Origin: Mycoplasmatota bacterium
Lineage (GTDB): Bacteria > Bacillota_I > Bacilli_A > RF39 > UBA660
Direction: 5' to 3'
DNA: 64,000 nucleotides
Assembly: GCA_022774645.1 (NCBI GenBank)
Contig: JALFKQ010000035.1
Coordinates: 1-64,000 of the forward strand
Part shown: positions 1 to 64,000 of the stretch, piece by piece
How the letters are laid out: each line of letters begins with the position of its first letter
Position numbering within the stretch: the stretch's first letter is position 1
Position numbers and translations under genes: made by a program
Notes under the pieces: generated by a model
What the model was told of the DNA's origin: nothing
What the model saw: the letters and a program-made list of their open reading frames with translations, nothing else
Databases searched by the model: none

Positions 1-2457
1 GCCGCAAGGACATGGATCATTTCTACCTATTTTTGCCTTTGCTTTTTTAGGTGTGTTTTTAACACCTTCTTTTCCATCATTAGTCTTAATATTTTTTACT
101 TCTTCTCTTTCAATATTTTGTCTAACTTCAGCATTTAGTAAATAATTAGAAATTTCAGCATTTATACTTGCCATCATATTATCAAATAATTGGAATCCTT
201 CAAGAGCATAAACTTGTAATGGATTACTCTGAGCATAACCACGAAGTCCCACTCCTTCTTTTAAATCTTCCATTGCATCTAATTGATCCATCCAATACTT
301 ATCAATAATTCTTAAAGAAATTGTCTTTTCAAAATCATTTTGTATTTCTTCTGGAATATCTTCTAATTTCTTATTGTAATCATCTACTACTATTTTATAA
401 ATAAAATCAATTACTTCTTCTGGTGTTTTATCTTCAAAATCTTCTTTCTTTAATTTAGTCTTTTTAAGTAAATGAGCATTAAATTGTTCCATAATATTAT
501 CTATATCATTATCATTTAATGTACCATTTTCAGATAAATGAGCATTAACTTGTCCAGCTACAAAATCCTTAAATGTATCAAGTACTCTATCTCTAATACT
601 ATCTTTATCTAATATCTCATTTCTTCTTTCATATATTATTTCTCTTTGTTTAGAAATAACATTATCAAAGTCAAGTAATCCTTTTCTTCTATCAAAGTTA
701 AATCCTTCAACTTTCTTTTGAGCAGATTCAATATTTTTAGAAATCATTTTATTTGAAATAGCTTGATCACCACTGATACCTAAGCTTTCCATAACATTCT
801 TCATCTTTTCAGAACCAAATTTAACCATTAAATCATCTTCCATAGAAACAAAGAATCTAGTTGTTCCTGGATCTCCTTGACGACCACTTCTACCACGAAG
901 TTGGTTATCAATTCTTCTTGAATCATGTCTTTCAGTTCCAATTACATATAAACCACCAAGTTCTCTTACACCTTCACCTAATTTAATATCAGTACCACGA
1001 CCAGCCATATTAGTTGCTATTGTAACAGCACCTTTCTTACCAGCATTTTCAATTATATGTGCTTCCTTTTCATGATTTTTAGCATTTAATAATTCATGTT
1101 TAATTCCAGCCTTTGTCAATAATTGACTAATAATTTCACTAGTTTCAACAGATGCTACACCTACTAAAACAGGTCTACCAGTTGAATGTATTTCTTTAAC
1201 ACTCTTAACAATTGCACTATATTTACCTTTAAGTGATGAATAAATTAAATCAACTTGATCATCTCTTATAACAGGTTTATTAGTTGGAATACATACAACA
1301 TATGTATTATATATATTTTGAAATTCTTCTTCTTCTGTTTTAGCAGTACCAGTCATACCAGCAAGTTTATTATACATTCTAAATAAGTTTTGGAATGTAA
1401 TAGTTGCAAGTGTTTTAGTTTCTTCATTGATAGTTACATTCTCTTTTGCCTCAATTGCTTGATGTAACCCTTCACTAAATTGACGACCATGCATAAGTCT
1501 ACCAGTAAATGTATCTACTATTAATACTTGATCATTTTCAACAACATAATCAACATCTCTCTTAAACGCATAATTTGCAGTTAAAGCCTTATCTAAATTA
1601 TGAACCATTACACTATTTTTAATATCATATAAATTATCTAAATGAAGTAAGTTTTCTGCATGTTTAACTCCATCTTCTGTTAAAGTAACTTTTTTAGTCT
1701 TTTCATCAACAACATAATCATCAAGATTTAAATTCTTAGCTACTCTATCAGCTTCTTTATAAACATTAGCACTCTTAGCACTACCACCACTAATAATTAA
1801 TGGAGTTCTTGCTTCATCTATTAAAATACTATCAACTTCATCTATAATAGCAAAATTAAGTCCTCTTTGAGTTCTATTTTCCTTATGAACAACCATATTA
1901 TCTCTTAAATAATCAAATCCAAGTTCATTATTAGTTGTATAAGTTATATCAGCTGCATAAGCTTCTCTTTTCTCTTGTGGGCTTTTGTCTCTTAAATTTA
2001 TACCTACTGTTACTCCTAGTAATGAATAAATTGGTTCCATCCATTCAGCATTACGAGTTGATAAGTATTCGTTTGTTGTAATAACATGAACACCTTTTTC
2101 TTCTAATGCATTTAAATATGCAGGAAGAACTGTTGTTAATGTTTTACCTTCACCAGTTTTCATCTCAGCAATGTTTCCCCTATGAATCGCAACACCACCA
2201 ATAAGTTGTACTCTAAATGGTTTTTCACCTATTGCTCTAAAACATGCTTCCCTTGCTAAAGCAAAAGCTGGAACTAAAATATCATCAAGAGTCTCTCCAT
2301 TTTTAAGTCTTTTCTTAAACTCTTCAGTTTTAGCTTTAAACTCGACTTCAGTAAGACTTTTCATTTCATCTTCTAATGCTTCTATTTCATCAACAATTTT
2401 ACCTATCTTTTTAAGTTCTTTTGTTTCATAATCGAATAAGTTTTTAAACAATCCCAT
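1..2457 (-). CDS. secA: SecA preprotein translocase ATPase (C-terminus cut by window edge)
   Basis: SecA is the ATP-driven motor that pushes preproteins through SecYEG. The first 819 codons are visible. The start is MGLFKNLFD, with GGAG 8 nt upstream. The Walker A motif GEGKT lies near residue 102 and the DEAD-like DEVDS motif near residue 210. The last visible residues, GRNDPCPCG, are the start of the C-terminal zinc motif that binds SecB or phospholipid, so only about ten residues are missing. The gene lies downstream of hpf on the same strand, separated by a strong terminator, so it probably has its own promoter. Identification is certain. Confidence 0.98.
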   Translation of the reverse strand, partial: MGLFKNLFDYETKELKKIGKIVDEIEALEDEMKSLTEVEFKAKTEEFKKRLKNGETLDDILVPAFALAREACFRAIGEKPFRVQLIGGVAIHRGNIAEMKTGEGKTLTTVLPAYLNALEEKGVHVITTNEYLSTRNAEWMEPIYSLLGVTVGINLRDKSPQEKREAYAADITYTTNNELGFDYLRDNMVVHKENRTQRGLNFAIIDEVDSILIDEARTPLIISGGSAKSANVYKEADRVAKNLNLDDYVVDEKTKKVTLTEDGVKHAENLLHLDNLYDIKNSVMVHNLDKALTANYAFKRDVDYVVENDQVLIVDTFTGRLMHGRQFSEGLHQAIEAKENVTINEETKTLATITFQNLFRMYNKLAGMTGTAKTEEEEFQNIYNTYVVCIPTNKPVIRDDQVDLIYSSLKGKYSAIVKSVKEIHSTGRPVLVGVASVETSEIISQLLTKAGIKHELLNAKNHEKEAHIIENAGKKGAVTIATNMAGRGTDIKLGEGVRELGGLYVIGTERHDSRRIDNQLRGRSGRQGDPGTTRFFVSMEDDLMVKFGSEKMKNVMESLGISGDQAISNKMISKNIESAQKKVEGFNFDRRKGLLDFDNVISKQREIIYERRNEILDKDSIRDRVLDTFKDFVAGQVNAHLSENGTLNDNDIDNIMEQFNAHLLKKTKLKKEDFEDKTPEEVIDFIYKIVVDDYNKKLEDIPEEIQNDFEKTISLRIIDKYWMDQLDAMEDLKEGVGLRGYAQSNPLQVYALEGFQLFDNMMASINAEISNYLLNAEVRQNIEREEVKNIKTNDGKEGVKNTPKKAKAKIGRNDPCPCG

Positions 2458-2504
2458 AACATCATCTCCATAGCAAATATTATAAACTAATATATTATCA
2501 AAGT

Positions 2505-2544
2505 CAAAAAAATAGTGCATTTCAAGCACTAAGAAATGCACTAT
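2505..2544 (-). terminator. Intrinsic terminator of hpf
   Basis: A perfect 12-bp stem (2512-2523 with 2533-2544) is followed on the minus strand by a run of six T. It separates hpf from secA. Confidence 0.9.
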
Positions 2545-2556
2545 AAATAAACAATA

Positions 2557-3084
2557 TTAATTTGCTTCTATAATACCATAATCCCCATCATTTCTCTTAT
2601 ACACAACATTAATTTTATCAGTATCAACATTCTTAAATACAAAGAATGTATGTCCAAGTAATTCCATTTGTGTTATTGCTTCTTCTTCATCAATTGGCTT
2701 TAAAAATATTTCCTTTCTTCTAACAATAGTTTCAGTAGATTCTGGAACTTCAAAATAAGCATCAATTGTAGCTTCTACATTAACCTTATTTTTTTTATTT
2801 GAAAGTTTACCTCTATATTTCTTAAATTGTCTTTCTAATTTATCTATAACTAAATCTATTGCAGAATATAAATCATCATTTGTTTCTTCTGCTCTTATAT
2901 TATATTTACCACTCCATATAGTAACCTCAACTTTTTGATCTTTACCACGAGCTGAAATAATAGCTTTAGCCTCCACCTCATCACTATCATCTAAATACTT
3001 ATCTAATTTAGATAATTTATTCTTAATGTAATTATCAATAGCCTCAGTAACATCAATCTTGTTACCACGAATATTATATCTCAT
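2557..3084 (-). CDS. hpf: Ribosome hibernation promoting factor, long form
   Basis: Long-form HPF dimerises 70S ribosomes into inactive 100S particles during stress or stationary phase. The N-terminal part (MRYNIRGNKIDVTEAIDNYI, then a conserved basic helix) is the S30AE/YfiA fold. A charged linker follows, then the C-terminal dimerisation domain (EAITQMELLGHTFFVFKN), typical of Gram-positive long forms. The start chosen is the ATG at 3084, because AGGAGG lies at 3094-3099 with 9 nt spacing; the longer reading frame to 3126 has no ribosome site. The hpf-secA order is common in Firmicutes. Confidence 0.95.
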   Translation of the reverse strand: MRYNIRGNKIDVTEAIDNYIKNKLSKLDKYLDDSDEVEAKAIISARGKDQKVEVTIWSGKYNIRAEETNDDLYSAIDLVIDKLERQFKKYRGKLSNKKNKVNVEATIDAYFEVPESTETIVRRKEIFLKPIDEEEAITQMELLGHTFFVFKNVDTDKINVVYKRNDGDYGIIEAN

Positions 3085-3165
3085 ATACATCATCCTCCTA
3101 ATTAAAGAATAACATATATTAAACAATTATTCCATAAAAGTAACAAAATATCACAAAAGTTTTAC

Positions 3166-3195
3166 AAATTAAAAATACACAAACTTCGTGTATTT
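3166..3195 (-). terminator. Terminator of the cold-shock gene
   Basis: An 8-bp stem (3173-3180 with 3188-3195) with a T-rich minus-strand tail. The csp stop codon overlaps the stem. Confidence 0.75.
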
Positions 3196-3415
3196 AAACT
3201 GTCATTAAGCTTACTTCTCTTACATTAATAGCTTGATTACCTTTAGCAGTCTCTATCAATGTAAATTCAACTAATTGACCTTCACTAAGAGTCTTATAAC
3301 CCTCTTTTTCAATAGCTGAATAATGAACGAATATATCTTCATTCACAAGACCTTCGTATTCAATAAATCCATAACCTTTCTCGTTATTGAACCACTTAAC
3401 ACGACCTCTGCTCAT
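3194..3415 (-). CDS. Cold-shock domain protein (CspA family)
   Basis: A 73-aa single OB-fold protein that binds single-stranded RNA and acts as an RNA chaperone. Both ribonucleoprotein motifs are visible: [12 protein letters not shown] (RNP1) near residue 8 and DIFVHYSAI (RNP2) near residue 28. Length and sequence are typical of bacterial Csp. AAAGGTGG lies upstream of the ATG. It is transcribed divergently from agrB across a 244-bp spacer. The identity is clear; which paralogue it is cannot be told. Confidence 0.95.
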
Positions 3416-3659
3416 AACACACCACCTTTCAAAATAATTATAACTTTAGTAATCTCATTCGGGCTTACAATAAGAATCATACAACGACAAACACCAAAAT
3501 AGATATTAAATGCATCAAAACCATTTATAAATGCATAAACTCAAAAATAACTTATCAAAAAAACATATTTCGACAAATTATGACAATAACAAATCATTTA
3601 AAAACAATATTAAAAATTAGTATTAAAAATATATTATTATGTAATCGTAAGGAAGAGAT
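3416..3659. promoter_or_regulatory. Divergent control region, csp / agrB
   Basis: A 244-bp AT-rich spacer between divergent csp and agrB. It must hold both promoters and the csp 5' leader. GGAAGAG precedes the agrB ATG. An imperfect repeat (AAATGCAT twice, around 3510-3540) is present. I could not assign promoter boxes or LytTR-type sites with confidence. Confidence 0.4.
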
Positions 3660-4268
3660 ATGAAAGAAGTAATAATTAACAACATAATGTTAAATATCAA
3701 AAACAACAAAGACTACACAGAACAAAAACTAAATGAAATAAGATATGGTCTTGAAGCTTTATATTTAACATCAACAAAAATAGCAGTTATTTATATAATA
3801 GCTGTAATACTTAATAGTTATAAAGAACTCACATTAATATTTCTACTTTATGGAACCTTAAGATTAACAGGTTTTGGAATACATGCTAAAAGTTCTAAAG
3901 AATGTTGGATTTCATCATTATTAATATTTGTACCAATACCTTATTTATTAAAATTTATATTTATACCAAAATATATAAATATAATATTATCAATAATAGG
4001 CACAATATTGCTACTAATATATAGTCCAGCAGATACAGAAAAAAGACCTTTAATTCATAAGAAAAAAAGAATTATTTATAAGATATTAACTACTACTATT
4101 TCAACAATATACACAATATTAAACATTATTACAAAAGATAATATCTTATCAAATATAATTACCTTCTCTATATTACTAGAAGCAATTATTGTTTTACCAA
4201 TTAGTTATAAACTATTTGGGTTAAAATATAATAATTATTTAAATTATAAAGAAAGGAGGACTAATTAA
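3660..4268 (+). CDS. agrB: AgrB-family peptide-processing membrane protease
   Basis: AgrB is a membrane cysteine protease that trims the AgrD precursor and helps form its thiolactone. At 202 aa it has the family length. Visible family marks are the N-terminal RYGLEAL, the catalytic His and Cys in GIHAKSSKECW, several hydrophobic helices, and SPADTEKRPLIHKKKRI. The stop overlaps the agrD start (TAATG), so the two are translationally coupled. The receptor kinase and regulator lie just downstream on the opposite strand rather than in the same operon as in Staphylococcus. Confidence 0.93.
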   Translation: MKEVIINNIMLNIKNNKDYTEQKLNEIRYGLEALYLTSTKIAVIYIIAVILNSYKELTLIFLLYGTLRLTGFGIHAKSSKECWISSLLIFVPIPYLLKFIFIPKYINIILSIIGTILLLIYSPADTEKRPLIHKKKRIIYKILTTTISTIYTILNIITKDNILSNIITFSILLEAIIVLPISYKLFGLKYNNYLNYKERRTN

Positions 4269-4384
4269 TGAAATTATTTGCTACAATTACTGCATTCTTA
4301 GGTAGCCTAATCGCTACTACAGCTACTACTGGATGTGTATTTGGTGTATTTGACGAACCAGAAATGCCAGAATCATTATTATAA
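4268..4384 (+). CDS. agrD: AgrD-like autoinducing peptide precursor
   Basis: A 38-aa precursor: an amphipathic N-terminal helix (MKLFATITAFLGSLIA), a peptide core around Cys23 (TGCVFGVF), and the acidic, proline-containing tail DEPEMPESLL that AgrB removes in this family. GAAAGGAGG lies just upstream and the start overlaps the agrB stop. If cleavage occurs before Asp29 the ring would be Cys plus five residues (CVFGVF). If it occurs one residue earlier it would be the usual five-residue ring (CVFGV). The exact mature peptide is inference. Confidence 0.88.
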   Translation: MKLFATITAFLGSLIATTATTGCVFGVFDEPEMPESLL

Positions 4385-4396
4385 TCAAATTAAAAG

Positions 4397-4421
4397 AACT
4401 ATCAGAAATGATAGTTTTTTT
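4397..4421 (+). terminator. Terminator between agrBD and the kinase gene
   Basis: A 7-bp stem (4397-4403 with 4410-4416) with a plus-strand T run. It also has a shorter T-rich flank on the minus strand, so it may serve both convergent operons. Confidence 0.85.
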
Positions 4422-5706
4422 ATTCAATAATTATTTTAGTAGTAAACATCCCATTAACATATTGATTCATGGTTATGTGTTTACTTTTCTTCAAAAGCAT
4501 ATTAGCTATATATAATCCAAGTCCTCTATTCTTACCTTTAGTACTAAAATTCTTTTTTCTAAGTGCTTCCATATTTATATCATTATTATAACTATTTTCA
4601 AGAATAATTATTACTTGACCATTTTGTTCAAAAACATCAATAAAAACAATTTTATCATTAGTCTTTAAAGCCGCTTCCAAAGCATTATCCATAACAATAC
4701 CAAGCACCTTAGATAATATAACATATTCATCAGCATCTAATTTTTCAAGCGGAGAAGAAACTCTCTTAGAAATATTAATATTTAAATTAATATTCTTCTT
4801 TTTCATATCATTTATCTTATAATATAAAATACCTTTTAAACCAGTTGGCAACTTTGATATATTTTTAACAGCCGCCTCACTATTATTATCATACATTACA
4901 ATTAAATCATCTAAAACTTTATTATATTCTTTAGTATTCTTATTCTTAAAACTCTTCAATATTATAAGATTATTTAACATTTCATGCTTATTAATTCTAT
5001 TTTCATCAATAATCTTTTCATATTCAGAAATAAAACTTAATAAAGTTTCTTTCTCATTAGATTCTTTATTAGCTTTATAATTTTTTAACAAAGCAAATAA
5101 CAACAAAAATAGAAACAAACCTAACACAGTAACATCTAAAAAATATTGTTGATAATTATAATCAAGTGAAAATTTAGTTGCTATAGATATTACAAATGTA
5201 ACAGTTAAAAATATCAATAACAAATAAACATAATTATTTTTTGATAACTCAATTACCATATTATTTACTTTCTTAAAAATTTTTATTTTACAACACAAAT
5301 ATGTAGAAAAAGAAACTATTAAAGTAAATAATCCTTTAGCTATACCACTACAATCAAATTGAACATAACTGAGTTTAGGAATCAAAATAATAAAAACAGA
5401 CATTATAAAATCATTGAAAAGCATTAATAAAAAACATATTAAACTAGATGATACAGTAGTTCTTATATCATTTTTAAAAATAAATTTACAAAAAGTAATA
5501 AATATGAAAAAACTTATTAAAGTTTTGCTAATCATAAAATTAACAGATGTATTAATAACAAAAAACAAAGTTGAAATTAATAACAAAACAATATTTCTAA
5601 AATTAAATTTATATTTATTTTTACTTATAATAGAATATCCATTAAACATAAAATATAACGAAATCAAAGTTAAAAAATACAATGATATATAATCAATTTT
5701 TTCCAT
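4420..5706 (-). CDS. AgrC-like sensor histidine kinase (GHKL type)
   Basis: A 428-aa receptor kinase. The first ~210 residues are six or seven hydrophobic helices, as in peptide-sensing AgrC/ComD kinases. A coiled linker leads to the phospho-acceptor region (INKHEMLNNL, His near residue 240), then the ATP-binding boxes: the N box MDNALEAAL and the G box STKGKNRGLGLYI. It overlaps the response regulator gene by 14 nt. Beside agrBD, the likely ligand is the cyclic peptide (inference from context). Confidence 0.9.
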   Translation of the reverse strand: MEKIDYISLYFLTLISLYFMFNGYSIISKNKYKFNFRNIVLLLISTLFFVINTSVNFMISKTLISFFIFITFCKFIFKNDIRTTVSSSLICFLLMLFNDFIMSVFIILIPKLSYVQFDCSGIAKGLFTLIVSFSTYLCCKIKIFKKVNNMVIELSKNNYVYLLLIFLTVTFVISIATKFSLDYNYQQYFLDVTVLGLFLFLLLFALLKNYKANKESNEKETLLSFISEYEKIIDENRINKHEMLNNLIILKSFKNKNTKEYNKVLDDLIVMYDNNSEAAVKNISKLPTGLKGILYYKINDMKKKNINLNINISKRVSSPLEKLDADEYVILSKVLGIVMDNALEAALKTNDKIVFIDVFEQNGQVIIILENSYNNDINMEALRKKNFSTKGKNRGLGLYIANMLLKKSKHITMNQYVNGMFTTKIIIE

Positions 5707-6409
5707 AATTATCTATTTCCTTTTTATGACTTTTAGAAACTACAAATTCAGCTAAGCCATCTTTAAAATATACTTTATTAATATTCCAATCAATTTTAAC
5801 AACATTATTCATATTAATTAATGTTCCTTTTAAAGAAATAATAAAATACTTCGGAAATTTATCTTTTATAGAATTAATCGTATCAATAGTATAATAAATA
5901 TCATTCTTACAAACTACTTTAATTCTTCTATCATCTCTTTGAATATAATCTATATTATTTATTGGTATAGTGTAATCAGTATTTTTATAAGTAAATTTAT
6001 ATACACTATCCATATTAAGCATTCTTAAACATATAGCAATATTTTCAGACAAGTTTTTCTCAATATTATCAGATTTACCAATAAAATCCAATATCTGTAA
6101 TCTTTGTTTATAAACTTGATAATATAAAGAAGTATGAGCTGTTATTATAATTATTGGACTTAACCAATCATTATATTCATTTCTTATCTTCCTTGCTATA
6201 TCAATACCATCTCCACTTGGAAGCTCTAAATCTAAAATATAAACGGAATTAGGTTTTGGATTCTTAAAATAATTAAGTAAATTAGCATCAAAATCAGAAA
6301 ATTCTTCAACCTCAAAACCAATTTTATTATTCATCATAATTGAAATAATAATATTATTAACCTTTTTTCTGTGTATATTATTATCGTCTACTACAATAAA
6401 ATTTATCAT
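5693..6409 (-). CDS. AgrA-like response regulator (REC + LytTR)
   Basis: An N-terminal receiver domain (VVDDNN acidic pocket; phospho-acceptor Asp in YILDLELPSGDG; conserved Thr/Lys region) is followed by a LytTR DNA-binding domain (KFTYKNTDYTIPINNIDYIQ and onward). This is the architecture of AgrA and ComE. I prefer the ATG at 6409 (MINFIVVDD), which begins directly at the receiver fold. An in-frame ATG four codons upstream (6421) abuts the GGGGAG ribosome site and is less likely. It ends in TGA, which shows that TGA is a stop codon here. Confidence 0.92.
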   Translation of the reverse strand: MINFIVVDDNNIHRKKVNNIIISIMMNNKIGFEVEEFSDFDANLLNYFKNPKPNSVYILDLELPSGDGIDIARKIRNEYNDWLSPIIIITAHTSLYYQVYKQRLQILDFIGKSDNIEKNLSENIAICLRMLNMDSVYKFTYKNTDYTIPINNIDYIQRDDRRIKVVCKNDIYYTIDTINSIKDKFPKYFIISLKGTLINMNNVVKIDWNINKVYFKDGLAEFVVSKSHKKEIDNYGKN

Positions 6410-6470
6410 TTTAAGAAACATCTCCCCACTCTTTTAATGATACCACACAAACAATATTTTTTCAATCAAA

Positions 6471-6492
6471 GAAAAAAGCTCACAAGAAGCTT
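6471..6492 (-). terminator. Weak terminator after spoIIQ-like gene
   Basis: A short 5-bp stem (AAGCT / AGCTT, 6476-6480 and 6488-6492) with a minus-strand T6 tract. Confidence 0.5.
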
Positions 6493-7123
6493 ATTTCAAA
6501 TCACTAACAGACATAGTATACAAATTTTCTGGATCAATTGCATTATCTTTATAATATACTTCAAAGTGTAACAATGATTTTACAGATGTATCTGGTTTAT
6601 AAGAAGTTGTTGTTCCAAATATTTCACCTTGATTAATCTTATATCCAACATTAACAAGAACATCTCTAACATTAGAATAAACAGATTTTAAATTATCATT
6701 ATGTTTAATAGTAACAATCTTACCATAAATTGCATTATCCTCAATGCTAATAACTTCACCATCTAGTATAGAAACAACTTCAAAATCTTCATCATAAGTA
6801 TAATCAACGCCATTGTTTTGCATATAAGTGTTCTCATAATATATTAATGAATTAACTTGTTTCTTAGAATCACTTTCAAAATCATAAAAATATTTCCATA
6901 CCTTAACTTTATCATTAGTATATGGCTTAACTATACTATTACTTTCTGTTTTAGAAACAGGAACAGTATCTTTTACAAATACTTTATCAAGAGTATAGTT
7001 ATAATTATTTTTTTCATTTAAGAAATTTTTAACTCCAGAAACAACTAGTATAGAACTAACAATCATTACCGCAATTACACCAACATATATAGATGGCACT
7101 ATTATTTTTGAATATTTATTCAT
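6491..7123 (-). CDS. spoIIQ: SpoIIQ-like protein with degenerate LytM/M23 domain
   Basis: SpoIIQ is a forespore membrane protein that docks to SpoIIIAH during engulfment. Here 210 aa comprise one N-terminal membrane helix (residues 9-31), a linker, and an M23-type fold in the C-terminal half. Metal ligands of active M23 peptidases are replaced: the HxGxD position reads NNGVD and the HxH position reads LLHFE. It therefore looks catalytically dead, as in Bacillus SpoIIQ. The gene follows spoIID on the same strand, the usual sporulation order. The assignment rests on context and fold. Confidence 0.82.
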   Translation of the reverse strand: MNKYSKIIVPSIYVGVIAVMIVSSILVVSGVKNFLNEKNNYNYTLDKVFVKDTVPVSKTESNSIVKPYTNDKVKVWKYFYDFESDSKKQVNSLIYYENTYMQNNGVDYTYDEDFEVVSILDGEVISIEDNAIYGKIVTIKHNDNLKSVYSNVRDVLVNVGYKINQGEIFGTTTSYKPDTSVKSLLHFEVYYKDNAIDPENLYTMSVSDLK

Positions 7124-7125
7124 AT

Positions 7126-7150
7126 TTCACTCTCCTAATAATAGAGTGAA
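7126..7150 (-). promoter_or_regulatory. Hairpin overlapping the spoIIQ ribosome binding site
   Basis: A perfect 8-bp stem (7126-7133 with 7143-7150) on the minus-strand leader. The GGAG ribosome site lies across the stem-loop border, so folding could limit spoIIQ translation. Function is inference. Confidence 0.5.
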
Positions 7151-7157
7151 CATTTTT

Positions 7158-8087
7158 TTATAATTTATTCGTAATTTTAATTCCAGTATAATAATGTTTT
7201 AATATTTCATCATAACTATATCCATCATATGCCATATAGTTTGCACCATATTGACTCATTCCAACTCCGTGCCCATAACCAACAGTATGAATATAAACAA
7301 AATCATTATCATAAGTAATATTAAAATCAGTAGATCTAAGACCTAACAAACTTCTAAATTTAGTACCTTTATAATTACTATTATTTATTTTAATATTATT
7401 AACTCTATTAGTAGAACTTCTATCTATTTTTATATCATATATTTTATTATCTTTAATATTCAATTTTTTTAAAAAATCAATTACTTTAATTTTAATTTTT
7501 TTCTCATTATAATTAGATTTCTTATCCCAAGAAGAGTCAACAGAAACTAAATAATCTAATTTTTGACTAAAAACATTTTCTACATTTTCAGTTTTACCAT
7601 TAGAAATAGAAAAATAAAAAGCAATAATTACTTTATCATTATATGTCATATACTCACCTTTAGTATCATTTACTGCATTACTTATCTTAGTATAATATTT
7701 ATTATAATTACTTTTCCACTTTGATTTCATTTTATCATTATCAATATAACATTGATCACTAACAGTAGTTTTTATACTTTTACCTTTAGAAATTTTATAT
7801 AATGCAAATGTTCTAGCTGCAACAGACATAGCCTTTAATGCCTCACTATCAAAAGATGCAGGAACCTCACAAGCCACAACACCTTTTACATACTCTTCCA
7901 GATTCAAACTAACAATATTATCACCAATTATAGCATTAACATTAATAGTATTTTCCTTTTCAGCTTCTTGTAATGGTAAATTATCAACAATATTTTTTTT
8001 ATTATCAACAAATATTTCTCTTTTTTCACTATAACTCAATATCAAAAATAAAAACACAATAAAAAATACTATGAATTTTCTTTTCAT
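7158..8087 (-). CDS. spoIID: Stage II sporulation protein D
   Basis: SpoIID is a membrane-anchored lytic transglycosylase that degrades septal peptidoglycan during engulfment. Seen here: an N-terminal membrane anchor (residues 4-20), LEEYVKGVVACEVPASF with the catalytic Glu, VAARTFALY, and the C-terminal GYGHGVGMSQYGA signature. The length of 309 aa is normal. No clear Shine-Dalgarno precedes the ATG; a TATAAT-like box sits only a few bases upstream, so a very short or absent leader is possible. Confidence 0.94.
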   Translation of the reverse strand: MKRKFIVFFIVFLFLILSYSEKREIFVDNKKNIVDNLPLQEAEKENTINVNAIIGDNIVSLNLEEYVKGVVACEVPASFDSEALKAMSVAARTFALYKISKGKSIKTTVSDQCYIDNDKMKSKWKSNYNKYYTKISNAVNDTKGEYMTYNDKVIIAFYFSISNGKTENVENVFSQKLDYLVSVDSSWDKKSNYNEKKIKIKVIDFLKKLNIKDNKIYDIKIDRSSTNRVNNIKINNSNYKGTKFRSLLGLRSTDFNITYDNDFVYIHTVGYGHGVGMSQYGANYMAYDGYSYDEILKHYYTGIKITNKL

Positions 8088-8104
8088 AGTATATTATATG
8101 ATAA

Positions 8105-8512
8105 CTATTTATTTAATATTCTATTTTTTTCGTTTTCAAACTCTTCTTTAGTTAAAACTTTTTCATCATAAAGTTTTTTTAGTTTTTCAAGTTCTTCATA
8201 CTTATCATCAGTATTCACATTTTTAGTGGTATTAGTAGTACTTTTACCTCTATTTTTATCAATACAATCAATATAAAATATTAATAATAATATACCGCTT
8301 AATTGATTAAATAATAAGAATACGATAGTCCATACAAGAATAGAATCTTTAGCATCAATAACTTGTTCATCTGTACAATCTGCATAAGATTTAATCTTGT
8401 TACCACCTATAATAAGTGGTATACCTACTATAGCACCAACGATTGTAATACAATATAAAATACCAACAACAATAGCTATAATACCTGATATTTTTAATAA
8501 ACTCTTATCCAT
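8105..8512 (-). CDS. Small membrane protein with C-terminal SHOCT motif
   Basis: 135 aa with two hydrophobic stretches (about residues 7-35 and 57-80) and a cytoplasmic tail. The tail ends in the short SHOCT-like helix pair (LEKLKKLYDEKVLTKEEFENEK), often found at the end of membrane proteins and thought to mediate oligomerisation. It overlaps rpiB by 8 nt. Specific function is unknown. Confidence 0.8.
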   Translation of the reverse strand: MDKSLLKISGIIAIVVGILYCITIVGAIVGIPLIIGGNKIKSYADCTDEQVIDAKDSILVWTIVFLLFNQLSGILLLIFYIDCIDKNRGKSTTNTTKNVNTDDKYEELEKLKKLYDEKVLTKEEFENEKNRILNK

Positions 8513-8948
8513 TTTTACTCCTTTCTATATTCATTACTTTATTAACTCTTCTAATATGTCTTTCATCAGTTGATTCCTTAGTGTTAATAAAAGCATCAAT
8601 TATTTCTTCAATATTTTCTGTATATTCAGCTAATGCTATAACATTAGCCATATTATGTTCTCTTGCTAGTTGCGTTTCTTTAGCATTAACAACTCTAGCA
8701 CATCTAATACCATCAATCTTATTAGCCGCAATACTCATACCAATACCTGTACCACATACTAATATTCCAAGGTCAACTTCTTTGCTTACAACTGCATTTC
8801 CAAGTTTAACTGCATAATCAACATAATCGCAGCTCACCTCTTCATCAGTTCCATAATCTACACACGAAATTCCTTTTTTATGTAGATAATTCATAATATT
8901 TTTTTTAAGATTTACACCTCTATGATCATTAGCTATTCCAATTTTCAT
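8505..8948 (-). CDS. rpiB: Ribose-5-phosphate isomerase B (RpiB/LacAB family)
   Basis: Interconverts ribose-5-phosphate and ribulose-5-phosphate in the pentose phosphate pathway. The N-terminal NDHRG, the catalytic-Cys motif GILVCGTGIGMSIAANK and the C-terminal phosphate-binding RHIRRVNKV are all present in 147 aa, the normal length. It is packed between an RDD-protein gene (3-nt gap) and the SHOCT membrane protein, so it is probably co-transcribed with them. Confidence 0.96.
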   Translation of the reverse strand: MKIGIANDHRGVNLKKNIMNYLHKKGISCVDYGTDEEVSCDYVDYAVKLGNAVVSKEVDLGILVCGTGIGMSIAANKIDGIRCARVVNAKETQLAREHNMANVIALAEYTENIEEIIDAFINTKESTDERHIRRVNKVMNIERSKNG

Positions 8949-8951
8949 AAA

Positions 8952-9680
8952 TTATTCATCCTTCTTTACAGTCTTTTTTACATTAGTTTTCTTTGTTTTT
9001 TCACTACTGACTTTAGCTTCTTTAACATTAGCTTTTTTAGATTCAACAGTTTCTTCTTTTTCTTCACTTAGTTCTTTTTCATCGTTAACAACAACAGTAT
9101 TCATAAGTAAATCATGAAGACCACAAGCATCAGGTCTAAACATTATAAATCCAAGAGATCCATAAACTATTAACATATCAATAAGTTCTACTATTCTATT
9201 AGCTTTTAAATACATTGATTGGCTCATAGTACTTATAAATATTACAAGAATAATAGAAGCAATAATTTCGTTTATTAATAAACTTCTAACAAGTATCTGA
9301 ACAAAGCCTGCTCTCTTACCATCTTTAGATTTAACTCTAATCTTCATAAGTCTTTTACCAACAGTTTGACCCTTATTAAGATATTGAAAAACAACAAAAT
9401 ATCCAAAAGTAATAACAATATTTAAAATAGAATTAGGAATTTGTAATTTAGATAATTTATAACTAAAATTCTTATATTCATCCCCACTCATTATATTTTT
9501 TAATCCATCACTTGTTGTACTATTTTTTTCAACATAAGTTGTAAATTCATCATAAACCTTATCATATTCTTCAGCATTTGGATTTAATAATTCTATTTTA
9601 GAAAACAGCATAAATATAAATGATACAATAGCTATATCTATAATATATGCACATACTCTTTTAAACACTGGCTTTTCCAT
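8952..9680 (-). CDS. RDD-family membrane protein
   Basis: About 242 aa. The sequence KRVCAYIIDIAIVSFIF starts the RDD fold, and later helices surround KGQTVGKRLMKIRVKS, a hallmark loop of the family. The last ~50 residues are a Lys/Glu-rich tail. RDD proteins are multi-pass membrane proteins; some act in ion or solute transport, but none can be assigned here. Of two adjacent ATGs, the second (9680) has the better spacing from AAAGGAGG. The start overlaps the upstream gene by about 20 nt. Confidence 0.85.
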   Translation of the reverse strand: MEKPVFKRVCAYIIDIAIVSFIFMLFSKIELLNPNAEEYDKVYDEFTTYVEKNSTTSDGLKNIMSGDEYKNFSYKLSKLQIPNSILNIVITFGYFVVFQYLNKGQTVGKRLMKIRVKSKDGKRAGFVQILVRSLLINEIIASIILVIFISTMSQSMYLKANRIVELIDMLIVYGSLGFIMFRPDACGLHDLLMNTVVVNDEKELSEEKEETVESKKANVKEAKVSSEKTKKTNVKKTVKKDE

Positions 9681-11133
9681 CATCTGCCTCCTTTACTTTT
9701 TTAGGTTTCTTATATAGAAATGATAATAAACCACTTTTCTTCTTAATCAACCCATCTATATTATATTTTGAATTAATATTTTTGTAAATAGTATTAGCAA
9801 GATCATAAACAGTACCCTCATTTAAAGTATAACCTGTTTTATTAAAATAATAATCATCAACAACAAGAGGAACTCTAACAGAAAAATTAACTTTTCCTAC
9901 TTCATGCTTAGAATTGTACATTTCTTTTTCAATACCATATAATGATGATATAAATAATGTGATTTTATTTTCTGAAACCAACTTATCAAGTTCACCAATA
10001 ACAATATCTATCTTTTTAAGTCTTTCAGAAATATCATCAACAAGTTTACAAGTATCAATCTCATAATTAATAATAATAAAATTTTCATTAGAAGAATTTA
10101 TTATTTGCAATAATTGAGATGGTTCATATATAAAACCACTATCCGAAGCCATATATCTTATATTTTCATCAACATTATTTCTAAGTCCAGTTAAATAATA
10201 GTTTATATATGGACACTTTTCTTTTAAATCAATTACTAAACATTTAGCTTCAATAGCTTTAAGTGCACCAGCTGCATATGTAGAAGAAATAGCATAATTA
10301 TACATAAAAGGAATTTGTATATTACATTTTACTGGAAATAATGAATAAAAATTTAACTTAGTCACATCAATAGCTCTATACTTTTGATTTGCCAGTTCAG
10401 TCATAAATAAGTTTACATCAACATTATTATAATTAAAGAATAATACTTGATCTCCTTCCTTAATAGCAAAACCATTATTAACAGAAAAAGTTCTTGTTTG
10501 ATTAGGTATCGTTTTAGTTCGAGTAAGAACATCAACCTTCTTAGTCAAATCCTTCCACTTCTCACCAGCCTCTGTAACAAAAGTTTTAATTATATCTCTA
10601 AAGCATAAAATATTAGTAATATAATTTTCTCCTGTAACCATACCTATTTTAATAGTATTTCCAAGCTCATAATTAAGTAATGTAAGACTTCTCTCAACAC
10701 TCTTATAAACTGATAATGATTTTTGACATAATATTAAATGCACATATATCATATGACTAGTATTCAATGATATTTCCTTTAAGAATACTGATAATTGTGA
10801 AATAGTCCTATCGTTTTCCCAATAACAAAAAACATGTAATCTATTATTATCCTCATTAGTTTTGGCTTCAATATATTTTAATAATTGATTATTTTTATAA
10901 ACACTATTAGAAAAATTGTTTTCAATTATACTATAAGTAAGTGACTCGTTTATACCAATACTAAATTTTCTATACCCATCTTTATAATCTAAGTCTTTAC
11001 TAGCAAGAGAAACAAATAATTTTTCTTTAGTAAGTCTATCCATATTTGGCATTAATGTTTCAGAATATACATTAATTGAATCAGATTGTTCAATACCAAA
11101 TCCGTTAATTAGTAATAATATGTTCTTTTTCAT
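9661..11133 (-). CDS. Degenerate phosphoglycerate-mutase-like (alkaline phosphatase superfamily) protein
   Basis: 490 aa, close to the length of cofactor-independent phosphoglycerate mutase (GpmI), and it follows that protein's outline. It opens with ILLLINGFGIEQ where GpmI has the metal-binding DGWG, has PNMDRL soon after, and near the C-terminus reads FISSLYGIEKEMYN where GpmI has the T-x-DHGN metal site. The Asp/His metal ligands are therefore replaced at both places and no SEVGH-type Ser motif is seen. I infer an inactive paralogue with another role; the true function is unknown. Confidence 0.65.
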   Translation of the reverse strand: MKKNILLLINGFGIEQSDSINVYSETLMPNMDRLTKEKLFVSLASKDLDYKDGYRKFSIGINESLTYSIIENNFSNSVYKNNQLLKYIEAKTNEDNNRLHVFCYWENDRTISQLSVFLKEISLNTSHMIYVHLILCQKSLSVYKSVERSLTLLNYELGNTIKIGMVTGENYITNILCFRDIIKTFVTEAGEKWKDLTKKVDVLTRTKTIPNQTRTFSVNNGFAIKEGDQVLFFNYNNVDVNLFMTELANQKYRAIDVTKLNFYSLFPVKCNIQIPFMYNYAISSTYAAGALKAIEAKCLVIDLKEKCPYINYYLTGLRNNVDENIRYMASDSGFIYEPSQLLQIINSSNENFIIINYEIDTCKLVDDISERLKKIDIVIGELDKLVSENKITLFISSLYGIEKEMYNSKHEVGKVNFSVRVPLVVDDYYFNKTGYTLNEGTVYDLANTIYKNINSKYNIDGLIKKKSGLLSFLYKKPKKVKEADDGKASV

Positions 11134-11174
11134 AAATTTCTCCTATCTAATAATATATTATAACACAATGAGTA

Positions 11175-13817
11175 TTATTTCTTTTTTCTTTTTATATATT
11201 TATACACTTCCATTACAAAAAGCACTGGTGAAGCCATCATAAATAGTATTAATAAATGTAGTGGTGGAACATCATATGTTTGTAAAAAACTAGATAACAC
11301 AGGAACTTCCATAACTAGCATTTGTAATAAAATAGTTCCAACAATAACAATTAATATGAATGGATTGGTTTTAAAACTGTTATGAAATACACTCTTACTT
11401 TCACTTCTACAATTAAGAACATGTATATTTTGCATAAATACCATTAAAGCAAGAACATAACCACGAGCATGAGCAATCTCAAATTTTAAAACATCAACTA
11501 AGAACCACCATACACCAAATACAATTATTCCGATAAATAAACCAGATAATAATATTTGAATAAGCATTTCTTTTTCAAATAAACTTTCAGTAGTACCTCT
11601 TGGTTTTTCTTTCATAATAGTGTCAGTTTCTCTTTCAAAAGATAAAGCCATATCTTGAAGTCCATCAGTAACCAAATTCAACCATAATAATTGTATTGCT
11701 ACTAATGGAATTGGTAAATTAAATGCAATAGATAATACAAAGAATAATACTTCTGCAAAGCCACAAGATAAAAGCATTATTGATACCTTTCTAATATTAG
11801 AATAAGCATTTCTTCCTTCTTCAATACCTGCCACTATCGATGAGAAATTATCATCAATAATAATCATCTTAGCAGTTTCCTTAGCAACATCAGTACCACT
11901 TCCCATAGCAACACCGATATTTGCTACTTTAATTGCAGGAGCATCATTAACTCCATCTCCTGTTACAGCAACAAATTCACCTTGTCTTTGCAAAGATTCA
12001 ACTATCTTTAATTTTTGAATAGGTGTTACCCTTGCAAAAACAGTTTTATCTTTTACAAAATTATCAAACTTTTCATTATCATCAATATAAAAGTCTAAAT
12101 CACTACCAGTACAAACCTCATCTTTGGTAGTTGCAATCTTAAGCTCTTTTGCAATTGCATAAGCAGTAAGAGCATGATCTCCAGTAATCATAAGAACTTT
12201 AATACCGGCATTATGACACTCCGTAACAGAAGCAGCTGCTTCTTTTCTAACTGGATCAATAAATCCAACTAAGCCTATAAAATTTAGTTTGTTTAAATCT
12301 CTTTCATCATACTTTTCTTTTTCTTTAATTTTCTTAGAACACAAAGCTATAACTCTATAACCTTGTGATGCTAATTCATCATTTTGTTTAAGAATTTTTT
12401 CTTTGTCAATTTTTTTCTTAACACCATCAATATAACTATAGGAACAAAAATCCAGTATCACTTCAACTGATCCTTTTGCTGTACAATACATCTCGTCATC
12501 CATTTTAAAGAATACAGCACTATATTTTTTCAAAGATTCATAAGGAATAACATCTACTTTTTTAAATTCAGTTTCATTTGTTTTAAGTTTTCTTGATAAA
12601 GATAAAAATGCAATATCAATAGAGTCACCAAACTTTTCCCATTTACCCTTTGATTTTTCAAGCATTGCTTCATTATTAACAAGACCTAATATAGATAAAT
12701 ATCTAGCATTTTTAAGCTCAGATCCAGGTTCGGGTATAACTTTACCCATATCATTATAACCATTACCTTCTATATTAAATAATTCTCCATTTGAAAGCAT
12801 TATCTTTTTTGCAGTTTGTTCATTTACAGTAAGTGTACCTGTTTTATCACTTGCTATAACAGTACAACTTCCTAAACTTTCAACAGAATTAAGTTTCTTA
12901 ACAATAACATTTCTTTTATTCATTTTATTAGAAGCTATTGTAAGAGCAAGTGTTAGTGATAAAGGTAAACCCTCTGGCATCGCTGAAACACCAAGAGCAA
13001 CGACTGATAAAAATATCTCGATTGGTTCATATTGTTTATATATAAGTACTATTGCAATTATTATAGATATAACAACAATTAACATAGTAATTTGTTTTGA
13101 AAATTTTTCCATTCTAATCGTTAAAGGTGATTTACTTTCGGTAGTAGTTGTAACCTTCTCAGCTATTTTACCTATTTCAGTATCAAGAGCAGTACCACAT
13201 ACAATAGCAAGAGCCCTACCAGTTAAAACAGAAGTTCCAGCATATAACATATTCCCTTTAGACATGTCTCCTAAACTTGCTTCACCTTCCTCTTTTACCA
13301 CTGCTATACTTTCACCTGTAAGAATTGATTCATCGACTGTTAAATTATTAGAACTTATTATTCTAGCATCAGCTGATATTTTAGTACCAGACTCAAGAAC
13401 AATAACATCTCCTGGAACAAGAAGAGAAGAATCTATTTCAATATATTCATTATCTCTTATAACTTTAGCTTTAACTTTAATTAAGTTCTTTAAAGTTTCA
13501 GCATTCTTAGTAGCTCTATACTCTTGAATAGTAGACATTACTGCATCAACTAAAATAATAAATATAATAGCAATTGCATCAAGTGATTCACCAGCAATAA
13601 AAGATAATATTACAGCTGCAATCATAACATAAATAATTGGATCCATAAAAGATTCAATAAACACTTTTAAAATAGTTTTCTTTTTCTCTTTTGGAAGCTC
13701 ATTATAACCATACTCTTTCAATCGTTTATTAGCTTCCTTAGTAGATAAACCATTTAAAGAAGAATTTAATTTTTTAATAGCTTTCTTTATATCAATATAT
13801 TCAAAATCCCTTTTCAT
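11175..13817 (-). CDS. Cation-transporting P-type ATPase, Ca2+ (P2) type
   Basis: 880 aa. Domains in order are an N-terminal cation-ATPase domain, TGES (residues 167-170, actuator), VSAMPEGLP (around 281) in the fourth membrane helix, the phosphorylated Asp324 in DKTGTLT, the hinge TGDGVNDAPA, and six C-terminal helices. PEGLP and overall length match the SERCA/PMCA-like group such as Listeria LMCA1, so Ca2+ export is the best guess; Na+/K+ types share these marks. Start ATG with AGGTGA upstream. Confidence 0.93.
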   Translation of the reverse strand: MKRDFEYIDIKKAIKKLNSSLNGLSTKEANKRLKEYGYNELPKEKKKTILKVFIESFMDPIIYVMIAAVILSFIAGESLDAIAIIFIILVDAVMSTIQEYRATKNAETLKNLIKVKAKVIRDNEYIEIDSSLLVPGDVIVLESGTKISADARIISSNNLTVDESILTGESIAVVKEEGEASLGDMSKGNMLYAGTSVLTGRALAIVCGTALDTEIGKIAEKVTTTTESKSPLTIRMEKFSKQITMLIVVISIIIAIVLIYKQYEPIEIFLSVVALGVSAMPEGLPLSLTLALTIASNKMNKRNVIVKKLNSVESLGSCTVIASDKTGTLTVNEQTAKKIMLSNGELFNIEGNGYNDMGKVIPEPGSELKNARYLSILGLVNNEAMLEKSKGKWEKFGDSIDIAFLSLSRKLKTNETEFKKVDVIPYESLKKYSAVFFKMDDEMYCTAKGSVEVILDFCSYSYIDGVKKKIDKEKILKQNDELASQGYRVIALCSKKIKEKEKYDERDLNKLNFIGLVGFIDPVRKEAAASVTECHNAGIKVLMITGDHALTAYAIAKELKIATTKDEVCTGSDLDFYIDDNEKFDNFVKDKTVFARVTPIQKLKIVESLQRQGEFVAVTGDGVNDAPAIKVANIGVAMGSGTDVAKETAKMIIIDDNFSSIVAGIEEGRNAYSNIRKVSIMLLSCGFAEVLFFVLSIAFNLPIPLVAIQLLWLNLVTDGLQDMALSFERETDTIMKEKPRGTTESLFEKEMLIQILLSGLFIGIIVFGVWWFLVDVLKFEIAHARGYVLALMVFMQNIHVLNCRSESKSVFHNSFKTNPFILIVIVGTILLQMLVMEVPVLSSFLQTYDVPPLHLLILFMMASPVLFVMEVYKYIKRKKK

Positions 13818-13874
13818 ACTTAATCACCTATTCTATATAATAATATTATAAAAGATAAATATTCATTTTTCAAT

Positions 13875-13899
13875 AAAAAGAAACTAGTTATCACTAGTT
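13875..13899 (-). terminator. Terminator of the abi-htrA operon
   Basis: A 7-bp stem AACTAGT/ACTAGTT (13882-13888 with 13893-13899) and a T-rich minus-strand tail. The htrA stop codon overlaps it. Confidence 0.8.
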
Positions 13900-14960
13900 C
13901 CAAGTGTAATCTTAAATGTCTCTTTTTTACCATTTCTATTAACAATTACATCCACTTTTTCATTAGGATTATATTTATATAAATAATATCTAAGTTCAGC
14001 TACTGTTTTAATATCATATTTGCCTATTTTAACAATAACATCTCCTTTTTTTAATCCACTATTATAACAAGGACCATCATTCATTATACTTATAATTACT
14101 ACACCACTTGTAATATTAGGATTTATAGTTATTTTTTCTTTACTAAAATTATAAGCAGATGAAACATTAACCATCTTAATACCTAAATATGATCTTTTTA
14201 TTTCTTCCTTATTTACTATTTTATTTGCATATAATATAGCATCCTCAATAGGTATAGCAAACCCCATTCCTTCAACCTGAGACTGTACAAGTTTCATTGA
14301 ATTGATCCCTATAACATCACCATTTGCATTACATAATGGTCCTCCACTATTTCCAGGATTTATTGCAGCATCTGTTTGCATAACATTCATAATCCAATCA
14401 TTAGATGAATTAACTGAAACATTAACAAGTCTATTTTTACCACTAAGTATACCTCTTGTAACAGTTCCATAATATTCACTACTAATTGGTGAACCAATTG
14501 TAAAAACTGTATCGCCAACATTAATAGCATCAGAGCTACCAAGAGTTGCAACTTTGCTTACATATTTTTTATCAATTTTAATTACGGCAATATCAGCATA
14601 TTCATCATCCCCAATAACACTTGCCTCAACAACATCACCACTCATTAAAATAACTTTTATACTAGTAGCACCTTCAATAACATGAGAATTAGTCATAATG
14701 TATCCTTCTTCATTATAAATAAATCCAGATCCTATACTGTTTGATTTGTTATTTTTATAATTTTGTACCACTACAACAGAATCATACACATTATTAATAC
14801 CAGTTGATAGACCAATTTCACTAACAACAACCTTCTTATTAACAATATCAGTAGTAGTATTTCTATTAGTTAATAATGTTGGATAATAGTTAATTAAAAT
14901 AAACATACAAAAACATCCAAAAAAAAATGTAACAATAGATATTGGTATAGTTTTTTTCAT
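13884..14960 (-). CDS. htrA: HtrA/DegP-type serine protease
   Basis: A membrane-anchored envelope quality-control protease. One N-terminal helix (residues 7-25) is followed by a trypsin-like domain with the catalytic triad visible as TNSHVIE (His), DDEYADIAVI (Asp) and NPGNSGGPL (Ser). A single C-terminal PDZ domain (SGLKKGDVIVKIGKYDI) completes it. The length of 358 aa is normal. It starts 8 nt after the Abi_2-type gene, so the two are almost certainly one operon. Confidence 0.95.
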   Translation of the reverse strand: MKKTIPISIVTFFFGCFCMFILINYYPTLLTNRNTTTDIVNKKVVVSEIGLSTGINNVYDSVVVVQNYKNNKSNSIGSGFIYNEEGYIMTNSHVIEGATSIKVILMSGDVVEASVIGDDEYADIAVIKIDKKYVSKVATLGSSDAINVGDTVFTIGSPISSEYYGTVTRGILSGKNRLVNVSVNSSNDWIMNVMQTDAAINPGNSGGPLCNANGDVIGINSMKLVQSQVEGMGFAIPIEDAILYANKIVNKEEIKRSYLGIKMVNVSSAYNFSKEKITINPNITSGVVIISIMNDGPCYNSGLKKGDVIVKIGKYDIKTVAELRYYLYKYNPNEKVDVIVNRNGKKETFKITLGTSDN

Positions 14961-14968
14961 AATTTCTC

Positions 14969-15898
14969 CTATTCTAAATAAGATATTTGTCTATAATTAT
15001 CAGGAAATCCCATTCTATACAAAACTTTATTTATATCGATAACTTTAAGTTTAGATGATAACCAATCTATTTCATATTCAAGCTCATTCATCATCATTTT
15101 AAAGTCTGTAACAGTTAACATTTCTTTTAATATAATTATTAAAGCAAAAATATCATGTTTACCATATATATATTCATCTTCTACTTTTGGTATATCTAAC
15201 ATACTATGAAATCTAGTATCATTTATACATTTTTGAGTTTCATGATTATATAAGATATCTTCATGAGCACACAAATTTCTATAGTTAGATAATATAGATA
15301 AATAGCTTTCAAAACTATCAGCATCTACATTATAATAAGAAGCTATTTCTTCTCTATCTTCTTCTTTAAGAATGGTAAATAATTCACTCATAAGTCCAAA
15401 ACTAAGAACTTTTACTCCTACCCACATAGGAATATATCCATAATTATTTATATAGTGACTTGTAGCCTGATGTTGATATCCATTTATTCTAATTTGTCTT
15501 TTTAATTTTCTAATCAAATCATTAATTTGTCTTGCCTTATCTTTACTTCTATTAAAATTATTAACATTTAAATAATCTTTTTCTTTATAACCATATTTTT
15601 TACTTAAAACATAACTATATATTGATTTATAGTTATTTTCTACTATTAATATATTCTTAAATACAATATTTCTAAAATATCTATCAAAAGTAAATAATGC
15701 ATACAACTCTTCAAAAGTAGTACCATCTATAAATCTTTTAGTACCATTTATTAAAAATGGTGAACGATATCCATTAAGAAAAAAATAATTTTCTCTCAAA
15801 AGTATTTCACTAGATTTATCATAATCATTTATAACTAAGCCTTTACTTCTTAATATTTCCAATTGCTCATCAATAGTTTTAAATACCTTAGCAGCCAT
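14969..15898 (-). CDS. Abi_2 (AbiD/AbiF) family HEPN protein
   Basis: 309 aa matching the Abi_2 outline: an N-terminal region on ordered recognition of a growing chain of helices (LINGYRSPFLING), a long alpha-helical body, and a HEPN-type R-x4-H motif (YRNLCAHEDILYN, near residue 215). HEPN proteins of this family are often RNases that abort phage infection. It lies within 1 kb of the prophage left end on the chromosomal side and is the first gene of an operon with htrA. The defence role is inference from family. Confidence 0.85.
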   Translation of the reverse strand: MAAKVFKTIDEQLEILRSKGLVINDYDKSSEILLRENYFFLNGYRSPFLINGTKRFIDGTTFEELYALFTFDRYFRNIVFKNILIVENNYKSIYSYVLSKKYGYKEKDYLNVNNFNRSKDKARQINDLIRKLKRQIRINGYQHQATSHYINNYGYIPMWVGVKVLSFGLMSELFTILKEEDREEIASYYNVDADSFESYLSILSNYRNLCAHEDILYNHETQKCINDTRFHSMLDIPKVEDEYIYGKHDIFALIIILKEMLTVTDFKMMMNELEYEIDWLSSKLKVIDINKVLYRMGFPDNYRQISYLE

Positions 15899-15984
15899 AC
15901 AACACTCTCCTATAATAATTATATTATATCACTAATAAATGTTATTTCAATTAATTAAATAATTGTTATAGAATAAATATTACA

Positions 15985-16020
15985 GTAAAAAACTCAATAA
16001 ATAGATTTTACTGAGTTTTT
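15985..16020 (-). terminator. Terminator after the anchored hypothetical gene
   Basis: AAAACTCA and TGAGTTTT arms form a stem with A-rich and T-rich flanks on either side. It lies just downstream of the gene at 16039-16740. A competing pairing (CAGTAAAA / TTTTACTG) overlaps. Confidence 0.65.
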
Positions 16021-16038
16021 ATTTATAAAACTTAATAT

Positions 16039-16740
16039 TTATCTAGAACAACTAATACTTCCATTTGAATTAAAATGTATTTTCCAATTATCTCCATAAG
16101 TTTCATTTAAATATTTTTTTAACTTTTCTTCATAAGACTCATATTTTAATTCTGAATCAAAATAATATATTGTAAAACTTAATATTTTATAAAAATCAGA
16201 ATTATTTTTTAACTCTTCTAACTTTGGTATTCTTCCAAAGTCATCTGAAATATTTAATAAAATATTAATATTTTCTATACTACTAATAGATAAATCAAAT
16301 TTTTCTCTAATACTGGACAACAATTCTTTATTTATTTTTTCATATGGTTTTATACTTTCAAGCATATCATATCTCTCATACCCATACAAATCAGGAAAAT
16401 AATAATTTCCTAAAAAATCATCATAAGTTACCTTATATTCACTTGAATTTAATCCAGAAATGGTCAGATACGAATCATTTAAAATATCATTTTTATATTT
16501 TACAGAATAACCTACAGGTTTAGAATAATCAAAGAATTTCATATAATCCATATCAAACTCATACTTTATAGAAGTAACTTTAAAATTATGTTCACCATAC
16601 TTTTTGGTTAAATATTTCTCAGCAAAATCTATTACATTTCTTCTTTCACTAAACTTTACGAATGGTGGTATTGTTATTTTAAAAATAATAATAAAAATCA
16701 CAAATATAATTAATAACATTACTTTAATTTTATTATTCAT
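16039..16740 (-). CDS. Membrane-anchored hypothetical protein
   Basis: I do not recognise this 233-aa protein. It has one N-terminal hydrophobic anchor (MNNKIKVMLLIIFVIFIIIF) and a polar, Tyr/Lys/Glu-rich extracellular part, with a Cys near the C-terminus (SISCSR). The start is the ATG at 16740, because GAGGTG lies 6 nt upstream; the frame is open further back without a ribosome site. It is the last chromosomal gene before the prophage. Confidence 0.7.
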   Translation of the reverse strand: MNNKIKVMLLIIFVIFIIIFKITIPPFVKFSERRNVIDFAEKYLTKKYGEHNFKVTSIKYEFDMDYMKFFDYSKPVGYSVKYKNDILNDSYLTISGLNSSEYKVTYDDFLGNYYFPDLYGYERYDMLESIKPYEKINKELLSSIREKFDLSISSIENINILLNISDDFGRIPKLEELKNNSDFYKILSFTIYYFDSELKYESYEEKLKKYLNETYGDNWKIHFNSNGSISCSR

Positions 16741-16823
16741 AACATACACCTCTATACTAATTATAACAATTTTACATATCACTTCTATCAATAAATAATT
16801 CACTATACAAAAAAATATCAAAG

Positions 16824-16850
16824 AAAAAACTCTATAAAATATATAGAGTT
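16824..16850 (-). terminator. Original rpsI terminator, displaced by the prophage
   Basis: A 9-bp stem AACTCTATA/TATAGAGTT (16828-16836 with 16842-16850) with a minus-strand T6 tract. It sits directly outside attL in the orientation expected for the 3' end of the rplM-rpsI operon, so it was probably that operon's terminator before insertion. Confidence 0.75.
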
Positions 16851-16857
16851 TAACTTG

Positions 16858-16878
16858 TAGATTCTACTATCTCTTAGA
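16858..16878. other. attL core
   Basis: The 21 bases match 47269-47289 at 20 positions, with 14 perfect (TACTATCTCTTAGA). The attL copy sits in a perfect 17-bp dyad (ACTATCT-CTT-AGATAGT, 16866-16882), which looks like paired core-type integrase sites around a short crossover. Confidence 0.85.
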
Positions 16879-16917
16879 TAGTTAGCATCATCGAAATTAT
16901 AGGACTAAATTCAATTA

Positions 16918-16939
16918 GTGTGTGCTACTTGTGTGCTAC
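16918..16939 (+). repeat. Integrase arm-type repeats, left end
   Basis: Two direct copies of GTGTGCTAC at 11-bp spacing (16920-16928, 16931-16939). The same unit occurs three times, at the same spacing, near the right end. These are likely arm-binding sites of the integrase. Confidence 0.7.
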
Positions 16940-16992
16940 CAACCAAATTTAATGATACTTTTCAAATAAAAAAACAAATTTAATTATTTTGC

Positions 16993-17021
16993 TTGACATC
17001 TGGTACCCTATTTGATATAAT
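16993..17021 (+). promoter_or_regulatory. Consensus sigma-A promoter at the prophage left end
   Basis: TTGACA (16993-16998), 17-nt spacer, TATAAT (17016-17021). The spacer contains the palindrome GGTACC, a possible operator. It drives the two small plus-strand genes below. The 303 bp without a gene from 16741 to 17043 hold this promoter, the displaced terminator, attL and the arm repeats. Confidence 0.85.
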
Positions 17022-17043
17022 TAATATCAGAAAGGAGGTAAAA

Positions 17044-17136
17044 ATGATACTTAATCTTAAAAGTGTTAAAATTGTAATCACAAAAAAAGGAATTGAAATT
17101 GCCCTAACAATCAAAATTCCAGTAGGTAGAGGTTAA
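17044..17136 (+). CDS. 30-aa peptide of unknown function
   Basis: MILNLKSVKIVITKKG opens a small basic peptide that ends KIPVGRG. It has a very strong ribosome site (AGAAAGGAGG, 5 nt before ATG) directly behind a consensus promoter. The stop codon lies in the loop of an 11-bp hairpin (17122-17132 with 17139-17149, one mismatch), which could separate it from the next gene. I do not recognise the peptide. Confidence 0.6.
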   Translation: MILNLKSVKIVITKKGIEIALTIKIPVGRG

Positions 17137-17197
17137 TTCCTCTTCCTACTAAAAATTATAACACAATTAAGATTTAAAGTCAATTTTAGAGAGATTT

Positions 17198-17386
17198 ATG
17201 GAAAAGGTAAAGTTTAATTTTCAAGAGTATCAAAACCAATATGATAAAGATCATTACTCTGCATTCAAAGTCAAATTGAAAAAAGAAGAGAAAAAAGAGC
17301 TTGATGATTTACTTGAAAAATTAGGAATTACAAAAGCTGACTTTTTAAGAAATGCAATTAATGAATTGAAAAAGAATCAAAAATAA
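17198..17386 (+). CDS. Ribbon-helix-helix DNA-binding protein
   Basis: 62 aa. The C-terminal part (SAFKVKLKKEEKKELDDLL, then GITKADFLRNAINEL) has the beta strand plus two helices of Arc/MetJ-type dimers. It lies on the plus strand, opposite to the lytic genes, so it may be expressed in the lysogen. It could regulate the promoter upstream of the 30-aa peptide (inference). It has no recognisable toxin partner. Confidence 0.75.
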   Translation: MEKVKFNFQEYQNQYDKDHYSAFKVKLKKEEKKELDDLLEKLGITKADFLRNAINELKKNQK

Positions 17387-17439
17387 TTTATAGTGAAACA
17401 TCATCTGAAAATCGTTTGAAATAAAAGCATAAAAAAAGA

Positions 17440-17482
17440 GAATTAGAATTAACTGTTAATTAGTTTATCTAATTCTTTTTTT
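17440..17482 (+). terminator. Terminator of the left-end plus-strand operon
   Basis: Outer stem GAATTAGA/TCTAATTC (17440-17447 with 17468-17475), an inner AATTAA/TTAATT stem, then T7 on the plus strand. Confidence 0.8.
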
Positions 17483-17574
17483 AATTGTTCTTTAATTCTT
17501 TTATGCTTATTTTTTTCTTCACAAAATTTTATTTTATTTTTTAGAATTTGAATTCTTCTCTCTTTACTAATCAT
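17449..17574 (-). CDS. Possible 41-aa basic helical peptide
   Basis: An open frame MISKERRIQILKNKIKF to LINS, rich in Lys and Glu, lies 21 nt downstream of the endolysin on the same strand. There is no clear ribosome site and it overlaps the opposing terminator, so it may not be translated. Confidence 0.3.
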   Translation of the reverse strand: MISKERRIQILKNKIKFCEEKNKHKRIKEQLKKELDKLINS

Positions 17575-17595
17575 AATTACATTATAAATTAGTTA

Positions 17596-18642
17596 TTAGT
17601 TATATTCAATATATAAAGATTCGCCTTCACGTAATCTTATCCAATATTTGCTATTTTGAGGTGCCTTAAAAATCATTTTATGCTTGCAAGTAGAACTATT
17701 TAATTTTTTTTGTAATTCTTCAATTTGCAACTCTTTTTCGTGTATATTTTGATTTAAAGTAGCATTTTTTTCTTTTAATTCTTTATTTATGTTTGTTATT
17801 TCTGCAACTTTATTATTTAACTCTGAAATAGTGTTTTCTAGTTCTTCAATTTTTAAATCTTCATTATCCACTTTTGAATCCTCCTTTTTAAGATATATTT
17901 CTAAATATTTTCCATTGTTAGCAACCCACTGCTCATCAGCTATTTTATACCATTCGTATTTATCGTCTTTATAAACATCTAAATAATTATATATAGCATT
18001 AGTTTTAACTGTTCCTACTACAGATGAAGTGGTATTATGGTCCTTTCTTACTCTTAGTTCTGTAGCAAGTACTTTAAATTGATTTCTTAATTCATCTCTA
18101 TTTACTGAATCAATAACCAATATATTCTTAACTGCTGGATTGTTTATACAGCCTAAATATTTATATGAACTACTCATTCCCCAGTTTCCGTTTCCTTTTT
18201 CACGAGTTTTATTAAAGAATGCTGAGCCGTTGTATGCTGATTCGGAAGTATATACTTTGGTTGCATTTTTTCCATAATCAATTTCAACTACTGCCACATG
18301 TCCAGCCCCATCTTTGTTTACGCCAACTTTTCCTTTAGACCAAACCATAATTCCACCAGCCACTGGATAACTTGTTACTGTTAATCCTTTCTTTTTCGCT
18401 TTTGAATAAAAGTTTTCTGCATCACCTTGTAAAAAGTTAAAATAATTTCCTTTATAGCCAGTTATTTCAGAATATATTTCGCTTGATCTTCCTATTGCAT
18501 ATCCAACACAATTTGATAATACATTACAATTTTTATCAGTGGGATTCCCTTTGATACAATTACTATAACCACCATCAGCACTTCTTATATAATGTTTATT
18601 GCCTGCTCCTGGTTTTGACTTCCTGACACTAAAGTTATTCAT
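17596..18642 (-). CDS. Phage endolysin (CHAP + SH3 + coiled coil)
   Basis: 348 aa that cut host peptidoglycan at the end of the lytic cycle. The N-terminal CHAP-type amidase/endopeptidase domain has its nucleophile in NCVGYA (Cys45) and its His in GAGHVAVVE. A bacterial SH3 domain follows (LRVRKDHNTTSSVVGTV, near residue 195). Then comes an ~55-residue Glu/Lys/Asn coiled coil (about 262-315) and a short C-terminal part. It overlaps the holin gene by 8 nt. The coiled-coil tail is unusual for an endolysin and may mediate oligomerisation. Confidence 0.92.
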   Translation of the reverse strand: MNNFSVRKSKPGAGNKHYIRSADGGYSNCIKGNPTDKNCNVLSNCVGYAIGRSSEIYSEITGYKGNYFNFLQGDAENFYSKAKKKGLTVTSYPVAGGIMVWSKGKVGVNKDGAGHVAVVEIDYGKNATKVYTSESAYNGSAFFNKTREKGNGNWGMSSSYKYLGCINNPAVKNILVIDSVNRDELRNQFKVLATELRVRKDHNTTSSVVGTVKTNAIYNYLDVYKDDKYEWYKIADEQWVANNGKYLEIYLKKEDSKVDNEDLKIEELENTISELNNKVAEITNINKELKEKNATLNQNIHEKELQIEELQKKLNSSTCKHKMIFKAPQNSKYWIRLREGESLYIEYN

Positions 18643-18955
18643 CTAAATCATCTCTTTTAATTTCTATAATATTTTCAATATCACTATATTTTTTAAATAT
18701 TTTATCTTCAAAAGATTTATAAATTGCATCTGCACCAAGCCAAGTAATTAATCCTACCCAAATTGAATTGATTAGAGATAGTTCTGTGAATGATAATGCG
18801 AATACAATACCTATTCCTATACTTGATATCAAACTAACAAAAAAGAGCCATTTTTTGCTCTTTAATTGTTCTTTGATTTTTTGAATAGTAGCAGTACTTA
18901 CTATTGAAGCAGCTATGCTCACTATTAATATTTGCTTTATTATTTCCAAATTCAT
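18635..18955 (-). CDS. Phage holin
   Basis: 106 aa with an N-terminal helix (residues 6-24), two central helices (about 36-56 and 60-80) and a charged C-terminal tail. It sits directly before the endolysin, with which it overlaps. This matches small holins that open the membrane to release endolysin. The exact family is not certain. Confidence 0.8.
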   Translation of the reverse strand: MNLEIIKQILIVSIAASIVSTATIQKIKEQLKSKKWLFFVSLISSIGIGIVFALSFTELSLINSIWVGLITWLGADAIYKSFEDKIFKKYSDIENIIEIKRDDLDE

Positions 18956-18970
18956 ATTATATTTTCCTTT

Positions 18971-19303
18971 CTATTTTCTTTCTTTTAAAATTAATAAATC
19001 TTCATGTATATTTTGAAAACTTTTAATAGCTCTCTCATCGTGTTGTTTAAATTCGTTATTAGTATTATCCATGCTTGTTTTAAGCAAATTTAAAGATTCA
19101 GCAATATTTCTATTGCTTACTGATAATTCTTTAAGAATTGCATTATTAGCTTCTCTTTCTTGCTTTTTATCCTCTTTTTCTTCAACTTCTTTTTCTTTAC
19201 GATCCTTTCTATCAAGAAAGAGATATATAATAAAAAGAACAGCCATGATGACTGTTCCACCGTATTGAAAAAGAGCAAGCGATAACTCTTTTAATTCTTC
19301 CAT
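18971..19303 (-). CDS. Holin-like / lysis-associated single-span protein
   Basis: 110 aa. One membrane helix (about residues 12-30) is followed by a highly charged DRKDRKEKEVEEKEDKKQE stretch and a coiled coil. This resembles BhlA/UviB-type accessory holins or phage hemolysin-XhlA-like proteins. Immediately upstream of the holin. Confidence 0.65.
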   Translation of the reverse strand: MEELKELSLALFQYGGTVIMAVLFIIYLFLDRKDRKEKEVEEKEDKKQEREANNAILKELSVSNRNIAESLNLLKTSMDNTNNEFKQHDERAIKSFQNIHEDLLILKERK

Positions 19304-19324
19304 CTGTCTCTCCTTTCTTCTTTC

Positions 19325-19822
19325 TTAACTAAAAGATAATTTTATATCTTCAACACTAACTGTTACAGGTATATTATTAGTTGTATTTGAAAACGAAGAA
19401 GATTTTTCTATTATTAATTTAATAGAATTACTTGATCTTACTGCTGCTGTGCAAGAATATAAAGATTTATAGTCATATCCTCCCGCTACAAATGATTTAT
19501 TGTCTAAATATCCACCACCACTGATTCTGGTATTTGCCTTTAGAATATCAACCTGTACATTTTCAATATTATCTAAATTTTTTGGTGTGAATATCGTAAA
19601 ATGTAATCCTTTTGCAGATCCAGTAACACATCCTGCAAAATCCATGCTTGTATTCAGTGCTTCAAATGTATCTCCTGGCTTATACTTCATAGAATTTTCT
19701 ATATCATTTTTAAATTTATTCAAGTATTCTTTTAAATTGATATACTCATTTGATTCTTTGTGAACTATTGAATCTGATGTAATTCTTTCATTATCTAATT
19801 TATAAATTAATTTAGTCGCCAT
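19325..19822 (-). CDS. Tail-tip/receptor-binding paralogue 1
   Basis: 165 aa. It begins MATKLIYKLDNERITSDSIV, a ~40-residue attachment module shared with the two genes upstream, and then a beta-rich variable part ending in VSVEDIKLSFS. The position between tail structural genes and the lysis module suggests a host-recognition or baseplate decoration protein. No strong ribosome site is present; translation may be coupled to the previous gene. Confidence 0.6.
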   Translation of the reverse strand: MATKLIYKLDNERITSDSIVHKESNEYINLKEYLNKFKNDIENSMKYKPGDTFEALNTSMDFAGCVTGSAKGLHFTIFTPKNLDNIENVQVDILKANTRISGGGYLDNKSFVAGGYDYKSLYSCTAAVRSSNSIKLIIEKSSSFSNTTNNIPVTVSVEDIKLSFS

Positions 19823-19838
19823 AATAACGACTATTTAA

Positions 19839-20315
19839 CTATTCTATATATCCAATTATCTTAGTTATATTTATATTATTAGCAGTAGTATTTATCGTGA
19901 TTTTAGGTGTGGCTGTAAACTGTGCTTCTGTTGTGTTACCATTTGTTATTTTTTCACCTGATATTAAAATTCTTTTTTGCTTAATATAAAAAGTACTACC
20001 CCATCTTGCAAGAGTAGTTAAATCCACATATTTATTATTCGGCTCAAATACTTTTACACTGGAATATGTTTTATCATTATCAGCATAAAAAATTTCAATA
20101 TATTTAAACTCTTCAACACTTTTTTCTAAAGTAATTGCACCATTTGTGCTACCTGTAAATAATACTACTTTATTATTTAATAACTTATTTAATTTACTGT
20201 CTATTTCATTCAGTAAAAGACATAAGTTTTTATAACTATTAGTTCCAATTTTGTGAACTATTGAATTGGATGTAATTCTCTCATTATTTAATTCATATAT
20301 TTTTTTTGTTGCCAT
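19839..20315 (-). CDS. Tail-tip/receptor-binding paralogue 2
   Basis: About 158 aa starting MATKKIYELNNERITSNSIV. The N-terminal module matches genes 1 and 3, but the rest of the chain differs strongly (no shared motifs after about residue 45). The start chosen is the ATG at 20315; a TTG three codons upstream is the only alternative. The divergence after a common anchor is what is expected of exchangeable receptor-binding heads. Confidence 0.6.
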   Translation of the reverse strand: MATKKIYELNNERITSNSIVHKIGTNSYKNLCLLLNEIDSKLNKLLNNKVVLFTGSTNGAITLEKSVEEFKYIEIFYADNDKTYSSVKVFEPNNKYVDLTTLARWGSTFYIKQKRILISGEKITNGNTTEAQFTATPKITINTTANNINITKIIGYIE

Positions 20316-20335
20316 TATTTTCAAATTAAATCAAT

Positions 20336-20809
20336 TTAATTAAATGTTAATGTTAAAGCACCAATTTCAACTGAAACTGGTGTATTGTTTGTTCCACTCA
20401 TTGTACTGCCTGGTGCATATGATAAATGGATTGCATTGTCTCCTGATTTTCTTGCAGAAACTTTATTTGTTACATCAATATAATCAAGAATATATTCTCC
20501 AGATGTATTTCTAACAGTGATTTTTGCTGATGTTACTGTTATATTGCTTATGTTAGTTAATTTTTTTGGTAGGAAAACTCCAAATCTAATTTGACCTTTT
20601 CCAGCAGTTATGCTCCCGCCAACTGTAATGTAAGATCTATCGCTAATAATGTAAGTATCACCTTTTTGATAATTAAGTTTTTCTTCAATACTATTTTCTA
20701 AATTATCTAAATATTTTTTTAGATTGATGTATTCATTTGATTTTTCATGCACGATAGAATCAGATGTGATTCTTTCATCTTTTAATTTATAAATTGATTT
20801 AACTGCCAT
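20336..20809 (-). CDS. Tail-tip/receptor-binding paralogue 3
   Basis: 157 aa starting MAVKSIYKLKDERITSDSIV. It is closer to paralogue 1 than to 2 and shares its NTPVSVEIGALTLTF ending. The ATG at 20809 has AGGTGG 5 nt upstream; a GTG three codons earlier is less likely. It is the first of the three genes and lies directly behind the hairpin and repeat region at 20822-20962. Confidence 0.62.
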   Translation of the reverse strand: MAVKSIYKLKDERITSDSIVHEKSNEYINLKKYLDNLENSIEEKLNYQKGDTYIISDRSYITVGGSITAGKGQIRFGVFLPKKLTNISNITVTSAKITVRNTSGEYILDYIDVTNKVSARKSGDNAIHLSYAPGSTMSGTNNTPVSVEIGALTLTFN

Positions 20810-20821
20810 AACAGCCACCTG

Positions 20822-20896
20822 AAAGAGGTGAAATAGTTAAATAGCTATTCCACCTCTTTTCTTTGTTAGGAAGGTGGCTACATAGCCCTCCTTCCT
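20822..20896 (-). other. Two intercistronic hairpins ahead of the receptor-binding genes
   Basis: Stem 1: AAAGAGGTG/CACCTCTTT (20822-20830 with 20851-20859), continued inward by AATAG/CTATT. Stem 2: AGGAAGG/CCTTCCT (20868-20874 with 20890-20896) plus GGCT/AGCC. Neither has a T tract on the minus strand, so they are more likely processing or translation-control elements than terminators. Confidence 0.6.
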
Positions 20897-20962
20897 GTAT
20901 GTATGTATGTATGTATGTATAAGCATCGCATTCTTGTGAATGCTTGTCAATACCTTTTTCAT
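20837..20962 (-). CDS. 41-aa ORF containing a tetranucleotide repeat
   Basis: It starts MKKVLTSIHKNAML and ends KKRGGIAI. AAAGGAGG (20968-20975) stands 5 nt before the ATG and overlaps the stop of the upstream tail gene, so translation is likely. Six TGTA units inside the gene encode IHTYIHTY. Gain or loss of one unit changes the frame: one alternative frame stops quickly and another runs past the hairpins. Product function is unknown. Confidence 0.55.
   Translation of the reverse strand: MKKVLTSIHKNAMLIHTYIHTYRKEGYVATFLTKKRGGIAI
20896..20920. repeat. (TGTA)6 simple repeat
   Basis: Twenty-five bases of uninterrupted TGTA units, the kind of tract that changes length by slipped-strand replication. 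Confidence 0.95.
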
Positions 20963-20974
20963 ATCTTCCTCCTT

Positions 20975-22432
20975 TTATGTTTCTTCATAAGTTCCAACTT
21001 TAATGAAACCTAAACAATCATAATCTTCATTCATCGTTATAAATCCATTTACATTAAAATAATTAATTTCATCAACATCATACCAATTATGATTTGGGAT
21101 TCCTTTTTTAATTAATTGAACCCCAGAATTCTCTGATGACAATACATTAGTAGATGAGCCATCGCTTACATAAACAATAATATTCCACTTTTTTCTATAA
21201 TCAAAATTCTCTAATACTATTGAGCCTGAGTATGTATTATTTTTAATTGTAGCAGATAATGTTTGTGCCGATGAATAAGTTTCTGATTCATCTTCTTTAT
21301 ATTTATAATAGATATTTAATTGATTATCGGTTGCTCCAAAAGAACCATTATAAATATTTCCTGAAAAATCAAGTTTAACTTTTCCAGATGTTGAATCTAC
21401 CCTGTCGGCAATTGCACTTATTGATAATGGGATATAATTTATAATCGTTAAATTATTAGAGCTATATGTAATTGAATTTGTGTATCCTCTTGAATCAACT
21501 GTTGTTATCGTGATTGAATCAGACCAATCAATAATTGATGGACTTGATTTATCAATATTGTTAATTTTTGTTGATATAATTGAAGAACCATTTTTAGCTG
21601 TTGAAACAAATGTTATTTTAGGCTTAGATTTATATTTTATAAATTTATTTTTATTACCAGTTAATGCGATACAAATTGAATTACTATCTTCAATTGTAGT
21701 TGTTAAATTTGGTTTGCATTTTTCTTCTGAAGCAGTAACTATAAACTTACATGTTTTGGTTCCAATCAATTCGTAATTACTATTATTTAATTTATATGTA
21801 TTACAAGTTAATAATACCTCACCAGTTTTTGAATTTGGAATTTGGCTATAAAATGAAGTCGGTATGGTCCAAGATAAAGATGTTTTATCGGACTTAGTAA
21901 GCAAAGTACCACTTAAACTACCAAATGAATATGTTACATCTGAATAAAAAATATTAGACTTTCTATCAATTGAAATCAAAGTTGATGATTCAATATTACA
22001 ATCTAAGGCTGAAATTGTACTTGCACGTGGTATTGATTTTAAATCAAATGTTCCAGAACCATTACAATTATAAGATGATTTATATATTGCTGCTTTTACT
22101 TCAACACTAAATGATTTAGTACCATCATCGTTATGCTTTATTGTAAGAGTACCCTTTGTAAGTTCAGTACCTTTTTTCAGTTGTATTCTTGAAGATGATT
22201 TATAAATTTCATTTCCCTGAATTTTCAAAAGAAAAGGGCCTGAATAATAATATGAAGATTCAGCATCTCCATCGCCTAATAACGTATAACTAATTGTTGT
22301 ACTATTATTATCTATACTTTGCGATTTTATTGACCAATTAAATCGTACATATCTACCCTGGAAATTGCCAGTAATAACACTACCACTTGTAACTTCTGAA
22401 AATAATTGTATATTTAATTTCATTTTATTCAT
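20975..22432 (-). CDS. Phage minor structural protein (DUF859-like)
   Basis: 485 aa beginning MNKMKLNIQLFSEVTSGS and continuing as a long beta-rich chain of immunoglobulin-like strands (SYTLLGDGDAESSYYYSGPF, NHNWYDVDEINYF near the end). This matches the DUF859 minor structural proteins found behind the tail lysin in phages of Gram-positive hosts, probably a fibre or baseplate part. The start overlaps the preceding gene's stop (TAATG). Family recognition is from memory. Confidence 0.7.
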   Translation of the reverse strand: MNKMKLNIQLFSEVTSGSVITGNFQGRYVRFNWSIKSQSIDNNSTTISYTLLGDGDAESSYYYSGPFLLKIQGNEIYKSSSRIQLKKGTELTKGTLTIKHNDDGTKSFSVEVKAAIYKSSYNCNGSGTFDLKSIPRASTISALDCNIESSTLISIDRKSNIFYSDVTYSFGSLSGTLLTKSDKTSLSWTIPTSFYSQIPNSKTGEVLLTCNTYKLNNSNYELIGTKTCKFIVTASEEKCKPNLTTTIEDSNSICIALTGNKNKFIKYKSKPKITFVSTAKNGSSIISTKINNIDKSSPSIIDWSDSITITTVDSRGYTNSITYSSNNLTIINYIPLSISAIADRVDSTSGKVKLDFSGNIYNGSFGATDNQLNIYYKYKEDESETYSSAQTLSATIKNNTYSGSIVLENFDYRKKWNIIVYVSDGSSTNVLSSENSGVQLIKKGIPNHNWYDVDEINYFNVNGFITMNEDYDCLGFIKVGTYEET

Positions 22433-24096
22433 TATGTATACGCCCCTGTTCCTTTATGACCTTTTGAATCAGTATAATTTTCATATCTAGTGTAATCACC
22501 TACTTGCAAATATTTTTTAACAAACAAATTATCCGTTCTAACCACAGATTCATTTAATTCATCATCATATCCTACAAATAAAATTTCCCTTGCTAAATTG
22601 CCTGTTTGATCTTCTACTTTTATACCATTTATTGAATACGTTCCTTTTATTTTTGAATCTTCATTTCCGAAAATAAGCCCATTTTTATCTATTGATGCTA
22701 GCTTTTTACTATTCTCATCATATAATTCCAATAAACCATTACTATTATTAATTCCACCTAAGCGAAGAACCCCGCCTTTTATTAGATCGGCAGTTAAATT
22801 TATAACATTGATATTTTGCATGTCTAAAGTTCCATCAATTCTCCAAGCGGAAGTAAATGTTCCATTTACACCAGTATTTGAGAACCCAATGCCAAGATAA
22901 TTAAATAAAAGACAATTTTGTGCTTCATTTAAAGGCAATTTATCAACAATTAATATTCTATTTTCTTCTTTGATAACATATCCCTTATTTAACACTGACC
23001 AAAGTAAATCAGTTGATTGATTCAAATTATCTTGCAATATTGTTTTTACTTTTTCTGATTCTTCTTTGGCTGCATCAGAAGCCACTTTATTGACATTTTG
23101 AATAAGCGATTTTAGAGAACTTTTAAAATTACCAAATTCAATACTTTTGAATCTTTGCGAAATAACATCATATTTTACTGAAATGACATTTGTTTTTAAT
23201 GCAAGTTTTATTTTTGGATGCTCTAAATAAACTGTATCTCCTACATCGGTTATATAATTTAAATTAGCTGATAAAGAATAATTCACTTTTGGTAATTTAT
23301 TATTTTCTAAATATATATTTGCCTTATTTCTTAGATCAGCAATCAATGCATTTGTATAATCATCATCTGATGAATAATCATCTCTTTCTAGTTCTTGCTC
23401 AAAAGAAATTACTTTTGTAAATGGAATATCATAAAGTTGTTCTTCTAATGTAATGTATTTTTCAGGTAATAGTAATCCATCTTTTCCAACTGGTAAAAGT
23501 TTTGTAACAACATCATCCCAATTCTCATTAACTTTTAATTCTTTTAAATTCTTTGAATATTTAATTTGAACGCCTCTATCAACGCCTATCTCATCAAAAA
23601 TTGAAATATTAAAGTTATTTCTAACTAAATGACCACCCCAACGCTCTATAACTATGTTAATCGCTTCTTCTAGCGACTTTCTGACACATCTATATGTTGA
23701 TAATGTATTAATATTTGAAGTTGTAGTAAATGGGCTTAATTTGTCGGTATTACTGTTTAAATGTTCTAACGCATAATTGCAATTTTTATCAACAATGTAA
23801 TTATCAAGAATAATATAATTACTTGCATCAAAATACACATGTTTGGCTTTAACATATATATAATTGTTTTTAATCTCTGGATTAATAATTCTAAACAATT
23901 GCTTTCCTTCTGGAAATGGCGTAGGACATTTAATAATCATATTTGCTTGATAATAATCTATGTTATCTATTGTATCTTCAAGTTCAATATAATAATCACC
24001 ATTATCTTCTTTAAAAATATCACATTTTCTTGGATGAAGAACTTTTAAACCATTATGGTTAAATATTTTTTCATTTGATTCATAGACACTTATCAT
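22432..24096 (-). CDS. Phage tail-associated (endopeptidase-like) minor structural protein
   Basis: About 554 aa. The N-terminal 330 residues (SVYESNEKIFNHNGLKVLHPRKCDIF and onward) resemble the baseplate hub (gp27-like Tal) of siphoviruses, annotated as prophage tail endopeptidase. The C-terminal part reads like a beta-helical or intramolecular tail segment (LNLTADLIKGGVLRLGG). The ATG at 24096 has AGGTGG 5 nt upstream. It follows Dit, as in most siphoviral baseplates. Confidence 0.82.
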   Translation of the reverse strand: MISVYESNEKIFNHNGLKVLHPRKCDIFKEDNGDYYIELEDTIDNIDYYQANMIIKCPTPFPEGKQLFRIINPEIKNNYIYVKAKHVYFDASNYIILDNYIVDKNCNYALEHLNSNTDKLSPFTTTSNINTLSTYRCVRKSLEEAINIVIERWGGHLVRNNFNISIFDEIGVDRGVQIKYSKNLKELKVNENWDDVVTKLLPVGKDGLLLPEKYITLEEQLYDIPFTKVISFEQELERDDYSSDDDYTNALIADLRNKANIYLENNKLPKVNYSLSANLNYITDVGDTVYLEHPKIKLALKTNVISVKYDVISQRFKSIEFGNFKSSLKSLIQNVNKVASDAAKEESEKVKTILQDNLNQSTDLLWSVLNKGYVIKEENRILIVDKLPLNEAQNCLLFNYLGIGFSNTGVNGTFTSAWRIDGTLDMQNINVINLTADLIKGGVLRLGGINNSNGLLELYDENSKKLASIDKNGLIFGNEDSKIKGTYSINGIKVEDQTGNLAREILFVGYDDELNESVVRTDNLFVKKYLQVGDYTRYENYTDSKGHKGTGAYT

Positions 24097-24785
24097 TATA
24101 ACCACCTACTATTTGGCTCTATCGCAACGGAAGTAACAGTTCCAATTAATATAATAGTATTATTTCCACTTGTTAATTTTGGAAAATCACCAATCATTTT
24201 ATTATTTTTTAAAACACCATCAATTCCATATGCTTCTTCAAGTGTTGAATCAATTACAATAGTTTCAGTTTCAGTACCAAGTTCTAAACTAAATATAGTT
24301 GTATTATTTAATTTAAAATCTATATTTCCACTTCCTACTATCGTAATTTTTGGTAGTGAATCAATATAGCCTGCATTTGTAACAGTTAATTCATTTGTTC
24401 CAGTAAATTTTTCTTCATTTAACTTAAATTTATAAGGTTGCACATAAAATTTAACTTTTGCAGTTTTAAAATTAATTAATCTATTAAAGTCTATACCATC
24501 TATTATTTGAGCATTATAATATTTATCTGGCTCATTAGATAATACTAATTTTCCAGCACCAGTAAAAAAATTAATTATTTCATTAACATCATAATTTTTT
24601 GTTAATGCAATTGATAGTGTTTTAGTATAACTTTCATATCCTAAATTTTCAACTATATCGCCATCTCTTCCTTCAATTTCTATAATACTTCTTCTGATTT
24701 TTGGAACGCTGATAGGTGGTAATTCACATATTAATAATCCATGAATTTCACTACTATTTTTATTTTTCCAAATTATTGAGTTCAT
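24096..24785 (-). CDS. Distal tail protein (Dit)
   Basis: 229 aa of the siphovirus tail family. The N-terminal belt domain is visible in RRSIIEIEGRDGDIVENLGYESY, followed by a galectin-like C-terminal half. Dit forms the hexameric ring joining the tail tube to the baseplate hub. It overlaps the tape measure gene by 4 nt. Confidence 0.87.
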   Translation of the reverse strand: MNSIIWKNKNSSEIHGLLICELPPISVPKIRRSIIEIEGRDGDIVENLGYESYTKTLSIALTKNYDVNEIINFFTGAGKLVLSNEPDKYYNAQIIDGIDFNRLINFKTAKVKFYVQPYKFKLNEEKFTGTNELTVTNAGYIDSLPKITIVGSGNIDFKLNNTTIFSLELGTETETIVIDSTLEEAYGIDGVLKNNKMIGDFPKLTSGNNTIILIGTVTSVAIEPNSRWL

Positions 24786-27058
24786 GCATACACCACCTTT
24801 TCTACTTTGTCTATTACAAGTTCTCCAAATTTTTCATCATTTACTTTAAAAGCCATTCCAGATAATGCTTCTTTAAATGCTCTTACATAGCCATCATAAT
24901 TGCTATTTTGTGAAGAAGAATTTGAAGAATAATTAGTGTTAATATTTGTATCAAATTCAGTTGGAATTGAATCAGCCATATCTTGTGATATATTTTTCAT
25001 GGTGTCGCTAAAACCTTCACCTATTCCAAGTGCCATATTAGTTCCTATTTCATCTTTGAATAGTTTAGATGGTGAATTAATACCAAATAATTTTTTAATA
25101 AATTTAGTTACATCGCCTACCCAACCTTTAATTTTCTTTTTTATCCAGTCAATACTGCCAGAAATACCATTCCAGATTCCACTCACTAAATTTTTACCGA
25201 CACTGCTCATATCTTTTAAATGTTGGATAAAAGCATTAACTATTGATTTAATAATTTTAGGTATTCTTGTTACTATTTCAACAGTATATTTAACCATACC
25301 AGTTGCTATTGATACCATTAGTCTTAACGTACACCTTAATAATTGTGGCGTTAATTCTATTAATTTAGCAACTACCTTTACAATAATTTCAGGTAATCTT
25401 GAAATCAATTCTGGTAAAGCATTAAATATTCCATCTGTTAAAGCGACAAGTAATTGAATACCGCATTCAATAAGTTCATCTATATTATCTAATAATGTAT
25501 TCACTAGATCCATAATGCATTGAACAGCAACTGGCATTAATTCTGGTAATGCTGATGCAATACCTTTAATTAATTCTATTAATAAAGTGATACCAGCCTG
25601 TAATATTGTAGGTAAATTTCCTAATATAAAACTAGATAAATTTGTAATTAATTGCACTGCTAATGGTATCAATTGTGGAAGCATTGCCGTGAATCCATCC
25701 ATAATTGTTTGTAGTAAGGACATCCCTGTTTCTAATAATTGTGGCATATATTCAACTAATCTTTCTGCAAGTGACATTACTAATTCAACTATTCCATTTA
25801 TAATAACATCTACCTTTGGCATAATATTATCGCCAACAGTTACTACACTCTCTACAAATTCACTAATTAATCCTTTTAAATCAGCATCTTCGTTTGCAAT
25901 TCCAGTAATTAAATTCGTCCAGGAAGATTTCATTGAACTTAATGAACCCTGAATTGTTTTAGTTGCTTCTTTTGAAGTTGTACCAGTAATTTTCATTTCA
26001 TTTTGAATTACATGAATGGCATCATAAACATCACTTAAATTAGAAAGATCATATTTAGTACCACTTATTTTAGTTGCATCACTTAATAATCTTTCCATTT
26101 CAGTTTTTGTGCCACCATATCCTAATTTTAAATTATCTAGCATCGTATAATTTTGCTTTGCAAAGCCTTGATAGGCATTTTGAATACTTGCTATGTCAGT
26201 ACCCATCTTATTAGCGTTATCTGCCATATCTATAATAGCCTGATTTGCTTTTTCGGATGCTTTTACTGTGTCACCATCTAAACTTTGTAATAAACTCGCA
26301 CTAAATGATGTAACTGTTTTCATATACTCGTTTGCTGATAATCCAGCTGTTTTATATGCTTTATTAGCATTATCTAATGTCATTTTTTGTGATTTTTCTA
26401 ATTCTGAATATTTTTCTCTTACGTCGTCAACTGATTTATTTACACTCTTTGCGTATTCTTCAATAGTCATTTCATTTGTACCAAGCAACGTTGAAACACC
26501 ACCAATAAGTTGTTCATAATCACTATAACTTCCTAATGCTTCTTTGGCTGTATTAACAAACGCACTGCCTAATGATTTTACGACGCTGCCTAGTCCTTTA
26601 ATTCCACCTATTATTGCATCCCCTAAAATGTTTGCTTTTAATATGTCACCAAAACTTAATGCACCATCACTAGCATCATCAAATCCTTTCTTCATCTCTT
26701 TTAACTCTTTCGTAGATTTACCAGTTGCATTTTCCATCTGAATAAGTTGTGTTTCGGCATTGTTTAATTGAGATTTAAAAGTTTTTACTTTTTCATTATT
26801 ACTACCATATTCTTGTTCAGCCTTATTAAGTGCTTCTCTTAATTCATTAACTTTTACTCTTTGATCCTGAACAGTTTTATTCATATTATCATAAGATGTT
26901 TTAGTTTCTTTTACACTCTTGTCTCCTGTTGAAAATTGCACAGTAGTTAATTTTAATTCAGTAGACATTAGTTTTAAATCCGATGTAATGCTTTTTAATG
27001 CTTTTCTATAATCGCTTTCACCAGTTAACTTAATAGTTCCACCAAATGATCCTGCCAT
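24782..27058 (-). CDS. Tail tape measure protein
   Basis: 758 aa. The N-terminal 150 residues are coiled coil (KVNELREALNKAEQEYGSNN). The middle is the tape-measure core (FAKQNYTMLDNLKLGYGGTKTEMERLL, a motif of the TP901 family), then long hydrophobic repeats of about 35 residues (LPTILQAGITLLIELIKGIA and similar), and a GINSPSKLFKDEIG C-terminal motif. Length sets tail length; this size suggests a fairly short tail. It follows the G/GT chaperone genes, as expected. Confidence 0.95.
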   Translation of the reverse strand: MAGSFGGTIKLTGESDYRKALKSITSDLKLMSTELKLTTVQFSTGDKSVKETKTSYDNMNKTVQDQRVKVNELREALNKAEQEYGSNNEKVKTFKSQLNNAETQLIQMENATGKSTKELKEMKKGFDDASDGALSFGDILKANILGDAIIGGIKGLGSVVKSLGSAFVNTAKEALGSYSDYEQLIGGVSTLLGTNEMTIEEYAKSVNKSVDDVREKYSELEKSQKMTLDNANKAYKTAGLSANEYMKTVTSFSASLLQSLDGDTVKASEKANQAIIDMADNANKMGTDIASIQNAYQGFAKQNYTMLDNLKLGYGGTKTEMERLLSDATKISGTKYDLSNLSDVYDAIHVIQNEMKITGTTSKEATKTIQGSLSSMKSSWTNLITGIANEDADLKGLISEFVESVVTVGDNIMPKVDVIINGIVELVMSLAERLVEYMPQLLETGMSLLQTIMDGFTAMLPQLIPLAVQLITNLSSFILGNLPTILQAGITLLIELIKGIASALPELMPVAVQCIMDLVNTLLDNIDELIECGIQLLVALTDGIFNALPELISRLPEIIVKVVAKLIELTPQLLRCTLRLMVSIATGMVKYTVEIVTRIPKIIKSIVNAFIQHLKDMSSVGKNLVSGIWNGISGSIDWIKKKIKGWVGDVTKFIKKLFGINSPSKLFKDEIGTNMALGIGEGFSDTMKNISQDMADSIPTEFDTNINTNYSSNSSSQNSNYDGYVRAFKEALSGMAFKVNDEKFGELVIDKVEKVVYA

Positions 27059-27074
27059 AAGTTATCCCTCCTTT

Positions 27075-27302
27075 CTAATCCTTAATAAACTCGCCATCAT
27101 GAATGAAAATATCTTCAAGTTCTCTATAACTTTTACCAGAAAGTTTAAAGTCATAATTGTTTTTATAATGTTTATATAGTTTTAATAGTTTTTTTAAAGT
27201 CATTCTTCCAACTTCCTTTTCACTAAAACCTAATAAACAGTGTCCAACAAATAAAAGCCACGAGAAATCAATTTCATTATCATCTTCCTCGTGGATTACT
27301 CG
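27075..27302 (-). CDS. Tail assembly chaperone T part, made by -1 frameshift (GT fusion)
   Basis: 75 codons in the -1 frame after the G gene, beginning RVIHEEDDNEIDFSWLLF and including GFSEKEVGRMTLKKLLKLY, a recognisable gpT-type pattern. It has no ribosome site or plausible start of its own. The slippery heptamer in the G gene joins it in frame to give a ~195-aa GT fusion ending at the TAG at 27075-27077. GT binds the tape measure protein during tail assembly (known for lambda). Confidence 0.88.
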   Translation of the reverse strand, partial: RVIHEEDDNEIDFSWLLFVGHCLLGFSEKEVGRMTLKKLLKLYKHYKNNYDFKLSGKSYRELEDIFIHDGEFIKD

Positions 27303-27308
27303 TTTTTT
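27258..27308 (-). promoter_or_regulatory. Programmed -1 frameshift signal
   Basis: Slippery A-AAA-AAC (27302-27308) in the G reading frame, a 7-nt spacer, then a perfect 7-bp stem CCACGAG/CTCGTGG (27258-27264 with 27288-27294). This is the canonical layout. Confidence 0.92.
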
Positions 27309-27661
27309 AAATTATCATCTTCTACTGTTGTTGAATTTATAGTTACTTCTTTAATTTTTTCTATTACTTCTTTTAGTCCAATTTTGCTTAATAATCTACC
27401 TAATTGTTTTGAATTTAACAATTCTCTTTTAGTTTCACTTTTTTCATTTTCAATTTCAATGCCTTCATTTACCATAAATAACACTCCTACTTTTAAATCT
27501 TTAATTTTGGGTTCTGATTCAGCTGAATCTTTATTTTCTACAATGCTGCCCCATCTTGAAATTGAACCATATTCATTTTGAATTTCCTCCATAATATTTA
27601 CATTAAATGCTAATGGATATTTTTCGTTTTCAGTTTCTAAATATATAATTTTTTCTTTCAT
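27296..27661 (-). CDS. Tail assembly chaperone G
   Basis: 121 aa, MKEKIIYLETENEKYPLAFN to LKNE, between the major tail protein and the tape measure, the conserved position of gpG-type chaperones. Its last codons hold the slippery site that produces the GT fusion. Confidence 0.85.
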   Translation of the reverse strand: MKEKIIYLETENEKYPLAFNVNIMEEIQNEYGSISRWGSIVENKDSAESEPKIKDLKVGVLFMVNEGIEIENEKSETKRELLNSKQLGRLLSKIGLKEVIEKIKEVTINSTTVEDDNLKNE

Positions 27662-27676
27662 ATTTTTCCTTTCTAT

Positions 27677-27706
27677 AAAAAAAGGGGTGAAAAATTATTT
27701 TTCCAC
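27677..27706 (-). terminator. Terminator inside the tail operon
   Basis: Hairpin GGTGAAAAAT/ATTTTTCCACC around 27684-27706, followed by a T-rich minus-strand tract. It probably lowers transcription of chaperone and later genes relative to the abundant tail tube protein. Confidence 0.65.
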
Positions 27707-27844
27707 CTTACCCTCCTTTTTGACAATTTCTACATATTCTTTAATTTCTTTAAATCGTTCTTCTGACACTTCAATAATTTTATTTAATTTATATCTTTCT
27801 TTTGTATTTTTATCTACAAAAATACTTTTAATTCTAACTTGCAT
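27695..27844 (-). CDS. Small tail-module protein, 49 aa
   Basis: MQVRIKSIFVDKNTKERYKL to KKEGKVEK. Its ribosome site overlaps the stop codon of the major tail protein gene (TAGGTG), so it is probably coupled. Similar small proteins with a (D)KNTxxxYKxxxIIEVSEERFxEI pattern are common at this place in phage genomes; their function is not known to me. Confidence 0.65.
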   Translation of the reverse strand: MQVRIKSIFVDKNTKERYKLNKIIEVSEERFKEIKEYVEIVKKEGKVEK

Positions 27845-27850
27845 ATACAC

Positions 27851-28447
27851 CTACGCAGTTGGAGTTAACAAAGTATCTAAATAAGTTTCAGCATCAGAAT
27901 AACTATCAAAAGTTTTATGTTTTTCCCATGTACCCTCAGGTAATCCATTAAATTCTTTATCTAATGGATATACTGTTCCCTCAATAGTTGAAACTGTAAA
28001 TTCTACACTTTCACCTCTTGTTTTAGCATCGTGAGTAATTTTTGAAAATTTAACTCTTGGGAAAAATTCAACTTTATATTTTCTTTGACTATTTACTAAT
28101 TTTGGAATTATATGTCCATATCCAACTTCTGGAGCAGTATCTTTAACATTCATAGAGACTTCACCTTTATTTGAAGTTTCAGTAGAAATATCATTTCCTA
28201 AAAGATCAGCATCAATTTCGTCATTGTCATCAACAACCGTAATAGTTAATGCACCTTTTTTAAAAGTAGTATCACTTTCAGCTAAGGAATCATTACCATA
28301 CAATTCAGCATTATTATATTCTGGTGCAAATTTTTCTTCTTGAACCTTTTCAAATTCTGGTACTTTGCTATCTTCTAATGTTGCATACTTACCAGCAGTA
28401 GTATTATGCTTATTATATTTTGCTTTTTTAAAACCAATTCTTGCCAT
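27851..28447 (-). CDS. Major tail (tube) protein
   Basis: 198 aa, starting MARIGFKKAKYNKHNTTAGK, of the phi13-type major tail family: VVDDNDEIDADLLGN and EVGYGHIIPKLVN are typical. It forms the tail tube. The strongest ribosome site of the module and a downstream terminator fit high expression. Confidence 0.88.
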   Translation of the reverse strand: MARIGFKKAKYNKHNTTAGKYATLEDSKVPEFEKVQEEKFAPEYNNAELYGNDSLAESDTTFKKGALTITVVDDNDEIDADLLGNDISTETSNKGEVSMNVKDTAPEVGYGHIIPKLVNSQRKYKVEFFPRVKFSKITHDAKTRGESVEFTVSTIEGTVYPLDKEFNGLPEGTWEKHKTFDSYSDAETYLDTLLTPTA

Positions 28448-28448
28448 A

Positions 28449-28790
28449 TTAAATTATCCTTTCTTTTTCAAATGTACTGGTTCTATGATAAAATTTTGTA
28501 TCTTCTTCAAACATTTCCTCACTATCACCAGTCCATATCCAATTATTTTGAATCATTATTTCTTTAATACGATTAGAGATATTTAAATAATTTTCAACAC
28601 TATACACATCTATATCAACCTGCGATACACTACATAAGCATTCATCGTTACCAATTAATCCAGGTTCCTCTGGTAGCATCGTCCATACGACATATTTTTT
28701 TGAACTGCCACTGTATCTCAAATGTTCAATAGGAATAATTTCATTATCAACTTCTAAAGGATTTAATATTTTATTTAATTCTTCTTCCAT
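28449..28790 (-). CDS. Tail completion / terminator-like protein
   Basis: 113 aa containing YVVWTMLPEEPGLIGNDECL and VDIDVYSVENYLNISNRIKE, which resemble small tail-terminator (gpU/gp17-like) proteins. The position just before the major tail gene supports this. Confidence 0.65.
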   Translation of the reverse strand: MEEELNKILNPLEVDNEIIPIEHLRYSGSSKKYVVWTMLPEEPGLIGNDECLCSVSQVDIDVYSVENYLNISNRIKEIMIQNNWIWTGDSEEMFEEDTKFYHRTSTFEKERII

Positions 28791-28793
28791 AAT

Positions 28794-29228
28794 TTAACCT
28801 TCCTTTATATATTTATTTTGAACTTTTAACATTTCTTGCTCTATTTGTGATTTTTTAAAAGACCTTCTTAAAAAAGGTCTTTTTGCTTCACCGCTACTAG
28901 TTCCATATTCTCTTGCCATAGCAATTAAAGGGATTGGGGTTCCTTTTGGAAATTTGTTACTAGTTTTACTATTAAGGATATATCCATAAAATCCAACATA
29001 GACATTTATTGCATCATCACTAGGAGTTTTATAAACTTTTGTAATTTTTAATCCCCTCTCTAATGATTTTGTACTTTTAAATGCGCTTTTTATATTTGAT
29101 TTCACATTTTTATAAACAACTTCTGCTCCTGCTTTTGTCATTTGCCCAAATATATCTTCACAATTTGTTTCAAGTTCATTAAGCATATTTATTAAATCAT
29201 TTGGTACTTCTGCATCAAAATTAGCCAT
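28794..29228 (-). CDS. HK97 gp10-like tail completion protein
   Basis: 144 aa: helical N-terminal half and the ending AREYGTSSGEAKRPFLRRSF, the conserved REYG...RPFLRPA-like motif of the HK97 gp10 family at the head-tail junction. Confidence 0.8.
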   Translation of the reverse strand: MANFDAEVPNDLINMLNELETNCEDIFGQMTKAGAEVVYKNVKSNIKSAFKSTKSLERGLKITKVYKTPSDDAINVYVGFYGYILNSKTSNKFPKGTPIPLIAMAREYGTSSGEAKRPFLRRSFKKSQIEQEMLKVQNKYIKEG

Positions 29229-29560
29229 TACTTCTCTACAACTTTCGCTTGAATTTCTAATTCAATGTTTGCTTCATTTACATTATTTAAATATTCAATC
29301 GTATATTCTTTATTATTAAATTCAATTATCATAGTTCTATCTATTGCTATATTATTTGGATACCTAATCGTGAAATTGGTATATGCTTTTTCAAAATCAC
29401 TACCATTTTTTATTAGAGTGTAACCTTTTGTAGTCTTAACTTCCGCATATGTTGTTAGTACTTTTTCTTTATTTTTAAGTACTTTAAATCCTTCATTATC
29501 TTTGCCATAAATATAATTAAATATAATTATTTTTTTATTGTATTTACCTGCATTAATCAT
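29228..29560 (-). CDS. Head closure (SPP1 gp16-like) protein
   Basis: 110 aa, MINAGKYNKKIIIFNYIYGK with WAEVKTT-like AEVKTTKGY. The start overlaps the stop of its neighbour. Head closure proteins of this fold plug the connector after DNA packaging. The assignment is by position and pattern. Confidence 0.75.
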   Translation of the reverse strand: MINAGKYNKKIIIFNYIYGKDNEGFKVLKNKEKVLTTYAEVKTTKGYTLIKNGSDFEKAYTNFTIRYPNNIAIDRTMIIEFNNKEYTIEYLNNVNEANIELEIQAKVVEK

Positions 29561-29861
29561 TTTTCACCAATAAATTACAGCTATGCAAAGATAAAATGCT
29601 TTCAACGACTCTATTTATATTATTCTTATCTACATAAAGGCTTCTATTATCATACAAGTCTTGACATAAAATAAAAATAACAGCTACAATATCATTATAT
29701 TTATCTAATTCTTCATTAGTTAATCCTGTATAATTTCTAACGTAACTGATAGAACTTTTAATAATTGTATTTAAATAGTTCTCTTCGGTTTTATCAATAT
29801 CAGTTAATCTCAAATAAGACTTTAAATCTTCAATTTTAATTTCACTTACTTTTGTAATCAA
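29553..29861 (-). CDS. Head-tail connector (gp6/gp15-like)
   Basis: 102 aa, IKIEDLKSYLRLTDIDKTEENYLNTII followed by a helical bundle with DLYDNRS. This is the usual pattern of phage head-tail connector or 'DNA packaging' proteins (LKxxLRI...D..L). It overlaps the head closure gene by 8 nt. Confidence 0.8.
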   Translation of the reverse strand: MITKVSEIKIEDLKSYLRLTDIDKTEENYLNTIIKSSISYVRNYTGLTNEELDKYNDIVAVIFILCQDLYDNRSLYVDKNNINRVVESILSLHSCNLLVKND

Positions 29862-29899
29862 TTTAATCTCCTTGGAAGTTTACCCGAACAACAAAGGTT

Positions 29900-30277
29900 T
29901 TAATTACTTTCAGTGTTTAAAATAGATTTATCATCTGAATTATCATTAACTTGCTCATTTTCAAGATTTTCTTTAGATGATTCGTTTTCTAATTCATTAT
30001 CTTCATTAGATATTTTTTCAAAAGAATTGATTTTTTCAACCAACTCTTCATTTTCAGCTTTTAATTTAGTATTTTCTTCATTTAATAAAGAGATAGTAGT
30101 GTTTAATTTAGCTATCTCTTTATCTTTTTCTTTATTAGTTTCTTTGTTTCCTACTTTTGAAATGATTTTTGCGTCAATTAATGATTTAGCAAATTCTTCA
30201 TTTTGAATAGTAACATATCCATTCTTTGTACCAACAGTATCATTGGATACAAAGCTCTGTAAAACTAAATATTTCAC
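29900..30277 (-). CDS. Capsid-neighbouring protein with coiled coil
   Basis: 125 aa. Residues 1-45 form a compact domain (MKYLVLQSFVSNDTVGTKNG), then a coiled coil (about 48-90) and an acidic Asn/Ser/Glu-rich tail. It directly follows the capsid gene with a 1-nt overlap. It may be a head decoration or fibre protein, but I do not recognise it. Confidence 0.55.
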   Translation of the reverse strand: MKYLVLQSFVSNDTVGTKNGYVTIQNEEFAKSLIDAKIISKVGNKETNKEKDKEIAKLNTTISLLNEENTKLKAENEELVEKINSFEKISNEDNELENESSKENLENEQVNDNSDDKSILNTESN

Positions 30278-31473
30278 TAATTATTACCTGCTGTTGCTGC
30301 TTTAATATCTAATGCTGATAATTTTTGAACATTTTCAACATCTGCATCTGCTTGTAGCCAAGCCACGATTCCAGTAGCATGTTGTGTTGCATAAAGTTCT
30401 CTTAGAATTTGAATTTCTAAATCTTTTGTTCTTTTTAATGCGATACCTGAAAAATTACCGAAGATTATTGGTCTATTGCCTGCTGCAATACCTGGCATTG
30501 CATCAGATACATAAACTGGATATCCAAGAACCTTACCATCAAATTCACCTGTTGGATCTGGTAAGAACATAGGTTTACCATCTGAATCTTTTATTAATTC
30601 TACTGCTGTTGCAGTATCTTGATTCATTACCCAACAAGATCCCTTTCTATAAGCTTGAATAACTTTATTTTTTGTTTTAACTAAATCATCATAAGTAATT
30701 GCTGCTGTTGCAACTTCATAAATTTTAGTTATACCTTTACAACCTGTAATTTTTCCAGTTGTACCAACTAATATTTCTTTTTCTAAAAACATTCTAATAT
30801 AGTCAGCCATAATATTAATTACAATATTTGCTAAATCTATATCAGTATTATTAATTAATGAATTGCCTAATTTAGCTAATGCACCAATTAAATAATCTTC
30901 AAGATCAACACTAGAAAATTTACCAGCTTTTTCAGTTAAGGAAGTAAAATCTTCTGCGTATGATACAGTGATATCATTACCAGAATCATCTTTACCATAT
31001 ACTGGAATACTGATTTTTCCTTTGCAGTTATATTGAGTAACTTTTTGAAGAATTGGAGATACATTATAAGCAGTAAAAATGATTTTATTTGCGATAGTTG
31101 ATGGAACTATTGCACCATTTGTACCTTTCTTAAATTGTACTTCTCCTGCTCTTTCTTCAAGTACTTCATTTCTAATATATTTACCGAAATCTTCTAACTC
31201 TCTTTTCTCAAGTTCTTTTTCTTCAAGATCTCTTTCTTCTGAAGTTTTTGATTCAGTATTAGTATTTTCTCCTGCATTTTCTTCTGTTAATTTTCTACAA
31301 GCGTTAATCTTTTCCATAGTACTATTAATGGATTTAATATCTGCTTCTAAATTATTAAATAATTTATCTTCTTCTTCTGTAAACGCTCTTGCTTCTAATT
31401 GAACTTTTGCAACTAAATCAGCCATTTCTTGCTTCTTTGATGCTAACTTTTCATTTAATTCTTTTAAATTCAT
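30277..31473 (-). CDS. Major capsid protein, HK97 fold
   Basis: 398 aa. The first ~110 residues are a highly charged coiled coil (the delta/scaffold domain, removed by the protease). Then come the HK97-fold capsid parts, with VPSTIANKIIFTAYNVSPILQKV and GYPVYVSDAMPGI typical. It is preceded by the prohead protease gene. Confidence 0.93.
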   Translation of the reverse strand: MNLKELNEKLASKKQEMADLVAKVQLEARAFTEEEDKLFNNLEADIKSINSTMEKINACRKLTEENAGENTNTESKTSEERDLEEKELEKRELEDFGKYIRNEVLEERAGEVQFKKGTNGAIVPSTIANKIIFTAYNVSPILQKVTQYNCKGKISIPVYGKDDSGNDITVSYAEDFTSLTEKAGKFSSVDLEDYLIGALAKLGNSLINNTDIDLANIVINIMADYIRMFLEKEILVGTTGKITGCKGITKIYEVATAAITYDDLVKTKNKVIQAYRKGSCWVMNQDTATAVELIKDSDGKPMFLPDPTGEFDGKVLGYPVYVSDAMPGIAAGNRPIIFGNFSGIALKRTKDLEIQILRELYATQHATGIVAWLQADADVENVQKLSALDIKAATAGNN

Positions 31474-31484
31474 TTCTTTCCTCC

Positions 31485-32327
31485 TTATAAATTTTCAATT
31501 CTACTCAAATAATTTGAGTAATCTATTTTTTCAACTTCCTCTTTGGGATGTTGCTCGGGTCCATTATCATTTCTTACTTCTTTATAACCACCACGAATAA
31601 CTTTCACTTGATTATCTGTATTGAAAGTTACTTCGCTATTAGTTATTGAGTAAGGCGTTTTATATAAAACTCCACCTTCTTGTGTAGTTCCATAAACAAA
31701 ATGCTCATCATAATCTTCTAACCAGCCATTTTGATAAATTTTTCTATACTCTCCACACAAAAGTTCTCTTTTTTGAGAAGATGTTAATTCTTCAATATTT
31801 GCTGGTTCTTCAAGTTCTTCATTTCTATATTCAATTTCTTTTATAGAACTGCCAGATGAATCTCGCATTTCAATTGATGTTCCTATGTAAGCTGGAATTT
31901 TTCTATCATCAATGATTGAAACTTCAAATAAATCAATATCTCGCACGGTTCTCTCTATTAATCCATTTTCATTTTCTTTTTCTTCCTCTTTATTACAAAT
32001 AAATCCAAAAGACCAACCTCTTAATTTTTTCTTTTTGGCTTTCTCAATTACTTTTTCATTTGTAATTTCAAGAGTGGCTCTAAGTCCGATATTATCTTCA
32101 CAAAGTCTTGCTGTTCCATCTTTTGTATTTGCAAGTTCTTCGCCAAAATCGTGATTTAAGAGAACTTTAATATCATCATTTTTTTCAAGAGCTCTTTGAA
32201 AGACATTAGGCATTATTCTTTCTATAAATTTTCTGCCATCTTTTCTTAAAAGTGGCTTTGAAAATCTTTCAACAGCATTAACATATCCATCAAGAATTAC
32301 CTTATTTTCTCTAACTTCTATTTTCAT
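31485..32327 (-). CDS. HK97-family prohead protease
   Basis: About 280 aa. DGYVNAVERFSKPLL, the catalytic His in VLLNHDF and Ser in LRGWSFGF are seen, and the C-terminal 120 residues form an acidic extension. It matures the prohead by removing the capsid scaffold domain. I place the start at the ATG 32327 (GGAGG, 8 nt upstream) rather than the GTG at 32336. It overlaps the portal gene by 17 nt. Confidence 0.88.
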   Translation of the reverse strand: MKIEVRENKVILDGYVNAVERFSKPLLRKDGRKFIERIMPNVFQRALEKNDDIKVLLNHDFGEELANTKDGTARLCEDNIGLRATLEITNEKVIEKAKKKKLRGWSFGFICNKEEEKENENGLIERTVRDIDLFEVSIIDDRKIPAYIGTSIEMRDSSGSSIKEIEYRNEELEEPANIEELTSSQKRELLCGEYRKIYQNGWLEDYDEHFVYGTTQEGGVLYKTPYSITNSEVTFNTDNQVKVIRGGYKEVRNDNGPEQHPKEEVEKIDYSNYLSRIENL

Positions 32328-33561
32328 CTGTATCACCTCCTAATTTTTTCTTTTGCACATCTAAAACTTCACCTGTATTTGGTGTATAGAATGTTTTAGA
32401 TTTAGTATCATAAAGAACATTTCCCAAATTTAACTTGATCACATCAAATCCATCTATCGCATCATAATCTTCTTCGGAACGAATTTCATTTGTGCCAAGC
32501 CATCCAGTATCTGATGCAATTTTGTATGCTTCATATCTTTCTTTTAGTGAGCCACGAGTAATTTTCTTTGTGTCAAATGCAAAATAAAAAACTTCTTTTT
32601 CGCTTTCCAGCAAGAAGTTTCTATTTAAAGCACTCTCAATAGCACTAATAATTGGCATTACAGCATCTTTTATTGTTTCATCATATTTTGAAGAAATATG
32701 AAACACATCATTTATATCTTCTTTAAGAGTCTTTTTTCTTTCATTCATTTGAAGTTCAACAGTTGAACTTGCTCCCTCTTTAAATTCAAGACCGTCATTT
32801 AGAATAACTACATTTTCTTCTATTCCTTCTTTTCCATAATAACTATCCCAGGCTCTTTTTAATTTTTTCATTTCTTCTTCACCAATTCTTCTTTTTGATG
32901 ATAAAAAGCCTTTTTTTCCACCGCCTTTTTTAACAAGCCCTAACTCATACATTATGGTAGTAAAAGATGTCTCTAATGACTTTGAAATTTCATTAACAAT
33001 ACTTTTACCAGTTGCACCATCTGTTGTATTTCTTAATATTGTTAGAAAATTGTATGTTTCATACTGTTGACCATTTATTTCATATTTTATATCTCTAAAA
33101 ATTGGATCATAATTTTTTAAAATTTGGATATTATCTGGTTCAACATATCTTATTGATTTAAATTCGTTAAGATTTTTTTCAATAAAAACATATGCCCCTT
33201 TTTCCATCAGATAATCTCTTGCAATTGCCTTTTTTAATTGGAATGTATCTAATGTATCTTTTGTATCCTGATTCAACAGTTTAGTTCTAGGATCATTAAG
33301 GACTTCAACAACTTTATATTTGTTATCGCCATCTTTTTCTTTTTTATAAAGTTTAACTGGAAGCATTGCAACGAGATTTGAAATTCTATCTACCGCACTT
33401 GATACTGCTGGTATTGATAATGCTTTATTTTTATTTATTGTTTCAGATTTTAACAATGTTTGAAGTAAAACGTCAGCAGTAGATGTAGTTTCTTGAACAT
33501 TGTTTGTTTGTTCTTCTTTTGAATCATCTCTTTTTTGAAATAAACTACTGAATAATCCCAT
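32311..33561 (-). CDS. Portal protein, HK97 family
   Basis: About 416 aa starting MGLFSSLFQKRDDSKEEQ, with AVDRISNLVAMLPVKLYK and the clip/crown pattern of HK97-type portals (NDPRTKLLNQ, KKGFLSSKRRI). The ring through which DNA enters the head. GGAGGTG lies 4 nt before the chosen ATG; the frame is open 11 codons further but without a ribosome site. Confidence 0.92.
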   Translation of the reverse strand: MGLFSSLFQKRDDSKEEQTNNVQETTSTADVLLQTLLKSETINKNKALSIPAVSSAVDRISNLVAMLPVKLYKKEKDGDNKYKVVEVLNDPRTKLLNQDTKDTLDTFQLKKAIARDYLMEKGAYVFIEKNLNEFKSIRYVEPDNIQILKNYDPIFRDIKYEINGQQYETYNFLTILRNTTDGATGKSIVNEISKSLETSFTTIMYELGLVKKGGGKKGFLSSKRRIGEEEMKKLKRAWDSYYGKEGIEENVVILNDGLEFKEGASSTVELQMNERKKTLKEDINDVFHISSKYDETIKDAVMPIISAIESALNRNFLLESEKEVFYFAFDTKKITRGSLKERYEAYKIASDTGWLGTNEIRSEEDYDAIDGFDVIKLNLGNVLYDTKSKTFYTPNTGEVLDVQKKKLGGDTDENRS

Positions 33562-33580
33562 TTCGCACCTCCAAGCAAAC

Positions 33581-33603
33581 AAAAAAACAAACATCTCTGT
33601 TTG
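33581..33603 (-). terminator. Leader hairpin with T tract before the portal gene
   Basis: CAAACA/TGTTTG (33588-33593 with 33598-33603) followed by T7 on the minus strand. A competing outer pairing, AAGCAAAC with GTTTGCTT, would prevent it. This looks like an attenuator between the promoter at 33617-33659 and portal. Confidence 0.6.
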
Positions 33604-33616
33604 CTTTTGCTTTTCT

Positions 33617-33659
33617 TACAAATACATTATAACACTATATGAGTGTGAAAAGTGTGAAA
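33617..33659 (-). promoter_or_regulatory. Phage promoter copy A (before portal)
   Basis: On the minus strand: TTTCACACTTTTCACA, 12 nt, then TATAATGTATTTGTA. The same two blocks at the same spacing recur at 36447-36489. The -10 is consensus but no -35 hexamer is present, which suggests activation by a phage regulator. Confidence 0.75.
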
Positions 33660-33660
33660 G

Positions 33661-35385
33661 TTAACCAACCTGAACAAAAAAATCGCCATTTTCTAAATAT
33701 GACTCTTGCTGCAATAAATAAATAGCATCTAATAATGCAAACACCATATCTACTTTTCCATTTGATTTTTTCTTGTGAATATAACGATTCATATTCGTAT
33801 CATATACACATTTTGCGTTTTGAAAGTTAATTTCAAGTAATTTGTTAGATTCATATTTGAATTTTCTATCCATTATTTTTTCATATAACAACTTTGTTGG
33901 TGCATGAAGTGTATCAGAATGTTGTCTAACCATCACAACATTATATTTTGTATCCCACTTTTGTGCTGATGACATAGCGTTAAATCTATCACTTCCAATT
34001 CCCATAACTGTTACATTATATTTTTCTTCTATTGCAAATACATAATTTTCTATAACACTATAATCAACAACTTTATCACCGCATGCAATACATTTTAATG
34101 CATTAATAAACTCATAATAATTTATTCTTTCTGTTTGATTTTTTTCTTCAATTCGCCCTTCTGGAATAAAATCTATTGCTTCTGCTAATATTGTTCCATC
34201 ATCATCAGCAACCATTCCAACTGCACAATTATCATTTGACATAGCAAGATCAACTCCAAGATAAACTTCTCTACCTGTCCAATCTATTTTATCCACTCTA
34301 CACTTTTGAACTTCATTAACATCAATATAGCTTTCAGTTCCTGCACCTTGATAAATAATATTACAATGTTTTGTCAAGAAATTTTCTCTTTTACTTTCCA
34401 TTTCAATGGCTTTTGTTCTCTTATCTAGTAATGATTTATAAACCGCTTCAATTTCAATTGCAAGTGGATTTGACTGTAAAATAATATCATCGTCATTTGT
34501 CCAATTTTTAGTTTCATTCGGTTCAAACAATAATGCGAATACTGACTCATCTGGAATAGGAAGAGTATTATCCAGTACCTTTTTCGCATAATTTACTTCT
34601 GTTTCCATTGGATTATCAAAAGTTGGGTATTTAGTTGAAATAATAAAGCCTAATTTGTTATATAAAAGTAATTGTCCTGATCTCATTGCTTCAATAGCAT
34701 AATCGGTTGGTAATGCTCCTACTTCGTCAGCAACAAAGACATTTGGCTCTTTACCATCCATTCTATCCTTTGAATAATTCAACGGAGTGTAAATTGTGTC
34801 AGTAAATAAATGCTTGATACAGTCTCTTAATATTTTAAATTCGCCTTCTTCAAATATATCAGCGTTAGTTTTTATTAATGGTTCAAGTGCCTTTTTAATT
34901 TCTTTCGCTAATGCACCATCAGGAGCTACTGAATAAAATTGTGAATATTTTGGTTCTAAATAAAATAACAATAATATTAATAATGCCACTATAAATGTTT
35001 TACCATTTTTACGACAAATTTCTAAAATAACAGTTTCATATCTTCGCTTCTTCACATCTGAACGATAAACTGTACACAAACTTGCAACTATTAATAACCA
35101 CTGATAACCAGCAAGAGAATTATATATACTTTTGCCAACTTTAAGACCTTTTGCCATTTTCAAGACTTTTAAGATTTTATCAATTTTACTGACTCTTTTT
35201 TCATTGATTATATATTTATCACTTTTGCCATCAGCAATATCCACAAATATTTGACATTGTTTTTTTACATATTTGGGAGGTATAAACTTTTTTTCACCAT
35301 TTAATTCAAAGTATAGTTTGGGTGGACTTATCTCATTATTAACAATTTTTAAAGCATAAATATAACTAGGATGTTCTTGGATCAT
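33661..35385 (-). CDS. Terminase large subunit
   Basis: About 574 aa: an ATPase domain with LEICRKNGKTFIVALL in the Walker A region and VFVADEVGAL as Walker B, then a nuclease domain with DLAMSNDNCAVG (acidic metal site). It is the packaging motor that cuts and translocates DNA. Start taken as the ATG at 35385 (a TTG three codons upstream is possible). Confidence 0.94.
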   Translation of the reverse strand: MIQEHPSYIYALKIVNNEISPPKLYFELNGEKKFIPPKYVKKQCQIFVDIADGKSDKYIINEKRVSKIDKILKVLKMAKGLKVGKSIYNSLAGYQWLLIVASLCTVYRSDVKKRRYETVILEICRKNGKTFIVALLILLLFYLEPKYSQFYSVAPDGALAKEIKKALEPLIKTNADIFEEGEFKILRDCIKHLFTDTIYTPLNYSKDRMDGKEPNVFVADEVGALPTDYAIEAMRSGQLLLYNKLGFIISTKYPTFDNPMETEVNYAKKVLDNTLPIPDESVFALLFEPNETKNWTNDDDIILQSNPLAIEIEAVYKSLLDKRTKAIEMESKRENFLTKHCNIIYQGAGTESYIDVNEVQKCRVDKIDWTGREVYLGVDLAMSNDNCAVGMVADDDGTILAEAIDFIPEGRIEEKNQTERINYYEFINALKCIACGDKVVDYSVIENYVFAIEEKYNVTVMGIGSDRFNAMSSAQKWDTKYNVVMVRQHSDTLHAPTKLLYEKIMDRKFKYESNKLLEINFQNAKCVYDTNMNRYIHKKKSNGKVDMVFALLDAIYLLQQESYLENGDFFVQVG

Positions 35386-35390
35386 AAATA

Positions 35391-35870
35391 TCAATCTTCT
35401 TCATTCAATGAATCAAATAGAGATTTCTTTTTTTCTGTTGGAGCAGAAATTGATAACTTCGCTCTGGATTGTGGTGATAAAGATAATTCATTGCAGCATC
35501 TAAAAAAATCTTTTGAATACATATCTCTTGCTGCTTTTAATTTTGTTATTTCAATTACATCAAGTGAATCTTTTCCAGAGTTAGAAAGAAATAGATTAGC
35601 TTCATTTATTCTTTTCTCTATTGCTTCTAATCTTTCAATTGTAATAGCTGTTTGATTTAATAAATAGTTATCTAAATTGCTTAAAATATCTTTATTTAAA
35701 TTTTTTAATATATCTTTAAAAATTGCTTTTTGTCTCTTATTCAAATATTTAAAAGGCTTTATATTTTCGTTATTGCCTCTTAGTTCATTTTCTTTTTCTT
35801 CTCTTTCTTTTCTATCTTTTTTACTCATTTTTTGCGAATTTGTTTTTATTGATTTTGCTGGTCTAGCCAT
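35391..35870 (-). CDS. Terminase small subunit (P27-like)
   Basis: 159 aa. A basic N-terminus and then a helical body (KPFKYLNKRQKAIFKDILKNL to LLNQTAITIERLEAIEKRI) with the C-terminal LSPQSRAKLSI typical of P27-type small terminases. It recognises the packaging site. It precedes the large subunit by 5 nt. Confidence 0.9.
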   Translation of the reverse strand: MARPAKSIKTNSQKMSKKDRKEREEKENELRGNNENIKPFKYLNKRQKAIFKDILKNLNKDILSNLDNYLLNQTAITIERLEAIEKRINEANLFLSNSGKDSLDVIEITKLKAARDMYSKDFFRCCNELSLSPQSRAKLSISAPTEKKKSLFDSLNEED

Positions 35871-35967
35871 ATTTTCACCTCAATTCTTTCATAATTTATT
35901 ATCTAAATTTTCATTTTGGGCATTTTTTACACACAAAGGTGCAAGGTAGGTTTCTAAAAAATATTTT

Positions 35968-36402
35968 TTAATCATCGTAAGATGCCAGGGGGGTTACCTG
36001 GTTGTTAACTTCTGCTTTAATTTTTAATAAGTCTCTATTTGGTTGAATCAATTTTTCTAAAATGAATTTTGGAATTATTTTTTTATCAGCAAGTTTATGA
36101 TGATAACAGCACAATGTTATTAGATTATCATTATCTAAGCATCTATTTATATCTTCTTCTAACGAAGTAATATGATGAACTTCCAATTTATTATAATTAT
36201 AAATATTATCAGTGTTATAAATGTCAGCTATACATACTTGACACAAATAATTATCTCTTTTTCTTATTTCTTCACTTTTTTTGTGCCATCTATATGTTTT
36301 CCTAAATTTATCTGCTGTTGAATAACCCCTTATTTGTTTGTTTATAAAGCATTGCTTATTAAAATCATGAACTCTACCACACCTACTACAACTTTTTAAC
36401 AT
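35968..36402 (-). CDS. Phage HNH endonuclease
   Basis: About 144 aa: a zinc motif CSRCG plus CQVC, and the HNH core LEVHHITSLEEDINRCLDNDNLITLCCYHH. HNH nucleases beside terminase genes help the terminase cut cohesive ends. Start at the ATG 36402 with GGTGG upstream; the frame runs on to 36429 without a site. Confidence 0.93.
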   Translation of the reverse strand: MLKSCSRCGRVHDFNKQCFINKQIRGYSTADKFRKTYRWHKKSEEIRKRDNYLCQVCIADIYNTDNIYNYNKLEVHHITSLEEDINRCLDNDNLITLCCYHHKLADKKIIPKFILEKLIQPNRDLLKIKAEVNNQVTPLASYDD

Positions 36403-36415
36403 TTTATTCACCACC

Positions 36416-36443
36416 AAAAAAGACAACATTTATTATTGCCTTT
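36416..36443 (-). terminator. Leader hairpin after promoter copy B
   Basis: An 8-bp stem (36419-36426 with 36436-36443, one G-U) followed by a short T run on the minus strand. It lies immediately downstream of the promoter at 36447-36489. Confidence 0.5.
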
Positions 36444-36446
36444 TTA

Positions 36447-36489
36447 TACAAATACATTATATCATCTTGGTGATGTGAAAAGTGTGAAA
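36447..36489 (-). promoter_or_regulatory. Phage promoter copy B (before HNH/terminase)
   Basis: TTTCACACTTTTCACA, a 12-nt spacer of different sequence, and TATAATGTATTTGTA. It is the same element as at 33617-33659 and drives HNH, terminase and beyond. Confidence 0.75.
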
Positions 36490-36497
36490 TTAACTTT

Positions 36498-36752
36498 CTA
36501 AATGCCACTTATAATATATGGTCTTTTAAATGCACTAAACATTTTCTTAACTTCATCATCAAATATTAATTCTTCTTCGTTTTTTCTTATAAAATAGATT
36601 TTCCTCTTACTCATATTTCCTGCGGGTGTTTTATGCTTTTCAATTCTATATTTTATTTGATATGTAAGATTATCTTTTAATTTCACATCCCAGCATAGAT
36701 AAGCATTTTCAATATGTAAGGTGAAAGTATCTACATCATCAGTCTTTAACAT
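36498..36752 (-). CDS. Phage hypothetical protein, 84 aa
   Basis: MLKTDDVDTFTLHIENAYLC to YIISGI; a beta-rich small protein with no motif I recognise. It overlaps its upstream neighbour by 14 nt in the middle phage operon. Confidence 0.65.
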   Translation of the reverse strand: MLKTDDVDTFTLHIENAYLCWDVKLKDNLTYQIKYRIEKHKTPAGNMSKRKIYFIRKNEEELIFDDEVKKMFSAFKRPYIISGI

Positions 36753-36954
36753 CTTTTATCTCCTCCACTAAATCTAATGGAAACAAAAAAGTATTAAAAA
36801 CATCACCCATTAAACTAAATGCTACATATCCTTTAGGAAATTCAAATATTCTTGTTTCTTTGTTGTAATAATCTGATAAATCAAAATCAAATTTTTTTGT
36901 TGATTTTTTATTAATTAAATTAAAACTTACTCCATCTTTTAGTTTATATTTCAT
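36739..36954 (-). CDS. Phage hypothetical protein, 71 aa
   Basis: Starts MKYKLKDGVSFNLINKKS. The ATG at 36954 has AGGA at suitable spacing; an ATG three codons upstream is too close to it. Part of the overlapping chain of small genes; no function recognised. Confidence 0.6.
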   Translation of the reverse strand: MKYKLKDGVSFNLINKKSTKKFDFDLSDYYNKETRIFEFPKGYVAFSLMGDVFNTFLFPLDLVEEIKDVKD

Positions 36955-37222
36955 TACTATCATTTCCTATATTTATACATTTGTTTTCAAATTTTTTATA
37001 AGCATCAAAATATATTTCATTTTTATTTGAATTATAAGTTATTTCATAATACATACCATCTAATAACGTTGTACTTAATAATGCTTTACTATGTCCTAAT
37101 TCATAAGCATACCAAACTACAAATACATCAAATTCAGGTATGTCATCACTTTTATCTAAATGCTCATTAGCATATTTTTTTACTAATTCTTTTGCTTTAA
37201 TTATAAATTCACTACTTTTCAT
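36944..37222 (-). CDS. Phage hypothetical protein, 92 aa
   Basis: Starts MKSSEFIIKAKELVKKYANE and includes DVFVVWYAYELGHSKAL. This resembles the small DUF6275-like phage proteins (family guess only). It overlaps both neighbours. Confidence 0.65.
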   Translation of the reverse strand: MKSSEFIIKAKELVKKYANEHLDKSDDIPEFDVFVVWYAYELGHSKALLSTTLLDGMYYEITYNSNKNEIYFDAYKKFENKCINIGNDSNEI

Positions 37223-37604
37223 CTTTATTTCCTCCTATTATCTCTTGATATTTTGAAAAGATTTCTTTATAAAAATTTATTAATAATTTAGAACAATTTT
37301 TAGGTAATCCATATTTTGATACTTCAACAACTGTTTCATTTTGTTTTATTAAATCTTCTAAATACTCTATAAACTCTTTTTGTTGAGATAAACATTCATT
37401 TAATTCTCTTTCATAACTATCTCTTTCAGATATTCTATTATGTAAATCACATCTTACAAGTTCTAACTCTTCACTTATATCTTCAATTTGTCTTTTTAAT
37501 TCTTGATTTTCTTTTAATAAGCCCAAACAAGTATTTTTTACTTCATCTAAATTGCAACAATAACCTTTTTCAAAAAATCCAATTATTAATTCTTCTTTAT
37601 TCAT
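37212..37604 (-). CDS. Phage coiled-coil protein, 130 aa
   Basis: A long helical coiled coil, MNKEELIIGFFEKGYCCNLD, then KENQELKRQIEDISEELELV. It could be structural or regulatory; nothing specific is seen. Confidence 0.65.
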   Translation of the reverse strand: MNKEELIIGFFEKGYCCNLDEVKNTCLGLLKENQELKRQIEDISEELELVRCDLHNRISERDSYERELNECLSQQKEFIEYLEDLIKQNETVVEVSKYGLPKNCSKLLINFYKEIFSKYQEIIGGNKDEK

Positions 37605-37834
37605 TTTGATACCTCTTTTCCATCAACATATAATTTTGTAGTTTCGGTAACACCAGCAAGTCCTAAATATTTGCCTTTATATACTAAAAGTTCCTTATAT
37701 TCATCTAGTGTTATAGTAATTACCTTTTCTTCTTTTATTGGTTCTATAGCAATCAATTTGTTTTTAGAATTGTATTTTTGGATATGCGAATTATATTCCA
37801 TCGCATCATCTATTATGTTTTTAATTACTTTCAT
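37601..37834 (-). CDS. Phage hypothetical protein, 77 aa
   Basis: Starts MKVIKNIIDDAMEYNSHIQK, with VITITLDEYKELLVYKGKYLG in the middle, a pattern seen in several short phage proteins of unknown role. It is the first gene after the hairpin-rich spacer, with AGGAGG upstream. Confidence 0.65.
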   Translation of the reverse strand: MKVIKNIIDDAMEYNSHIQKYNSKNKLIAIEPIKEEKVITITLDEYKELLVYKGKYLGLAGVTETTKLYVDGKEVSK

Positions 37835-37863
37835 TGTTTTTTATACCTCCTAATCTCGTATAT

Positions 37864-38046
37864 ATGAATTTAACAAAATGACATAATTCTGTTAAATTCA
37901 TTTTTTTGACTTTTTTTCTTAATTTTTTCTAGGAATTATAACCTTTTTCCTGTTTCCAGGAAGACATCAACTTTAACATGAATTTACAATTTTTCATTTT
38001 GTAAAGTTGATGACTTTTAATTTATGTGATATGCAAAACATATCAC
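37864..38046. other. Non-coding patch with four perfect stem-loops
   Basis: Stem 1: 12 bp (37864-37875 with 37890-37901), followed by T7 on the plus strand. Stem 2: TTCCTG/CAGGAA (37947-37952 with 37957-37962). Stem 3: CATCAACTTTA/TAAAGTTGATG (37965-37975 with 38002-38012). Stem 4: GTGATATG/CATATCAC (38026-38033 with 38039-38046). No gene fits between 37835 and 38068. Possible roles are a small RNA, an origin or a regulatory leader. Confidence 0.6.
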
Positions 38047-38068
38047 TCAAATTATTAATATATTGTTA

Positions 38069-38308
38069 TTAGAATTGATCTCTAAATCCATTATGCTTTT
38101 TCAAATAATCAATTAAATAATCAATACTATCAACATTACTATTTAAGATAGGTTGATTGTACCTACTGAAATATTTTTCATCTTCTGGATAATATTGAAA
38201 TAATATCCATTTATAACTATTTTCTAAATCAGTTTCCACATGAAGATGATATATATTTCTATTTATCGCCCCTTGTATTTTAATTAATTTTTCTATTTCT
38301 TCACTCAT
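38069..38308 (-). CDS. Phage hypothetical protein, 79 aa
   Basis: Starts MSEEIEKLIKIQGAINRNIY and ends KKHNGFRDQF. Acidic and helical/beta mixed; not recognised. It follows pcfJ by 9 nt. Confidence 0.6.
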   Translation of the reverse strand: MSEEIEKLIKIQGAINRNIYHLHVETDLENSYKWILFQYYPEDEKYFSRYNQPILNSNVDSIDYLIDYLKKHNGFRDQF

Positions 38309-38317
38309 AAGTTCCTC

Positions 38318-39733
38318 CTAATTTTCTATCTTTTGTGAATTAATAAATATCTCAAAATTTTTTAAAAATTTATCTTGCTCTAATGTTGTTGATTCATTAT
38401 TTTTAGTTCTTGATTGAACTACTTTTTTATTTCTAACTTCAACAGTTACAAGTGATTTATCTGGGTTATCTTTTTTTCGCATTAAATATATTAGACAAGT
38501 ACCATCTACTATACGATCAGCATAAGTTCTAACACAATTATGTTGGTTATTTCCTTCTAAAACCAGTTCTTCATATGATGTAACTGGATAAATAATATAC
38601 TGACCACTTGTAAATTTCGTATTTTCTAATCTTTTACTTATTTTTTTGATTTTGTTACTCAATGATCTATTTTTCTTTAATTCAAATTCAGGTAAAAGTT
38701 TATCATGTGCTTTTTTAATATTTTCAGGATAAAGAATTTGCTTATTAGTCATATCCAATTTCAATTTGTAAGCCATCTCTAAGTAATCATAATATTCGTA
38801 ACTATTCAAACTCCCTAAATTTGTTAATTTAAAGGCTTTTTCAAAGTCAATAAATTTAAATAAATCATTATAGTTATGTATCTTTTTAATTTTTTGGATA
38901 AGGTTTATATTTGACTTATTAATCTTACTAAAAATCAAAAATTCATCTATATCTAAATTATTTTTTTGAAGAAATTTAAGATTTAATCTTATTGTATTAA
39001 TATATTTCTTATTCAATGACTTTGGATTTAAAGATAAATTATATAATTTATTTTTTATAAGAAATTCTATACCATCATTATAATATTTTAATAGATATAT
39101 CACATCAAATTCAGCATGTTTAGCCAATTCCCATATTTTACTGTATTTGAATCTCTTATCTGCTTGTAATACTTTCTTTAACGAGCTAGGATAATATTTA
39201 AGAAAGCTAATGTAGTTCATTGGTGAATAATATGATGTATTGTATCTCCAATTGTGTGGATTATAAGTTCTAAATGATATAAATGTACCTCCTGGTGTTG
39301 CAACAGTGTTTTCATTTAAAATAGAATGAATACAATTAAATGAATTATCATATATATTCCTGCCCCACTCATAGCAGCATCTTTTTAGTTTACCTAAATC
39401 GTAAATCGTTTCTAAACGAAAGATTCTTTCAATATAATAATCTTTATACCTATCAAATATACAAATATTGTCAGATCTAAATACATAATTTTTGATTTTT
39501 TTTGATTTTATCAATAATTTTCTTTTGCAATGAGAACAATATTGATATTCATTTATTTTTTTTGATGTATAAATTTTATTATTACACCCAGTGCAATAAT
39601 AACCATCATCTTTCTTAATTATTAAGTTATGACTTTTATAAATTTGATTCTTGAAATTGTTAAAATCACTTGGAACTTTTAAATATGAATCTAATTCTAT
39701 AAAAAGTTCTTGATTTTTTTTCTTTATATACAT
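38318..39733 (-). CDS. PcfJ-like protein
   Basis: About 471 aa. The N-terminal zinc ribbon (CTGC near residue 46 and CSHC near residue 65) and the C-terminal PcfJ domain (NNQHNCVRTYADRIVDGTCLIYLMRKK) are both clear. PcfJ and PcfK are a widespread pair in Gram-positive mobile elements, but their function is not established. The start ATG overlaps the pcfK stop (TGATG). Confidence 0.85.
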   Translation of the reverse strand: MYIKKKNQELFIELDSYLKVPSDFNNFKNQIYKSHNLIIKKDDGYYCTGCNNKIYTSKKINEYQYCSHCKRKLLIKSKKIKNYVFRSDNICIFDRYKDYYIERIFRLETIYDLGKLKRCCYEWGRNIYDNSFNCIHSILNENTVATPGGTFISFRTYNPHNWRYNTSYYSPMNYISFLKYYPSSLKKVLQADKRFKYSKIWELAKHAEFDVIYLLKYYNDGIEFLIKNKLYNLSLNPKSLNKKYINTIRLNLKFLQKNNLDIDEFLIFSKINKSNINLIQKIKKIHNYNDLFKFIDFEKAFKLTNLGSLNSYEYYDYLEMAYKLKLDMTNKQILYPENIKKAHDKLLPEFELKKNRSLSNKIKKISKRLENTKFTSGQYIIYPVTSYEELVLEGNNQHNCVRTYADRIVDGTCLIYLMRKKDNPDKSLVTVEVRNKKVVQSRTKNNESTTLEQDKFLKNFEIFINSQKIEN

Positions 39734-40179
39734 CACATAACCCCAAGATCAAATAATGATAGTTGACCTTCTGGAACCCATCCTTTCTTCTTTTTGTTTT
39801 TTTCTTGTGGAGCAGTAACTTCAACTTCTTTTTCTTGCAATTCAGTTTTATTTTGCTCTTCATTTTCAATATTCTCTGCAACTGCTGCTGTATTCTTATT
39901 TTCCTTTTTAGCTGATAATCCTAATGATTCATTTGATTCATCAAAGTAATGAATAGCATAATTGTATACATCTTCATCTTTTATCATTACCCAGCCTTGA
40001 CCTTTTGATTTTTCTTTTGCAATTTTTCTAATAAATTCCACCATTTGTTTTAAAGATTTCTCTTCATTCAAATATTTATCATTCATATCAATTCTTGTTA
40101 ACAAGTAATTAACAATTTGTAATAATGCTTCATCTTTAATTTCAGAAGCTAACATTTTGATTCTTTCTATTCCTTCCAT
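39733..40179 (-). CDS. PcfK-like protein
   Basis: 148 aa. The N-terminal ~85 residues (LLQIVNYLLTRIDMNDKYL, then KGQGWVMIKDEDVYNYAIHYF) match the PcfK-like pattern. The tail is Glu/Lys-rich, ending QLSLFDLGVM, similar to sliding-clamp-binding motifs (QLSLF), which suggests contact with DnaN (inference). A strong pseudoknot lies just before it. Confidence 0.83.
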   Translation of the reverse strand: MEGIERIKMLASEIKDEALLQIVNYLLTRIDMNDKYLNEEKSLKQMVEFIRKIAKEKSKGQGWVMIKDEDVYNYAIHYFDESNESLGLSAKKENKNTAAVAENIENEEQNKTELQEKEVEVTAPQEKNKKKKGWVPEGQLSLFDLGVM

Positions 40180-40208
40180 TTTTACCTACTTTCTTATCTC
40201 AATATTGA

Positions 40209-40271
40209 TTGCTCCGCTAAGCACTAAAACGGAGCAAATAAAGAGGATTGGGATATTAATTTAAGTGCTTA
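40209..40271 (-). promoter_or_regulatory. H-type RNA pseudoknot upstream of pcfK
   Basis: Two perfect, interleaved 8-bp stems: TTGCTCCG/CGGAGCAA (40209-40216 with 40230-40237) and TAAGCACT/AGTGCTTA (40218-40225 with 40264-40271). On the minus strand it ends ~30 nt before the pcfK start, where it could control translation. The linkers between the stems are 1 nt and 4 nt. Confidence 0.7.
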
Positions 40272-40294
40272 TTTATATATATAGGAAAATTGTC

Positions 40295-40723
40295 TTAATA
40301 ATCATGCTTTTCAGCCATATATTTAGTTACTGATCTTTTAACAGGTTTAACCGGTTTAATTTTTTGAGTTCTCGCTTTCTCAGGTGTCAACTCTCTAACT
40401 AACCATTTATTATTTTTATAATCAGCTAACTGCTTTTCTAATGATTTCTGTACTTTTTTAGATTCTTCTAATTCATTTGATAATTTATTATTTTCTTTTT
40501 GTAAACCACCTTTTGCTCCATTAATTTTTTTGATTTCTAAATCTTTTTTATCAATTAACATGTCCTTTAAAGATGATATTTCTTGCAACTGCTTAAATCT
40601 ATCTTCGGCTAATGCTTCAATTAATTTGTCAGTTTTTGTTTTGTAATCTGTAAATTCATCTATAACTTTATCTCTATCATCCACTACCCTCTGAAAGTTT
40701 TTGATTTTATAAATAAAATTCAT
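40295..40723 (-). CDS. Phage coiled-coil protein, 142 aa
   Basis: Continuous heptads from about residue 10 to 100 (KLIEALAEDRFKQLQEISSL) and a basic tail (KTQKIKPVKPVKRSVTKY). It resembles small phage nuclease-inhibitor or structural coiled coils, but nothing specific is seen. It lies 9 nt after the tyrosine recombinase. Confidence 0.6.
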   Translation of the reverse strand: MNFIYKIKNFQRVVDDRDKVIDEFTDYKTKTDKLIEALAEDRFKQLQEISSLKDMLIDKKDLEIKKINGAKGGLQKENNKLSNELEESKKVQKSLEKQLADYKNNKWLVRELTPEKARTQKIKPVKPVKRSVTKYMAEKHDY

Positions 40724-40732
40724 AATTTTCTC

Positions 40733-41362
40733 CTAACTTTTTAAATAAAAACTTTTTCTTTTTTCATCTTTATATTCACTATCCAAACAAATATAAAGTA
40801 GCGTTAATCTTTCACTTGAATGATTAAGCATTTCTTTTAATCCTACAATGTCACCTGTTTGCTCATAATATTGTCTTGCAAAATATTTTCTCAACGAATG
40901 ACATCCAACAGGATACGAAACTTTTACTTCATCAGATAATTTCTTTATTATTTGCCATGCTCTTTGCCTTGTTATAGGCTTATTAAGACCTTTTCTACTC
41001 TTAAACAGATATTCACCTTCAACAAGCTTATTTCGTTTAATATAGTCATTAATATCTTTAAATAATAATGGATGAATTTGAAATGACTGTTCCTTATTAG
41101 TTTTTCTCTCGCGAGTATATACACTTCCATTTTTAAAGTTATCTACACGAAGTTGTAAGATGTCTTCAATTCTAAAGGCAAGATTCATTCCAATCACGAT
41201 AATCATGTAGTTTCTATCCCATAAATACCTTTTTTCAAGACTATTATCTAATTCAGCATCGGCAATATTTTTTTTACAAATAACGATCATGTTATTAATA
41301 TCATTTTTTTCAAATGGTCTAACAGTTTTGCGCCCATAATTTACTCTAAAATATCTAGCCAT
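40733..41362 (-). CDS. Second tyrosine recombinase (catalytic-domain form)
   Basis: 209 aa, only slightly more than a catalytic domain. Catalytic residues are visible in order: Arg in NLAFRIEDIL, Lys in RKTNKEQSF, His-x-x-Arg in HSLRKYF, His in LNHSS and Tyr in LLYICLD. It lacks a separate arm-binding domain. It lies among replication genes rather than near att. It could resolve multimers or act at another site such as the inverted repeats of the switch region (inference). Confidence 0.85.
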   Translation of the reverse strand: MARYFRVNYGRKTVRPFEKNDINNMIVICKKNIADAELDNSLEKRYLWDRNYMIIVIGMNLAFRIEDILQLRVDNFKNGSVYTRERKTNKEQSFQIHPLLFKDINDYIKRNKLVEGEYLFKSRKGLNKPITRQRAWQIIKKLSDEVKVSYPVGCHSLRKYFARQYYEQTGDIVGLKEMLNHSSERLTLLYICLDSEYKDEKRKSFYLKS

Positions 41363-41364
41363 TA

Positions 41365-41562
41365 TTAATCACCTTTTTTCTTTTTGTAAGTGATTCCTTT
41401 ACCTTCTGAATCTCTTGAAAAGAAACATATTTTTTTTAGCTGACTTTTTGCTTTATAATATTTTTGCTTATCTTTATAATCTAACTTTTCTACCTTATCA
41501 TCAGATATATTTGTAATTTCTAATAGTTTTACCAATTTTCTTTTAGCTGGATTTTCTAACAT
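41365..41562 (-). CDS. Phage hypothetical protein, 65 aa
   Basis: Basic, MLENPAKRKLVKLLEITNIS to KKKGD. Not recognised. It ends 2 nt before the recombinase start, so the two are coupled. Confidence 0.6.
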   Translation of the reverse strand: MLENPAKRKLVKLLEITNISDDKVEKLDYKDKQKYYKAKSQLKKICFFSRDSEGKGITYKKKKGD

Positions 41563-41575
41563 TTTAGTTTACCTC

Positions 41576-41800
41576 CTATTCTATTTTGCCAGTCTCAAAG
41601 TTCATTTTCATTTGATTTGGATCAACTTCTTCTTCTGGAATATGTTTTAATAATTGTGGTGGTGTATCAAGCGGTATGTTGTGTGTCACCATATAATCCT
41701 TTAATTGCATAGCCAGTTCTTTTTCATTGGCTTTAAGCTTTAATAATTTTTTAACAGCCTTTTCAATGTATGTAGGAACATTTATATAATTTTTATCCAT
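41576..41800 (-). CDS. Phage hypothetical protein, 74 aa
   Basis: Starts MDKNYINVPTYIEKAVKKLL with GGAGG 7 nt upstream; acidic tail. Not recognised. Confidence 0.65.
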   Translation of the reverse strand: MDKNYINVPTYIEKAVKKLLKLKANEKELAMQLKDYMVTHNIPLDTPPQLLKHIPEEEVDPNQMKMNFETGKIE

Positions 41801-41987
41801 TTCTATACCTCCAATATTTTTCACATTTAATTTCTTTTATAAAAACTTCATAAGGCAATTTGCTACATTCATAATCTAATTTAAAGTCTTTTATTATAAT
41901 TACAATAAATGTTAATAAAAGACTTAGTATAATTGTAATTACCCATAATATAATCAATGTTTTAGGCTCATCCATGTTTTCTATCAT
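41793..41987 (-). CDS. Phage single-span membrane protein, 64 aa
   Basis: One membrane helix (residues 9-31, LIILWVITIILSLLLTFIVI) and a charged tail with Cys. It overlaps neighbours on both sides. Confidence 0.65.
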   Translation of the reverse strand: MIENMDEPKTLIILWVITIILSLLLTFIVIIIKDFKLDYECSKLPYEVFIKEIKCEKYWRYRNG

Positions 41988-42405
41988 TTAATCTTTTCCT
42001 TTCTCTAAATAAATCAATTTTAAATTTATCGTAATCATTTCTATAAATTACGCCTCTATATGTATTAAGCATCACATAATAACCATCCAATAATATTTTT
42101 TGAGGAGTTAAATCTTCAATAGTTACTTTTCCATCTTCAACAGAATAGATAAATTTAATTTCACCATAAACAAACTTAAATTCTGGAGATGTATATAAAT
42201 GATGAATATATGTTCCATTGTTCTTTAAAAATAAAGCACTTCTATCCAAATTGAAAATTAAATCTTTGTAAGCACGTGGACAATATGTCTTTAATGCTCT
42301 TAACTTTTTGATGAAATCTGCTTCATGTCTATACTTATAATTGTTATTTAATTTTTCAATAAAACGATTATGTTCAAATGGCTTACCTCTTTTTTGATTT
42401 TCCAC
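41968..42405 (-). CDS. Phage hypothetical protein, 145 aa
   Basis: Starts MENQKRGKPFEHNRFIEKLN. Basic, with aromatic-rich middle (YTSPEFKFVYGEIKFIYS). Not recognised. Confidence 0.65.
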   Translation of the reverse strand: MENQKRGKPFEHNRFIEKLNNNYKYRHEADFIKKLRALKTYCPRAYKDLIFNLDRSALFLKNNGTYIHHLYTSPEFKFVYGEIKFIYSVEDGKVTIEDLTPQKILLDGYYVMLNTYRGVIYRNDYDKFKIDLFRERKRLNDRKHG

Positions 42406-42577
42406 TGTTCTTTGCCTTTCTTTTCTTTAATCGTTCTAATTCTGCTGTTAAAGATTCAATTTCATGTCTTAATTCTTCTGTTTCATATCTTCTTCCAAGC
42501 CAGCCACAGAAACATATAAGCATTAATATTAATGTTACAATACCAATTACTAAATCGTTATCACTCATTGTTGACAC
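42383..42577 (-). CDS. Phage single-span membrane protein, 64 aa
   Basis: A membrane helix (residues 9-26) and then a coiled, basic tail (ELRHEIESLTAELERLKKRK). It overlaps neighbours. Confidence 0.6.
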   Translation of the reverse strand: MSTMSDNDLVIGIVTLILMLICFCGWLGRRYETEELRHEIESLTAELERLKKRKAKNSGKSKKR

Positions 42578-42965
42578 TTACCTTTTCTAAATATGATTTA
42601 ACTTTCTTATATGCGGTGGTTCTATCAATATATAATTCATTTGCTACATCATTCCAGGACTTACAATTTATATATTTGATTCTAATTATCGTTGAAACTT
42701 CTAAATCTGTTACAGTTGATAAGAATACTTCTATTTCATCAAGTTTTGCTAACAGTTCTTCCTTTTTTAAATTTAGTTTTTCTTTTAACTTTGATAATTT
42801 AATTCCAAGCTGTTCAGTTGGATTGCTAATCTTTCCACTGAAAATGCTTACCTCGCTTATTTTAGAAGAACCTATGATGGTATTTTCAAGTTCATAAATA
42901 GTTGAATCGATTTGCTCAATTTCCTTCTTTAAATGGCTATAACTTGCTAATTTGTCTATTGTCAT
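42561..42965 (-). CDS. Late transcription regulator, ArpU/RinA-like (DUF1492 type)
   Basis: 134 aa. A helical N-terminal coiled coil and a C-terminal sigma-4-like helix-turn-helix (IRIKYINCKSWNDVANELYI, then DRTTAYKKVKSYL). Proteins of this group switch on packaging and structural genes. It is the natural candidate to act at the repeated promoters at 33617 and 36447 (inference). Confidence 0.78.
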   Translation of the reverse strand: MTIDKLASYSHLKKEIEQIDSTIYELENTIIGSSKISEVSIFSGKISNPTEQLGIKLSKLKEKLNLKKEELLAKLDEIEVFLSTVTDLEVSTIIRIKYINCKSWNDVANELYIDRTTAYKKVKSYLEKVSVNNE

Positions 42966-43404
42966 AATTACCCTCCAACATTTTTGAACTTTGATTGCTT
43001 AATAAATTCTCTTCGTACTCTTTCATATCATTTAATAACCAACTTGGAACAATTCCTTTTTCAACAAACATTAATGCTTTTTGATAATTAAGTTTAGCTT
43101 GATCGTCGGTTACATTAATATGAAAGTATCCTGAATCATACATTCTTTGAATTATTTGATTTGATTTATAACATAATGATTTGTTGCATTCTTCAATGAC
43201 CTCTGCAACCGAAGGCATATATTTATTAGTTTTAATGATTTTATTGATTGCTGCTTCAATAGTTGTATCATTGTAATCAGATAATGCATCTTTGTAGATG
43301 GAAATAAGTCCAATAAATTCATCTGATGGCATATCCTTAAAGTAATATTGATAAGCAATTTTGAGCTTCATTAAAGCCTTACTAATCGATTTTGATTGTT
43401 CCAT
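42937..43404 (-). CDS. Replicative helicase loader/inhibitor (G39P-like)
   Basis: 155 aa. The N-terminal domain (AYQYYFKDMPSDEFIGLISI, then TNKYMPSVAEVIEEC) is the pattern of SPP1 G39P-like proteins that load the host or phage hexameric helicase. It overlaps the initiator gene. Confidence 0.75.
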   Translation of the reverse strand: MEQSKSISKALMKLKIAYQYYFKDMPSDEFIGLISIYKDALSDYNDTTIEAAINKIIKTNKYMPSVAEVIEECNKSLCYKSNQIIQRMYDSGYFHINVTDDQAKLNYQKALMFVEKGIVPSWLLNDMKEYEENLLSNQSSKMLEGNYDNRQISKL

Positions 43405-44218
43405 TATAAACTCCTTTTAATAATTCATTTTGTTTATCTCTTTCCCCCTGAATTACTGTATTAGAAGTTTTGTACTCGTCCTCCCAACATTTTTGATTAA
43501 ACCAGGTAGAACCATGTTTAATATATTGAATTGGAATCTTTTCTTGCTGAATATAATTTAGATACCTATTTAATCCATTCAATATATCTTGATATTGAAT
43601 ACCAGATTTCCTATATTTCAGATATTTTTGTTTAGCATCATTTTTACCTTGTTTGTTTGGATATAGTTTCCATAAATAATCAAATTCAGTATCTAAATTT
43701 TCAGGCAAACTTGGAAGGTTATTTTTATCTCTATCTTTATCTTTAATATTTGAACAATTTGTCCGACATTTGTCCTGATAAGTATCTTGTTCTTTTAAAA
43801 TTGATGATTTTTGATTATTATTATCTATACTATACTTATCTATACTATACTTATCTATACTGTGTATACATTCTGTATCCAAAGTGTATACATTGTTCTC
43901 ATCTACCTTTAATTGCGACTTTTCCATTTTGTAATTTGTTTGAACTATTCTATCCTTTTGAAGGTAATTATTTAATCGCCAATGTCTAATCACAATAACC
44001 CCACTTTCAAAAGGAATAACAAAATTTTTAGTTATCAAAACTTTAAGATCATCATCCTTATGTCCGGTCATTCTCATTATTGATTTCCAATTATCAACGA
44101 ATCCATCATCATCTGCATTCATTGATAAATGAAAATAAAGATTTTGTGAACTATCAGGCATTTCTAGAAATTTATCATTATTTGTAACTGATTTGTTAAA
44201 CATCCTTCTTTGTGCCAT
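43382..44218 (-). CDS. Phage replisome organiser (DnaD-like initiator)
   Basis: About 278 aa. The N-terminal winged-helix domain (MAQRRMFNKSVTNNDKFLEM, then DDGFVDNWKSIMRMTGHKDD) is typical of phage replisome organisers. The C-terminal part (LYPNKQGKNDAKQKYLKYRK to STWFNQKCWEDEY) is the DnaD-like tail. The linker contains a repeated SIDKY, encoded by DNA iterons. Start ATG with AGAGGTG upstream. Confidence 0.88.
   Translation of the reverse strand: MAQRRMFNKSVTNNDKFLEMPDSSQNLYFHLSMNADDDGFVDNWKSIMRMTGHKDDDLKVLITKNFVIPFESGVIVIRHWRLNNYLQKDRIVQTNYKMEKSQLKVDENNVYTLDTECIHSIDKYSIDKYSIDNNNQKSSILKEQDTYQDKCRTNCSNIKDKDRDKNNLPSLPENLDTEFDYLWKLYPNKQGKNDAKQKYLKYRKSGIQYQDILNGLNRYLNYIQQEKIPIQYIKHGSTWFNQKCWEDEYKTSNTVIQGERDKQNELLKGVYNGTIKID
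43821..43860. repeat. 15-bp iterons inside the replication gene
   Basis: Two perfect copies of TTATCTATACTATAC (43821-43835, 43836-43850) and 10 bp of a third. Initiator genes often carry their own origin, so this is a candidate phage ori. Confidence 0.65.
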
Positions 44219-44222
44219 CAAA

Positions 44223-44354
44223 TCACCTCTTTAACTTCTTTTTAATTTCATCAATGCAAGAAATTAAAAAATATATAATTATGAACACCCCCAAAACCCC
44301 GATAAAAATAAATATTAGTATTCCTATTATTTTTAATATAGCTTCAATTATCAT
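44223..44354 (-). CDS. Small phage membrane protein, 43 aa
   Basis: MIIEAILKIIGILIFIFIGV begins a single hydrophobic span and the chain ends with a basic tail (DEIKKKLKR). GGAGGG is 6 nt upstream, and the start overlaps the upstream stop (TAATG). The TGA stop lies close to the ribosome site of the replication gene. Confidence 0.6.
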   Translation of the reverse strand: MIIEAILKIIGILIFIFIGVLGVFIIIYFLISCIDEIKKKLKR

Positions 44355-44584
44355 TACTTTCCCTCCAACGAATTACAAACATAATACTTATCGCCTTCTT
44401 TTGTGTAAGAAACTTTTATTCCATATCCTTCGGCGGCACATTCTGTTGATTTTTTTTCAAGTGTTCTATCATCTTCATAAGATAAATAGTCAAACACCAT
44501 AATTATTGAAGAAATAATAATTATTATTCCAAGGGCTTGCAAAAGGTTTTTTACCCAAGGTTTTAGTACTTTTTTAGTTTTCAT
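44354..44584 (-). CDS. Phage membrane protein with conserved Cys, 76 aa
   Basis: Starts MKTKKVLKPWVKNLLQALGI (helix about residues 16-35), then an extracytoplasmic tail with CAAEGYG and YYVCN (a possible disulfide). GAGGTG lies 7 nt upstream of the ATG 44584. Not recognised. Confidence 0.6.
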   Translation of the reverse strand: MKTKKVLKPWVKNLLQALGIIIIISSIIMVFDYLSYEDDRTLEKKSTECAAEGYGIKVSYTKEGDKYYVCNSLEGK

Positions 44585-44765
44585 CGTTAAACACCTCAAT
44601 TCCTATATATTTTTTTAAAACTTCTGGATATATAATGTAATTCCATCTTTTGTTAACTTTTACAGCAGAACCAAATGGCAATCTTCCATTTTGTAATCCA
44701 ATCCTAATAAATTGAGGTGATTTATTTATTAATTTAGATAATTCTTTAATTGTTATTTTTTTCAT
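44574..44765 (-). CDS. Xis-like helix-turn-helix protein
   Basis: 63 aa: MKKITIKELSKLINKSPQFI, then a GRLPFGSAVKVNKRWNYIIYP wing. This is the winged-helix (HTH_17/MerR-like) pattern of small excisionases and regulators. It is the first gene behind the left inverted repeat of the switch. Confidence 0.7.
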   Translation of the reverse strand: MKKITIKELSKLINKSPQFIRIGLQNGRLPFGSAVKVNKRWNYIIYPEVLKKYIGIEVFNDEN

Positions 44766-44775
44766 AAAAATCCTT

Positions 44776-44810
44776 TCTTATATTTTGTATTTAGTTTTCC
44801 AGACTATTGT
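44776..44810 (-). repeat. Left 35-bp inverted repeat of the switch segment
   Basis: Matches the reverse complement of 45984-46018 at 34 of 35 bases. The Cro stop codon lies in its inner end; the outer end leads into the Xis-like gene. Confidence 0.95.
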
Positions 44811-45034
44811 TGAATTTTTTCAACTTTTGGTTGAAAAAAATATAAATGAATATCTTTCGGTTCAATATCAAGATAAATTCTTATTTTTTCTATTTCCCAA
44901 GTAGTAAATGGAAAATGATTATTAAGTTTCATAGATAAACTCTGATGAGTAATGCCAATTAGCTTAGCTAATTCTTTTCTATTTCTAAATTTTTCCTTGA
45001 TTTTTCCAATTAGTTTATCATAATCAAACTTCAT
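44804..45034 (-). CDS. Cro-like repressor
   Basis: 76 aa starting MKFDYDKLIGKIKEKFRNRK, with the helix-turn-helix RKELAKLIGITHQSLSMKL. AAAGGAGG stands upstream of the ATG 45034. The last codons carry a perfect operator palindrome (44809-44824), so binding may close its own transcription. Confidence 0.85.
   Translation of the reverse strand: MKFDYDKLIGKIKEKFRNRKELAKLIGITHQSLSMKLNNHFPFTTWEIEKIRIYLDIEPKDIHLYFFQPKVEKIQQ
44809..44824. promoter_or_regulatory. Operator O4 in the cro 3' end
   Basis: Perfect dyad GTTGAATTTTTTCAAC, identical to the operators in the cI-cro spacer. Confidence 0.75.
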
Positions 45035-45050
45035 TTCATATCCTCCTTTC

Positions 45051-45185
45051 AAGTTGAATTTTTTCAACTTACACTCTAATTATATATTTTAAATTTTTTA
45101 TAGTCAATAATATTTTTGAATTTTTTCAACTTTATTTACATTTTGTTAAAATAAAATTGATTTTTTTCAATTTTTTGTTTATAAT
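45051..45185. promoter_or_regulatory. Divergent cI-cro promoters with three operators
   Basis: Cro promoter (minus): TTGACT 45102-45107, 17 nt, TATAAT 45079-45084. cI promoter (plus): TTGATT 45157-45162, 17 nt, TATAAT 45180-45185. Operators: 45051-45070 (perfect 20-bp dyad, just after the cro start point), 45115-45130 (above the cro -35) and 45156-45171 (over the cI -35). This is a lambda-like layout. Confidence 0.85.
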
Positions 45186-45211
45186 ATAAATATATGAAAA
45201 AGGGGTGTATT

Positions 45212-45943
45212 ATGATTGTTGATACATTTACAAATAGGCTTAATCAAGCTATGCATGAACAGGGATTGAGACAAATAGATTTAGTTAAAAAAACAAAATT
45301 AGTGATGGAAAAATACATTAAAAATTACAAAGGTAATGGAATAGATAAGTCACTACTAAATAAATACATCAAAGGTGTAGCAATTGCAAAGCAAGATAAA
45401 ATATATATACTAGCAAAAGCACTTAATGTAAGTGAAGGATGGCTAATGGGATATGATGTTGACAAAGATAGAGATTGGATCGAAGATGAAGATTATTCAA
45501 CACTAATGATTGATAATGGAAGATATATAGAAACAGAAATAAAAACAATAAAAATTCCAGTTCTTGGAAAAGTTCCAGCAGGAACACCAATTGAGGCTAT
45601 CCAAGATGTCATAGGATATGAAAATATCCCAGCAACAATGCTTAATTCCGGTGAAAATTATTTTGCTCTAAAAATAGATGGAAATAGTATGTCTCCTGAC
45701 TATAAAAACGGAGATATAATTATAGTCAAACAACAAGAAGATTGTAATTCCGGGGATGATTGCGTAGTTATGGTTAATGGTGATGATGCAACATTCAAAA
45801 GAGTTATTAAACAAAATAATGCAATTATTTTAAAACCATTAAATAATGAATATGAACCTTATTATTTTACATCAAAAGAAATAATTACAAAACCAGTTAA
45901 AATAATTGGAGTTGCAATTGAAATAAGAAGAAAATTAAAATAA
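45212..45943 (+). CDS. CI-type repressor (XRE + S24 LexA-like)
   Basis: About 243 aa. The N-terminal XRE helix-turn-helix (LRQIDLVKKTKLVMEKYI, then SLLNKYIKGVAI) is followed by a self-cleaving domain with Ala-Gly in KVPAGTPIEA, catalytic Ser in GNSMSPDY and Lys in ATFKRV. DNA damage via RecA would inactivate it. The start is ATG 45212 with AGGGGTG 4 nt upstream; an ATG six codons earlier is less likely. Confidence 0.92.
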   Translation: MIVDTFTNRLNQAMHEQGLRQIDLVKKTKLVMEKYIKNYKGNGIDKSLLNKYIKGVAIAKQDKIYILAKALNVSEGWLMGYDVDKDRDWIEDEDYSTLMIDNGRYIETEIKTIKIPVLGKVPAGTPIEAIQDVIGYENIPATMLNSGENYFALKIDGNSMSPDYKNGDIIIVKQQEDCNSGDDCVVMVNGDDATFKRVIKQNNAIILKPLNNEYEPYYFTSKEIITKPVKIIGVAIEIRRKLK

Positions 45944-45975
45944 AAAAAGAATCTACCCTTGACAATAGATTCTTT
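45942..45975 (-). terminator. Terminator facing back into cI
   Basis: A perfect 10-bp stem (45946-45955 with 45966-45975). The T7 tract is on the minus strand side, so it stops transcription coming leftward into the cI 3' end; on the plus strand it has no T tract. Confidence 0.75.
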
Positions 45976-45983
45976 GAAAAATC

Positions 45984-46018
45984 ACAATAGTCTGGAAAAC
46001 TAAAAACAAAATATAAGA
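45984..46018 (+). repeat. Right 35-bp inverted repeat of the switch segment
   Basis: The partner of 44776-44810. Read outward, both repeats begin ACAATAGTCTGGAAAACTAA. Confidence 0.95.
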
Positions 46019-46090
46019 TATAATGTTACGGATTTTTCTATTTCATTATATCAAAATTGTAATAAAAAAACAATATTAGGAGGATATATA

Positions 46091-47137
46091 ATGAAATTAC
46101 CAAATGGCTTTGGATCAATTCAAAAATTACCTGGGAATAGAAGGAATCCATATAGAGTTACTAAAACAATAGGATGGGATGAAATAACCGGAAAACAGAT
46201 TAGAAAAACAATAGGATATTTTGAATCAAAAGTAAAAGCATTGCAAGAATTAGCAATTTATAATGAAAATCCATATGATATAGATACTAGAAATATTACA
46301 GTTGAAAAGTTACATCAAAAATGGGAAGATGAAAAGTATCCAAAGATTGCATATAAAACAAAGCAAGTATATAACATGTGTTGGAATTATTGTAAAGATA
46401 TAAAAGATATGCCATTTATCAACATTAAACTAACGCATTTGCAATCAATAGTTGACTCTATGGGAAATAAATGGTCCGCCAAAAAAGCATTTAAAAATTT
46501 ATGGAATCAATTATTTGATTATGCAATCAAAAATGATATTAATATTAAAAAATATTCAACATATATAGACATAGGCAAAAAAACAACAAAATTAGAAAGA
46601 ATACCATTTGAAAAATGGGAAATAGATAAAATGTGGAAAAACATAGACAGAATGGACTACATAGATACAATACTAATATTAATATACACAGGTTTACGAA
46701 TAAATGAATTATTAGATATAAAAATAGAAAATGTAAATATAGAAGAAGAATACATGCGAGGAGGAATGAAAACATTAGCTGGAACTAACAGAATAATTCC
46801 ACTTCACAAAAAAATAATACCATTAATAAAAAAGTATTATGATAAGTCTGTTGAAATAGGATGTAAATATTTAATTGCTAACTCTCTTGGTAACCAAATG
46901 AAATATTCAAATTATAGAAGAGAAAAATGGGACAAAATGATGGAACAACTAGAATTAAATAAAGATCATAAACCACACGATACTAGACATACATTTTCAA
47001 CAATGATGGATAGAACACCCGCAAACAAATTATGTACAAAAAGAATACTTGGCCATTCTAGTACAGACATTACCGAAAAAGTGTACACACATAAAGATAT
47101 AAAAGATTTAATAGAAGCAGTTAACTACTTGGATTAA
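46091..47137 (+). CDS. Prophage integrase (tyrosine recombinase)
   Basis: 348 aa: an N-terminal AP2-like arm-binding domain (LPNGFGSIQKLPGNRRNPYR), an SAM-like core-binding domain, and a catalytic domain with Arg in GLRINELL, Lys in GGMKTLAGT, His-x-x-Arg in HDTRHTF, His in LGHSS and Tyr in VYTHKD. AGGAGG precedes the ATG. It stands next to attR, pointing at it, so this is the integrase that inserted the phage into rpsI. Confidence 0.95.
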   Translation: MKLPNGFGSIQKLPGNRRNPYRVTKTIGWDEITGKQIRKTIGYFESKVKALQELAIYNENPYDIDTRNITVEKLHQKWEDEKYPKIAYKTKQVYNMCWNYCKDIKDMPFINIKLTHLQSIVDSMGNKWSAKKAFKNLWNQLFDYAIKNDINIKKYSTYIDIGKKTTKLERIPFEKWEIDKMWKNIDRMDYIDTILILIYTGLRINELLDIKIENVNIEEEYMRGGMKTLAGTNRIIPLHKKIIPLIKKYYDKSVEIGCKYLIANSLGNQMKYSNYRREKWDKMMEQLELNKDHKPHDTRHTFSTMMDRTPANKLCTKRILGHSSTDITEKVYTHKDIKDLIEAVNYLD

Positions 47138-47154
47138 ATCTTTTTTATTTTATA

Positions 47155-47187
47155 GTGTGTGCTACTTGTGTGCTACTTGTGTGCTAC
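47155..47187 (+). repeat. Integrase arm-type repeats, right end
   Basis: Three direct copies of GTGTGCTAC at 11-bp spacing (47157-47165, 47168-47176, 47179-47187). Confidence 0.75.
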
Positions 47188-47226
47188 GAACTAGATTTTA
47201 TGATGTCTAATGAGTATCTTAACAAA

Positions 47227-47259
47227 ATAAAAACCCCATAAATACAGGATTTACAGGGT
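47227..47259 (-). terminator. Phage-supplied terminator behind rpsI
   Basis: A 10-bp stem with two G-U pairs (47233-47242 with 47250-47259) and a T-rich minus-strand tail. It lies between attR and int and replaces the displaced host terminator. Confidence 0.65.
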
Positions 47260-47268
47260 ATTTTATCA

Positions 47269-47289
47269 TAGATTTTACTATCTCTTAGA
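47269..47289. other. attR core within the rpsI 3' end
   Basis: The core covers the last three codons and stop of rpsI (Ser-Lys-Arg-stop), so integration leaves S9 intact. Confidence 0.88.
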
Positions 47290-47673
47290 GAATTGTGGTG
47301 CTCTACGAGCTTTCTTAAGACCATATTTCTTTCTTTCTTTAATTCTAGCATCTCTTGTAATCATTCCGTTAGATTTTAAAGTTGGTCTAGTTTCAGCATT
47401 AGCAAGCATTAAAGCTCTTGCTATACCTAATCTAATAGCTCCAGTTTGACCAGAGAAACCTCCACCTTTAACAACAACTTCAACATCATACTTTTCAACA
47501 GCATCAGCAAGTTGTAATGGTTGGATTAAATCCATAACAAGAGTTTCATAAGGCATATAATCTTTAACATCTTTACCATTAACAGTAATTTTACCTTTAC
47601 CTGGCATTAATGTAACCTTAGCAACACTTCTTTTTCTTCTGCCTAATGCAGTAAATTTAGTTTTTTCTGCCAT
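47278..47673 (-). CDS. rpsI: 30S ribosomal protein S9
   Basis: 131 aa, ending [12 protein letters not shown], the conserved C-terminal tail that reaches the P-site t[23 protein letters not shown] is at the N-terminus. It is in the rplM-rpsI operon and lies 2 nt after rplM. The 3' end is the phage attachment site. Confidence 0.98.
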
Positions 47674-47674
47674 A

Positions 47675-48106
47675 TTACTTTACCTCTAATCTTTCTGGTT
47701 TTTGAGCTTCATGTTTATGTTCATTACCTGCATATACAAATAATTGTCTATACATATCTCTTCCAAGTCTATTCTTAGGAAGCATATTCTTAACAGCTCT
47801 TTCTACCATTTCTACTGGATATTTTTCTTTCATAGTTCTAGCAGTTCTTTCTCTTAAACCACCTGGATATCCACTATGATTATAGTACATTTTTTTGTCT
47901 AACTTATTACCAGTTAAAACAACTTTTTCTGCATTGATAATAATAACATTATCTCCACAAGCAACATAAGGAGTAAATGTAGGTTTATTTTTACCTCTTA
48001 ACACAGAAGCAGCTAAAGCAGCAACTTTACCTAAAACTTGTCCTTCTGCATCAATTACATACCACTTATGTTCAACATCTTCTTTTCTTAACATAAATGT
48101 TTTCAT
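47675..48106 (-). CDS. rplM: 50S ribosomal protein L13
   Basis: 143 aa: [20 protein letters not shown], then [12 protein letters not shown], the middle [10 protein letters not shown], and [13 protein letters not shown]. Normal length and clear identity; first gene of the rplM-rpsI operon. Confidence 0.98.
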
Positions 48107-48234
48107 ATTTAAATTTTCCCTTCTTTAATTTGAGTGCCATCACATTTGCAACTATGACATTTCTTTCCCACAGAAACTGCACCCTCTTCAAATGTACCGT
48201 GCCTATTATATACTAAAAATACTCAATTTGTCAA
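48107..48234 (-). promoter_or_regulatory. rplM promoter and candidate L13 leader
   Basis: TGTCAA/ATTATA on the plus strand gives, on the minus strand, TTGACA (48229-48234), an 18-nt spacer and TATAAT (48205-48210). The ~95-nt leader has short hairpins (GCAC/GTGC and TTTCT/AGAAA). Firmicute rplM leaders are known autoregulators; the structural match here is not proven. Confidence 0.5.
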
Positions 48235-48305
48235 TATTTTTTTTACCTTGACAATAATATGATTATTATTATAAAATAAATATGTATAATTAAGGAGAAA
48301 TTAAA

Positions 48306-49361
48306 ATGAAGAATAAAGGGTTATTTATCATATTTATAATATTATTTATATTATCAGCTTCTGCTGCAGGAATTGGTTATTATGAACATACAAAGAAAGA
48401 ACCAACAGTTCCTAACAACAATAATTCAAAAGATGGAAAAATCACTTATAAATACTATTTAGAAGATTTAGAAGTAGAACAAATGCCAACTAATGAAAAA
48501 ATACTAGATGATTTAGGAAATGAAACAGATAAATATAAATATAAATTTTCTAAATTTCAATGCACTGATAGTACAATAGTTGGTCAATTCGATGAAGAAG
48601 AATGGAAATTCGTACCAAATGAAGAAAAAGAATCTATTTGTAACTTATTTTTTGTTAACAGTACATATGAAGTTACTTTAACCATAACAAATGGAAAAGC
48701 AGATGACAACAATCCTAAATATATAGAAAGAGAAAAAGATGGAGAATTCGTAATTATTCCATCAGAAGGATATAAATTTGAAAGCACACAATGTTCAGAT
48801 GATAAAACAGCAACATGGAACGAACAAAATAATACATTAACAATTAATGCTATAATGAAAAATGTAGCATGTAAAGTAATATTTTCAATTAAAGAATTAA
48901 AAATGGATGTAACAGTAGTAAATGGAAAAGGAACAACAACTGAAACAGCTAAATATGGAGAATCTGTTGAAGCAATAGTTGAACCTAATGAAGGTTTCCA
49001 AACCCCAACAATAAACTGTACAAATAATCAAGCAGCTGAATTCAAAGATAATAAATTAATAATTTCAAAGTTAACAGACAATACAAAATGTACTTTAACC
49101 TTTGTTGCTAAACCAACAAAAAAATATAGCATTAAAATTGATACATTACCTGATACAATAACAATAGTAAAAGGTAGTAAAGAAAATAGTGTTGAAGAAG
49201 GAAAAACTGGATCCTTTACATTAAAAGGACAAGATAGTATTAAACCAAAAATAGAATGTTCTGTTCAACCTTCAAATGAAGATAACTCAAATGGTGAATA
49301 TACCTATACTTTCCTAAATGTTACAAAAGATATAACTTGTAAAGTTACAGCAACAGAGTAG
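48306..49361 (+). CDS. Surface protein with four Cys-paired repeats
   Basis: 351 aa. A membrane anchor (residues 5-25) is followed by an extracellular region of four units, each with two Cys ~28-35 residues apart (starting CTDSTIVGQF, CSDDKTATWN, CTNNQAAEFK, CSVQPSNEDN). They have a VTLTITNGK / KMDVTVVNGK strand in each, similar to divergent InlB B-repeats. The N-terminal anchor leaves the repeats outside the cell. Promoter TTGACA 48248-48253 with a -10 near 48270; GGAG ribosome site. Confidence 0.75.
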   Translation: MKNKGLFIIFIILFILSASAAGIGYYEHTKKEPTVPNNNNSKDGKITYKYYLEDLEVEQMPTNEKILDDLGNETDKYKYKFSKFQCTDSTIVGQFDEEEWKFVPNEEKESICNLFFVNSTYEVTLTITNGKADDNNPKYIEREKDGEFVIIPSEGYKFESTQCSDDKTATWNEQNNTLTINAIMKNVACKVIFSIKELKMDVTVVNGKGTTTETAKYGESVEAIVEPNEGFQTPTINCTNNQAAEFKDNKLIISKLTDNTKCTLTFVAKPTKKYSIKIDTLPDTITIVKGSKENSVEEGKTGSFTLKGQDSIKPKIECSVQPSNEDNSNGEYTYTFLNVTKDITCKVTATE

Positions 49362-49378
49362 CTATAAGCTACTTTTTT
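49358..49378 (+). terminator. Terminator of the surface protein gene
   Basis: GTAGCT/AGCTAC stem with T6. Confidence 0.85.
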
Positions 49379-49426
49379 CTTGCAAAAATATTTATAAAAT
49401 GTTAAATTAGCACTGAGGAAAAAAAT

Positions 49427-50443
49427 ATGTGGAAAATAGGAAATGTAGAAATTAAAAATAGAATAGTATTTGCCCCAATGGCTGGTATATCAAACGAATC
49501 ATTTAGAAAAATAATTAAATCTATGAATCCAGGACTTATTTATAGTGAAATGATAAGTAATATGGGAATTATATACAACAGTAAAAACACAATAGACATG
49601 TTAAAAATAAATGATAAAGAAAGGCCAATAAGTATACAAATATTTGGAAGTGACGAAGAAACATTTATTCAAGCAGCAAAATATATAGAAGAAAATATAC
49701 ATCCAGACATAATAGATATTAATATGGGATGTCCTGTGCCAAAAGTAGCTTTAAAATCACAAGCAGGATCAAATCTTTTAAAAAATCCAGATAAAATATA
49801 TAAAATAGTTTCATCTGTAGTAAATACTGTTAATATTCCAGTAACTGTTAAAATTAGAGCGGGCTGGAACAAAAATTCAATTAACTGTGTAGAAGTAGCA
49901 AAAACAATAGAAAATGCAGGAGCAAGTGCTATAGCAATACATCCAAGAACAAGAGAGCAAGGATACACCGGAAATGCTGATTGGACATTAATTAAAAAAG
50001 TTAAGGATGCAGTTAATATTCCAGTTATCGGAAACGGTGATGTTAAAACAATTAAAGATGCAAAAAAAATGTTAGAAGAAACCGGATGTGATGCAGTAAT
50101 GATTGGAAGAGCTACAATCGGAAATCCTTGGTTTATAAAAGAATGTGTAGAATATGTTGAAAATAATAACATTATAGATAAACCCACTTACAAAGAAAGA
50201 ATAGATATGTTGGTTAAACACTATGAAATATTAAAAAAAGACACAAATCCTAAAAAAGCATTACTCGATATTAAAACGCATGCACTAGCCTATCTAAAAT
50301 ACATTCCAAATTCAAAAGAATTAAAACAAGAAATAGCCTGTTCAAAAACAGAAGATGAATTTGATAATTGTATAAAAAAACTATATAATCACATAAAATG
50401 TATAAATTGTGAAAATAATAAAAATACTGACAATTCCTTGTAA
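49427..50443 (+). CDS. dus: tRNA-dihydrouridine synthase
   Basis: 338 aa, FMN-dependent. APMAGISNESFRKI, the active-site Cys in NMGCPVPKVA, FMN contacts in GNGDV and GRATIGNPWF. Reduces uridine to dihydrouridine in tRNA. The nearest group is the DusB family of Firmicutes, but the substrate position cannot be told. Confidence 0.95.
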   Translation: MWKIGNVEIKNRIVFAPMAGISNESFRKIIKSMNPGLIYSEMISNMGIIYNSKNTIDMLKINDKERPISIQIFGSDEETFIQAAKYIEENIHPDIIDINMGCPVPKVALKSQAGSNLLKNPDKIYKIVSSVVNTVNIPVTVKIRAGWNKNSINCVEVAKTIENAGASAIAIHPRTREQGYTGNADWTLIKKVKDAVNIPVIGNGDVKTIKDAKKMLEETGCDAVMIGRATIGNPWFIKECVEYVENNNIIDKPTYKERIDMLVKHYEILKKDTNPKKALLDIKTHALAYLKYIPNSKELKQEIACSKTEDEFDNCIKKLYNHIKCINCENNKNTDNSL

Positions 50444-50457
50444 AGCCAGTATTTTTT
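50421..50457 (+). terminator. Terminator of dus
   Basis: A 9-bp stem AAAATACTG/CAGTATTTT (50421-50429 with 50447-50455) and a T tract. It overlaps the dus stop codon. Confidence 0.85.
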
Positions 50458-50485
50458 GTTATATAATTAAAACAAGGAGGATTAT

Positions 50486-51907
50486 ATGAAGAAAAGTGGA
50501 TTATTTAAAATAATCATGTTTATTCTATTTGGAATTGTTATTTTAACTTGGTTCGTATCAGCTGGATATTATAATTCAGGTGAATTAGTTGATTTAGGAA
50601 TGAATCAATTAGGATTCTTTGATTTCTGGCAACTATTATTTGCTTCATTTGGTGGTTCAGATTTTGGATATTTCGTTCAAATTCTACTATTCTTAATATC
50701 AGTTGGAGCTTTATATGGTGTACTTGGTAAAACAGGTAAATATAGAGCAGTAATCGAAAAAATAGCAAACAAATTCAAAGGCAATGAACTACATTTTATA
50801 GTAATTGTAGCATTTTTAATAACAGTACTAACATCAGTATTTAGTTATGAATTATGGTTATTCATCTTTATCCCAGCTTTAATAAGTATTATCTTATTAC
50901 TTGGATATGATAAAGTAACTGCATGTGTTGCTACATTCGGTGCTATATTAATTGGTAACATTGGTAGTACAATTGGTTACAATATAGTGGGTGCTATTCA
51001 AGAAAGCTTAGGAATTACTAAACTTTCAAATGGAATCTTCTATAGACTTGGAATATTAGCATTTTCATTATTTGCTTTAACCTTCTATCTTTATAAAGCT
51101 AAAAGAACATCTGTTAAAAAAGATGATGAAAAAGCAATAGAAGCAGAAGATTTATTTGCTGGTGAAAGCAAAGCTAACAAATATTCAGTTGTACCAATAA
51201 TCGTAATATTCTCAATATTATTTGTATTATTAATATTAGGATGTACTGCTTGGAAATCAACATTCAATGTAAAAGTTTTTACTAAAATGAATGAAGCTAT
51301 TACTAGTTTTGCAATTGGAAAAGATAAATTTACTATATTTGGTAAATTACTTGGAAATGTTAGTGCATTTGGTTCATGGCATTATGCTGAAATGGCTGTT
51401 ATGTGTACATTATCAGCATTATTACTTGGTAGATTCTATAGAATGAGTCACAAGGAAACAATAGATAACATGATTGATGGAGCTAAAAAAATATTAAATT
51501 CTGCTGTATTAGTTGTATTAGCATATACTGTTGTATATTTTGCTTGTAATACAATGACTTATCCAACAATAGCTGATTTTATACTAAAAGCAACAAGTAA
51601 ATTTAATATATTCTTTAGTACAATCTGTATGATACTTGGTTCAGTATTACATGTAGATATGTTATATGTAGTTAACTATGTTATACCACAAATAGCAGGT
51701 CAAAATGTATCAACACTTGTAATGTCATTATTAGCACAAGGTATTTACGGAGTTACAATGTTCGTAGCACCTACAAGTGTGGTATTAGTACTAGGACTTA
51801 GTTATTTAGGAATTCCTTATAAAGAATGGCTAAAAAGAACTTGGAAACTACTAGTAGCTTTATTAGCAATAGTTATGATAGCAATAATATTAGCTATGTT
51901 AATATAA
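50486..51907 (+). CDS. YfcC-like carrier of the ion-transporter superfamily
   Basis: 473 aa, about twelve membrane helices. It begins MKKSGLFKIIMFILFGIVIL. LTWFVSAGYY and the loop GIFYRLGILAF are like YfcC/C4-dicarboxylate or arginine-ornithine-type anaerobic carriers (PF03606-like). A cytoplasmic charged linker (KRTSVKKDDEKAIEAEDLF) splits the halves. Substrate cannot be told. Confidence 0.75.
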   Translation: MKKSGLFKIIMFILFGIVILTWFVSAGYYNSGELVDLGMNQLGFFDFWQLLFASFGGSDFGYFVQILLFLISVGALYGVLGKTGKYRAVIEKIANKFKGNELHFIVIVAFLITVLTSVFSYELWLFIFIPALISIILLLGYDKVTACVATFGAILIGNIGSTIGYNIVGAIQESLGITKLSNGIFYRLGILAFSLFALTFYLYKAKRTSVKKDDEKAIEAEDLFAGESKANKYSVVPIIVIFSILFVLLILGCTAWKSTFNVKVFTKMNEAITSFAIGKDKFTIFGKLLGNVSAFGSWHYAEMAVMCTLSALLLGRFYRMSHKETIDNMIDGAKKILNSAVLVVLAYTVVYFACNTMTYPTIADFILKATSKFNIFFSTICMILGSVLHVDMLYVVNYVIPQIAGQNVSTLVMSLLAQGIYGVTMFVAPTSVVLVLGLSYLGIPYKEWLKRTWKLLVALLAIVMIAIILAMLI

Positions 51908-51910
51908 TTA

Positions 51911-51935
51911 AAGAATGAATTTTCATTCTTTTTTT
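51911..51935 (+). terminator. Terminator of the carrier gene
   Basis: 8-bp stem AAGAATGA/TCATTCTT with a T7 tract. Confidence 0.88.
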
Positions 51936-51971
51936 ATGCATTAAAAACATAATAAAACACATAATATTAAT

Positions 51972-53300
51972 ATGAATAAATATAATGAAACACTAATAAA
52001 AATATTAAAAAATAGCGAAAAAGAAGCAAAAGATTTAAATCATCAATACATCGGAACAGAACATTTTATATTATCTACATTAAAGATAAATAATCCCATA
52101 AAAGATATACTTAATAATCTAAATATAACATACGAAAAATATTTAAATGAAATAAACAAAATAATAATTAATACAAAACAAAACAATCTTATATCATACA
52201 TGCCATTATTTAAAAGAATTCTTATGTCATTAAGTAATAAAAAAGAAATAACAGAAAAAGATGTATTTATAGAAATACTAGAATATGGCGAAGGTATTGG
52301 ACTATCTATACTAAATAACTTGAACATTGATTTAAATAAATTATATAACGAATTATTAAACAATAAACAAGAAGAATATGGCAATAATCTTAATGAAATA
52401 GTAAACAACAAACAATATGAACCAATAATAGGCAGAGATAAAGAAATAAATGAAATAATTGAAATACTACTAAGAAAGAATAAAAACAATCCTTTATTAA
52501 TTGGTAATCCAGGCATTGGTAAAACAGCACTTGTAGAAGCATTAGCATACAAAATAAGTAAAAAAGAAGTACCAAAAGAATTACAAAATAAAAAAATAAT
52601 ATCAGTAAACATATCAAAACTAATAAGTGGTACAAGATACAGAGGAGAATTTGAAGAAAAGTTTCATAAAATGATAGAACATTTCGAACAAAATTCAAAA
52701 TTAATTATCTTTTTTGATGAAATACATACAATAGTAGGTGCAGGAGGAGCAGAAGGAGCAATAGATGCAGCTAACATATTAAAACCATATATTGCAAGAA
52801 ACAAATTAAAAATCATTGGAGCAACAACCACAAAAGAATACTATAAATCAATATATAACGATGGAGCACTAAACAGAAGATTTCAAACAATAATGATTAA
52901 AGAACCAACAGAAAAAGAAACAATAAATATATTATTAAACACAAAAAAATATTATGAAAAATTTCACAATGTACATATAACAAATAAACAATTAGAATTA
53001 ATCGTATCGTTATCAACAAAATATATAAAAGATAGATATAATCCAGATAAAAGCTTAGATATGTTAGATAAAATATGTTCAAAAATAAAACTTAAAAATA
53101 TAATAGATGAAGACCAAATTAAAATAGATAAACTTAAAATTCAAAAAATAAACTATATAAAAAATAATGAATTTAATAAAGCAAAACAAATATCAAATAT
53201 AATAAATAATTATAAAAAAGATAAATTAAAAATAGATGAAAAAACTATATATGAGGCATTCAATATAACCAAAAAAAATACCTTTGGATTTTGTTCATAA
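51972..53300 (+). CDS. ClpC-like ATPase with a single AAA+ domain
   Basis: 442 aa. An N-terminal Clp repeat domain (AKDLNHQYIGTEHFILSTLK), the first nucleotide-binding domain with Walker A GNPGIGKTALVEA and Walker B LIIFFDEIHT, and its arginine fingers (GALNRRFQ), then a UVR-like coiled segment (KLKIQKINYIKNNEFNKAKQ). The chain stops (NTFGFCS) exactly where the second AAA+ domain would start in ~810-residue ClpC. No second half is encoded downstream, so it is a natural half-length form or an old truncation. Confidence 0.82.
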   Translation: MNKYNETLIKILKNSEKEAKDLNHQYIGTEHFILSTLKINNPIKDILNNLNITYEKYLNEINKIIINTKQNNLISYMPLFKRILMSLSNKKEITEKDVFIEILEYGEGIGLSILNNLNIDLNKLYNELLNNKQEEYGNNLNEIVNNKQYEPIIGRDKEINEIIEILLRKNKNNPLLIGNPGIGKTALVEALAYKISKKEVPKELQNKKIISVNISKLISGTRYRGEFEEKFHKMIEHFEQNSKLIIFFDEIHTIVGAGGAEGAIDAANILKPYIARNKLKIIGATTTKEYYKSIYNDGALNRRFQTIMIKEPTEKETINILLNTKKYYEKFHNVHITNKQLELIVSLSTKYIKDRYNPDKSLDMLDKICSKIKLKNIIDEDQIKIDKLKIQKINYIKNNEFNKAKQISNIINNYKKDKLKIDEKTIYEAFNITKKNTFGFCS

Positions 53301-53343
53301 ATAATTCACAATTATATGATATAATTTAATTGGTGATGAGAAA

Positions 53344-54024
53344 ATGGATTATTATTATTTAGATGTCATATTAATATTAAGTATTATATTATTACCCTTA
53401 TATGCTAATATAAAAATAAATATGACATACAGCAAATATTCAAAAAAACAAAATAGTAGAAACCTTACAGGTAAAGAAGTTGCAGAAAAAATACTAGAAA
53501 TGAATGGACTTAGTAATGTAAAAGTTGGACAAATCGGAGGAAGCTTAACAGATCATTACGACCCTAGAAACAAAAGTATTAGCCTATCAAGTGATATTTA
53601 TAACAAAACTTCAATATCAGCTTGTGCAGTAGCTGCACACGAAGTCGGACATGCAATACAAGATAAAGAAAAATATAGTATGCTAGTCTTTAGAACTAAA
53701 ATTGTACCACTTGTTAATTTCACATCAAGATTATCAACAATATTTGTATTTTTAGGTTTCTTTCTAGAATTTATGAATCTAATAACAATCGGAGCAATAT
53801 TATTATCAGTCGGTTTATTCTTCCAATTAATTACTTTACCAGTTGAATTTGATGCTTCAAGAAGAGCAAAAGAAGAATTACAAAAATGTGGATTAATTGA
53901 AAAAGAAGATACAAAAGGTGCTAATAAAGTACTAAAAGCAGCAGCATTTACATATGTAGCCGGTTTCCTTGCTTCTGCACTACAAATAGTAAGGTTACTT
54001 CTAATAAGTAGAGATAGAGACTAA
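53344..54024 (+). CDS. Membrane zinc metalloprotease (YugP family)
   Basis: 226 aa: an N-terminal helix, a zinc motif AAHEVGHAIQ (HExxH, near residue 99), two central membrane helices and a C-terminal helix. Close to the YugP/Zn_peptidase_2 family; substrate unknown. Confidence 0.9.
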   Translation: MDYYYLDVILILSIILLPLYANIKINMTYSKYSKKQNSRNLTGKEVAEKILEMNGLSNVKVGQIGGSLTDHYDPRNKSISLSSDIYNKTSISACAVAAHEVGHAIQDKEKYSMLVFRTKIVPLVNFTSRLSTIFVFLGFFLEFMNLITIGAILLSVGLFFQLITLPVEFDASRRAKEELQKCGLIEKEDTKGANKVLKAAAFTYVAGFLASALQIVRLLLISRDRD

Positions 54025-54038
54025 AAAGTCTCTTTTTT
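54016..54038 (+). terminator. Terminator of the Zn-protease gene
   Basis: AGAGACT/AGTCTCT stem with T6; overlaps the stop codon. Confidence 0.85.
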
Positions 54039-54039
54039 A

Positions 54040-54071
54040 ATGAAAAAAAATAGTTTCAAATGAAACTATTT
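54040..54071 (-). terminator. Terminator of the rpsF-ssb-rpsR operon
   Basis: A perfect 11-bp stem (54048-54058 with 54061-54071) and a T8 minus-strand tract. Confidence 0.92.
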
Positions 54072-54278
54072 TGTATATGGTAATAAAGCCATATATCTTG
54101 CAATCTTAATTTGATTAGCAATATGTCTTTGATGTTTAGCACAAGCACCAGTCATTCTTCTAGGTAAGATTTTTCCTTTTTCATTAATATATTTAGAAAC
54201 AATCATTACATCTTTATAATCAACTGATTTTCCAGCGCACATTTGACATATTTTCTTTCTTCTATAAAACTCTGCCAT
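54066..54278 (-). CDS. rpsR: 30S ribosomal protein S18
   Basis: 70 aa: [20 protein letters not shown], then [20 protein letters not shown]. It has three of the four Cys of a zinc-binding (C+) S18 (CQMC and ACAKH). Last gene of the rpsF-ssb-rpsR operon. Confidence 0.98.
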
Positions 54279-54308
54279 TTTTTCCTCCTTAAATTAATAA
54301 GTTAATCA

Positions 54309-54788
54309 TTATAGAAATGGTAAATCATCATCACTTAATGATACATCCTTATCATAATTTTCATATGGATCTGACTTAGAAATGTCATACTCTGGCATTA
54401 CATCAATTGGAGCTTCCGCTGGAGCATCCATATATGTAGTATCTGTACTAACAGTAGGAGTAGAACCATCATTCTTTCCTCCAACAAATTCAGCATTTTC
54501 AACTACTACTTCTGTTACATATCTCTTACTTCCATCTTGTGCATCATAACTTCTAGTTTGTACTCTACCTTCTACACATATTAAACTTCCTTTTTTAAAG
54601 AATTTTGATACAAATGTAGCAGTATTTCTAAAAGCAACACAAGGTAAAAAGTCTGCATCATAATTTCCATCTTTATTTTTAAAATTACGATTAACAGCAA
54701 CAGTAAAACTTGCAGTAGAAAATCCAGCAGTTGTACTTCTAAGTTCAGGATCTTTTGTTAATCTTCCAACTAAAACAATCTTATTCAT
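54309..54788 (-). CDS. ssb: Single-stranded DNA-binding protein
   Basis: 159 aa. OB fold MNKIVLVGRLTKDPELRSTT, GSLICVEGRVQTRSYDAQDG; a low-complexity linker; the acidic tip SLSDDDLPFL, the site that recruits repair and replication proteins. It sits between rpsF and rpsR, as in most Firmicutes. Confidence 0.98.
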   Translation of the reverse strand: MNKIVLVGRLTKDPELRSTTAGFSTASFTVAVNRNFKNKDGNYDADFLPCVAFRNTATFVSKFFKKGSLICVEGRVQTRSYDAQDGSKRYVTEVVVENAEFVGGKNDGSTPTVSTDTTYMDAPAEAPIDVMPEYDISKSDPYENYDKDVSLSDDDLPFL

Positions 54789-54791
54789 TAA

Positions 54792-55079
54792 CTACTCCTC
54801 TTCTCTTATGACAATATGTCTTAAGATGTTTTCATCAATTTTAGCTTTTCTATCAAATTCTCTAACAGCAGCTACACTAGCTTCAACATTAAATACATAA
54901 TAGTTTCCTCTTAATTGTTTCTTAATAGGATAAGCTAACTTCTTTTGACCCATATCTTTAGAATTAACAATCTTTGCTTTCATATCAGTTAATACTTTTT
55001 CAAAAGTTTTAACAACTTCTTTTTGAGTTTTTTCATCGATATCAGTCTTAACGATAAACATTATTTCATATTTATTCAT
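54792..55079 (-). CDS. rpsF: 30S ribosomal protein S6
   Basis: 95 aa, MNKYEIMFIVKTDIDEKTQK to ILRHIVIREEE. The start is ATG 55079 with AAAGGAGGTG; the frame is open back to 55217 but that part is the leader and the argS terminator. First gene of rpsF-ssb-rpsR. Confidence 0.97.
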   Translation of the reverse strand: MNKYEIMFIVKTDIDEKTQKEVVKTFEKVLTDMKAKIVNSKDMGQKKLAYPIKKQLRGNYYVFNVEASVAAVREFDRKAKIDENILRHIVIREEE

Positions 55080-55177
55080 TACTACACCTCCTTTTGGTCT
55101 CACGGCTTCACTTAAAAATGAAGCAAGGAACTTTTTTCGTTCGAGTGTATTATAGCATACAACTACGAAACTTACAA
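55080..55177 (-). promoter_or_regulatory. rpsF promoter and candidate S6:S18 leader
   Basis: Minus strand: TTGTAA (55172-55177), 17 nt, TATAAT (55149-55154). The leader has a GCTTCA/TGAAGC hairpin (55105-55110 with 55119-55124) followed directly by CCGTGAG. A CCG beside a hairpin is a mark of the S6:S18-binding leader, by which this operon is autoregulated in many bacteria. Confidence 0.6.
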
Positions 55178-55191
55178 CAAAATTAATTAAT

Positions 55192-55221
55192 TTTACAAAA
55201 AAAGTATGCAAAAGCATACTT
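55192..55221 (-). terminator. Terminator of argS
   Basis: AAGTATGC/GCATACTT (55202-55209 with 55214-55221) and a T7 minus-strand tract. Confidence 0.9.
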
Positions 55222-55229
55222 ATTGATTA

Positions 55230-56951
55230 TTACATCTTCTCTGGAACACCTATAGCTAATATATTAAGTAATTTATAACCAACATTATACATAATATTAA
55301 GAAGCCCAATATAACTTTCTTTCTTTAACTCATCAGTTTCATTAAGAACAGATCTTTCACCATAGAATTTATTAAATAAACTACATAAATCAAATAAATA
55401 CTCACATACATAACTAAGAGTTTTTTCATTATATGCTTTATTTAACATCTTAGATATCTCTAATAGTTTAATATAAATACTTTTTTCTGTTTCACTATAT
55501 ACAGAATGAATTGAATATTTATTCATATTTGCCTTGTTTAATATAGATTTAATTCTAACCATAGTATATAAAACATATGGACCAGTTTTACCTTCAAATG
55601 AAGTTATTTTGTCAATATCAAATATAAAATCTGTTGTTCTATAAGGTAATAAATCAGCAAACTTAATAGTTGCAACTGTAAGTATATCAGCAATTTTATC
55701 TTTCTCACTTTCATCATACTTATCAAGTTTAGATATCAATTTAGTTTTAACATCATTAATTAATCCGTTTAATGATGCAACACCACCATCTCTTGTTTTA
55801 AATGGTTTACCATCACTACCATTCATAGTTCCAAACCAATAATGTGATAGTTTAACATCATCTCTAACTAAATGAGATTTATAAGCTGCTCTAAAAACTT
55901 GTTCAAAATACAATGATTGTCTTGCATCAACAACATACCAGATTTCATCTGGATTATATAATTTAACCCTAGCATATATAGTAGCTAGATCACGAGTTGC
56001 ATATATAGTAGCTCCATCATTTTTAATTACAATTAGTGGTGGTACTTCTAGCTTATCATCATCCTTTTTAACATCAATAACCTTAGCTCCTTCACTTTCA
56101 TACATATATGGTTCTAAAACCTTAAGAGTATCAGGAACATATTTTAAAGAACTAAGTTCACCTTCCCATAAATCAAAATTACAATTTAAATAATCATAAG
56201 ATTTCTTAATTGATTTTTTAGATACTTCAACAATATCCTTCCACATTGAAAAGTATGGCTCCACCTCTTTATCAACAAGAGCAGTGATTTTTCTTACTTC
56301 TTCCATTCTTTCAGGATTTTCTTTTGCATCATTACTAGCTGCAGGATAATATTCACCAAGTTCTTCTTCTGTAATTTCAAGCTTAGGATATTTTCCTTTA
56401 TAATTAAGATCAAAATAACACAAATCAGGTTTTCTCTTTTTAATTTCAGTTATTAACATACCAGACTGTCTTCCAATATCTCCTAAATGAACATCTCCTA
56501 TAGTTTTCATTCCTAATGTTTCAGCAAGCCTTTTTAAAGACTCACCAATATTAGCAGGTCTCATATGTCCAACATGTAATGCCTTAGCAGCATTAGCTCC
56601 ACCATAATCAACCATAATAGTCTTTTTTTCTAATTTATCAATTAAATTGTCAAAATTATCAATTGAACTATTTATTCTATCAAGTAAATATTTTTCATTA
56701 ATAGTCACATTAATAAATCCAGGTCCAGCTATATTAACATTTAAAAATCTGTCATCAAATTTACTAACTATTTGATCAGCAATTTCCCTTGGATTTTTTC
56801 CATATCTTTTAGCTAAAGACATACAAACATTAATTTGAAACTCACCAAGGTCGCGTCTTGAAGAGGACTCCAAACTAACATTTTCAATATCATATCCACA
56901 TTCAGCAATAACATCATGTATATACTTCTCTGTTTCTTTTAAAAAACTCAT
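55230..56951 (-). CDS. argS: Arginyl-tRNA synthetase
   Basis: 573 aa, class I. The N-terminal Add-1 tRNA-binding domain, HVGHMR (HIGH signature, near residue 126), a KMSK-equivalent loop PFKTRDGG as in ArgRS that lack canonical KMSK, and the DALR anticodon-binding domain at the C-terminus (LYTMVRIKSILNKANM onward). Charges tRNA-Arg. Confidence 0.97.
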   Translation of the reverse strand: MSFLKETEKYIHDVIAECGYDIENVSLESSSRRDLGEFQINVCMSLAKRYGKNPREIADQIVSKFDDRFLNVNIAGPGFINVTINEKYLLDRINSSIDNFDNLIDKLEKKTIMVDYGGANAAKALHVGHMRPANIGESLKRLAETLGMKTIGDVHLGDIGRQSGMLITEIKKRKPDLCYFDLNYKGKYPKLEITEEELGEYYPAASNDAKENPERMEEVRKITALVDKEVEPYFSMWKDIVEVSKKSIKKSYDYLNCNFDLWEGELSSLKYVPDTLKVLEPYMYESEGAKVIDVKKDDDKLEVPPLIVIKNDGATIYATRDLATIYARVKLYNPDEIWYVVDARQSLYFEQVFRAAYKSHLVRDDVKLSHYWFGTMNGSDGKPFKTRDGGVASLNGLINDVKTKLISKLDKYDESEKDKIADILTVATIKFADLLPYRTTDFIFDIDKITSFEGKTGPYVLYTMVRIKSILNKANMNKYSIHSVYSETEKSIYIKLLEISKMLNKAYNEKTLSYVCEYLFDLCSLFNKFYGERSVLNETDELKKESYIGLLNIMYNVGYKLLNILAIGVPEKM

Positions 56952-57056
56952 AACATCCTCTCCTTCTTAAATATGATTATAACATTATTAACATTTTTTT
57001 CAAAGCATTATATACTTTTAAATACAAAAATACTATAATATATAATAGGAGACAAT

Positions 57057-57599
57057 ATGAAAAATGTATTATATGCACAACTTATAGGCGCAGCAGCAAT
57101 GCTTACAATAACTCTTTCTGTGCAATGTAGAAAGAAAAAACATATGATGATGGTTCAATCAGCCGCACACATGTTATATGCATTTCAATATGCATTATTA
57201 GGTGCATTCTCTGCAGCATTTATGGATGCAATCGCAGTACTAAGAAATATGCTCTTCTACAAATACGATAAAAATAAAAAGCAAGTCCCATTATATTTAA
57301 CAATAACTGTTCTATTTGTAACAGGTTTAATCGGCTATTTAAATTATACAAATCCATTATCACTATTGCCAGTTATAATAGCAATGCTCTACACAATAGG
57401 AGCCTCATTCAAAGATCCTAAAGTATATAAATATGTTTTCGGATTTTGTGCAATAGCATGGTTATTCTATAATTTAAAATTTAAAGCATATGTATGTATC
57501 ATCGGAAACATAATGGAAATAACTTCAACAACAATAGCTTTAATTAGAGATACTAAAAATTCAAAAAAGAAAAAAAGAAAAAAGAGTTCATCAAAATAA
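57057..57599 (+). CDS. YgjV-family membrane protein
   Basis: 180 aa with five or six helices and a basic tail (KNSKKKKRKKSSSK). QSAAHMLYAFQYALLGAFSA and AVLRNMLFYKYDK are typical of the Imp-YgjV family. Function unknown. Confidence 0.82.
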   Translation: MKNVLYAQLIGAAAMLTITLSVQCRKKKHMMMVQSAAHMLYAFQYALLGAFSAAFMDAIAVLRNMLFYKYDKNKKQVPLYLTITVLFVTGLIGYLNYTNPLSLLPVIIAMLYTIGASFKDPKVYKYVFGFCAIAWLFYNLKFKAYVCIIGNIMEITSTTIALIRDTKNSKKKKRKKSSSK

Positions 57600-57608
57600 T
57601 TAACCTTT

Positions 57609-58796
57609 TTATTTAGTTAACCTAGGACAAAAAGAATTTTTAATATTATCTTTATAATTTGATAAAACAATCTTAGTTACTTCATTTACCTTATTAACAT
57701 CAATATTTAAAAAATTAGATATTACATCATCACTAAAAAATTGATTGTTTATAAAACCAAATTTCAAAATAATGATAATTAATTCATCAGAAGAAAATTC
57801 ATCAAATATATTTAACATTTCCTCTGATTTAGATAATTTTACTGCCTCTTCATAAATCTTAGAAGTAATTATACTTTTTTCTGATAAGCTCGAATTTTTT
57901 AATATTCTTTTTATTTTTCTAACAATACTATCATGATAATATTTTGTTTGTTCAGGTGTTAACTTACTCACATAATCAGAAGAACCATCTCCATATTTAA
58001 GAAATATTATTTTTTTATCGTAATCATTTAATTTAGAAACGGCTTTATCAACTTCTTCTTTTGAATACGATGAAAATGACTCATAAATAGATTTTTTCTC
58101 ATTTTTCTTCTTTTTTTTAGATATACTCACTTTTTTATTACTAATATCTATATATCCTTTTTCACTTAAATTCTTTCCTAAATCACTTACTAATTTAGAT
58201 ATCTTTCTAGATAAATAAGTATGAGTAATTGAAAACATATCAGCAATCTCAAGTTGAGTATATCTTTCACTATCAAAAAATCCAAAATACATTGTTAATA
58301 TTCTTTTATCATTATCAGGCAATTTCTCTATCTCAGATAATATAGAGTCTTTAAGTTCAGAGTTAATAATACTACCTTCCAAATCAAAATCGTCTAAAAT
58401 AGTTTCACCAAGTCTAAAATCACTATCATCACAAATAGGATTATCAAAACTATCAACATAAAAGTGCTTTTTTTCAGATTTTAAAAACCTTAATATTTCA
58501 TTATCTATACATTTAGAAAGATAAGTAGAAAACTTAACATTATAACTTATATCAAAAGTTTCAACAGCATTTAATAATCCGATATTACCAACTTGAACTA
58601 AATCATTCTTATCAAACCATAAAGTACAATATTTTTTATTAATATAATAAATAACGAATTTAATGTTGTATCTCACAATAGTATCTTTAGCTTCCAAATC
58701 ACCATTTCTATACCTTTTAAATAATTCTATAATTTCTTTATCAGATATAGATGCTGGTAAAAAATAATCACTTAAAAATGATTCAACCTTTTTCAT
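57609..58796 (-). CDS. Sporulation-type sigma factor with extra C-terminal modules
   Basis: About 395 aa against ~240 for SigE/F/G/K-type factors. Region 2 (RYNIKFVIYYINKKYCTLWF, then DLVQVGNIGLLNAVETFD) and a first region 4 (LPDNDKRILTMYFGF, then YTQLEIADMFSIT) are good. Two further region-4-like units follow, near residues 250-300 (LNDYDKKIIFLKYGDG) and 330-385 (FSSDELIIIILKFGFI), with poorer helix-turn-helix parts. ATG 58796 has AAGGGG 9 nt upstream. Promoter specificity cannot be told. Confidence 0.75.
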   Translation of the reverse strand: MKKVESFLSDYFLPASISDKEIIELFKRYRNGDLEAKDTIVRYNIKFVIYYINKKYCTLWFDKNDLVQVGNIGLLNAVETFDISYNVKFSTYLSKCIDNEILRFLKSEKKHFYVDSFDNPICDDSDFRLGETILDDFDLEGSIINSELKDSILSEIEKLPDNDKRILTMYFGFFDSERYTQLEIADMFSITHTYLSRKISKLVSDLGKNLSEKGYIDISNKKVSISKKKKKNEKKSIYESFSSYSKEEVDKAVSKLNDYDKKIIFLKYGDGSSDYVSKLTPEQTKYYHDSIVRKIKRILKNSSLSEKSIITSKIYEEAVKLSKSEEMLNIFDEFSSDELIIIILKFGFINNQFFSDDVISNFLNIDVNKVNEVTKIVLSNYKDNIKNSFCPRLTK

Positions 58797-58889
58797 ATTT
58801 TTCAACCCCTTATATGAATATAATTTTTTAAGTTCAAATATAATACCACATATTTTCTAAAAGTCAAATTAAATAAAAATAGTGTTCAT

Positions 58890-58918
58890 TTTACAAAATT
58901 AAATAAATATGATATAAT
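58890..58918 (+). promoter_or_regulatory. Promoter of the structured RNA
   Basis: TTTACA (58890-58895), 17 nt, TATAAT (58913-58918). The predicted start falls at about 58925, the first base-paired bases of the RNA. Confidence 0.85.
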
Positions 58919-58923
58919 GTAGA

Positions 58924-59378
58924 TGTATGGAGCATTATGCTAGTCAAACATACCACTAGAAGATGGGGCTAAAAATCCATCAATTGTGTAAAAATGATAC
59001 TTTATATATTTTGCTTCTTTCGCCCAGATTGGGGTGGATATATAATTTTAGATTTAAGGAAAAGATGTAATGGCATATATCCGAATCCTTATATCAAATC
59101 GAAGAACACGAACACACATGTCGTGAGTGAATTATTGGGATAGTAATTGAAAAATAATTTGCAAAAGCGAATAAAAGTGATTTATGTTTGTTTGGGAAAA
59201 CCTCTAGTATGCCTATATTATAAGGATTGAAGTGCGGACTAAGTGGTGATCGAGTGATCATTATGGCAACAAATGGTTAATTCTTTCAAAGAGAAATCGC
59301 CCTAGGGTAACCGAAGGTAAGAATTAGAGAAATTCGACTCGACCAAAGCCGTAAAATTAATTTATAATATTCCATACA
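58924..59378 (+). ncRNA. Large structured RNA, candidate OLE RNA
   Basis: A 600-bp stretch without a gene that folds. The ends pair over 8 bp (TGTATGGA 58924-58931 with TCCATACA 59371-59378). Inner stems are CTAGT/ACTAG (58940, 58955), GATGG/CCATC (58962, 58977), GGATATAT/ATATATCC (59036, 59075), CACGA/TCGTG (59107, 59121), TGATC/GATCA (59247, 59256) and TAATTCTT/AAGAATTA (59278, 59319). GATTT+AAGG (59051-59059) pairs with CCTT...AAATC (59087-59100), interleaved with the GGATATAT stem. Context (a CorB-like OapA gene 20 nt downstream) suggests OLE RNA, normally ~600 nt. Not RNase P, tmRNA, SRP or an intron by motif. Confidence 0.72.
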
Positions 59379-59397
59379 CAAAACCAAAGGGAGTTAA

Positions 59398-59922
59398 ATG
59401 AAAAAAGATAATTGGATAATAAAGGCATTTTTAATGACTTTTTTTATAGCACTAATTTTCAGTAGTGCTTCAAATTTTATAATTGCAAAATACAATAATA
59501 CAATATTACTTATATCATTATGCATTTTATTTATAGGTATAGGAATATTATTTGACATAATCGGAACAGCAGTATTAACTGCTAACGAATCTTCATTTCA
59601 TGCTAAAAGTTCTAAAAAAATCAAAGGTTCAAAAGAAGCTGTAAAACTAATTAAAAATTCAAGTACAATTGCAAGTATATGTAATGATGTTATAGGAGAT
59701 ATATGTGGAATAGTCAGTGGTTCTGTTGGAGCTATGCTTGCTATTAATATATCAACAAAATTTAACATATCAGCAATAATTGTAACATTATTAACAAGTT
59801 CAATAATATCATCACTAACAGTTGGTGGTAAAGCAATTGGAAAAAAATACGCAATCAAAAAAAGTGATGCAATAATATTTATAGTAGCTAAATTATTAAA
59901 TAAAATAAAAATAGAGAAATAA
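59398..59922 (+). CDS. oapA: Candidate OLE-associated protein A (CorB/DUF21-like)
   Basis: 174 aa, four helices (about residues 8-28, 35-57, 92-112 and 118-140) with a basic segment between the second and third. LFDIIGTAVLTANESSFHAK and NDVIGDICGIVSGSVGA hold the conserved core, including a D-x3-D motif (DVIGD). I recognise this as the CorB-like family that includes OapA, the membrane partner of OLE RNA, linked to Mg2+ and alcohol stress. GGGAG ribosome site. It is the only gene after the RNA before a terminator. Confidence 0.75.
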   Translation: MKKDNWIIKAFLMTFFIALIFSSASNFIIAKYNNTILLISLCILFIGIGILFDIIGTAVLTANESSFHAKSSKKIKGSKEAVKLIKNSSTIASICNDVIGDICGIVSGSVGAMLAINISTKFNISAIIVTLLTSSIISSLTVGGKAIGKKYAIKKSDAIIFIVAKLLNKIKIEK

Positions 59923-59937
59923 CTTCTCTATTTTTTT
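59911..59937 (+). terminator. Terminator of the RNA-oapA unit
   Basis: ATAGAGAA/TTCTCTAT (59911-59918 with 59924-59931) with T7. Confidence 0.92.
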
Positions 59938-60178
59938 AATTTAATCTTTCAGTAAATAAATTACCAATTGTTTCTAATACCTGAATATTATCAATATCAA
60001 CTAAGGTAACATTACCATTTATATCTTTTTTACTTTCAACAATTATATAATTATTAGTTATACCTTCTTTTTCATTATCTACTTGAAGTCCCATAAGATA
60101 ATTTTTACCTTCGTATGACATTTCATCTAATACATAATATTCAAGACCATTATCTAATGTTATTACTTTATCTATCAT
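59936..60178 (-). CDS. DUF1292-like small protein A
   Basis: 80 aa, MIDKVITLDNGLEYYVLDEM, YEGKNYLMGLQVDNEK. Close in form to DUF1292 proteins such as YrzB. Last gene of a three-gene operon with the collagen-like membrane protein. Function unknown. Confidence 0.7.
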   Translation of the reverse strand: MIDKVITLDNGLEYYVLDEMSYEGKNYLMGLQVDNEKEGITNNYIIVESKKDINGNVTLVDIDNIQVLETIGNLFTERLN

Positions 60179-61752
60179 AATGTAGGTCCTCCCATTCCGC
60201 TAACCAGTTCACTAGCTGATATCCAAGCTTGATCTCTTCCTGCTTTATCCATTACAGAAACTGCAACTCTGCTTGGATCAATTCCATTTGCAGCACAGAA
60301 CTCTTCAATTGATAAACCATTTGTATTTATAACTTGACCTATTGATCCATCTGGATTAACTGCAGCAAATCTACCAAAAATTGAATCTCCATTTACATAT
60401 TGAGATAATAATGGTTTTGTTTCAATTCCCATAACAGCTCTATCAGAACTAATGTGACCAACACTTACATTGTAATCACCTACTTCACTACCTATTCTAA
60501 TACCATCATATTGAGAAACTGGATCTACAGTTGGGGTTGGTTGAGACGGAGTGACTGTTGGTTCTGGATTAGTAATATTAGGCGCAGGTTCTGGATTTGG
60601 AGTTGGTTCTACTGCCGCTGGAGTTGCAGCATTATGAGCTTGAATCAAATTATGAACAGTACTTGCAACAGTAAGAGTTGTACCAGTAATAATTGCAGAA
60701 TTAATCATCCAAGACATATCTCTTAATCCTTCTTCTGTCCTAAACTTATTCTTAACTCTATCAATTAAACCTTTCAATCCTGGTCGTGGTTCAACTACCG
60801 TATTTATTTTGCTTTGTAATCCGAGTTGATTTAACTCAGCTATTTCTTTTCTTCTTTTATTAATAAATTTATTAGCTATACCACCTGCAAGTGCCATAAC
60901 ACCTACACCAAGTGGCCCAGCTGTAAAGAATACAGCAGCACCAAGTCCGATACCTGCTGCTACATGTAATATTGTTTTCCATGTAACTTTTGGTTTATTA
61001 GATTTAACTTTAGGTTGTACTGGTTCTGGTTCCTCTGGGCCAGGTCCGTCAGGACCGATAGGTGGAACTGGTGGAACTGGATCTCCAATATTTATAGGCC
61101 CATCACCTGTTGTACCGCCTGGACCCTCTGGGCCACCATTTCCAGGTCCCTCTGGTCCAGGTCCGTCAGGACCACCCTTACCTGGTCCATCATGAGTTGG
61201 CTTAACAGGATCTTTCCCTTTAGTCATACCTTTTGGTATTCCACCATATTTAAGCTCTCTCATTCTTTGCATTATATGACTTTTTTCAACCATTAAATCA
61301 TTTAAAGCTAATTCATTCTCTTCAATCCTTTTTCTAGCGTCCTCTTGTAATTTAGCTAATGATGCAGGAATTTCATGGCCTTCTGCCATTTGTACACTAG
61401 CTATATTAGTATCTTTTTCAATAGCTTTTTCTAATTCTTTAATTTGCCTTGATACTTCTATTCTTCTCTTACCTAGTTCAAAATATTCAGCTTCTTTCTT
61501 TTCAATAATAACATTAAATTTATTAGCATTTTCATATGCTATATCAGTTATTTTATCAATTCTAGCTTTTTGTTCACTACTAAGTTCATTATCATTTTCA
61601 ATTTGAAAAGCCTCATTCTTAACATTATCAAAAATTTCAAATCTTTTTCTAAGTTCTTCAAGACCATAATATTCAACATCAAGTTCTGCTAATTCTTCTA
61701 ATTCAATAGTTTCTTGTAAAACTTGTTCTAATCTATCCATTCTAACATTCAT
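60175..61752 (-). CDS. Membrane protein with coiled coil and Gly-Pro-rich linker
   Basis: 525 aa. An N-terminal coiled coil (residues 1-165); a linker with many DGPG/GPEGPG units (about 180-250); a Gly-rich hydrophobic pair (HVAAGIGLGAAVFFTAGPLG to GVMALAGGIAN); another helix near 350; a Pro/Thr-rich spacer; and a C-terminal domain (YDGIRIGSEVGDYNVSVGHI and onward). The linker is GC-rich against its neighbours. No family recognised. Confidence 0.75.
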   Translation of the reverse strand: MNVRMDRLEQVLQETIELEELAELDVEYYGLEELRKRFEIFDNVKNEAFQIENDNELSSEQKARIDKITDIAYENANKFNVIIEKKEAEYFELGKRRIEVSRQIKELEKAIEKDTNIASVQMAEGHEIPASLAKLQEDARKRIEENELALNDLMVEKSHIMQRMRELKYGGIPKGMTKGKDPVKPTHDGPGKGGPDGPGPEGPGNGGPEGPGGTTGDGPINIGDPVPPVPPIGPDGPGPEEPEPVQPKVKSNKPKVTWKTILHVAAGIGLGAAVFFTAGPLGVGVMALAGGIANKFINKRRKEIAELNQLGLQSKINTVVEPRPGLKGLIDRVKNKFRTEEGLRDMSWMINSAIITGTTLTVASTVHNLIQAHNAATPAAVEPTPNPEPAPNITNPEPTVTPSQPTPTVDPVSQYDGIRIGSEVGDYNVSVGHISSDRAVMGIETKPLLSQYVNGDSIFGRFAAVNPDGSIGQVINTNGLSIEEFCAANGIDPSRVAVSVMDKAGRDQAWISASELVSGMGGPTL

Positions 61753-61754
61753 TA

Positions 61755-62030
61755 CTAATCACCTTGTTTCTTTGAATTATTAATAGTTTCTATTTTTTTA
61801 TTCATATTATCACTAAACACTTTTAAAACCACATCAAGCACTTCTTTATTCTTCTCTTCTACAAAACCAGTACCAACATCCTTAAATACAACAAATGTAT
61901 CTGTTGGCTCTTCTCCATTTAGTTTATTTGTGAAAAAATAAGTGTAACCATTACATTCAGTCTTATCAATAGTAATGTAATCATTACCCGCTAATTCAAA
62001 AATATCATTTAACTTAACACTATAATTCAT
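61755..62030 (-). CDS. DUF1292-like small protein B
   Basis: 91 aa, MNYSVKLNDIFELAGNDYIT, YTYFFTNKLNGEEPTDTFVV. Similar in form to the small protein at 59936, so two such proteins flank the membrane protein in one operon. Confidence 0.65.
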   Translation of the reverse strand: MNYSVKLNDIFELAGNDYITIDKTECNGYTYFFTNKLNGEEPTDTFVVFKDVGTGFVEEKNKEVLDVVLKVFSDNMNKKIETINNSKKQGD

Positions 62031-62084
62031 ATTGACTACTCCTTATTCTATAAAAATAATAACACATAATAAAAAATTAAGCAA

Positions 62085-62112
62085 ATAAAAAAGTAAACAT
62101 TTCTGTTTACTT
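62085..62112 (-). terminator. Terminator of typA
   Basis: AAGTAAACA/TGTTTACTT (62091-62099 with 62104-62112) and a T-rich minus-strand tail. Confidence 0.9.
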
Positions 62113-63913
62113 ATCTATTACTTCTATATCTTTCTTTTTCATCAAGAATTTTCTTTCTAAGTCTAATTGCATCAGGAGTAACCTCAACAAGTTCATCACT
62201 TTCTATAAATTCAAGAGCTTCTTCTAATGTAAATGTTTTAGATTTAGGTAATGTTATTGCTTCATCACTACCAGATGATCTTGTATTAGAAAATTCTTTA
62301 TTCTTACATGGATTTACATTTAAATCATTTTCTCTATTGTGAATACCAATAATCATACCAGCATAAACATCAGTAGATGGTTCTATTAACATAGTACCTC
62401 TATCAAGTAAATTATAAAGAGCATATCCAAATGACTTTCCACTTTCCATAGAAACAAGAACTCCATTTTTCCTTCTAGCAATTTCACCAGCATAAGGTTT
62501 ATATGAATCGAAACTTCTAACCATAATTCCTTCACCTTTTGTATTAGTTATGAAATTACTTCTATATCCAATTAAACCTCTTGTTGGAACTAAAAATTCA
62601 AGTCTAACATAATTATCTTCTGCAGGTTCCATTAATTCCATATTACCTTTTCTTTCACTTAAATCACTTATTATAGTTCCAGAATAATCATTAGGTACAT
62701 TAATAACAACTCTTTCAAATGGTTCACACTTAACACCATCTATTTCATGAAAAATAACTTCAGGTTTAGAAACACTAAGTTCATAACCTTCTCTTCTCAT
62801 ATTTTCAATCAATATAGATAAATGTAATTCACCACGACCAGATACTTTAAATCCTTCATTTGAAGGTAATTCTTCAACTTCAAGACCAACATTTCTTTCA
62901 AGTTCTGCATGTAATCTATCTCTTAAATGTCTAGATGTTACAAATTTACCAACCTTACCAGCAAATGGACTACTATTAACTAAAAAGTTCATTGATAGAG
63001 TTGGTTTTTCTATTTCAATTTTTGGTAATGGATTAACATTATTAACATCACAAATTGTATCTCCTATTGATATTTCAGGACAACCAGCAACGGTAACTAT
63101 ATCACCAAAATATGCTTCTGTTACTTCTTTTCTCTTAATGCCTTCATTAACAAACATCTTACTAATTCTTTCTTTTGTTAATGTTCCATCGTTCTTAGAT
63201 ATAGCAACAGTTTCACCAACCTTAATTTTACCCTTATTAATTCTACCTATACCAAGTCTTCCAATATAATTATCATAATCAAGTGAAGAAATTTGAAATT
63301 GAAGTGGATCATCAATATTTCCTTCAAATGGTTTAGTAGTTTCAATAATAGTATCAAGTAATGGAGTTATATCATTATTATCATCATTTTCTTCATATCT
63401 AGCAACTCCATCTTTTGCTATACCATATATAATCTTAAAATCTAATTGTTCATTAGTAGCGCCTAGTTCACAGAATAAGTCAAAAGTCATATTAACAACT
63501 TCTTCTGCTCTAGCATCTTTTTTATCAATTTTATTGATAAAAAGAATTGGTCTAAGCCCATTTTGTAATGCTTCTTTTAATACAAATCTAGTTTGAGGCA
63601 TTGGACCTTCAGCAGAATCAACTAATAGCACAACTGTATCAACTGTTTTAATAATTCTTTCTATTTCACTAGAAAAATCAGCATGTCCAGGAGTATCTAC
63701 AATGTTCATTTTATACCCTTTATATCTGATAGAACAGTTTTTAGCTGTAATAGTGATTCCTCTTTCTCTTTCTAAATCTCCACTATCCATTACACAATCA
63801 ACAACTTGTTCATTGTCCCTAAATACACCATTTTGTTTAAGCAGTGCATCTACTAAAGTACTCTTACCTGCATCTACATGAGCAACAACAGCAAAATTAA
63901 TAATTTTATCCAT
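62111..63913 (-). CDS. typA: Ribosome-associated GTPase TypA/BipA
   Basis: About 600 aa. G1 AHVDAGKSTLVDALL (usually HVDHGKTTL; the AGKST is uncommon), G2 RGITI, G3 DTPGHADF, G4 NKIDKKDA, and the C-terminal BipA domain (VPTRGLIGYRSNFITNTKGE). Acts in ribosome assembly or stress translation. Start ATG 63913, with AAGGGG 9 nt upstream. Confidence 0.95.
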   Translation of the reverse strand: MDKIINFAVVAHVDAGKSTLVDALLKQNGVFRDNEQVVDCVMDSGDLERERGITITAKNCSIRYKGYKMNIVDTPGHADFSSEIERIIKTVDTVVLLVDSAEGPMPQTRFVLKEALQNGLRPILFINKIDKKDARAEEVVNMTFDLFCELGATNEQLDFKIIYGIAKDGVARYEENDDNNDITPLLDTIIETTKPFEGNIDDPLQFQISSLDYDNYIGRLGIGRINKGKIKVGETVAISKNDGTLTKERISKMFVNEGIKRKEVTEAYFGDIVTVAGCPEISIGDTICDVNNVNPLPKIEIEKPTLSMNFLVNSSPFAGKVGKFVTSRHLRDRLHAELERNVGLEVEELPSNEGFKVSGRGELHLSILIENMRREGYELSVSKPEVIFHEIDGVKCEPFERVVINVPNDYSGTIISDLSERKGNMELMEPAEDNYVRLEFLVPTRGLIGYRSNFITNTKGEGIMVRSFDSYKPYAGEIARRKNGVLVSMESGKSFGYALYNLLDRGTMLIEPSTDVYAGMIIGIHNRENDLNVNPCKNKEFSNTRSSGSDEAITLPKSKTFTLEEALEFIESDELVEVTPDAIRLRKKILDEKERYRSNR

Positions 63914-64000
63914 AAATAACATCCCCTTTTGGTACCTATAAATAATACACTATTTTTACGATATTTTCAAGAAAAATTTAAATTTTTTTAAATTATCACT

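Follow-up and report, generated by a model that had tools for sequence, protein, structure and literature searches.

To our knowledge, OLE RNAs are among the largest structured bacterial RNAs that lack a known biochemical function. Two proteins associated with them, OapB and OapC, are essential in Halalkalibacterium halodurans and are not universal among OLE hosts. OLE from H. halodurans is described as an abundant, processed RNA that is bound to OapA at membranes (PMC9723947, PMC12265935). Cryo-EM structures place the dimer contacts of OLE in L4, which forms A-A pairs, in the pairing of L5.1 with L6.1, and in a palindromic P9 loop (PMC12286853, PMC12265935). The P3/P3.1 stem, of ~12 bp, is proposed to cross the bilayer (PMC12265935), a model that was itself inferred in the literature from partial structures, and P6 has been reported to contain a bS21 site that includes a mimic of the anti-Shine-Dalgarno sequence (PMC12054373). 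In the 2024 survey of GTDB genomes by Fernando and Breaker (PMC11332333), variant 1 OLE RNAs are described as having short P7-P9, and variant 2 OLE RNAs, which are common in RF39, as being without P7 and P8; both clades are largely without OapB and OapC. As far as its text goes, the survey gives a short P9 to variant 1 and mentions no loss of the P9 kissing arm for variant 2.

The window considered here, by which we mean the whole 64-kb stretch of DNA that was analyzed, very probably encodes a variant 2 OLE RNA together with its membrane partner OapA, expressed from one promoter in a gut member of the Bacilli that has a reduced genome and is RF39-like by its inferred taxonomy. The original prediction, of an OLE-type RNP below the typical length in which OapA is the partner, named the Rfam OLE model as the means of checking; the model (RF01071) indeed matches positions 58911-59391 (+) with 219.1 bits and an E-value of 2.3e-60, the gathering threshold being 50 bits. 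The alignment runs end to end over model positions 1-616 with three large deletions, and its first 13 bases, with the -10 box among them, precede the terminal stem. OLE is the sole Rfam match in the window, and this is the sole OLE in the genome. The features of the locus are the following:

58890..58918 (+), sigma-70-type promoter for OLE and oapA, TTTACA-17-TATAAT, conserved in 17/17 species of the genus
58924..59378 (+), OLE RNA of the variant 2 type, ~455 nt from P1 to P1, based on Rfam match, alignment and covariation
58924..58931 (+), 5' strand of P1, UGUAUGGA, which pairs perfectly over 8 bp with UCCAUACA at 59371-59378
58945..58957 (+), 5' strands of P3 and P3.1 (8 + 4 bp), with partners at 59183-59190 and 59176-59179, based on covariation
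58969..58976 (+), L4 loop CUAAAAAU, invariant in 17/17, corresponding to the loop whose A-A contact joins the dimer in cryo-EM structures
59001..59046 (+), P5, in which the loop GCCCAG (59022-59027) is the L5.1 kissing loop, based on alignment and covariation
59051..59095 (+), P6, in which the loop AAUGGCAU (59069-59076) is the L6.1 kissing loop, based on alignment and covariation
59096..59119 (+), short unpaired linker at the place of P7/P8 in full-length OLE, based on alignment
59120..59171 (+), P9, shortened, with a GUAA tetraloop (59142-59146, AGUAA) instead of the palindromic kissing arm
59215..59370 (+), 3' part of domain 2 (helices 13-18), based on alignment and covariation
59398..59922 (+), oapA, encoding a CNNM/CorB-like membrane protein of 174 aa, based on family, fold and position behind OLE
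59907..59935 (+), intrinsic-terminator-like hairpin of 12 bp followed by T residues, based on sequence

Set against full-length OLE of H. halodurans and clostridia (RF01071; PMC12286853), the RNA has in common P1-P6, the base of P9, domain 2, the A-rich L4 loop, the L5.1/L6.1 loops and the downstream oapA. It differs in its length (455 versus ~600 nt) and in the absence of P7 and P8, which are replaced by a linker of 24 nt, and so does not belong to the full-length subtype; it also has no palindromic P9 loop. The likeness to variant 2 as described in PMC11332333 extends to the missing P7/P8, the OLE core, the OapA partner, a clade that is largely without OapB and OapC, and the occurrence in uncultured gut bacteria; the RNA is therefore of this known subtype, and RNA and partner are of a known kind rather than a new class. 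One difference from variant 2 is that the P9 kissing arm is gone throughout the genus of the window, a loss on which the text of PMC11332333 is silent. Contigs of the sister species come from rumen and rabbit-gut MAGs labeled 'Erysipelotrichaceae' or 'Bacilli', and the host is likely a member of RF39.

The outline of the transcription unit had been anticipated correctly, from the promoter, through a non-coding stretch of ~455 nt with perfectly pairing ends (455 nt between the outer ends of P1), to the putative terminator behind the protein gene. The -35 (TTTACA, 58890-58895) and -10 (TATAAT, 58913-58918) boxes match 11/12 consensus bases and form the best-scoring site of the region, and a TTGACA-17-TATAAT-type promoter with the same 17-nt spacer and 10-12/12 matches stands in the same place in all 17 species. 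No reading frame is conserved through the OLE region in the genus, the longest stop-free run in each frame being only 23-32 aa in the species where it is shortest, and a coding alternative was rejected since no frame is common to the genus. Because the oapA start lies 19 nt 3' of the terminal stem of OLE, on the same strand and behind the same promoter with no terminator between, the RNA could also be read as a cis-acting leader of the oapA mRNA and not as an RNA that acts within a particle. We consider this improbable, however, given that H. halodurans OLE is reported as abundant, processed and OapA-bound at membranes (PMC9723947, PMC12265935), that OapA is on another contig or ~2.5 kb from OLE in two genomes of the bacterial family (G020 and G068), and that in a third (G051) OLE has no oapA behind it.

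The secondary structure of the RNA, which was composed of the Rfam pairs, with P1, P2, P3 and P3.1 added from the sequence itself (129 pairs), is backed by strong covariation. In an alignment of 17 species of the genus (that of the window and 16 others; mean column identity 88%), 31 pairs have changed on both sides, where shuffling gives 14.1 +/- 2.2 and sliding the partners by 1-3 columns gives 3-9, and 90.4% of cells can pair versus 36-44% with slid partners. Compensatory changes are present in P1, P3, P3.1, P4, P6, P9 and several helices of domain 2, so that the inner helices put forward from the single sequence, whose fold has z = -3.07, are borne out by their evolution. The same cannot be said of the interleaved pairing that had been proposed between GGATATAT (59036-59043) and ATATATCC (59075-59082), since in the two-helix alternative built on it only 5 cells have two-sided changes where 4.1 are expected; we rejected this pairing, as its covariation is no better than chance and the second helix of the alternative is nothing other than the P6 base. 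That base, AGGA paired with UCCU, is invariant in the genus and is still formed in the window, although the full CCUCC mimic is absent from P6 of the window.

The covariation also bears on whether the locus might be a non-functional remnant of OLE that is decaying as the genome shrinks, with the missing P7, P8 and P9 arm as signs of decay. Genomes of the genus are small (~0.9-1.6 Mb), OapC is lost, and the P9 arm has been lost recurrently, all of which would suit such a history. Thirty-one pairs with compensatory changes among the 17 species, a promoter kept in every one of them, invariant loops, and an oapA gene that is intact in every member of the genus make decay very unlikely, and we keep to the reading of a conserved variant 2 OLE with its OapA partner.

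Across the bacterial family, OLE is found in 249/386 genomes. We aligned and classed 128 of the family RNAs; L245 (377 nt) was set aside because its 3' part is poorly aligned and coding-like, and L248-L251 were left out as matches that are cut short or split close to the end of a contig. Three size classes emerge, with 49 RNAs having P7/P8 (543-618 nt), 76 without P7/P8 (464-541 nt), and 3 without P5-P8 (378-381 nt). The fallback of the original prediction was a new class of large RNA whose partner is OapA-like, and a length 20-25% below that of typical OLE and the loss of whole helices might point to it. It is effectively excluded by the full-length match of 219 bits, by graded intermediates up to OLE RNAs of 618 nt within the same family, and by conserved loops and a partner that are the same as those of OLE.

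On the OapA tree, the loss of P7/P8 is one change and the shortening of the P9 arm at least 11 changes. The apex of P9 in full-length OLE is palindromic in 44/50 RNAs when L245 is counted (GGCC in 31, AGCT in 10, GTAC in 3), in agreement with the published covariation of the P9 loop. Two full-length RNAs, L015 and L016, have lost the arm independently, and L244 has an arm of 6 nt inside a group with arms of 42-44 nt. All 17 species of the window's genus have a P9 arm of 3-9 nt, with a GNRA tetraloop in several (GUAA in the window), and therefore the P9 contact cannot form in this genus; the dimer, if it is made, must rely on L4 and on L5.1/L6.1. In the same species the L4 and L5.1/L6.1 sequences are invariant and the L9 palindrome is absent. 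Every family RNA with P5 and P6 has kept its L5.1 and L6.1 loops, and L4 reads CUAAAAAU in 75/76 RNAs of variant 2 (the remaining one being truncated) and in 3/3 of the shortest form, while it is A-rich and more variable in full-length members.

The three shortest RNAs (L053:2163-2543; L246, at G169:C5:12168-12545; and L247:2116-2493 on the minus strand) come from two genera of a sister lineage and are the smallest complete OLE RNAs in the family survey; L247 matches the Rfam OLE model with 136 bits. P5-P8 are missing from them, and with these helices the L5.1/L6.1 loops, the OapC k-turn and the bS21 site, whereas P1-P4, the base of P9, domain 2 and oapA are kept and the P9 loop carries the palindrome UGAUCA. 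Their nearest relative, L239, has a P9 arm of 5 nt. None of the 128 RNAs misses the palindromic P9 loop and the L5.1/L6.1 loops together, a pattern that is at most suggestive because the loss of P5-P8 took place in a single lineage. None of the three size classes has lost the P3/P3.1 stem of ~12 bp or the A-rich L4, the predicted interstrand pairs of the stem numbering (interquartile) 10-12 without P7/P8, 13-15 in full-length RNAs and 11-14 in the shortest, with 12 bp in the window. That P3/P3.1 is near-constant in length while the remaining RNA shrinks by up to 40% fits the idea of a membrane span, without amounting to proof. The main text of published OLE work, so far as it was available, makes no mention of the loss of the P9 arm, the 378-381-nt form or the constant P3 stem, and these may in part be known already.

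The protein encoded behind the RNA had been described as a four-helix protein with a D-x3-D motif ~20 nt downstream, and identified as OapA, a CorB-like protein; both the description and the identification agree with our results. The protein belongs to the family found behind OLE in relatives, with 38-77% identity to the OapAs of named genomes and 42-75% to family members, and it contains the invariant motif CNDV-x-GD-x-CG as well as D97-x3-D101, in which both Asp residues are invariant. It is predicted to be a four-helix membrane protein of the CNNM/CorB fold. Pfam CNNM gives only a weak match, below the cut-off (E 1.9e-5), and no PDB sequence was matched by the OapA profile. An AlphaFold2 model built from an alignment of 36 OapAs (mean pLDDT 86, pTM 0.78) has VIA Z 14.6 and 2.1 A over 128 residues against the membrane domain of archaeal CorB (7m1t), and Z 12.3-12.4 against bacterial CorC (7cff, 7cfg). 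The next folds reach Z 8.2 or less with an rmsd of 6, and these lower matches (Smac and others) were taken as common helical-bundle resemblance. Because the Pfam match is under its cut-off and the best Foldseek E-value is 3e-3, the fold assignment rests on VIA-align; judged by this model, 'CorB-like' is the correct term for OapA. Relative to the CorB-like fold, the model has one extra N-terminal helix (residues 6-32). OapA thus has the membrane-domain fold of the MpfA/CorB/CorC (CNNM) magnesium transporters (7m1t, 7cfg) but is without their CBS or CorC_HlyC domains, and MpfA itself is absent from the bacterial family of the window.

The window OapA also differs from those of full-length-OLE relatives in having no basic N-terminal tail. 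A tail with at least 8 K/R before the first membrane helix is present in 33/39 OapAs that accompany full-length OLE and in 0/66 that accompany OLE without P7/P8; an example is L002:873-1481 (-), to be compared with the tail-less N-terminus of the window OapA at 59398-59412. A contact between tail and P7/P8 would explain the matching absence, but this is only an idea, and we rejected a functional link as a conclusion since the single loss of P7/P8 on the OapA tree gives it no statistical weight. The absence of the tail wherever P7/P8 are absent is probably one event.

In the genus of the window, OLE is present in 16/17 other species, and in the remaining genome (G013) the RNA is cut off by the end of a contig next to oapA; oapA lies directly 3' of OLE in the genus and in most relatives. 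We examined a panel of 118 genomes, of which 71 belong to the family and 47 to other families of the class. OLE is found in 51/71 family genomes versus 0/47 others, and OapA likewise in 51/71, one weak match outside the family (G090) being the MpfA-type gene of that genome. Conversely, OapC/L7Ae is found in 0/71 family genomes versus 36/47 others, and MpfA (CorC_HlyC) in 0/71 versus 39/47. OLE and OapA disagree in two of the 71 family genomes, namely G013, in which OLE is cut by the contig end, and G051; G013 aside, OapA occurs in family genomes only alongside OLE. In G051, which is 93% complete, the full-length OLE (L021:1501-2103, -) is intact and oapA was found neither downstream nor elsewhere. 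A second, partial OLE match of 154 bits lies at a contig end in G042 (G042:C3:70010-70394, L052), whose genome also has a full-length OLE, and may be contamination or a second copy.

OLE, OapA and MpfA were all not found in 19/71 family genomes (e.g. G018, G023, G024, G032, G037). It follows that MpfA does not make good the loss of OLE there, and that the function is either dispensable in these bacteria or otherwise met. These 19 genomes qualify the published anticorrelation of OLE and MpfA, and with it the idea that MpfA simply replaces OLE.

Unlike full-length OLE systems, the window genome has no OapC gene, a search of protein families giving no L7Ae-family protein, and lacks an OapB gene in the position normal for Bacilli, which we take to be between map and infA; at that site, the one inspected, nothing separates map from infA. 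As the genome is a MAG with 94% completeness and 5% contamination, these gene absences are not proven. A gene for bS21 is present.

Drawing on work with Halalkalibacterium OLE and on cryo-EM of clostridial OLE, a working model for this RNP can be proposed by analogy. OapA, a four-helix protein of CNNM/CorB type, would keep the RNA at the membrane, two OLE RNAs would pair through their A-rich L4 loops and L5.1-L6.1 kissing loops, and the P3/P3.1 stem might run along or through the bilayer. The particle would adjust divalent-metal and general stress physiology, protecting against Mg2+ and other stresses, and would thereby fill the role that MpfA-type proteins have in bacteria without OLE. In the genus of the window, neither OapC nor P7/P8 nor the P9 arch would be available to the particle.

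We suggest tentatively, and with rather more doubt than belief, that the dimer contacts of OLE in this family are modular and each dispensable, one or more kissing contacts always remaining, that an irreducible OLE of ~360 nt would consist of L4, P3/P3.1, domain 2 and OapA, and that a catalytic or sensing core would lie outside P5-P9. Short natural OLEs show which parts evolution discards and which it keeps; if the cryo-EM contacts disappear one by one and L4, the P3 stem and domain 2 are retained throughout, it is in these that the essential function would reside. Should this be true, natural OLEs would form a deletion series for testing the dimer and transmembrane models of 2025, and a much smaller RNA would become usable for structural and biochemical work.

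Downstream of the unit, a gene at 60175-61752 (-) encodes a protein of 525 aa with a Gly/Pro-rich middle and one membrane segment, for which no family match above the cut-off was obtained, and a DUF1292 gene follows downstream of it. Upstream, six sister species have a YgjV-like gene directly 5' of OLE. A gene for a sigma-70 factor (57609-58805, -) stands divergently upstream of OLE only in the species of the window; the N-terminal half of its product resembles the sporulation factors SigE/SigK, and it has a long extra C-terminal part.
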